Below, in pieces: positions 1 to 23,845 of a DNA stretch of 23,845 nt; position 1 is the stretch's first letter, and the number at the start of each line of letters is the position of its first letter. The notes under the pieces were generated by a model. The model saw only the letters and a program-made list of their open reading frames with translations, was not told where the DNA came from and did not search any database. The position numbers and the translations under genes were made by a program. Origin of the DNA: a virus; the IMG/VR virus record IMGVR_UViG_3300044733_002020, positions 1-23,845 of that record. One strand, written 5' to 3'.

Positions 1-125
1 CCAGTTCCAACTTTAATTTTTCTGGTGTCTGTTTCAACACCCATTTCACCTGCGGCTAATGTAGGATTTGCTGAGGTCCATTCTGATGCTGTTCCTCGTC
101 TTACTTGAATTCTTACTGTTGACAT
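1..125 (-). CDS. Tail-fibre/tropism-type protein, N-terminal part (runs off the left edge)
   Basis: Only the first 41 or so codons lie in the window. The minus-strand ATG is at 125, preceded by AAGGGGT about 6 nt upstream. The readable protein begins MSTVRIQVRRGTASEW and continues to a PTLAAGEMGVETDTRKIKVG-type stretch. This arrangement (short beta strand, RRGTAxxW, then LxxGExGxexDTxxxKxG) is the N-terminal module seen in many phage tail fibres and in the major tropism determinant family. It is the most promoter-distal visible gene of the leftward tail block, so it probably encodes another fibre or receptor-binding subunit. The C-terminal receptor domain is outside the window. Confidence 0.75.
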   Translation of the reverse strand, partial: MSTVRIQVRRGTASEWTSANPTLAAGEMGVETDTRKIKVGT

Positions 126-167
126 ATTTATTACCCCTTATTTGCTAATTATAGCATTTATTTTTTA

Positions 168-524
168 TTAGACTATAACTCCAGAATCAAATGTTAACCC
201 ATATGTTGAAGTTGATGGGTCTCCACCGTCTGCGAATTTAGTTGCTGTTGTACTTACTCCATTTGCCTGAACTGTATAGACTGGAAGACCATTGTAGTCA
301 ATAGCTAATCCAATATCCATAAAGCCTATTTCTGCTGTCATGTCTGGAATGTCTGCCACAAATGCAATTGGGCTCCAGGTTCCATTTAATTGGATCTGTA
401 GTTTGTTTGTTGTTGTGTCAAATCTAAGGGGGGTTGAACCTAATACGACGTTAGAATCAAATGTAGCATCTCCTGCGACATTTATTCCATTCTTAACTTT
501 AAAGTTTTTATTCTCTGTTGCCAT
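168..524 (-). CDS. Small tail-fibre-like structural protein (118 aa)
   Basis: The N-terminus (NFKVKNGINVAGDATF, residues 7-22) closely matches the start of the 535-aa fibre encoded just upstream (NFRIKNGLVVEGSTATV), so the two share an attachment or assembly module. After it comes a short segment with the LxFDTTTNKLQIQLNGTW pattern common in fibre proteins, then a beta-rich tail. There are no catalytic motifs, signal peptide or membrane segment. It lies between the large fibre gene and the partial fibre gene on the same strand, and a GC-rich hairpin (556-576) separates it from the large fibre. A small fibre, tip or decoration subunit is inferred; the exact role is unknown. Confidence 0.7.
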   Translation of the reverse strand: MATENKNFKVKNGINVAGDATFDSNVVLGSTPLRFDTTTNKLQIQLNGTWSPIAFVADIPDMTAEIGFMDIGLAIDYNGLPVYTVQANGVSTTATKFADGGDPSTSTYGLTFDSGVIV

Positions 525-555
525 TTAAGTTCACATATCCCCTAATTGTTTTTGT

Positions 556-576
556 GGGGAGATTCAGGCTCTCCCC
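556..576 (-). terminator. GC-rich hairpin between tail genes
   Basis: A perfect 7-bp stem (GGGGAGA / TCTCCCC) with a 7-nt loop lies in the 67-bp gap after the stop of the large fibre gene. In the minus-strand transcript it is not followed by a U-run, so it may attenuate rather than end transcription, or stabilise the 3' end. The plus-strand side is T-rich. Confidence 0.45.
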
Positions 577-591
577 TGGCCTTTTATTTAA

Positions 592-2199
592 TTATACTAA
601 CAGTGTACCAGTGATTAATACTTCGGTATTGTCATTTGCAGGTGTTACACGAATTCTTACATCTGTTCCGCTTACATCTGCTGAAACTGTTTGAAGTGCA
701 ACTCCACTTGTTGATGACATTCCATATTCTGTGATATAGACGTTATCTGAAGAGTCTAGAGTTACCATAATTTTTGCAACTTCTGTGTGATTTCCACTTT
801 TTGACTTAACAAGGAATTCTCCGCTTCGGTATGAAGCCTTTGCCCATGCATAAGCTGTGGTTGCGGCTGCGGTAGCAATATTACCTGTGGTTGCAGCAAT
901 TTGCTTAGCTACTGAGTTAACATTTACTGCTGTAAACGCTGTGGTTCCTGCAGTTACTCCAGAAAGAGCAGATGATGCTGTGGCTTCTGCTGCTGCTTGA
1001 GCGGCGTTAGCCTTTGATGTTGCATCTGCTGATGCTGTGGCTTCTGCTGCTGACTGTGCTGCGTCTGCTTCTGCTTTAGCAAAAGCTGTTGTAGCTATTT
1101 GAGTAGTATTTGTGTCTGCTGCTGCTGTTGGAGCAGTAGGTACTCCAGTTAATGCTGGTGATGCTAAAGGAGCTTTTGTTCCTAGAGCTGTTGTAATAGT
1201 TGTTGTGTAGTTAGCATCATCATTAATTGCTGCTGCTAATTCATTAAGAGTATTAAGAAGGTCTGGTGCGCCGTCTACTAAATTGCTAACTGCTGTTGAA
1301 ATTGCAGCATTACGATTTGATACCTCTGTTGTAATTACTCCGTCAACATAGCCTTTAGTTGATGCGTCTGTTGCATCTGTTGGTGTTGCAAGGCCAGTAA
1401 TCTTTTGACTGTTTAAATCTACTGCTGCAGATGGTGCGCCGATAGAGTTTAATGTAAACTCTGAAGGGTCTACAGAAATTGCTCCTGTTGCATCATCATA
1501 ATCAAGACCATTGCCTACAGAGTTTCCTACAGCATCTTGTGCTCTTTCGTCTGTAAAGTAGAGGTTTGTGCCTTCTGAAATATTTGTTGTTGAAGCATTT
1601 GCTGAATCAAATTTATTGTTTAATTGTGTTTGAATTGAAGAGGTTACGCCATCTACATAGTTAAGTTCTGTTGTAGAAAGTGTTGCACCATCAAGAATGT
1701 TAAGTTCTGTAGCGGTTGCTGTAAGGGCTACGTTTTCATTTATGTTTGGTGATGTTAAAGTCTTATTTGTTAATGTTTCGGTTTTGCTTGCAGTTGACTT
1801 ATCGTCTAATTGTGTCTGAATTGAAGATGTTACGCCATTAAGGTATCCAATTTCAGTGTCAGATACATCTGCGACACGAGCCTGAATTGTGGCTGTGTCA
1901 ACAGATATTGCACCTGTTGTATCGTTGTATGAAAGTCCAGTTCCGACTGCGTTACCAACGGCATCTTGTGCTTGCTCGTCTGTGTATGTTACTGCGCCAG
2001 TTAAACTAATTGTTCCAGTAGTGTCATTATAACTTACTGAAATGTTTGTATGTGTTCCGTCTACAAGTTGTGCCGCTACGGTATCTTGAATAAATTCTAG
2101 TGAGTTTTCAGTAAGGATATTAGATCCATTTACTGTAGCTGTTGATCCCTCAACAACTAAACCATTCTTAATTCTAAAGTTTTTATCTACTGTTGCCAT
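592..2199 (-). CDS. Large repeat-rich tail fibre protein (535 aa)
   Basis: An elongated fibre built from repeated modules. Residues about 75-101 and 217-244 are two copies of a module containing AQDAVGNxVGxGLxYxD and TGAISVD. Residues 115-134 and 177-196 repeat TExxYxxGVTSSIQTQL. Residues 262-286 carry the LNSQKITGLATPTDATDAS pattern, and 346-374 the ASPALTGVPTAP/TTQIATTAFA pattern typical of phage tail-fibre repeats. Residues 374-412 are an alanine-rich, probably coiled-coil segment, and about 455-535 form a distinct C-terminal head. The N-terminal NFRIKNGLVVEG module recurs in the next gene, which suggests a shared attachment point. AAGGGG lies ahead of the ATG. Likely a trimeric side or tail fibre for host recognition; which receptor is not visible. 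Confidence 0.88.
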   Translation of the reverse strand: MATVDKNFRIKNGLVVEGSTATVNGSNILTENSLEFIQDTVAAQLVDGTHTNISVSYNDTTGTISLTGAVTYTDEQAQDAVGNAVGTGLSYNDTTGAISVDTATIQARVADVSDTEIGYLNGVTSSIQTQLDDKSTASKTETLTNKTLTSPNINENVALTATATELNILDGATLSTTELNYVDGVTSSIQTQLNNKFDSANASTTNISEGTNLYFTDERAQDAVGNSVGNGLDYDDATGAISVDPSEFTLNSIGAPSAAVDLNSQKITGLATPTDATDASTKGYVDGVITTEVSNRNAAISTAVSNLVDGAPDLLNTLNELAAAINDDANYTTTITTALGTKAPLASPALTGVPTAPTAAADTNTTQIATTAFAKAEADAAQSAAEATASADATSKANAAQAAAEATASSALSGVTAGTTAFTAVNVNSVAKQIAATTGNIATAAATTAYAWAKASYRSGEFLVKSKSGNHTEVAKIMVTLDSSDNVYITEYGMSSTSGVALQTVSADVSGTDVRIRVTPANDNTEVLITGTLLV

Positions 2200-2220
2200 T
2201 TTTTTGTTTCCCCTTACGCC

Positions 2221-2778
2221 TTAAAACTTTAAGGCGGTTCTATAATATCTAGCGGTTATAGATCCACTTGTCGGTGTTACTTTCAAACTAATTATACCTG
2301 CATTTTCTTCTAATTGCACAGTATAAAGAGAATTATTTGTATTTGATGATATTTCATATCTATTCATATGTAAGTCTGTTCCATCATTGACTATATCTAG
2401 TTGATCAGAAACAAACAAGTTGTCTTTTTTGATTTGTAGTGTATATCTTACTGTTGAATATAGAGATTTAGCAAAACTGTCTACTGTTGTTTTGTTCTCT
2501 ATTCCACTTATTGTTAAATCATTATTTCCTTCAAGACCTAACAAAAGTTCTGCTACTGAGGTGCTGTTTTCTATGTCAGTTAAAGTTGTTTGTATTGCTG
2601 CAATCTTGTATTGAATAGAATTTGAATCATTAGAGCCATTTGCTCCAATTTTTGTTTCTATTGCTTCAACAGCATCATTAAGATTTATATGCTGTTCAGA
2701 GTGCGACGGACTAGATAATGGATCCGTTGAATTAGGATTTACCAATGTATCTAATGAGTTTGGAAAGTTTGTTGCCAT
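2221..2778 (-). CDS. Phage structural (tail/fibre-associated) protein, 185 aa
   Basis: The N-terminus MATNFPNSLDTLVNP, followed by DPLSSPSHSEQHINLNDAVEAIETKIG (about residues 19-45), is a pattern I recognise from actinophage and other phage tail-region proteins, where it precedes a variable C-terminal domain. Residues about 57-95 are helical, and about 105-185 beta-rich with no recognised motif. AAGAGGT stands 4 nt before the ATG. It sits between two fibre-type genes in a same-strand run, so a connector or minor fibre role is inferred from family resemblance and position. No enzymatic residues are apparent. Confidence 0.75.
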   Translation of the reverse strand: MATNFPNSLDTLVNPNSTDPLSSPSHSEQHINLNDAVEAIETKIGANGSNDSNSIQYKIAAIQTTLTDIENSTSVAELLLGLEGNNDLTISGIENKTTVDSFAKSLYSTVRYTLQIKKDNLFVSDQLDIVNDGTDLHMNRYEISSNTNNSLYTVQLEENAGIISLKVTPTSGSITARYYRTALKF

Positions 2779-2841
2779 GTTTACCTCTTAATTATGACTT
2801 AAGATAATTATATCATCTGATGTTTATAATTGCCTGAAACA

Positions 2842-3198
2842 TTAAGCTTTTCCGCCATCTAACAATGATAGTTCTAAGAAGCTAGGATCTTCAACAACAT
2901 CTGAAGGCTGGCCTCCATCAAACCCTGTTATCTTAGGAAGAGTTTCTGAAACGCTTGCTGTTGTGTTTATGTCTCTAAACGTTATAGGGTTTTCAATATC
3001 AATTGTATGTATTGCTCCATCGTATGTATGAGTGTGTAAATAAAATGGTGCTGGGTCTGTATTAGTTGCTATTGTTACCCATATTGCTCCGTTGTGAATT
3101 TTTAAAGCCTTTTCTGTTGTATTAAAAAAGACATCGCCTTCCGACCCCGCAGGGTCGGATGCTAATGTTGCTAAATTTAATAAAGACTTTAGTTTCAA
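2842..3198 (-). CDS. Tail-fibre tip/short fibre protein with HxH motif (118 aa), TTG start
   Basis: The start is TTG: AGGA lies 7 nt upstream and the preceding gene's stop is only 4 nt away, which supports it. Residues about 8-45 hold the SDPAGSEGDVFFNTTEKALKI pattern, the common fibre module that introduces a small beta domain. Residues 54-67 contain YLHTHTYDGAIHTID; an HxH motif of this type binds metal in some phage fibre tips and spikes, but the assignment here is inference. The C-terminus (GFDGGQPSDV ... LLDGGKA) resembles terminal segments of marine and freshwater phage fibres. Probably a short fibre or tip subunit working with the 525-aa fibre encoded immediately upstream. Confidence 0.72.
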   Translation of the reverse strand: MKLKSLLNLATLASDPAGSEGDVFFNTTEKALKIHNGAIWVTIATNTDPAPFYLHTHTYDGAIHTIDIENPITFRDINTTASVSETLPKITGFDGGQPSDVVEDPSFLELSLLDGGKA

Positions 3199-3202
3199 TT
3201 TG

Positions 3203-4780
3203 TTATCCTATAACTACTACTTTATATGCTCCAGATGATGGTGCGGTTGCAAATTTAATTGTTACCGCTGAGTCTGATGTAAGTTCTACATCTGTCTCGA
3301 CCTTAGAATATGGAGACGCTACTTCTGAAACTTGAACTAACACATCGGCGGATCCTAAATTATGAGTTACTGTGTAGGATGTTGCAGAGGTTGAAAGAGT
3401 TTCTACATACTTTCTAGTAATAGCATGATAATTGGTTCCGTTATTTGTAAGTGTCCACTTGTCATCTGTTTCATTCCAAATAATTGATGTATTTGTAGAG
3501 TCTCCACGCTCTACTTCAATTCCAGCGTTTGCTAATGGAGAGCCTGTAACGTTGCTATTTAAAACAACTACGTTATCTTCAATTGTTACTTGTTCAGTAT
3601 TTAAAGAAGTTAATGTTCCATTAACTGTTAAATTTCCACCAACTGTTAAATCGTTGGTAATTGTTACGCTATCTGGAAGTCCAATTGTTACTGCTGAATT
3701 TTCAGATCCAGAGCCAGAAACTTCAATTTCATTAGCTGTTCCAGCAATTGTTGCAATATAGTTACCAGTTGTCTGTGTTGCAAGATCAACATTTTTGATA
3801 CTTACTGCGCCATCTGTTACAGTAAAGTCTGCTGTAGCAAAGGAAGCAACACCACGATTTGTAGTTGTTGCAATTTCTGCATCTACTGTTAGAGTTCCTG
3901 CGTTGTCATCGTATGTTACATCAATGCCTTCGCCTGCAACAATTTGTGAGGATACAATATCTTGTACACGCTCAGCGTTTAATGTTACTGCTCCAGATGT
4001 TACTGTAAAATCTGTTGAATCAAAGCTGGCAACACCTTTGTTTGATGAGGTTGCATCTTCTGCTGATACAGTAATTGATGTTCCTGTATGTGTTACATCA
4101 ACGCCTTCTCCACCAAGAATTGATATTCCATGTGCTGATGGGGTAAGTGCTCCAGAATCAGTTGTAATTGCTTTAACAACTGTATCTTTTAGTTCTGCGT
4201 GTCCTGCTGTTACATTAAAGTCATCTGTATTAAATGATGCGGCACCCTTGTTGGTTGTAGAAGCATCTTCTGAGGATATTGTAATTGTGTTTTCTGTTAC
4301 ATCAACATTAATACCTTCTCCTCCAGCTACAGTTAAACCTTCTGTAAGCAAAGAGATTGAAGTTGTGCCAGTATCGCCAGTAATATCTAGCTCTGTAGCT
4401 ACGTCTACTGTTCCTGCTGCAGTCAAACGACCTTGTGCATCTACTGTAAATGTAGGAATTGCTGTTGCAGATCCGTATGATCCAGCTGTTACCGCTGTGT
4501 TGTCTAAATCAATTGTTGTAGTGCCTGTTGAGTCACTATATGTTGCTGTTAAGCCAGTGCCACCAGAAACGTATGCTCCAATAGCATCTTGAATTACTTC
4601 TAGTGAGCCAGATGTAGAGATCCAGTTTGTTCCGTCATAAAAGTATACAATTTTATCTACTGTATTAAAATATATTTGACCGTCTACTGGGCTTGAAGGC
4701 GCAGAGCTGAGGTTTTGAATTCGAGCATTTTGTAATTCATTTTTGTTAAGGTCTAAGCTAACTAAAAATTTTCTTGCCAT
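3203..4780 (-). CDS. Large modular tail fibre protein (525 aa)
   Basis: The N-terminal module (residues about 20-57: SSAPSSPVDGQIYFNT, then FYDGTNWIS) is a fibre motif shared with the short fibre downstream. Residues about 153-200, 223-268 and 282-328 are three tandem imperfect repeats of the form GGEGxxVxxTxxxxTxSxEDATTxNKGxASFxxxDFxVTxGAV, implying a long repetitive shaft. Residues about 377-440 carry GNLTVNGTLTSLNTEQVTIED and an SIIWNETDDKW segment, typical of cyanophage-like fibres. The C-terminal domain includes VTHNLGSADVLVQVSE (471-486), a terminal module also present in the 151-aa gene upstream. AAGGAG precedes the ATG. Likely a homotrimeric fibre shaft and head. Confidence 0.88.
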   Translation of the reverse strand: MARKFLVSLDLNKNELQNARIQNLSSAPSSPVDGQIYFNTVDKIVYFYDGTNWISTSGSLEVIQDAIGAYVSGGTGLTATYSDSTGTTTIDLDNTAVTAGSYGSATAIPTFTVDAQGRLTAAGTVDVATELDITGDTGTTSISLLTEGLTVAGGEGINVDVTENTITISSEDASTTNKGAASFNTDDFNVTAGHAELKDTVVKAITTDSGALTPSAHGISILGGEGVDVTHTGTSITVSAEDATSSNKGVASFDSTDFTVTSGAVTLNAERVQDIVSSQIVAGEGIDVTYDDNAGTLTVDAEIATTTNRGVASFATADFTVTDGAVSIKNVDLATQTTGNYIATIAGTANEIEVSGSGSENSAVTIGLPDSVTITNDLTVGGNLTVNGTLTSLNTEQVTIEDNVVVLNSNVTGSPLANAGIEVERGDSTNTSIIWNETDDKWTLTNNGTNYHAITRKYVETLSTSATSYTVTHNLGSADVLVQVSEVASPYSKVETDVELTSDSAVTIKFATAPSSGAYKVVVIG

Positions 4781-4792
4781 TTTACTTCTCCT

Positions 4793-5248
4793 TTATGACA
4801 GGTACGCTGTCCCTGAAAATGGTTGAGCCATTGTCAGTTTAATTGTGTTTGTATTAACATATTCTAGTCCAGTTTCAACTGTTTCACCTGAACTATCTTT
4901 TGTTGTTACGTTTGGAAAAAATCCTAAATTATGTGTTATCGATACTGAATATATTCCAAGTAACGGTCCAGTCACTTGAGCTATTTCCCATGATTGAGAA
5001 AATGCAAAATCTGCACCTTCTGCAGCCAATTGAATTATGTTTGCGTCAGTCCAAGATGTGTCTGTAAGTTTTGGTCCATAGAATTGATGTGTAGTATTAT
5101 TAACATAAAAATCTCCTGTGACCCCAAGATTGTTTGATGGGGCAGAGTTTCCATTTAATATAGTTTTTCCAGCAGGGCCTTGTGGTCCTGGTGATTTTAT
5201 AATTACTTTATTTTTTACTTCTGTTACTATTACTTTTTCTGCTGACAT
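4793..5248 (-). CDS. Tail protein with short collagen-like motif (151 aa)
   Basis: Residues 20-27 (PGPQGPAG) are a short collagen-like Gly-X-Y run, often used in phage fibres as a trimerising linker. They are followed by a GDFYVNNTTHQFYGPK segment (about 45-60) typical of fibre modules. The C-terminal part contains ITHNLGFFPNVTTKD, related to the HNLG module of the 525-aa fibre next door. Its ATG overlaps the upstream gene's stop as TAATG, so the two are probably translationally coupled. A baseplate-to-fibre adaptor or short fibre is inferred. Because collagen-like prolines can be hydroxylation targets, its presence beside three P4H-like oxygenases is noted as a finding. Confidence 0.78.
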   Translation of the reverse strand: MSAEKVIVTEVKNKVIIKSPGPQGPAGKTILNGNSAPSNNLGVTGDFYVNNTTHQFYGPKLTDTSWTDANIIQLAAEGADFAFSQSWEIAQVTGPLLGIYSVSITHNLGFFPNVTTKDSSGETVETGLEYVNTNTIKLTMAQPFSGTAYLS

Positions 5249-5598
5249 TATATAGTTACCGATCTACTGAGAGTTAAAAACCCTTCAAGGAGTTTTATTT
5301 TATTCCCGTTAGAATCGACAACCATAATGTCATAAGAAGATTTTGGATAAAAGAGTTTATTTGTCTGGGTAGGTGTCATTTTAACGGTTAGTGTTCCAGT
5401 TGCGCCATTAATTGTTATACCACCAGAGGGTGATGTTAGTGTAAATGCTAGTTTGGATCCACCTTTAGTATCACGTACTTGCATCTTTGCAGTTGCATTT
5501 ACTAAACTTATTGGTGTGACTTCATCTTCTAAGGTGTATTGAACCTCAAAGGTGAATGTAGCATTTTGATCTACTTCAAAATTCTTTTGTACTGCCAT
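5248..5598 (-). CDS. Baseplate/upper-fibre type protein (116 aa)
   Basis: A compact beta-rich protein. The pattern FEVDQNATFTFEVQYT, then TAKMQVRD and a TLTVKMTPTQTNKL strand, resembles the N-terminal Ig-like domain of baseplate upper proteins (BppU-like), which anchors receptor-binding proteins. The ATG at 5598 is preferred because AGGAG lies 9 nt upstream. An in-frame TTG at 5604 is only 3 nt from that AGGAG. The gene ends in a TAATG overlap with the collagen-like tail gene. It is the first gene after a terminator hairpin (5625-5650), so it may begin a separate translational unit of the tail block. The BppU-like assignment is by eye and moderate. Confidence 0.7.
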   Translation of the reverse strand: MAVQKNFEVDQNATFTFEVQYTLEDEVTPISLVNATAKMQVRDTKGGSKLAFTLTSPSGGITINGATGTLTVKMTPTQTNKLFYPKSSYDIMVVDSNGNKIKLLEGFLTLSRSVTI

Positions 5599-5620
5599 TT
5601 TCAAAATCTCCTAAAATAGG

Positions 5621-5650
5621 AAAACTCCTATGCTTATTTTAGCACAGGAG
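5621..5650 (-). terminator. Intrinsic terminator after the holin-like gene (minus strand)
   Basis: In the minus-strand transcript a stem of about 10 bp (CTCCTGTGCT pairing with the segment read from 5625-5634, one mismatch) with a short A/T loop is followed directly by TTTTCC. It lies 24 nt past the stop codon at 5674. Confidence 0.65.
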
Positions 5651-5673
5651 CTTTCTTAATTCAGTTTACTAAA

Positions 5674-5901
5674 TTACTTAGCTGACTTGAAACCAAACTC
5701 TTGATTGCTTGGTGAAAGAGCCTTTAAAATTACTGGGGCTACTGCTGCAATTCCACCCATCAAAAGGTCCTTTGGATTTGTATTACCAGTCATATACAAA
5801 GCTATTGCTGCTGAAAGGAATGCACGAGCATACGTTCCAACCGCTGCTAGGATTTGTTCTGTCATTGTTATTACTCCATCGTTATTTAGATCTTTTTTCA
5901 T
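5674..5901 (-). CDS. Small holin-like membrane protein (75 aa)
   Basis: Residues 4-13 (DLNNDGVITM) look like an EF-hand-type acidic loop. Residues about 18-38 form a hydrophobic, alanine-rich helix (ILAAVGTYARAFLSAAIALYM), and about 46-62 a second hydrophobic stretch (DLLMGGIAAVAPVILKAL). Size, two membrane-compatible segments and position beside tail genes suggest a phage holin, but small phage membrane proteins of this kind are diverse. AGGAGG lies 7 nt before the ATG, and a terminator follows the stop. No endolysin is adjacent on this strand; the nearest lysozyme-like gene is on the other strand at 9.07 kb. Confidence 0.6.
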   Translation of the reverse strand: MKKDLNNDGVITMTEQILAAVGTYARAFLSAAIALYMTGNTNPKDLLMGGIAAVAPVILKALSPSNQEFGFKSAK

Positions 5902-5970
5902 TAAGATCCTCCTATTTCTGAGCCTTGTGCCCAGGAATTTTGGGGGTTACCCAATACTAATATAATACCA

Positions 5971-7905
5971 CTATGCAGAGATATCTACAAGTTCACAATT
6001 TCCGTCAGACGTACATGCAAGTGTGGCGTTTGTAGAAGTTCCATCTTCTGTTTCATAAAAAGATAAATCTTCCCAACGAATAGACTTTGGCATCTTAGAC
6101 AACAAGTCTTCGTATTCTTTTTTTGTTATTTCCTGATATGGTGCTTGCTTGTATGAATGATCAGAAGAAGGCAAGAATGAGATTCCAGAAACTTCATCAA
6201 AGTTTTTGTATACCCAGGCGCCAACTTCCATCCATTCGTCTTCTTTTACTGACACAGTAATTGAAGGCTTATGCTCACACCATGCTCTTTGATAAACAAG
6301 CCATGTGTTTAAATGATCTATAGCGGTTAAATCATTTCTAACAATTGCATCGTCTGGAGATTTTATTGGAAAAGAAAATACATATGTTTCTGTTGGTTTC
6401 ATGACATCATCTTCGACTGGTATGCCCACTTCTTTTAAGAAAACAGAGATTGGGTCTGTCTTTGATCCACGAACTGTTCTAATATAATATTTAGAGTGCC
6501 ACGGATGCATTCCAGAAGAAACTCCGACTAGCTGCGAGACTGTACCTGACGGCTTAACGCAAGTAATTGCTGCTGACTCTTGAATTCCAATTTTTTTAGC
6601 CTCTTCAGCATTTACCTTTCTTGCTGATTCACGAAGAGATACAAGAGTTTGCTCTAGTTTGTCTAAACCTTCTTGTCCAGAAAAGAATTTATGTCCAAAT
6701 TGTCCTGTTAAAGATACGCCAAGCAGTCTTTCTTCTTCTGTATTATCTTTCCAAATTTTACGCAAATATTTAAAGTCTGTTAATGTAGATTGCCACGTTC
6801 CTAAAATAGTGGCAAGTCTTACTTTATTCTTAACATCATCAACTGTATCCTTTTCACGTAATACGACTTCTGAAAGGTTACAAAACTGATAAGGACGCAA
6901 AATAATTTCTGAGCAAGGGTTTGTCCCATAGTGTATTTCAGGATCCCGCCTTCCATATCTAGCTGCCTGTGCTTGTGCAGCGGCAACATTATAAATTCCA
7001 CGTTCTCCAGATTTTGAGTCATAAAGATTTTTCCATTCTGCTATAAATTGTGCCATTTCTGGTTTTCTAGAATAAGCAACTGAGTTATTTGACAATGCTC
7101 TTTGTGGATTGTTCTCCCACCAATTACCTGACTTAGCTGCTGCCATTTCAATATCATTAATATTAGAAAGAGATATCATTGCAGATCTACGAACGCCACC
7201 AACTACAACAACTTCTCCAATTTTACACATAAGGTCGTGACATTCAATTGGCTTTAAATTTCTTCCAACTGCATTTTTAAATATTTTAATTGTAAAATCA
7301 AAAAGATTTACTAATGGTTGTGGTCCAGAAGATCTTCCGCCCATAGTTTTAAGTCTTGCGCCTGCGGGTCTAAGTTTAGTTACATCAACTGCTGGAATCT
7401 GTCCAGACCAAAGCAATGCTAATAGTTCACGATATGCTTTTGCCCAACCTTGTTTTGAATCTTCTACTGTAATTACTGTAGTTGATTTTTCTAAAGATTC
7501 TGGGACAGCAGGAAGTTTATTAATATACTTATACTCAACAGAAAACCCTACGCCAGTGCCACACATAAGGATATACATTGTTTCATCAAATGAACGTGGT
7601 GAATCAACTGGAACAAATGAACAATTGTATCCAGCAACATGATCTCTTTCTAATGCTGGGCCAGAAGTCATTACTGCTCTCATTGATGGCATAACGTTTC
7701 TGTCTAAAACTGCTTGTTTTAATTCTGATATTAATTTTGCTGAAGGTTCGTATGAGTATTCTTTAAATAAATGATCTAGCATAAAAGAAAAATATCTATC
7801 TACAGTTTCTTGCCAATTTTCTCTGCGGTTTTCTTCTGGAACCCACTTTGCATATCTAGATAATGCAATAAAATTTTCATATGGGTTTTCAATTGTAAAT
7901 GACAT
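5971..7905 (-). CDS. nrdJ: Adenosylcobalamin-dependent ribonucleotide reductase (class II), 644 aa
   Basis: Reduces ribonucleotides to deoxyribonucleotides for phage DNA synthesis, using a cobalamin-generated thiyl radical and so needing neither oxygen nor a metallocofactor subunit. The active-site NPCSEI is at 329-334: N329, C331 (expected thiyl cysteine) and E333. C342 lies 11 residues later, matching the spacing of the reducing cysteine in the monomeric Lactobacillus enzyme. YNCSF at 93-97 supplies the other reducing cysteine (C95), and the VGGVRRSAM motif is at 235-243. The C-terminal pair C631/C637 (CX5C) would relay electrons from a reductant. At 644 aa it is shorter than the ~740-aa Lactobacillus enzyme. 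No nrdB-like or nrdG-like partner is seen, which fits class II. AAAGG lies upstream of the ATG. Very likely correct; the class assignment comes from overall motif arrangement. Confidence 0.93.
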   Translation of the reverse strand: MSFTIENPYENFIALSRYAKWVPEENRRENWQETVDRYFSFMLDHLFKEYSYEPSAKLISELKQAVLDRNVMPSMRAVMTSGPALERDHVAGYNCSFVPVDSPRSFDETMYILMCGTGVGFSVEYKYINKLPAVPESLEKSTTVITVEDSKQGWAKAYRELLALLWSGQIPAVDVTKLRPAGARLKTMGGRSSGPQPLVNLFDFTIKIFKNAVGRNLKPIECHDLMCKIGEVVVVGGVRRSAMISLSNINDIEMAAAKSGNWWENNPQRALSNNSVAYSRKPEMAQFIAEWKNLYDSKSGERGIYNVAAAQAQAARYGRRDPEIHYGTNPCSEIILRPYQFCNLSEVVLREKDTVDDVKNKVRLATILGTWQSTLTDFKYLRKIWKDNTEEERLLGVSLTGQFGHKFFSGQEGLDKLEQTLVSLRESARKVNAEEAKKIGIQESAAITCVKPSGTVSQLVGVSSGMHPWHSKYYIRTVRGSKTDPISVFLKEVGIPVEDDVMKPTETYVFSFPIKSPDDAIVRNDLTAIDHLNTWLVYQRAWCEHKPSITVSVKEDEWMEVGAWVYKNFDEVSGISFLPSSDHSYKQAPYQEITKKEYEDLLSKMPKSIRWEDLSFYETEDGTSTNATLACTSDGNCELVDISA

Positions 7906-7991
7906 TTATATACGACCTTTTCTCCGCCAACGCAGTTTTAAAATTTGATTGAAGTCTAAGTGTACCAAACTTTATTTTATTGGTCTAGGTT

Positions 7992-8981
7992 TTAATTAAG
8001 TTTTTTTAAAATTTTATCAAATGAATTCTTAGTCAACTGCTCCCAATTATAATCTTTATGTATTTTAGTTGACTGAGAGAAATAATATCCTGAATATGCA
8101 TTAAAGTTTATTGAAACATCTCTCATAAGTTCAAGTAGATGTTGATAGTTTGGTTCAAAAACTTTTCCTTCGTGTGGGAATGGCCAAGGTGAATCTATTA
8201 GTTCTGATTTTAATTTTAATGGACCTAAATATTTTTCATAATGTGCCCAGCCGCTTGTACAAATTGTTGGCATGCCAGTTGCTAGTGCTTGAAGTGGAAT
8301 AAATCCAAATCCTTCTCCATAGCTTGGATATACTAAAACATCATGAGACTGATACAGGCTTACAAGCTCTTCGTCATTTAAAACATCTGTAATCACAGAC
8401 ACATTGTTGTAATATTTATCTGGAACACCTAAAATATTTTTATCTAGATAATTGTTATATACTCTAGTTGTATTTATTTGATCTGCTTTAATGGTTAACA
8501 AATATCCTTCTTTATTTCCAAACAAACTACCAAATGCATCTAGTACCATTTGTCCAGCTTTTCTTGGTGCTGGTTCTCCTATATGTAAAAATTTAATCAC
8601 ACCGTCTTCTTTTCTTCTATTTGGCATCCACATAGGATCAATGCCGTGTGGGTATACATTAGAAACCTTAAAACCATTATCTTCAAATACATTTGCACAC
8701 CAATCTGAAGTTACCCAAACTTCGTCGCATGCATCCATATAATATTTCCAATCTTCTGGAATTACAGTAGATTCCCATGGTGTATAACTAATTTGATATT
8801 GATTTTTATGTAATTTAAAATGTGATGGTTGTGAAAAATTTAATTGTAATTTAGATTTTGGATCTTGAAATGGAGTAAAGTGTCCTAAGTTATTTAAAGA
8901 TTTTATTATATTTTTACTTGCATATCCATATCCATTATTAGTTCTTAGGTTAACTATAGGCGTAGAAAATGAAATATTCAT
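7992..8981 (-). CDS. GT4-type glycosyltransferase (329 aa)
   Basis: A GT-B-fold retaining glycosyltransferase, likely transferring sugar from a nucleotide sugar to a glycan or protein. The N-terminal domain starts MNISFSTPIV with a glycine-rich NNGYGYASKN loop (15-24). The linker contains FLHIGEPAPRKA (131-142), the position where family members carry a donor-site basic residue (R140/K141). The C-terminal domain has DVLVYPSYGEGFGFIPLQALATG (about 214-236). In the usual EX7E motif the second glutamate is replaced: E223 is followed eight residues later by Q231. AGAAAG stands ahead of the ATG, and the gene is divergent from the lysozyme-like gene. It could modify the virion, the host surface or host glycans; which is not visible. 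Confidence 0.82.
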   Translation of the reverse strand: MNISFSTPIVNLRTNNGYGYASKNIIKSLNNLGHFTPFQDPKSKLQLNFSQPSHFKLHKNQYQISYTPWESTVIPEDWKYYMDACDEVWVTSDWCANVFEDNGFKVSNVYPHGIDPMWMPNRRKEDGVIKFLHIGEPAPRKAGQMVLDAFGSLFGNKEGYLLTIKADQINTTRVYNNYLDKNILGVPDKYYNNVSVITDVLNDEELVSLYQSHDVLVYPSYGEGFGFIPLQALATGMPTICTSGWAHYEKYLGPLKLKSELIDSPWPFPHEGKVFEPNYQHLLELMRDVSINFNAYSGYYFSQSTKIHKDYNWEQLTKNSFDKILKKLN

Positions 8982-9003
8982 AAATTCTTTCTGGTCAACT
9001 GGG

Positions 9004-9033
9004 TTGACACGCTTAAGTAATCAATGCTACTAT
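9004..9033 (+). promoter_or_regulatory. Sigma70-like promoter for the lysozyme-like unit
   Basis: TTGACA (9004-9009), an 18-bp spacer, then TACTAT (9028-9033), 33 bp before the ATG at 9066. It lies in the intergenic region between divergent genes and lacks the TGTCRGT element of the right-hand promoters. Confidence 0.6.
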
Positions 9034-9065
9034 TATAGTTCGTTATCTCTAAAGGAGGAATGCCA

Positions 9066-9626
9066 ATGGAGAGAATCAAACAAAGTTTGAGCGATGTAGT
9101 TCATAATTGGACTGTTATTATAATGATAACATTATTTTTATTTACAGTCCAGCCTGGACCTACAATGAGTCAAGCTTTAACAACTGCGCCTGAAAAGGTA
9201 CAAAAAACCGAAAAACAACTAAAGAGAGAAATAATAAATAAGTTCAGCAATGAAACTTATAAGCATTCTGAAATGCTTGCAGCCGAAGATTTAAAAGATT
9301 TATTATGGGCTGTGGGATTTGAAGGAATTGCTTTAAAAACAGCTTGGGCTGTTGCTAGGGTAGAGTCTAACGGAAGACCGCTTGCTCTAAACGACAACAA
9401 ATCAACTGGTGATAAATCTTACGGGATTTTTCAAATTAATATGCTAGGGGAACTTGGTGTAGATAGATTAGAAAAATTCAATTTAGTGTCAAATAAGGAA
9501 TTATTTGATCCAGTAACAAACGCAGAGATAACGTACTATATGACCAAGGGCGGTAAAGATTGGTCGTCATGGCCTAACTCAATAGGAAAGGCCAAGGAGT
9601 TGATTAATCAATTCCCTAAAGCTTAA
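9066..9626 (+). CDS. Membrane-anchored lysozyme-like muralytic protein (186 aa)
   Basis: Residues about 15-29 (WTVIIMITLFLFTV) form a hydrophobic segment acting as signal anchor or signal peptide. Residues about 75-175 resemble a transglycosylase/lysozyme domain: AWAVARVESNG (94-103) with likely catalytic E100, then SYGIFQIN (118-125), the conserved motif after the catalytic glutamate in SLT-type lysozymes. The C-terminus has a WSSWPNSIGKAKELI ending also usual in this group. The start at 9066 is chosen because AGGAGG (9053-9058) is 7 nt upstream; the ATG at 9060 would leave 1 nt. It would cleave peptidoglycan during lysis, or entry if packaged. The exported N-terminus suggests a signal-anchor endolysin; this is inferred. 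Confidence 0.8.
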   Translation: MERIKQSLSDVVHNWTVIIMITLFLFTVQPGPTMSQALTTAPEKVQKTEKQLKREIINKFSNETYKHSEMLAAEDLKDLLWAVGFEGIALKTAWAVARVESNGRPLALNDNKSTGDKSYGIFQINMLGELGVDRLEKFNLVSNKELFDPVTNAEITYYMTKGGKDWSSWPNSIGKAKELINQFPKA

Positions 9627-9635
9627 GGAGCAATT

Positions 9636-9848
9636 TTGCGACAGATACAATATGTATCTCAATATATAGCTTTATCAGAAGATGGTCTTGTGCCTAGGCT
9701 TGAGTGCCCAATGGACCAAGGCCTTCTTCAATCTAATTTAGATTTGGAAGACAATATATACTTATATTGTTTATCATGCTCCTATAAAAAATTTATTGGA
9801 GAAAAATTGTATAGCGACATAAAAGAAAGAGTTGATAAAAATGTCTGA
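9636..9848 (+). CDS. Small cysteine-containing protein (70 aa), TTG start
   Basis: Function not recognised. The TTG start is supported by AAGGAG 5 nt upstream, directly after the lysozyme stop. C24 (CPMDQG) and the pair C45/C48 (YCLSCSYKK) look like a small zinc ribbon, though a fourth ligand is not obvious. The 3' end overlaps the next gene's ATG by 8 nt, so the four-gene run 9066-10249 is probably one operon. Confidence 0.65.
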   Translation: MRQIQYVSQYIALSEDGLVPRLECPMDQGLLQSNLDLEDNIYLYCLSCSYKKFIGEKLYSDIKERVDKNV

Positions 9849-10062
9849 CGATAACAAGCAAGCCAAAAATCTTGAAGATAATTTGCCTATGGTAAACTAT
9901 ATAATGCTACATAGAATATACGATGTTTTAACGTTATTAGCAAAATACTCATCAAAGGATGATGGGGATGAAGTGGCTAAACTAATAGAGTATCATGAAA
10001 AGGGATTTTTATTAGGCCCAGCCCCTGCATTTACAACAGAAGGTGGAGACTCAAATGAATAA
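9841..10062 (+). CDS. Hypothetical protein (73 aa)
   Basis: Function not recognised. It begins MSDDNKQAKN, with a central helical segment (NYIMLHRIYDVLTLLAKY, about 19-36) and a Gly/Pro-rich acidic tail. The ATG at 9841 is preferred over an in-frame TTG at 9832 because a purine-rich AGAAAGAG lies at suitable distance and ATG overlaps the preceding stop by 8 nt. It overlaps the next gene by 8 nt. Confidence 0.65.
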   Translation: MSDDNKQAKNLEDNLPMVNYIMLHRIYDVLTLLAKYSSKDDGDEVAKLIEYHEKGFLLGPAPAFTTEGGDSNE

Positions 10063-10249
10063 AATGCAAGCAATAGAATTAATGGTAGAAAAAATTAATA
10101 CCAGAAATAGAATTATTGCTGTTGAATCTGGAAATAGTTTAATAGAACTTGAAAAACAAATACTTGCAGCTCAACCATACTATAGACAAGTTTGTTCTGA
10201 AATTTTAGATGCCTTACAGTCTAAAGATTTATTAAAAAATATTGAATAA
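10055..10249 (+). CDS. Hypothetical helical protein (64 aa)
   Basis: Function not recognised. A largely helical, charged protein (MNKMQAIELMVEKI ... EILDALQSKDLL). The ATG at 10055 is preferred to the GTG at 10043 because AAGGTGGAG stands immediately upstream and the start overlaps the previous stop. It is the last gene of the rightward unit and ends 1 bp from the convergent oxygenase gene at 10251; no clear terminator separates them. Confidence 0.6.
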   Translation: MNKMQAIELMVEKINTRNRIIAVESGNSLIELEKQILAAQPYYRQVCSEILDALQSKDLLKNIE

Positions 10250-10250
10250 A

Positions 10251-10793
10251 TTAATTTAAGTCTGGGTACAAAGATTTATTGGCACGATCTTTTCTACTTG
10301 AATGCCACATTGCAATTGTATACCTAATTCCATTTTTAACTTCATTTACTTTATGTAAATATTCAGTACCTGCGCTTGGAAATATAACGGCAGATCCAGA
10401 TTTTGCTTTATATTTAAATTTTTGATTTGGAAATTCAATTTCTCCACCTTCAAAATTTTCATTTAAATAAATAATGCTACTAAATTGAATAAATCCTTCT
10501 CCATGTCTAGGATTATCAATGTGCGGCCCAGCGTACCCTCCTTGAACCCATGCAGTTAAATATGCTTGAGTTGTGTAAAGCTCTGGATAAAAGCCGTATT
10601 CGTCTTTATGCAGTTTTGTTAAAATATCAGAATATTTTTTTAATATTAAATTCACCTCTTCTGACTCTTCTAAAATTCTTGCGCTTTTGCTATCTTTAAA
10701 AACAGATACTTTTCCATTATTAATTAAATTAATAATATCGCTACATTCTTTTTCGGTTAATAAATTTTCTATAACTTTTATTCTATGACCCAT
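10251..10793 (-). CDS. 2-oxoglutarate/Fe(II)-dependent oxygenase, prolyl-4-hydroxylase-like (180 aa)
   Basis: Double-stranded beta-helix dioxygenase of the P4H-like group, which hydroxylates a substrate while decarboxylating 2-oxoglutarate. The iron triad is visible: H91-x-D93 (in AGPHIDNPRHG) and H147 (EYLHKVNEV). R157 (GIRYTIAMW) would bind the 2-oxoglutarate carboxylate. The core has the usual SSIIYLNENFEGGEIEFP strand pair (105-122). Length is normal for phage members. AAGGA is 7 nt before the ATG, and the start overlaps the upstream cysteine-cluster gene by 11 nt, so the two are co-translated. Substrate is unknown; candidates are proteins (including collagen-like tail segments), glycans or nucleic acid. 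Confidence 0.87.
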   Translation of the reverse strand: MGHRIKVIENLLTEKECSDIINLINNGKVSVFKDSKSARILEESEEVNLILKKYSDILTKLHKDEYGFYPELYTTQAYLTAWVQGGYAGPHIDNPRHGEGFIQFSSIIYLNENFEGGEIEFPNQKFKYKAKSGSAVIFPSAGTEYLHKVNEVKNGIRYTIAMWHSSRKDRANKSLYPDLN

Positions 10794-11226
10794 GTTTTTT
10801 CCTTTGCATGAATTTTATTACATTTTCACAAAAAATATTATCTCCTAGATGATGAAAATTTCCTGAGCTATCATTCCAAATTAATGGTAGTTTATTAAAT
10901 CTAGCATATTCTATAGCATAAGTTAAAATATCGGGGCTATAACTTTCATATGATTTAACTAATCTTAAATATTTTTTATTTTGAAATATTGCAATATCTA
11001 TTATTGCATTTGCATTTTCTGGCTTAATAAAATCTGGAACATCCTCTTGTTGCAACCAAAGACATTTATATTGTTTACATGGATCATCTGGTCTATTTTC
11101 ATAATCCTTACAAACTCCTCCTATTTCTAAAAAGAAACAAGATTGACCTGGAAACATTTCATGACCTCTTACTGTGTTGGCCAGGGTGCCGTCACAGCAT
11201 TTCGTACAAGATCCACAAGTTTTTAT
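10783..11226 (-). CDS. YkgJ-like cysteine-cluster protein (about 147 aa), apparent ATA start
   Basis: Reading upstream of the first ATG (11157) in frame gives KTCGSCTKCCDGTL, a CxxCxxCC cluster typical of YkgJ/UPF0153-type metal-binding proteins. Further cysteines follow at about residues 30, 39, 50 and 55, making eight in the first 55. The family N-terminus normally begins just before this cluster. Here the codon at that place (11224-11226) is ATA, with AAGGA 6 nt upstream, and an in-frame stop lies at 11239-11241. Either a rare ATA (or ATT at 11227-11229) start is used, or the start codon is mutated and only a truncated protein from 11157 (AGAGGT nearby) is made. Fe-S or zinc binding is inferred from the family; the partner is probably the adjoining oxygenase. 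Confidence 0.68.
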   Translation of the reverse strand: MKTCGSCTKCCDGTLANTVRGHEMFPGQSCFFLEIGGVCKDYENRPDDPCKQYKCLWLQQEDVPDFIKPENANAIIDIAIFQNKKYLRLVKSYESYSPDILTYAIEYARFNKLPLIWNDSSGNFHHLGDNIFCENVIKFMQRKKHGS

Positions 11227-11239
11227 AATATATCCTTTT

Positions 11240-11257
11240 TATATAGTATACTATATA
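11240..11257. promoter_or_regulatory. Palindromic bidirectional promoter core
   Basis: An 18-bp perfect palindrome (TATATAGTATACTATATA) lies between divergent genes and contains TATACT on both strands. On the plus strand TATACT (11247-11252) is exactly 12 nt before the ATG at 11259, which predicts a leaderless mRNA. On the minus strand it would start RNA just ahead of the AAGGA of the cysteine-cluster gene. Confidence 0.5.
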
Positions 11258-11258
11258 A

Positions 11259-11906
11259 ATGGAAAATAATATAGAAATTTTAGAAAATTTTTTATCTGAG
11301 GATTCTTGTAATTTTATAATAAATTCATTTAATGACTCTTTTTCAGAAACAGAAAATTTGGGTATTTATGGTGGTCCAAGTCATGGAATAGAGTCTGCTT
11401 GGCAAATAGGTAGTAATAAGAAATTTTCCGAATATTCTGAAAATATTAATAAAAATATATCTATAGATTTGTTAACAAGTTCTATTATTTCTATAAAACA
11501 AATTTTATCAAAAAAATATAATGTAGAAATAGATTTAAGAACAATTTTTTATAGTAAAATGACTTCTGGGTCTGAGATTAAAGAGCACTACGATAATTAC
11601 GAGCCCGACGGATCATTTTATTTGCCATATGGAACAGATCCATTTGCTGCAAATGAACTAGGATTAGAGCCAGACTATTCTGCAATACTATATTTAAATA
11701 ATAATTACATGGGTGGGGAAATTGAATTTCCATTACAAAAATTAAAATTAAAACCAAATCCTGGAACGCTTATATTTTTTCGTGGAGATATGAATTTTCC
11801 ACATTTAGTAAATAAAGTAGAGTCTGGTGAGCGAATTAATTTAATTATGTTTTTATGGAAATCAGATTATAGAAAAAAATATTTTAAAAAAATTAATAAT
11901 AGTTGA
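11259..11906 (+). CDS. 2-oxoglutarate/Fe(II)-dependent oxygenase, P4H-like (215 aa), probably leaderless
   Basis: Same fold as the 180-aa oxygenase across the divergent promoter but quite different in sequence. The iron triad is H110-x-D112 (EHYDNYEP) and H182 (NFPHLVNKV); R192 (GERINLIMF) is the probable 2-oxoglutarate anchor. The core AILYLNNNYMGGEIEFPLQ (142-160) mirrors the neighbour's motif. An insertion at about 115-139 follows the HxD. No ribosome-binding site precedes the ATG, while TATACT begins exactly 12 nt upstream, so translation probably starts at the mRNA 5' end. Coding AT content is very high. A hydroxylase for protein or small-molecule substrate is inferred; substrate unknown. 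Confidence 0.85.
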   Translation: MENNIEILENFLSEDSCNFIINSFNDSFSETENLGIYGGPSHGIESAWQIGSNKKFSEYSENINKNISIDLLTSSIISIKQILSKKYNVEIDLRTIFYSKMTSGSEIKEHYDNYEPDGSFYLPYGTDPFAANELGLEPDYSAILYLNNNYMGGEIEFPLQKLKLKPNPGTLIFFRGDMNFPHLVNKVESGERINLIMFLWKSDYRKKYFKKINNS

Positions 11907-11931
11907 CTTTAAAAAATATTAATTATACAAT
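11903..11931 (+). promoter_or_regulatory. Sigma70-like promoter for candidate small RNA
   Basis: TTGACT (11903-11908), a 17-bp spacer and TACAAT (11926-11931). The predicted start is near 11938, just ahead of a GC-richer structured stretch without an ORF. The -35 overlaps the stop of the preceding oxygenase gene. Confidence 0.55.
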
Positions 11932-11937
11932 TATTTT

Positions 11938-12013
11938 GTAGGTCGAGCTTAGGCTCCTTACGTAGCTACAATAAGTAGCAAAACCCAATCGGATCCGCCT
12001 CTGGTTGGGTTTT
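11938..12013 (+). ncRNA. Candidate ~76-nt small RNA with three hairpins
   Basis: This stretch has its own promoter, no ribosome-binding site or ORF, and is richer in GC than its surroundings. It contains three consecutive perfect stems. GAGC-TTAG-GCTC is at 11945-11956. GCTAC-AATAA-GTAGC is at 11965-11979. A terminator-like AAAACCCAA / TTGGGTTTT stem is at 11980-12013, whose 3' arm ends in TTTT. The architecture (promoter, two small hairpins, Rho-independent terminator) is that of an autonomous bacterial sRNA. I do not recognise a known family. Alternatively it could be a terminator plus attenuator for the oxygenase transcript. Confidence 0.5.
11980..12013 (+). terminator. Intrinsic terminator (AAAACCCAA/TTGGGTTTT)
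   Basis: A perfect 9-bp stem with a 16-nt loop that can form extra CC/GG pairs, with its 3' arm ending in a T-run. It ends transcription from the candidate sRNA promoter and probably from the oxygenase gene. Confidence 0.7.
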
Positions 12014-12027
12014 ATACTATATTGCTG

Positions 12028-12039
12028 TATAATTATACT
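12028..12039 (+). promoter_or_regulatory. -10 box giving a leaderless start
   Basis: TATAAT (12028-12033) starts exactly 12 nt before the ATG at 12040, so the predicted +1 is the A of the ATG. No Shine-Dalgarno sequence lies in between. Confidence 0.5.
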
Positions 12040-12204
12040 ATGACTCCAAGAAGATATTTTTCTGATCAAATGTTTAATCCGTATTTTCAATCAGAACATT
12101 ATAAAAATGAAAGTCCTGAAATAAAAATGCAAAATAAAATTGAAAATTTTTTTAAAAAAGTATTTAAACCTAGAAAGTATAAAAATGACACTAAAACCAA
12201 TTAA
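12040..12204 (+). CDS. Small basic protein (54 aa), probably leaderless
   Basis: Function not recognised. The protein starts MTPRRYFSDQMF and ends with a lysine-rich helix (KIENFFKKVFKPRKYKND). It is supported mainly by the -10 box 12 nt upstream of its ATG and by a 20-nt overlap with the oxygenase gene that follows, so it may act as a leader peptide coupling translation of that gene. It could instead be untranslated leader. Confidence 0.45.
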   Translation: MTPRRYFSDQMFNPYFQSEHYKNESPEIKMQNKIENFFKKVFKPRKYKNDTKTN

Positions 12205-13159
12205 TTTAGGAAATGGAATTTTATTATTTAAAAATGTATTAAAGGACCCATCTGCCACTTATGAATTTATAAAAAATTCTAAAAATAGCAATGATCCTTA
12301 TTTTGGTAAAGAGGTATGGCGTGATTGGCACCCCTGGGGTAATTATGCAAAAGCCTATCCAATGGATGACCGTTCTTATTTAAGCAATAATAGTCAAGGA
12401 GCTGAGCTTCAGAAAGAATGCCTAGATATATTTTTTGAAATTTTAAAAATTTATAAAAATGATTTTTATGATTTAGAATATTTTGAAAAAAATAATATAC
12501 CTAAAAGTATACCTACATCTTTAAAAGATTTAGATGAAGATGTCTCTCCTCATAGAGTTATGATGGCTGATTTTGTAATTTTTGAAACTAATAAAAATGC
12601 CTCTGCAGGTTGGCAGATGGATATTCATCAAGATGTTATAAAAGGAATAGCAACAGATCAAAATCATTCATTTAATTTTAACATCTATGTAAATGATGAT
12701 TATGAGGGTGGAGATATAATATTTTTTGATCATGAAAATATAGAAAAAGCACCATATGTAGACTCGGTATCTGGAGAAACTGGAGAGGCCTGGTTAATAG
12801 AAAATTATTTTGAGTATAAAATGCAGGCAGGGGATGGATTAATATTTCCAGTAGATATTTATCATGGAGTTAAAAAATTAAAAGGTGAAAACTCTAAATA
12901 TTATATAAGACAATTTTTATCATATGTGGATGGACAAGTAAAAATGAATAAGCTTGAAGAATACAACTCTTTAAAAAATCCAGAAAAAAGTTTTGATGAA
13001 TATTTAAATGAATATACTGAAAATGTAAAAAATAATAGAGTAACGCCAGAAATATTTAATTCATTAGATTCTATTGCAATAGATAGAGCTAGTGACCCAT
13101 ATAAAAGAATTACTCCTTGTGTTATTAAGAATAATAAAGATATATCGTCTTTAATGTAA
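12185..13159 (+). CDS. 2-oxoglutarate/Fe(II)-dependent oxygenase (324 aa)
   Basis: Third oxygenase of the cluster and the largest. The iron triad is H148-x-D150 (MDIHQDVI) and H227 (DIYHGVKKL); R242 (YYIRQFL) would hold 2-oxoglutarate. The beta-helix core includes FNFNIYVNDDYEGGDIIFF (163-181), the same EGGxIxF pattern as in the two smaller genes. Residues about 43-60 (VWRDWHPWGNYAKAYPM) and the C-terminal ~75 residues are extra. The start at 12185 is chosen because it gives MTLKPINLGNGILLF, the natural domain start, with AGAAAG upstream; the longer reading from 12140 would need TTG inside the preceding gene. Substrate unknown. Confidence 0.82.
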   Translation: MTLKPINLGNGILLFKNVLKDPSATYEFIKNSKNSNDPYFGKEVWRDWHPWGNYAKAYPMDDRSYLSNNSQGAELQKECLDIFFEILKIYKNDFYDLEYFEKNNIPKSIPTSLKDLDEDVSPHRVMMADFVIFETNKNASAGWQMDIHQDVIKGIATDQNHSFNFNIYVNDDYEGGDIIFFDHENIEKAPYVDSVSGETGEAWLIENYFEYKMQAGDGLIFPVDIYHGVKKLKGENSKYYIRQFLSYVDGQVKMNKLEEYNSLKNPEKSFDEYLNEYTENVKNNRVTPEIFNSLDSIAIDRASDPYKRITPCVIKNNKDISSLM

Positions 13160-13254
13160 GTGCGTCGAAAGTAGAGAACCCATACTTACCCCTAGCTATA
13201 TGCCCAGAAAATCGGGATATAGGCCTTAGAGGGCTTTTAAAGGCTATTTTAAAT

Positions 13255-13338
13255 TTAGGCTAAGATGTAAGCAAACGCTATATATGCCATCATAATTATT
13301 AAACAACTTGCTACTAATTTCTGATGAATAGAGTTCAT
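13255..13338 (-). CDS. 27-aa single-span membrane microprotein
   Basis: Minus-strand ORF starting MNSIHQK, followed by one strongly hydrophobic helix (residues about 8-27, LVASCLIIMMAYIAFAYILA). The N-terminal lysine and single span suggest a small inner-membrane protein. TATAAT begins exactly 12 nt before its ATG, as for neighbouring leaderless genes, so both promoter and start codon fit. Function unknown; its size keeps confidence moderate. Confidence 0.42.
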   Translation of the reverse strand: MNSIHQKLVASCLIIMMAYIAFAYILA

Positions 13339-13391
13339 ATATTTATTATATATCTAATATATATCTTAGTCAACTAGAATATATATGTAGA

Positions 13392-13526
13392 TTATATACT
13401 CCACCATATAGCTGGAGGATTAGGACCAACTACGTATGTATGGACCTTATGGCATCTATTAATGTATTCCCAATCAGTCTCATGATCTACTGGTATTGGT
13501 CTAAGATCAAAGTCCCAAATTCTCAT
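13392..13526 (-). CDS. 44-aa hypothetical protein
   Basis: Minus-strand ORF starting MRIWDFDLRPIPVDHETDWEY and ending NPPAIWWSI. It has four tryptophans, a His/Cys pair (RCHKVH) and balanced composition, unlike chance translation of such AT-rich DNA. GAAAGA lies 4-9 nt before the ATG, and TATAAG is 16 nt upstream of it. It lies opposite a low-complexity plus-strand frame that I reject. No family recognised. Confidence 0.5.
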   Translation of the reverse strand: MRIWDFDLRPIPVDHETDWEYINRCHKVHTYVVGPNPPAIWWSI

Positions 13527-13843
13527 TTTTATCTTTCTTATACTTTAAGCATATATTTATATTATTATGTTCTTTTAATTGGATACTTCCAGATTTGGAG
13601 CATACAACCCCTACACCCCTTTTTTTGTAAAAGGACCCCGAAATTGTCTTTTAAGGTTGTAAGCCTGCAATTCATCGGTTGAATAATCTATGGATTAGAT
13701 CATCAGACTAATAACACTTCCGTCATTGTCGCACTTGGAGTTTAACCCCTTGATATTATCTCCGAAAACTGTCCAAGGCTAGAAGTATAACATGGGTAAA
13801 TAAACTTCGTCAAATCAAATATTTAATATAGTATAATGTATAT
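13527..13843. other. Non-coding interval, no gene seen
   Basis: About 315 bp with no convincing ORF on either strand. A run of C-rich then T-rich sequence (ACCCCTACACCCC then TTTTTT, about 13608-13627) and a stretch of moderate GC (about 13640-13790) stand out, but I can fold neither into a tRNA nor a clear terminator. The right end holds the promoter of the next gene. Confidence 0.3.
13832..13843 (+). promoter_or_regulatory. -10 box giving a leaderless start
   Basis: TATAAT (13832-13837) begins exactly 12 nt before the ATG at 13844. No Shine-Dalgarno sequence is present. Confidence 0.5.
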
Positions 13844-14644
13844 ATGGACAATAAAATAAAAGTATTTGTTGTTGGAGATTGTCATACAGCTAGAGTGTGT
13901 GGTCAGCACATAAATGCAAATGCAGGATTTAATCATGAATCGGTGGCGGAACAAGATAGGGTAAGCAAATATACAATAAATAGATATGCAATTACTTTAG
14001 ACGATTCAAAATTTATTGCTGATACTAATATACAAGTTGATTTTTGGGGGTATGCTGGATTTAAATGTTTTGGGCTTGATTTTTCTGAAAACATTAATCA
14101 AAACACTATTTCTTCATTAGCCGAAGATACATTTAAACGTGAACATGATAGCGTAGAACTACAATTTGGGGTTTCGAAAATTTTAGAAGCAGATTTAATT
14201 ATGCCTTGGTTGGGATACATAGATTGCAGAACCTGGATACCTAAATACAGTAATGCCGAACTAATTGTTCAAGACTATGTAGACTGTTTTGTTAATACTT
14301 TTCCTTCTAAAAAAATTAGATTTATTGAAGCTTTCCCACAGTTTGAAGAATTAAATACATATAATTACCCAAGTTATCCTTATGATGTAAGGATGCAAGC
14401 AAACAATGATTTTAATAAAGCTTTGCATGAATTCTCTAAAGAAAAAGGACTGCTTCCCCCAGTAAGTCAATCCGTAGTATACGAGTCCGTAGGTTCTAAC
14501 ACCTTAAACATAGACCATGCCAGAACTGGCGATTTAGAAATCTATAAAGGAACTAAAATGGACGGCTTGTTGCCAAAATATACAGAATCTGTTTATAGAA
14601 ACATTTCTAAAGAAATTATAAAAACTGTAAACACTTTATTTTAG
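13844..14644 (+). CDS. Possible SGNH-fold/GSCFA-like protein (266 aa), probably leaderless
   Basis: The N-terminal strand KVFVVGDCHTARV (6-18) resembles the first block of SGNH hydrolases (GDS + H), but the serine position is C13 in G11-D12-C13-H14. A middle GYIDCR (124-129) and a later NIDHARTGD (222-230), with D224-H225, could be counterparts of the later SGNH blocks. This fold is used by esterases and by polysaccharide acyl-modifying proteins. If the comparison holds, the nucleophile would be cysteine or the protein inactive. The start follows a -10 box by 12 nt. The stop (14642-14644) abuts the 3' end of the convergent tRNA-Glu. Fold assignment is tentative; the gene itself is solid. Confidence 0.75.
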   Translation: MDNKIKVFVVGDCHTARVCGQHINANAGFNHESVAEQDRVSKYTINRYAITLDDSKFIADTNIQVDFWGYAGFKCFGLDFSENINQNTISSLAEDTFKREHDSVELQFGVSKILEADLIMPWLGYIDCRTWIPKYSNAELIVQDYVDCFVNTFPSKKIRFIEAFPQFEELNTYNYPSYPYDVRMQANNDFNKALHEFSKEKGLLPPVSQSVVYESVGSNTLNIDHARTGDLEIYKGTKMDGLLPKYTESVYRNISKEIIKTVNTLF

Positions 14645-14716
14645 TAGCTCCAACGGGAATCGAACCCGTCTTTCCGCCGTGAAAGGGCGATGTCCTATCC
14701 GATAGACGATGAAGCC
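14645..14716 (-). tRNA. tRNA-Glu (anticodon TTC)
   Basis: The minus strand folds into a cloverleaf. The acceptor is GGCTTCA / TGGAGCT with discriminator A. The anticodon stem TCGCC / GGCGG encloses CTTTCAC, giving anticodon TTC. The T arm carries GGGTTCGATTCCC. The 3' CCA is not encoded. It abuts the stop of the convergent gene at 14644. Confidence 0.92.
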
Positions 14717-14720
14717 AAAA

Positions 14721-14813
14721 TTAAGATGCTATAACAATAGAAAGAATAATCATTGCTGCCACAAGTGCGCCAATTGCCATTGCGCCCTCTGGTGTCAATT
14801 TATTTTGTTTCAT
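14721..14813 (-). CDS. 30-aa single-span membrane microprotein between tRNA genes
   Basis: Starts MKQNKLTPEGAMAIGAL, followed by a hydrophobic helix (about residues 12-29, AMAIGALVAAMIILSIVIA). It has the best ribosome-binding site in the region, AAGGAGGT five nt before the ATG. It lies between tRNA-Asn (upstream) and tRNA-Glu (downstream) on the same strand, so all three are probably cut from one transcript. Function unknown. The strong start signal is what makes it credible despite its size. Confidence 0.65.
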   Translation of the reverse strand: MKQNKLTPEGAMAIGALVAAMIILSIVIAS

Positions 14814-14835
14814 AATTACCTCCTTGTAATTTATG

Positions 14836-14908
14836 CTGGTCCACCAAGGCTCGAACCTGGGACATCAGAGTTAACAGCTCTGCGCTCTGCCAGCTGAGCT
14901 ATGGACCA
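14836..14908 (-). tRNA. tRNA-Asn (anticodon GTT)
   Basis: Minus-strand cloverleaf. The acceptor is TGGTCCA / TGGACCA with seven Watson-Crick pairs and discriminator G. The anticodon stem CAGAG / CTCTG holds loop CTGTTAA, giving GTT. The T arm has CAGGTTCGAGCCTTG. CCA is not encoded. A TATACT box lies about 15 nt upstream of the 5' end. Confidence 0.92.
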
Positions 14909-15350
14909 ATGGTATTCAGTATACTAAATTCACAAGGAAATTAAAAGTGAATTGCGGAAAAAAAGTGCGTCGGCGGAAATGAAAGACCCTATATACCCAT
15001 ACTAATCAATACAACCCATATACCCCATATAATGCTATATACTGGAATATAACATAAATTGCTGAAGATATACCGTAGTAGCTGAAGAGATCCATAATGT
15101 ATATCTATATCTGGGATATATACGCAATAGATGATACATCTACATCCCCCGCCTTTTTATATCATATATAATCCTAGTCGACTATAATATTCATATCTAC
15201 CAAAATGTTAATATAGATTTTATTTGTATGATCCAGGGTTTTAAAATGTCCGATTTGTCCAGATAGAGCGACCATATGTGGTTTATCTCACACGATTATT
15301 CTAAGATTTATTTTGAAATGTCCGACATGTCCGATTTGTGATAGGCAAAA
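14909..15350. other. AT-rich non-coding interval with TGTCCGA words
   Basis: No convincing gene on either strand. The first part is rich in TATA-type words (about 15000-15200). The later part holds ATGTCCGATTTGTCC (15246-15260) and ATGTCCGACATGTCCGATTTG (15318-15338), three copies of TGTCCGA in about 90 bp just upstream of the first TGTCRGT promoter. These could be operator sites for the leftmost early promoter. Confidence 0.35.
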
Positions 15351-15372
15351 TGTCAGTCCCCCCTGTTAGGAT
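15351..15372 (+). promoter_or_regulatory. TGTCAGT promoter 1
   Basis: TGTCAGT starts at 15351 and TAGGAT at 15367, the fixed 16-bp offset of this promoter class. A second TATAGTATAA run follows at 15374-15381. It drives the structured leader and the 60-aa gene. Confidence 0.6.
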
Positions 15373-15400
15373 TATAGTATAACAAATTAAATAAAGAATT

Positions 15401-15456
15401 AGAGCGTGAGCCTAGCAAATAATCCCAAAAGGGTGAGCCTAGCAAATAACCGCTCT
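15401..15456 (+). promoter_or_regulatory. Structured 5' leader with a 17-bp direct repeat
   Basis: AGAGCG (15401-15406) pairs with CGCTCT (15451-15456). Inside are two identical GTGAGCCTAGCAAATAA copies (15406-15422 and 15433-15449, 27-bp period), separated by a CCC-AAAA-GGG hairpin (15424-15433). It lies between promoter 1 and the ATG at 15489, so it would be transcribed. No known riboswitch is recognised; a protein-binding or cis-regulatory RNA element is inferred. Confidence 0.5.
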
Positions 15457-15488
15457 CCAAGAAAGTATCTTAGAAAGGATAACTTAAA

Positions 15489-15671
15489 ATGAATAAACTA
15501 AATGATATCTATACCGAACTTTTGTTCGAATATAATCATGGCGGTATCAAGTCCGATACTGTTAGCCGTCTTAGACTTACTAAGTCTGAGCGTGTAGGTC
15601 TGATGACCTTAATCATGGCGGAAACGCCACGCTGCTCTGAGGAGTGTGAGGTATCTCACGCCACGCTCTAA
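15489..15671 (+). CDS. Hypothetical protein (60 aa)
   Basis: Function not recognised. Helical N-terminus (MNKLNDIYTELLFEYNHGG), then a basic, possibly DNA-binding-like stretch (SRLRLTKSERVGLMTLI, about 26-42) and two cysteines (C49 and C53, RCSEECEV). AGAAAGGA precedes the ATG. It is the first gene of the early region, behind a structured leader. Confidence 0.65.
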   Translation: MNKLNDIYTELLFEYNHGGIKSDTVSRLRLTKSERVGLMTLIMAETPRCSEECEVSHATL

Positions 15672-15688
15672 GCGTGTCGTGTTGATAT

Positions 15689-15710
15689 TGTCGGTCAGTA
15701 ATGATAGTCT
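15689..15710 (+). promoter_or_regulatory. TGTCGGT promoter 2 (weak -10)
   Basis: TGTCGGT starts at 15689; the hexamer at the 16-bp offset is TAGTCT, a poor -10. An AACGAAAG leader (15729-15736) follows, so it still fits the class. It would feed the microgene operon starting at 15748. Confidence 0.4.
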
Positions 15711-15747
15711 TACCTTAATGAACAACCTAACGAAAGAAGGACAGAAA

Positions 15748-15840
15748 ATGGATAAACTAAACGAGGCACTAGAGGCCTTACAACAAGCAAACAGAGTGTT
15801 TGCTGAAATGTTCGACATAGATGAGAGCGAGGCTAACTAA
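15748..15840 (+). CDS. 30-aa hypothetical protein, first of a six-gene overlapping operon
   Basis: An acidic helix (MDKLNEALEALQQANRVFAEMF) ending DIDESEAN. The ATG at 15748 is favoured over the in-frame start at 15646, because the promoter and AACGAAAG leader lie inside the longer reading and GAAGGA stands 6 nt upstream. The stop overlaps the next start as TAATG. Confidence 0.55.
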   Translation: MDKLNEALEALQQANRVFAEMFDIDESEAN

Positions 15841-15953
15841 TGTTATTTTTTGATTGGGTAGAGGATTATCCTCATATTGTTTTGCCTATCGTGTTAGGCA
15901 CGATAACTCTAATTGCTATTGTCGGTGCTATTGTTAGTGGAGGTAATAACTAA
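15840..15953 (+). CDS. 37-aa single-span membrane microprotein
   Basis: Starts MLFFDWVEDYPH, then one long hydrophobic helix (about 13-33, IVLPIVLGTITLIAIVGAIV). It overlaps the genes on both sides by one base (TAATG). No family recognised; likely a small host-membrane-targeted early protein. Confidence 0.55.
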   Translation: MLFFDWVEDYPHIVLPIVLGTITLIAIVGAIVSGGNN

Positions 15954-16114
15954 TGAAACTAACCTACTCAATTTGGCAAGGCTCTTTACAAAAAGGCACA
16001 CTAACCGCTAAGAGCATTAAAGAAATTATCGCTCTAGTTAATGAATTAAACGAGGCAAACCCTCCGCTAAAATTCGAATACCTAATACATAAGATAGAGC
16101 AGGTGAATAACTAA
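15953..16114 (+). CDS. Hypothetical protein (53 aa)
   Basis: No family recognised. MKLTYSIWQGSLQKGTLTAKS leads into an amphipathic helix (IKEIIALVNELNEANPPLKFEY). GGAGGT lies upstream of the ATG inside the preceding gene. One-base TAATG overlaps at start and stop indicate coupled translation. Confidence 0.6.
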   Translation: MKLTYSIWQGSLQKGTLTAKSIKEIIALVNELNEANPPLKFEYLIHKIEQVNN

Positions 16115-16287
16115 TGATGACTAAATGGGACACTATTCAAGCGGACATAGCAGACGCTTATGCCTACTTAGATGAGGCCGAAAAGTTAGACAAACATAAC
16201 GAGGAAAGTCTATTTGATGAGGACATGATTAGCATGGACGAGGTAATCGAAAAAGGCTTAACACTAGATTGGGAGGAATACGAATAA
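16114..16287 (+). CDS. Highly acidic protein (57 aa)
   Basis: No family recognised. About 19 Asp/Glu against 4 Lys and 1 His in 57 residues, spread over the length (for example EESLFDEDMISMDEVIEKG). This is the kind of charge profile seen in DNA-mimic and anti-restriction proteins, but that is only a composition argument. It has a one-base TAATG overlap on both sides. A second in-frame ATG follows directly. Confidence 0.6.
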   Translation: MMTKWDTIQADIADAYAYLDEAEKLDKHNEESLFDEDMISMDEVIEKGLTLDWEEYE

Positions 16288-16439
16288 TGAACTTAGAATT
16301 ATTTATAGATAGCGAATACTTTTCGCTATATATTAACGGGCTATGGCCTAATGGTGTCGGTATAGATATTCCAACATGGCTACTAGTTGGCTCTATTGCT
16401 TTTGTTTATTCTATCGTATTACTTAGGAGAGATAAATGA
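16287..16439 (+). CDS. 50-aa single-span membrane protein
   Basis: N-out-like acidic/aromatic segment (MNLELFIDSEYFSLYINGLW), then a hydrophobic helix (about 31-46, WLLVGSIAFVYSIVLL) ending in RRDK, a positive cytoplasmic-type end. TAATG overlap with the previous gene and ATGA overlap with the next. Function unknown. Confidence 0.55.
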   Translation: MNLELFIDSEYFSLYINGLWPNGVGIDIPTWLLVGSIAFVYSIVLLRRDK

Positions 16440-16633
16440 AATCACAATTTGAAAAGGATTTAGAATTAAAGGAAAGTTTCTGCCAGATGTTAGATGAGAT
16501 TTATCCTACTTATAAAATCGGAGTATCAACATTCACCGCCAGCGAAATCTTAGAGTGTTGCGATCCGATTGCGTTCTCTATTGGTTTAATTGAGCATGAG
16601 GAATATATGCGTGAGGAAGGTCACATAGACTAA
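16436..16633 (+). CDS. Hypothetical protein (65 aa)
   Basis: No family recognised. Acidic-amphipathic protein with a Cys pair (ECCDP, about residues 40-44) and C16. It ends the overlapping microgene operon that begins at 15748; the ATGA overlap with the preceding gene suggests coupled translation. A hairpin and a GGCGTGTCG word follow. Confidence 0.68.
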   Translation: MKSQFEKDLELKESFCQMLDEIYPTYKIGVSTFTASEILECCDPIAFSIGLIEHEEYMREEGHID

Positions 16634-16635
16634 AC

Positions 16636-16685
16636 GGCGTGTCGCCTTGACAAAAGGCGGAAGCGCCCACAAAAGCTGTGGGGGC
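16636..16685 (+). terminator. Hairpin cluster after the microgene operon
   Basis: Two stems follow the stop: CGCCTT / AAGGCG (16643-16659) and CCCACA / TGTGGG inside GCGCCCACA...TGTGGGGGC (16663-16685). Neither has a strong T-run, in keeping with U-poor terminators. The second stem resembles the first part of the duplicated 105-bp cassettes. Confidence 0.5.
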
Positions 16686-16687
16686 AA

Positions 16688-16800
16688 AATGTGATTTAAG
16701 ACACATTAAAAAAAAGCCCTGAAATCTGTGGATAACTTTCGGGCGTGTCGTGGCGTGTCGGGCGTGTCGTCCACAGGCTAAATGTGATTAAGAACACATG
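16688..16800 (+). promoter_or_regulatory. Operator/iteron-like region upstream of promoter 3
   Basis: It contains a pair of ATGTG-N8-CACAT palindromes (16688-16707 and 16781-16800). An exact DnaA box reads TGTGGATAA at 16727-16735, and inverted CTGTGGA/TCCACAG arms lie at 16726-16732 and 16770-16776. Three tandem GGCGTGTCG words sit between them at 16742, 16752 and 16761. It could be a phage replication origin or a repressor-binding region; the sequence alone does not decide. Confidence 0.5.
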
Positions 16801-16847
16801 AGTTGAGCGTCTCAAAATATGGGATTACTCACAAGTAATATGCAAAT

Positions 16848-16869
16848 TGTCGGTGGGTTAGAGTATAAT
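16848..16869 (+). promoter_or_regulatory. TGTCGGT promoter 3
   Basis: TGTCGGT starts at 16848 and TATAAT at 16864. AACGAAAGG follows at 16885-16893 ahead of the ATG at 16906. Confidence 0.7.
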
Positions 16870-16905
16870 ATCGGCATATAACAAAACGAAAGGAAGTGGC
16901 TAACA

Positions 16906-17097
16906 ATGGCTAACTTATACACAATACAAGATTTACTAATTGGTAAAATCTATAACTCAAAAACTCTGCGTGGAGAAATTATCTCAGCAGATAAATCAGA
17001 TATTTTTTATGAAAATGCTGAAGGATATTTGGTTCAGGTTAAATCTGATACTGGTAAATATACTTACCGAAATATAGCGGTTAAGGTAGGTGAGTAA
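16906..17097 (+). CDS. Hypothetical protein (63 aa)
   Basis: Not recognised. A small beta-rich protein (TIQDLLIGKIYNSKTLRGEI, then YLVQVKSDTGKYTYRNIAVKV) of the size and alternating pattern of an SH3- or OB-like barrel; this is inferred only. It heads a two-gene unit behind promoter 3. Its stop is followed directly by the next ATG. Confidence 0.68.
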   Translation: MANLYTIQDLLIGKIYNSKTLRGEIISADKSDIFYENAEGYLVQVKSDTGKYTYRNIAVKVGE

Positions 17098-17220
17098 ATG
17101 GGATACATAGAAATATTTCGCTTAGATGATGAGGGTGCTGGCTGGGTAGATTTATCCGAAGCCACCCCTGATGAATTACTAGATTTAGAAATCGGGTTAT
17201 TTAATGAGGGTGCGCTTTAG
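17098..17220 (+). CDS. Hypothetical acidic protein (40 aa)
   Basis: Not recognised. MGYIEIFRLDDEGAGWVDLS, then EATPDELLDLEIGLFNEG. AAGGTAGG lies upstream of the ATG, which begins right after the previous stop. The stop codon is followed at once by GGCGTGTCC, a variant of the dispersed intergenic word. Confidence 0.5.
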   Translation: MGYIEIFRLDDEGAGWVDLSEATPDELLDLEIGLFNEGAL

Positions 17221-17238
17221 GGCGTGTCCTTCCCACTT

Positions 17239-17260
17239 TGTCGGTGGCTTAGGCTATAAT
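17239..17260 (+). promoter_or_regulatory. TGTCGGT promoter 4
   Basis: TGTCGGT starts at 17239 and TATAAT at 17255. AACGAAAGG is at 17273-17281, ahead of the ATG at 17292. Confidence 0.7.
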
Positions 17261-17291
17261 TACATTAACAACAACGAAAGGAAAACTATAA

Positions 17292-17423
17292 ATGGGAAAT
17301 CTAGCAGAAATAATCGGGGTCGCTTGCGATGAGTGTGGCGGTGCTGGCTTCATATTTTGGGGCGATGAAAAAAACTATGATGTGGAAAGTTGCGATTGTG
17401 TTAAAGATGTGTGGGGTATCTAA
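17292..17423 (+). CDS. Small zinc-ribbon-like protein (43 aa)
   Basis: Starts MGNLAEIIGVACDECGGAG and ends ESCDCVKDVWGI. Four cysteines (C12, C15, C34, C36) in C-x2-C ... C-x-C form suggest a small zinc-binding knuckle. Related CDECGG proteins occur in actinophages, to my recollection; function unknown. The stop overlaps the next start as TAATG. Confidence 0.6.
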   Translation: MGNLAEIIGVACDECGGAGFIFWGDEKNYDVESCDCVKDVWGI

Positions 17424-17623
17424 TGTATAGACTAGATACTTACTATGACGGCAAATTAGAATACACATACCAATTTGCTGACGCATTACAAGCGTTTGAA
17501 GCGTTTGCGAAATGTTATGATGTCGGCTTTGCTGATGAATTAGCAACATATAATTTATCTTTACCTAATGGTAAAATGTATACTAAAAACTTTAATCGTG
17601 CTGGATTTATTGGGGGCAAATAA
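17423..17623 (+). CDS. Hypothetical protein (66 aa)
   Basis: Not recognised. MYRLDTYYDGKLEYTYQFADALQAFEAFAKC, then ATYNLSLPNGKMYTKNF: a strand-helix-strand pattern of a small alpha/beta protein. The ATG at 17423 (TAATG with the previous stop) is preferred to the in-frame GTG at 17411, which lies inside the zinc-ribbon gene. Confidence 0.65.
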   Translation: MYRLDTYYDGKLEYTYQFADALQAFEAFAKCYDVGFADELATYNLSLPNGKMYTKNFNRAGFIGGK

Positions 17624-17624
17624 T

Positions 17625-17816
17625 ATGATGACTAGAAAAGATTATATTGCTACTGCTGAAATTATGAAATATATTTCAGATAAAACTCACCCTGCTTTAT
17701 TTTCTAAAGTAATTGTGGATTTTGCTTTAATGTTTGCTAAAGATAATCCTAAATTTGACGCAAACAAATTTTATGAAGCAAGCGGTTATCATGTTCCCCA
17801 ATTTAATTCTAGATAA
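17625..17816 (+). CDS. Phage hypothetical protein with NPxFDxxxFYxAxG C-terminus (63 aa)
   Basis: Starts MMTRKDYIATAEIM; the C-terminal part FAKDNPKFDANKFYEASGYH matches a small family common in actinophages and some bacteria, function unknown. The start at 17625 (or 17628) is preferred to 17568, which lies inside the previous gene. A GGGGG stretch lies upstream. It overlaps the next gene by 26 nt. Confidence 0.68.
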   Translation: MMTRKDYIATAEIMKYISDKTHPALFSKVIVDFALMFAKDNPKFDANKFYEASGYHVPQFNSR

Positions 17817-17922
17817 AGTAAAACGAATACAAGAGTTGCGCCGTAGTAATGCGGCGCAACCTATTCGCAATAAAAAAAAATACACACGCAAAATTAAATA
17901 TAAAAAATCTGATTTAATATAA
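17791..17922 (+). CDS. Small strongly basic protein (43 aa)
   Basis: MFPNLILDKVKRIQELRRSN, then a lysine/arginine-rich tail (RNKKKYTRKIKYKKSDLI). It is possibly a nucleic-acid-binding or ribosome-associated small protein, judged only from charge. It overlaps the previous gene in another frame and has a weak ribosome-binding site, so coupling is likely if it is real. Confidence 0.48.
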   Translation: MFPNLILDKVKRIQELRRSNAAQPIRNKKKYTRKIKYKKSDLI

Positions 17923-18010
17923 TCTCGGGCGTGTCGCAGCTTACAACGCAGTCGGGCGTGTCGGCGCCCCCAGGGCTGCGGGGTCGGGCGTGTCGTTAAG
18001 AGTGTGACTA

Positions 18011-18037
18011 AAAACACCCTGAAAAACTGGGTGTTTT
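18011..18037 (+). terminator. AAAACACCC/GGGTGTTTT hairpin
   Basis: A perfect 9-bp stem with a TGAAAAACT loop; its 3' arm ends in TTTT. It would stop transcription from the upstream genes immediately before promoter 5. Confidence 0.7.
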
Positions 18038-18045
18038 CAAATAAA

Positions 18046-18067
18046 TGTCAGCCGTGTTAGGTATAAT
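18046..18067 (+). promoter_or_regulatory. TGTCAGC promoter 5
   Basis: TGTCAGC starts at 18046 and TATAAT at 18062. AACGAAAGG is at 18080-18088, ahead of the ATG at 18096. Confidence 0.7.
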
Positions 18068-18095
18068 ATCAATTCACCCAACGAAAGGTAAACTA

Positions 18096-18203
18096 ATGGA
18101 CGAATTTGATTTTGATTTAGATTGTAGCGTTGTCTATGATCGGGATTTAGCTCAAGATTGGGCTATGTCAAGAATGGCCGATGCAGAAATGGGGGATTTG
18201 TAA
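18096..18203 (+). CDS. Hypothetical acidic protein (35 aa)
   Basis: MDEFDFDLDCSVVYDRDLAQ, then DWAMSRMADAEMGDL, strongly acidic. Its stop overlaps the GP88-like ATG as TAATG, so it may be a leader peptide or partner for that gene. The promoter and AACGAAAGG leader fit this ATG, not the later one. Confidence 0.55.
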   Translation: MDEFDFDLDCSVVYDRDLAQDWAMSRMADAEMGDL

Positions 18204-18952
18204 TGTCGGTTCCCGCTGCTATAATTGCTCCCATGTTAAAAAGATCTAATGATCGCAAGGTTACTAACCTTGTATCTAAAAATGGCAAGACTTCTGCCAT
18301 TGCTAATACTTTCGGCCTGCCTGCGGGAAAAGCATTCTCATGCCCTGGCGCCACTAGCATATGCGAAAGCGTATGTTATGCGGGTAAGTTAGAAAAAGTA
18401 TATAAGGGCGTTAGAGACGTGCTCATTCACAATTGGAATTTACTTAAGGACGCCGACGAGCCTACTATGGTGGATTTATTAGAAAATATGATTAATGATT
18501 TTAGAAAAGATTGTGAAAAGAAAAATGCTAAGTTATTGTTCCGTATCCACTGGGATGGCGATTTTTTTAATGATACTTATGCACGTGCATGGCAATACGT
18601 TATTTTAACTAATACCGATATTCAATTCTGGGTGTATACACGAGTTAAGTCTGCTGCTCTCATCTTAGACGGTATCGAAAACTTATCTCTTTATTATTCA
18701 ACGGATGATGAGAATAAAGATATTGCTCATGATCTACGTAAGACTGGTAATAAAATTAGATTAGCATACTTAGGTAAAACTTTCGGCGTTACAGAAAGTA
18801 CTATGAAAGAATTAATTGGTAAACCTGGCGCTAAATGCCCTGAAAATAATAAAAGCATTCCGCTAATTTCTACTAGCGGCAGCGCATGCGTGTCATGCGG
18901 CTTATGTGTTTATGGTAAAGCAGATATAAGATTTTCTGCTACTAAGAAATAA
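18203..18952 (+). CDS. GP88-family phage protein (249 aa)
   Basis: Recognised as a GP88-type phage protein, function unknown. Residues 36-62 carry NTFGLPAGKAFSCPGATSIC, with C47, C54 and C58. The mid-region has RIHWDGDFFND (114-124), and the C-terminus has C212 and a CVSCGLC cluster (C229, C232, C235) before DIRFSATKK. Two cysteine clusters plus an HxD suggest metal or Fe-S binding, inferred only. The start at 18203 is chosen for its TAATG overlap with the 35-aa gene; the upstream in-frame start at 18158 lies inside that gene. It is probably an early gene, being behind promoter 5. Confidence 0.82.
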   Translation: MSVPAAIIAPMLKRSNDRKVTNLVSKNGKTSAIANTFGLPAGKAFSCPGATSICESVCYAGKLEKVYKGVRDVLIHNWNLLKDADEPTMVDLLENMINDFRKDCEKKNAKLLFRIHWDGDFFNDTYARAWQYVILTNTDIQFWVYTRVKSAALILDGIENLSLYYSTDDENKDIAHDLRKTGNKIRLAYLGKTFGVTESTMKELIGKPGAKCPENNKSIPLISTSGSACVSCGLCVYGKADIRFSATKK

Positions 18953-18958
18953 GGGCCC

Positions 18959-19087
18959 ATGGATTCTTTGTTAGGTGAAATAATTGGAGCAATTTTATCA
19001 ATTGCAATAATTGCTCCATTTATTATTTTTCTTTTTGTTTTGCTATATTCTAAACCTGATACAGATCAAGACGGGCTTAGCGGATAA
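18959..19087 (+). CDS. 42-aa single-span membrane microprotein
   Basis: MDSLLGEIIGAILSIAIIAP is followed by FIIFLFVLLYS and a polar tail (KPDTDQDGLSG). One or two tight hydrophobic segments. AGGG lies 3 nt before the ATG, a weak start signal, and the gene follows GP88 by 6 nt. Function unknown. Confidence 0.5.
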   Translation: MDSLLGEIIGAILSIAIIAPFIIFLFVLLYSKPDTDQDGLSG

Positions 19088-19089
19088 AA

Positions 19090-19195
19090 GGCGCCCACAT
19101 AGCTGCGGGGTCGGGCGTGTCGTTAAGGGTGTGGTATAAATCACCCTGAAAAATATGGGCGTGTCTTAAAAAATGTCAGTTAAGTCTGCTATAAT
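19090..19195 (+). repeat. Regulatory cassette copy B (about 106 bp)
   Basis: The same order of elements as copy A: GGCGCCC, GCTGCGGGGTCGGGCGTGTCG, GTGTG...CACC (19128-19145), CACCCTGAAAAA, a second GGGCGTGTC (19157) and a TGTCAGT promoter ending at TATAAT (19190-19195). Only the central hairpin arm differs markedly from copy A. Confidence 0.65.
19174..19195 (+). promoter_or_regulatory. TGTCAGT promoter 6
   Basis: TGTCAGT starts at 19174 and TATAAT at 19190. AACGAAAGG is at 19204-19212, ahead of the ATG at 19219. Confidence 0.72.
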
Positions 19196-19218
19196 TCCAA
19201 TCTAACGAAAGGAAACAA

Positions 19219-19488
19219 ATGGGATATAACACAGCAACGGACTTAGCGGAGAGTTTTGACTTAGACCAAGCAATACTAATCCATTTACAAAGTAATCATT
19301 ATCCACCCGTTCCATCATCTATGGTAGCACCATGTATTGATGCTATTGATGCTTATTATGCTGATGAACTTAATCAGTTAATCAAACTGCCTGAAGGCGT
19401 ATATTGGAAAGGCAAACCTGAAGCCCCTGCCTATGCGATTATAGAGGCTCATCACCTACAAGCGTGGCTACCTGAAACCGACTACTAA
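19219..19488 (+). CDS. Hypothetical phage protein (89 aa)
   Basis: Starts MGYNTATDLAESFDLDQAIL and contains QSNHYPPVPSSMVAPCIDAI, a pattern I associate with actinophage early-region proteins of unknown function. The His/Tyr/Pro segment followed by two amphipathic helices is the only visible feature; no catalytic motif. It starts just after the AACGAAAGG leader of promoter 6 and is followed by promoter 7. Confidence 0.72.
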   Translation: MGYNTATDLAESFDLDQAILIHLQSNHYPPVPSSMVAPCIDAIDAYYADELNQLIKLPEGVYWKGKPEAPAYAIIEAHHLQAWLPETDY

Positions 19489-19489
19489 T

Positions 19490-19511
19490 TGTCGGTGGCT
19501 GGTGCTATAAT
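19490..19511 (+). promoter_or_regulatory. TGTCGGT promoter 7
   Basis: TGTCGGT starts at 19490, two bases after the previous stop codon (19486-19488), and TATAAT is at 19506. AACGAAAGG is at 19520-19528. Confidence 0.72.
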
Positions 19512-19534
19512 ACAACCTCAACGAAAGGAAACAA

Positions 19535-19675
19535 ATGGAAATCGGAACAACCTACACAACCACCCAAAGTGGCATTACTGGAGTTATCAAAGCAATAGAT
19601 AACCACCCAAGCGGAGTTAATCGTATTCTGCTTGATGTAAATGGAACAGACCGCTGGACAAGCGTTAAAGCATAA
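19535..19675 (+). CDS. Small beta-rich protein (46 aa)
   Basis: MEIGTTYTTTQSGITGVIKA, then a NRILLDVNGTDRWTSVKA end. The alternating pattern looks like a small SH3- or KOW-like barrel; family not recognised. The promoter and AACGAAAGG leader define the start. Confidence 0.6.
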   Translation: MEIGTTYTTTQSGITGVIKAIDNHPSGVNRILLDVNGTDRWTSVKA

Positions 19676-19707
19676 CAAACCAACCCACCTAACGAAAGGC
19701 AATACAA

Positions 19708-20130
19708 ATGGCAAGAAGCAAACCCATCAGCGTAAAAATCGCTACAACTAAGGTTATTAAAGCCTTAGAAACTAGGTTAGCCAAATTAGAGGCTGACTTT
19801 AAGACGCAAGACGAAAACGAAGCAAAGTATCGTAAGGCTCAGGAAAAATGGCAAAAAGAAATTGGGGCATGGGCAGTTAGCAAAATTGCTAAAGCAGAAA
19901 ACCTACGCACCAACTATCGTGCTTGGAACAAAACTCTAAATGTAGATTTTGATTTAATTTGCGATAGCAAAGACTTCCCTGCTGAACCTGAAAAGAACTA
20001 CGAGGAAATCCACCGCCACTCTTACAATGAGATGAAAGAGGAAATGGAAAACGCTATCCGTATTCTCAAAATGACCGATGAGGATACAGTAAGCACAAGC
20101 ACCTACAACGCTATCGCAAGATACTTGTAA
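19708..20130 (+). CDS. Hypothetical coiled-coil protein (140 aa)
   Basis: Residues about 12-60 are a long charged helix (KVIKALETRLAKLEADFKT ... AKYRKAQEKWQKEIGAW), probably a coiled coil. Residues about 95-125 (YEEIHRHSYNEMKEEMENAI) are a second helix. Related proteins occur in actinophages, to my recollection, without known function. It has its own AACGAAAGG leader (19691-19699) but no TGTCRGT promoter, so it is probably co-transcribed with the 46-aa gene. A strong hairpin follows the stop. Confidence 0.72.
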   Translation: MARSKPISVKIATTKVIKALETRLAKLEADFKTQDENEAKYRKAQEKWQKEIGAWAVSKIAKAENLRTNYRAWNKTLNVDFDLICDSKDFPAEPEKNYEEIHRHSYNEMKEEMENAIRILKMTDEDTVSTSTYNAIARYL

Positions 20131-20136
20131 TAAACT

Positions 20137-20161
20137 GGGGGCTAGACAAAATCTAGCCCCC
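20137..20161 (+). terminator. Strong GC hairpin terminator
   Basis: A perfect 10-bp stem GGGGGCTAGA / TCTAGCCCCC with a CAAAA loop, 7 nt past the stop. No T-run follows, as in many actinobacterial terminators. Confidence 0.75.
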
Positions 20162-20163
20162 TA

Positions 20164-20172
20164 TGTTAAAAT
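20164..20172 (+). promoter_or_regulatory. Extended -10 promoter (TGTTAAAAT)
   Basis: A TG-N-TAAAAT sequence 28-36 nt before the ATG at 20200. It lacks the TGTCRGT element; the position where that would lie is the terminator stem. Confidence 0.4.
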
Positions 20173-20199
20173 AGTTATCCCTACTAACAAAGGAACACA

Positions 20200-20412
20200 A
20201 TGCGGTATCGTGTAGAAATCTATGATGCTAATAAAGCTCATGATCTAACAATTTATTCTGCAAACAGTTATAATCGTGATTCATTAACTAAATTAGTTAA
20301 ACCTAATTTAAAAAAATTTCAAGGTAATGTTAAAGTGTATGTTGTTGATACACAAGAAAACAAAAAAGTATTTGCAGCATTCTTTCCAGAAGAAATTCAT
20401 AACTTAATCTAA
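20200..20412 (+). CDS. Hypothetical protein (70 aa)
   Basis: Not recognised. MRYRVEIYDANKAHDLTIYS, then NVKVYVVDTQENKKVFAAFF: an alpha/beta pattern. AAAGGA precedes the ATG. It forms a one-gene unit between two hairpins (20137-20161 and 20420-20442). Confidence 0.65.
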   Translation: MRYRVEIYDANKAHDLTIYSANSYNRDSLTKLVKPNLKKFQGNVKVYVVDTQENKKVFAAFFPEEIHNLI

Positions 20413-20419
20413 TAAACTT

Positions 20420-20442
20420 GGGCCAGCCTAGTCCCCTGGCCC
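20420..20442 (+). terminator. GGGCCAG/CTGGCCC hairpin terminator
   Basis: A perfect 7-bp stem with a 9-nt loop, 7 nt past the stop of the 70-aa gene, followed by ATTTCCCC. Confidence 0.68.
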
Positions 20443-20470
20443 ATTTCCCCTGCCCTCAATAGCTGGGGAC

Positions 20471-20502
20471 TTATCCACAGCCTTACGGCACCCTGTGGAA
20501 AA
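20471..20502. promoter_or_regulatory. Inverted DnaA-box-like pair
   Basis: TTATCCACA (20471-20479, exact consensus) faces TGTGGAAAA (20494-20502, TTTTCCACA on the other strand). TCCACAG / CTGTGGA can also form a 7-bp stem. It lies just upstream of promoter 8. Either DnaA binding or a transcript hairpin is possible. Confidence 0.4.
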
Positions 20503-20535
20503 CCCCCGCAAATTCATGTCAAATAAGATAGACAA

Positions 20536-20557
20536 TGTCAGTCGTGTATGTTAGAAT
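20536..20557 (+). promoter_or_regulatory. TGTCAGT promoter 8
   Basis: TGTCAGT starts at 20536 and TAGAAT at 20552. AACGAAAGG is at 20571-20579, ahead of the ATG at 20585. Confidence 0.68.
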
Positions 20558-20584
20558 AAGCATTCAACCAAACGAAAGGATAAA

Positions 20585-21592
20585 ATGGCTCATAATCTCG
20601 AAGAGCAAGATGGTCAAGTAGCATTTGCATTGCGTGGTGCACCTGCTTGGCATAATCTTGCAAATCGCATTTTCGCTCAAGATGAAAATGTAACTACCGC
20701 AACAATGCTTGAAGAAGCAAAGTTGAATAACTGGAATGTCCGCTTGTCAGATGTTGCAGATCATATCCCAAACACATGGAGAAATACATCAGACAATTTC
20801 TTTGTCATTCGTGATAATCCATTTGACCAAGGCACTGATGTTTTATCAGTAGTTGGCAAGCGATACAAAACTGTTCAGAATGAAGAGTTATTCGCATTTG
20901 CTGATAATGTATTAGATAACGATTCTGCTAAATGGGAATCTGCTGGCTCAATTAAAAAGGGCAAAGTTGTATTTGGCTCATTAGATATACCTAGAGAGAT
21001 CGTATTAGACCCACAAGGTATTAACGATAAAACTAAGTTATATTTAATTGTATGGACATCTCACGATGGTTCAGTTGCGGTTCAAGCAGCAATTACACCC
21101 GTTCGTGTTGTATGCCAAAACACTCTTAATCTTGCAATGAAGGGCGCTAAGCAATCATTCAAGATTCGTCATACACAAACTGCCGAAGGTAGGATTGTGC
21201 AAGCCCGTCAAGCATTGGGATTAACATTTGCATACGCAGATGCATTCCAAAAGGAAGCGGACGAATTATTCAAGCAATCAATTACCGATAAGCAATTCTC
21301 GGATTTGATTCGCAATCTATACCCAAAGCCTGAAGCAGATGTTAAAGGCGCATTAAAGAAGTGGGAGAATAAGGTTGTTTTAATTGATGACCTTTATCAT
21401 AACTCACCAACTAATAACACAATTAAAGGCACTGCTTGGGGTGCGTTTAATGCATTGACTGAGCGTTTAGATTATTACCGTACCGCCCGTACTGGTAACA
21501 CCGAATCGCTAAATGCTGGTGCAAGTGGATTTGACCCAATCATTACCGCAGAGAAGAATAAAATTCTCAAAGCGGTCAAGGCGTTAGCCTAA
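20585..21592 (+). CDS. DUF932 phage/plasmid-like protein (335 aa)
   Basis: Recognised as a DUF932 (phage/plasmid-like TIGR03299-type) protein. MAHNLEEQDGQVAFALRGAP and AWHNLANRIF form the typical N-terminus. VVGKRYKTVQNEELFAFADN (about 99-118), an ITPVRVVCQNTLNLAM segment (about 176-191) and a C-terminal YYRTARTGNTESLNAGASGF (about 298-317) follow the family pattern. Length is usual. Molecular function is unknown; family members are common in phages and plasmids. The promoter and AACGAAAGG leader define the start, and a GAAA-loop terminator ends the unit. Confidence 0.88.
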   Translation: MAHNLEEQDGQVAFALRGAPAWHNLANRIFAQDENVTTATMLEEAKLNNWNVRLSDVADHIPNTWRNTSDNFFVIRDNPFDQGTDVLSVVGKRYKTVQNEELFAFADNVLDNDSAKWESAGSIKKGKVVFGSLDIPREIVLDPQGINDKTKLYLIVWTSHDGSVAVQAAITPVRVVCQNTLNLAMKGAKQSFKIRHTQTAEGRIVQARQALGLTFAYADAFQKEADELFKQSITDKQFSDLIRNLYPKPEADVKGALKKWENKVVLIDDLYHNSPTNNTIKGTAWGAFNALTERLDYYRTARTGNTESLNAGASGFDPIITAEKNKILKAVKALA

Positions 21593-21598
21593 TCAACT

Positions 21599-21616
21599 GG
21601 GGCCCGAAAGGGCCCC
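21599..21616 (+). terminator. GAAA-tetraloop terminator
   Basis: GGGGCCC-GAAA-GGGCCCC: a perfect 7-bp stem capped by a GNRA loop, 6 nt past the DUF932 stop and 7 nt before tRNA-Asp. It may end the mRNA or give a processed tRNA 5' boundary. Confidence 0.75.
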
Positions 21617-21623
21617 ACATCTA

Positions 21624-21697
21624 GGTCCATTAGCTCAGTTGGTTAGAGCGCTACCCTGTCACGGTAGAGGTCGACGGTTCAAGTCCGTTATGGATCG
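21624..21697 (+). tRNA. tRNA-Asp (anticodon GTC)
   Basis: Cloverleaf with acceptor GGTCCAT / ATGGATC (one G-T pair) and discriminator G. The anticodon stem CTACC / GGTAG encloses CTGTCAC, giving GTC. The T arm is CGGTTCAAGTCCG. CCA is not encoded. It follows the DUF932 terminator by 7 nt. Confidence 0.93.
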
Positions 21698-21769
21698 CAA
21701 GCCCCCAGACGTAAAGGCCATTTTTCTTTCTTACGGCATGTATATAAAAAGCCCTGAAATCCTTGATAA

Positions 21770-21791
21770 TGTCAGTTGACTCTGATACAAT
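21770..21791 (+). promoter_or_regulatory. TGTCAGT promoter 9
   Basis: TGTCAGT starts at 21770 and TACAAT at 21786. A GCCCTGAAA word, as in the cassettes, lies just upstream (21751). AACGAAAGG is at 21802-21810, ahead of the ATG at 21817. Confidence 0.7.
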
Positions 21792-21816
21792 TGCGCTAAT
21801 TAACGAAAGGAATAAT

Positions 21817-22551
21817 ATGCCTAACTGGGTGTATAACACATTAACAATACAAGGACCTAAGTCTGAGATAGATTTTATCAAAGATAAACTTAACGAGCCA
21901 TTTATGGTATGGCATGATAGTTGGAATTCTGAAACTATGAAAATGGAAGTAACAGAATCAACTTACTCTAATCCTGTCTTTGCATTTTGGAATATACATT
22001 CTCCACTACAAGACGGTATTACAATGCAAGAGTATGTTCAACAGCCTACACGACTAGGAACAGACACGAGTGCACCTGATTGGTTTGCTAAAGAGGTAGC
22101 GCATGCTATGACTCAGAAAGATTGGTATTCATGGAATACAACTAACTGGGGAACTAAATGGGATGTAGCCGTATCAGACGGTGACGAGTATCCTGATACT
22201 GAATTACTTGAGTATGAATCAAATGGTGATGATAACTGGCTAGTATATAAATATAACACTGCTTGGTCACCTGCTGTAACTATATTAACTAAACTAAGTA
22301 ATCTTGTTCCTAACTCTTTACTAACCCTTGAATTTGAGGAAGAGACAGGTTGGGGTGGAGAATATGAGATTGTCCGTGGTGAAGTTAAAGAAAACCTAGA
22401 ATATACCAATATGTGCTATGCCTGCCAATCTTATGACACAATAGAATACTGCGAAGAGGGATGCGGAGAGTTCTGCTCAGAATGTAATCAAGGATCTTGG
22501 CAAGATGAACAGGCCATGGCAGAATGCAGTGTTCATAAGGTTAAAGTATGA
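21817..22551 (+). CDS. Api92-like (DUF1281-type) protein with cysteine-rich C-terminus (244 aa)
   Basis: MPNWVYNTLTIQGPKSEIDF is the hallmark N-terminus of the Api92-like/DUF1281 family, with a ferredoxin-like fold. NPVFAFWNI (52-60) and NWGTKWDVAVSDGDEYP (110-126) are further family motifs. Residues 200-237 hold seven cysteines (C200, C203, C212, C216, C220, C223, C237), suggesting one or two zinc sites. The start at 21817, not 21763, is chosen because the longer reading would translate the promoter and leader. Function unknown; related proteins are frequent in phage early regions. It has an ATGA overlap with the next gene. Confidence 0.85.
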   Translation: MPNWVYNTLTIQGPKSEIDFIKDKLNEPFMVWHDSWNSETMKMEVTESTYSNPVFAFWNIHSPLQDGITMQEYVQQPTRLGTDTSAPDWFAKEVAHAMTQKDWYSWNTTNWGTKWDVAVSDGDEYPDTELLEYESNGDDNWLVYKYNTAWSPAVTILTKLSNLVPNSLLTLEFEEETGWGGEYEIVRGEVKENLEYTNMCYACQSYDTIEYCEEGCGEFCSECNQGSWQDEQAMAECSVHKVKV

Positions 22552-23198
22552 ATAATAAATGGAATAAGTATAGTTATTTAAATACAGATACTGACTGTTT
22601 AATTGAGGTTACTCATTTAGAGGGAACTGAGGAGAAGCTACTTCTCACCCCACTTAATAATAGCCCATATGTACTATTGTCAGTGGAAGGTGCTACAATA
22701 CTCCCAACAACAACGAAAGGAAATGAAATGAATGGAATGACAGAAACTAATCTACCTTTATCAGAGGCAGAGCGCTATAACCCTAATCAACTTGTTACAT
22801 ACAAGAAGATTTTCAATGATGAAACTACTTACTCAACCGAGAAAGTTGTAGACATTGAATGGGCCCTGGACCAAGCACGTAATGCAAAGTCTGAGTATAT
22901 CAAACTAAGAAGTTTGGTTGACGGTCTTAATGACAAGGTAGTTGAATGGACAAATCCTAACTATAGTAAAGAAGAAGTTATTCGTGAACTCTGCGAATAC
23001 TTTGGAATTAATCCAACCAAGCAAGTTAGGGTAACTGGTACAATTCAGTTTGAAGCCATAGTCGATATTCCTCTTGACGAGGTTGAAGACTTTGACGCAC
23101 ATTATCTGTTAGCAGATGATCTTTCATTAACATCTTATAATTCAAATGTAGATATTAATGATTGGTCTTTACAAGACACAGATGTGGATTGGGACTAA
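22548..23198 (+). CDS. Hypothetical protein (216 aa) with internal promoter and start (156-aa short form from 22728)
   Basis: The frame opens with an ATGA overlap on the Api92-like stop and reads MNNKWNKYSYLNTDTDC onward. At codons about 44-60 it passes through a full TGTCAGT promoter and AACGAAAGG leader (22678-22720), then meets an ideal internal ATG at 22728 (MNGMTETNLP). The main domain is probably the 156-aa part: VVDIEWALDQARNAKSEYIK, a helical central region, and a C-terminal VRVTGTIQFEAIVDIPLDEV strand pair with an acidic end. Two products, or an N-terminal small gene fused by stop-codon loss, are both possible. No family recognised. Confidence 0.7.
   Translation: MNNKWNKYSYLNTDTDCLIEVTHLEGTEEKLLLTPLNNSPYVLLSVEGATILPTTTKGNEMNGMTETNLPLSEAERYNPNQLVTYKKIFNDETTYSTEKVVDIEWALDQARNAKSEYIKLRSLVDGLNDKVVEWTNPNYSKEEVIRELCEYFGINPTKQVRVTGTIQFEAIVDIPLDEVEDFDAHYLLADDLSLTSYNSNVDINDWSLQDTDVDWD
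22678..22699 (+). promoter_or_regulatory. TGTCAGT promoter 10, inside an open reading frame
   Basis: TGTCAGT starts at 22678 and TACAAT at 22694. AACGAAAGG is at 22712-22720, ahead of the ATG at 22728. Confidence 0.65.
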
Positions 23199-23437
23199 TG
23201 TTTTATAAATTAAAAGCAGATTCATCCAGGGCGTTCCATTTTTCTATATGGGACGCTGAGGTTGGAGGATTAGATCCTGATTCATATAACAAAGAAACAT
23301 TGACTTTCGAAATAGGAACTGGTAACATTGAGAAGGTAACTAGATTAATATCTAAGCACCAACTTAAGGTTTTAGTCGAAAGTAAATATGCTGATAACGA
23401 ATTGGCATATAGATATGATAGGATGTTAAATGTCTGA
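23198..23437 (+). CDS. Hypothetical protein (79 aa)
   Basis: Not recognised. MFYKLKADSSRAFHFSIWDA, then helices (NIEKVTRLISKHQLKVLVES). The start is set by the TAATG overlap with the previous gene; the in-frame GTG at 23162 would lie inside that gene. It overlaps the next start by 8 nt. Confidence 0.65.
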   Translation: MFYKLKADSSRAFHFSIWDAEVGGLDPDSYNKETLTFEIGTGNIEKVTRLISKHQLKVLVESKYADNELAYRYDRMLNV

Positions 23438-23576
23438 TTATAAAGATGGATTCCAAGAAGGCTATAAGTTTGCCCGTGAAGAAATGATTGAGAAGTTACG
23501 GGAGATTGATATCGCTGACATTGATTCATGGTTATTAGATAGACTATCAGACATGATCGAAAGTAATAAACTATGA
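23430..23576 (+). CDS. Hypothetical helical protein (48 aa)
   Basis: MSDYKDGFQEGYKFAREEMI, then EIDIADIDSWLLDRLSDMI. The YKDGFQEGYKFAREE pattern is a common motif of small phage and bacterial helical proteins. ATGA overlap with the next gene. Function unknown. Confidence 0.6.
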   Translation: MSDYKDGFQEGYKFAREEMIEKLREIDIADIDSWLLDRLSDMIESNKL

Positions 23577-23797
23577 GCGAATGGATTAAATGCGATTCTT
23601 GTCCAGCTCAGGCTAAATGGATAATCAGATTTGTTAATAAGTCAGATGTAGATACAGTGGGAGGGCTTACATCAAATGAGCTCAGCTTCTGTAGCCACCA
23701 TTTAAACAAGAATAAACAGGCTCTTGACAAAGTAACACTAGAAATAGTAGAATTAAATAAAACAGAAAAAGTCCCTCAACTAGAAAAGGCGGTTTAA
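23573..23797 (+). CDS. Small zinc-binding protein, DUF7455-like (74 aa)
   Basis: C7-x2-C10 (KCDSCPAQAKW) and C40 with H42/H43 (LSFCSHHLNK) give a CxxC...CxH(H) zinc site, the pattern of actinobacterial and actinophage DUF7455 proteins (CxxCxAQA...FCxHH). Between them is a short strand-rich segment. Function unknown in the family. The ATGA overlap places it in the operon that runs from 22548 or 22728. Confidence 0.75.
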   Translation: MSEWIKCDSCPAQAKWIIRFVNKSDVDTVGGLTSNELSFCSHHLNKNKQALDKVTLEIVELNKTEKVPQLEKAV

Positions 23798-23798
23798 A

Positions 23799-23845
23799 AT
23801 GGGAGATAGAGCAAACTACGTATTCGTAGACGGAGCAGGCGACAC
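23799..23845 (+). CDS. Hypothetical phage protein, N-terminus only (right edge)
   Basis: Fifteen codons, MGDRANYVFVDGAGD, two nt after the previous stop. MGDRANxxFV begins a small phage/actinobacterial family of unknown function. The rest is outside the window. Confidence 0.55.
   Translation, partial: MGDRANYVFVDGAGD

Follow-up and report, generated by a model that had tools for sequence, protein, structure and literature searches.

The small RNA locus and its promoter

The DNA analysed here, referred to as the window, is a 23,845-nt stretch of viral sequence (IMG/VR record IMGVR_UViG_3300044733_002020, positions 1 to 23,845). Its plus strand carries genes for a lysozyme-like protein (SLT_3, PF18896; 9060-9626) and a small cysteine-containing protein (9636-9848), and its minus strand carries nrdJ, which encodes a B12-dependent (class II) ribonucleotide reductase (5971-7905; phrog_367, E 1e-186; PF02867). 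A small RNA element of 76 nt lies further along the plus strand at 11938-12013 and matches the covariance model of its family, described below, with 58.6 bits. Three 2OG-Fe(II) oxygenase genes (10251-13159) come either after the conserved lysozyme operon and before the RNA, or shortly behind the RNA. Because the RNA sits about 1.3 kb after the lysozyme gene start in most relatives, this oxygenase block looks like inserted cargo.

The RNA is predicted to form three plus-strand hairpins. SL1 (11938-11961) has an outer stem (GUAGG/CUUAC), a 2-nt bulge (UC), an inner stem (GAGC/GCUC) and a UUAG loop; SL2 (11965-11979) is a GCUAC-AAUAA-GUAGC hairpin; and SL3 (11980-12013), which is supported by both folding and covariation, is an intrinsic terminator hairpin whose apical loop, UCCGCC (11994-11999), we propose as a pairing seed. 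The minimum free energy of 11938-12013 is -34.3 kcal/mol, compared with -17.05 ± 2.83 kcal/mol for shuffled sequences (z = -6.1), and 1 of 200 shuffles equalled this stability. The element has a GC content of 47%, and the surrounding DNA is about 25% GC. These values bear out a first-pass annotation, which had placed a terminated, hairpin-containing RNA of about 76 nt in a GC-rich island of AT-rich DNA. That annotation had also described two perfect small hairpins. Both are present, but SL1 is longer than its perfect inner hairpin because the outer stem and the bulge belong to it. The proposed terminator ending in TTTT exists and is conserved in relatives, but its U-tract is short (TTTT, then ATAC), and a generic terminator scan did not list SL3 for that reason. 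Likewise, the element was said to contain no ORF; there is none of at least 50 aa on the plus strand inside 11938-12013, and the next plus-strand ORF begins downstream, but an antisense ORF of 55 aa (11923-12090, minus strand) overlaps the element. Mimicry of the 16S rRNA 3' end by GGAUCCGCCUC, acting as an anti-Shine-Dalgarno sequence, was dropped as a candidate function because most of the CCUC is within a stem.

The region after the RNA (12006-12204, plus strand) contains a small ORF (MTPRRYFSDQ...) with a promoter, TTGGGT-17-TATAAT, that overlaps the RNA terminator. This promoter would make transcription begin on or beside the ATG, which suggests that the ORF is translated from a leaderless mRNA. 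Similar GGTGTATAAT..ATG layouts occur 3' of the RNA in many relatives.

The RNA's own sigma-70-type promoter (11903-11931, plus strand) consists of TTGACT (11903-11908) and TACAAT (11926-11931) separated by 17 nt, just as the first-pass annotation had read it. From this spacing, the predicted RNA start is about 7 nt past the -10 box, at the first base of SL1. The promoter score alone does not beat chance, with 29 promoter sites found in the window compared with 39.9 expected in shuffles; what sets this promoter apart is its conservation in relatives. The spacer between a TTGAC-type -35 box and a [TG]A[TC]A[AC]T-type -10 box is exactly 17 nt in all 198 scored family members, in a scan that allowed spacers of 16 to 18 and favoured 17 in ties. 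A promoter of this type is absent from six of the 204 members, all of one subgroup. A subgroup with the RNA but without a sigma-70 -35/-10 pair (L046, L049, L061, L095 and L113) carries ATAAAGGAAATAAAAATAAAATTA upstream, which may represent another promoter type.

Distribution, covariation and genomic setting of the RNA family

An 18-base pattern from the window element matched nine viral contigs, which are near-identical over the block that starts with the -35 box and ends with the terminator, and differ in their flanks. Patterns for the terminator loop and for SL1 each matched at least 120 viral contigs, with about half of the SL1 matches overlapping terminator-loop matches. Pattern searches and searches with a covariance model built from 35 members gave, among the matches listed, a family of 204 members in viral contigs, of which 113 are distinct. 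According to the model, there is one sense-strand copy per locus, the exception being a terminator-only partial duplicate in L060, and one RNA copy per contig in contigs of up to 115 kb. Opposite-strand model matches were rejected as echoes of the terminator palindrome. The partial duplicate (L060:1368-1453, minus strand, equivalent to L413:4428-4513) is a lone second SL3 terminator with the loop UCCGCC, placed directly after the stop codon of a protein gene; it may be a mobile terminator or else a 3'-UTR form of the seed.

Searches for the RNA outside these contigs were negative. The exact patterns had no match in 84,980 bacterial and archaeal genomes, and therefore no prophage or host copy was found. 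BLAST comparison of the window copy and a typical member with cultured phages and plasmids gave chance matches only, and a window protein used as bait for relatives retrieved near-identical contigs only. A Rfam search with the window copy yielded nothing at the gathering score (best a chance match of 13.9 bits, E 0.5, cut-off 48.8), tRNAs were the sole families reported when the window and 15 member loci were searched against Rfam 15, and a relaxed search of 11 loci found nothing at the element. The first-pass statement that the RNA resembles no Rfam-type family thus agrees with this Infernal-type check. Taking these searches with the alignments described next, it is near certain that the window element is a copy of a previously undescribed RNA family.

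We aligned 100 members to the covariance model; a first MAFFT alignment had misplaced SL2 and parts of SL1, and all pair counts come from the re-alignment. Paired cells amounted to 95.4%, compared with 83.3 ± 0.4% in shuffles. Both sides changed in 19 of the 28 base pairs, and there were 321 double-change cells, compared with 81.6 ± 13 in shuffles and 27-49 when the partners were slid. RNAalifold recovered largely the same three helices from this alignment, and all three hairpins covary strongly. Of the 113 distinct members, 112 have the SL3 loop UCCGCC; L211, with UCAUCC, has the sole altered loop. SL1 has the loop AUCCCAC in the largest clade, UUAG in the clade of the window and others elsewhere, and its bulge (GGUN) is conserved. 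The sequence of SL2 varies freely, with mostly tetraloops outside the window copy, and the hairpin is missing from one member (L343).

The first members had come from sequence-pattern searches, which could make the loop conservation an artefact, and we therefore used an independent sample, in which the neighbouring small cysteine-containing protein gene served as bait for 79 newly fetched loci. The RNA was present in 74, and the contigs of the other five end 0.4 to 2.6 kb past the bait gene, which is the span where the RNA sits in their relatives. All 44 distinct copies in this sample have the loop UCCGCC, including those of L397 and L400, whose stem is almost wholly changed. Covariation was strong again (142 double changes compared with 43.8 ± 5.1). 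Compensatory changes in relatives, which the first-pass annotation had named as a check on its proposal, are therefore numerous in both samples. They bear directly on whether the locus is a chance promoter beside a transcription terminator, with no functional RNA. Such a terminator does occur alone after a protein gene, in L060, but the compensatory changes in three hairpins already refute this reading unless the alignment is wrong; moreover, the promoter spacing is fixed and the RNA is found in every bait locus whose contig does not end early. We give chance a negligible probability and regard the existence of the RNA family as virtually assured.

The genomic setting is fixed on one side of the RNA. 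Among the 113 distinct elements, the lysozyme-like gene is a same-strand upstream neighbour in 108, the small cysteine-containing protein gene in 105, and a glycosyltransferase gene lies upstream in 89, with nrdJ beyond. The feature 3' of the RNA is a plus-strand ORF in 66 elements, a minus-strand ORF in 24 and a minus-strand tRNA in 14. An association with tRNA arrays was considered and rejected, as no more than 14 of 113 elements are within 150 nt of a tRNA. In the window, the order of promoter, structured RNA, terminator and then an ORF 26 nt on would suit a leader, attenuator or riboswitch acting in cis on the downstream gene, as would the same-strand ORFs that come next in the majority of elements. 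However, the class of downstream gene is not conserved and includes the antisense ORFs and tRNAs, the next gene of the window has its own promoter-like site, and every member has a near-perfect terminator stem, with no conserved antiterminator seen. Control in cis is thus highly improbable. With a fixed upstream side and a downstream feature that varies in kind and strand, the RNA is therefore better viewed as trans-acting than as the leader of the next gene, and we consider action in trans very probable. The element also has features of the trans-acting sRNA class, namely its own promoter and terminator, the lack of an ORF on its strand, and a structure conserved in relatives.

Several features point to the phages that carry this RNA. 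WhiB, which has been used as an actinophage marker (PMC6802176), is encoded by 12 of 14 long contigs and matched solely Corynebacterium among 14 control genomes. The window NrdJ is about 65% identical to proteins of Streptomyces phages (Stanwilliamsviridae), and the divergent glycosyltransferase-nrdJ / endolysin layout is common to the Streptomyces phages of that family. By these protein and gene-order comparisons, the carriers are probably Stanwilliamsviridae-like actinophages. From the sample numbers, they may be of freshwater origin.

Candidate pairing sites in the nrdJ and whiB-operon leaders

The complement of the SL3 loop, GGCGGA, lies in the nrdJ leader of the window (7923-7928, minus strand), a short distance 5' of the ribosome-binding site and start codon, and we propose it as a target site. 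The motif is present in 107 of 112 distinct nrdJ leaders and in 42 of 46 distinct leaders of the bait sample, where it is kept even by phages with the most diverged RNA. In most leaders, a distance of about 18 to 27 nt separates it from the start codon, and it forms part of a small hairpin (CCGC..GCGG). No other 6-mer with at least five G/C is conserved in two or more of the 87 sets of orthologous leaders. In the leaders of seven long RNA-carrying contigs, AGGCGG was seen 25 times compared with 5.5 expected, and GGCGGA 24 times compared with 8.6. The corresponding values in the leaders of three Streptomyces Stanwilliamsviridae, in which the covariance model does not find the RNA, were 7 compared with 3.8 and 1 compared with 3.3. 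The P values of these enrichments are too small and indicative only, because orthologous leaders are non-independent and were counted several times. Six base pairs make a short seed, and AGGCGG is partly Shine-Dalgarno-like. GGCGGA has been lost from the nrdJ leader in one clade (L047, L054, L196 and L209) and in L036, all with an unchanged SL3 loop, and L211, with its UCAUCC loop, retains GGCGGA. Co-variation between RNA and target, which would be the decisive sequence evidence, is therefore lacking.

The hairpin immediately 5' of the nrdJ ribosome-binding site (window 7919-7937, minus strand) shows compensatory changes among the 112 distinct relatives and persists even without GGCGGA, for example as ACGACTACGTCGT in L047. 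Since the hairpin is kept where the motif is lost, GGCGGA may serve the hairpin, and the nrdJ leader may have a function that does not involve the sRNA.

These counts also allow for a trans-acting sRNA whose invariant loop is mainly directed at host RNA, either mRNA or ribosomal or other stable RNA, with GGCGGA in phage leaders being incidental. The loop (44/44) is stricter than any single phage target (42/46 for nrdJ leaders), which would therefore fit a slowly evolving host partner, and the promoter of the RNA is of host type. Against a host target, the complement is enriched in phage leaders and not in relatives without the RNA, and GGCGGA is near-fixed in nrdJ leaders even alongside the most diverged RNA. 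We judge this alternative to be unlikely.

A second proposed target for the phage-directed sRNA is gene X, which encodes a 75-77 aa protein and lies directly upstream of whiB. Its leader contains TGGGATGC, just past the promoter, in all seven contigs whose RNA has the CAUCCCA SL1 loop, and it contains GGCGGA in all six contigs with another SL1 loop and a script-located sRNA. Neither motif is found in the gene X leader of G046, which has the RNA, or of G009, which has the SL1 type of the window. When matches to the phage's own RNA are ranked by rarity in G001 and G006, the gene X leader and a leader/start region with GAGGCGGAT take the top two places. A blind scan for sequences complementary to the SL1 loop picked up mainly the opposite strand of the RNA itself. 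The agreement between RNA loop and gene X leader runs along clade lines and could stem from one or two events. The SL1-complementary stretch also overlaps an inverted repeat at the gene X promoter. This repeat, GCCGCAGCA ... TGCTGCGG (L250-L329, near position 1501; for example L263, L264 and L322), spans the -10 box, with one arm in the -35/-10 spacer and the other after the start, and shows compensatory differences. It resembles an operator for a repressor or a hairpin that overlaps the promoter.

The motifs in these leaders also bear on a role that needs no pairing, in which a host or phage protein binds the UCCGCC hairpin and the RNA acts as a decoy or scaffold. Three rigid hairpins, an invariant loop, a conserved GGUN bulge in SL1 and a tolerant SL2 are typical of protein-binding RNAs, but such a role does not predict complementary motifs in leaders, and we view it as rather improbable.

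We slightly favour a stand-alone regulatory RNA of about 76 nt that pairs with the phage nrdJ and whiB-operon leaders, and we see an even chance that such pairing is its main job. Transcription of the RNA would start at a sigma-70 promoter of host type and stop at the RNA's own terminator; genomes of a large actinophage lineage carry a single copy each, at a constant position. Its exposed C-rich terminator loop, UCCGCC, would base-pair in trans with phage mRNA leaders, and in the largest clade the SL1 loop AUCCCAC would also pair with leaders. nrdJ would be the first target, bound at the GGCGGA immediately 5' of its ribosome-binding site, and the unit of two genes that ends with whiB would be a further one. 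Pairing would probably block 30S binding and thereby limit how much of these presumably early products is made. More tentatively, and with some doubt, the RNA may control a lineage-wide regulon that uses no known chaperone, with the invariant terminator-loop seed co-regulating ribonucleotide reductase and the whiB operon and an exchangeable SL1 seed having changed with its target leader. The first-pass suggestion of a phage regulatory sRNA acting on host or phage mRNA is consistent with these leads (nrdJ and the gene X-whiB operon), which point to phage mRNAs more than to host ones.

Relation to known small RNAs

The actinobacterial 6C/B11 RNA comes closest as a working model. As outlined in PMC10470900, which cites Mai et al. 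2019 (Nucleic Acids Res 47:4292), its C-rich hairpin loops pair with G-rich mRNA leaders with no known RNA chaperone, and this analogy offers a lead for how the present RNA may work. Both are small RNAs with exposed C-rich loops, and the complements conserved in the nrdJ and gene X leaders may be comparable pairing sites. 6C has two hairpins with runs of C in both loops, whereas the present RNA has UCCGCC in SL3 and, in SL1, UUAG in the window and variable sequences elsewhere; unlike 6C, it is found in phages only and carries its invariant loop on the terminator hairpin itself. The Rfam searches gave no 6C covariance-model match at the window or member loci. Judged by model match and loop sequence, the present RNA is not a 6C member.

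Phage-encoded sRNAs are known from lambda (PreS) and VP882 (VpdS), both Hfq-dependent, single-phage cases (PMC12197685). They regulate mRNAs during infection, as is proposed for the present RNA. PreS and VpdS belong to single enterobacterial or vibrio phages, whereas the RNA described here forms a compact three-hairpin family that spans a large lineage of actinophages and for which phage targets are proposed.

In Streptomyces Stanwilliamsviridae, the glycosyltransferase/endolysin intergenic region (L214:7741-7850, minus strand, and L346, L347, L348 and L349) contains an unannotated promoter, about 60 nt and a terminator. The apical loop of this terminator complements an upstream segment (for example, GGTGCGAC with GTCGCACC and GGTGCCAC with GTGGCACC), with compensatory changes among the five phages, and the locus is likely to encode a separate pseudoknotted small RNA that, to our knowledge, is unnamed. 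Like the present RNA, it is a short promoter-hairpin-terminator unit near the glycosyltransferase/nrdJ block; unlike it, the unit lies between divergent genes and its terminator loop is complementary to an upstream segment. A weak model match in a Streptomyces phage (17.7 bits) was rejected as a homolog, having a different architecture and no significance over whole genomes.

The sRNA mechanisms of the actinobacterial host group are poorly known, and mycobacteria have no identified Hfq or ProQ chaperone (PMC10470900). The RNA gene appears to be present throughout a large actinophage lineage and was missed by Rfam. It would provide a concrete, testable case of a phage that controls its own nucleotide supply and a WhiB regulator through RNA pairing.
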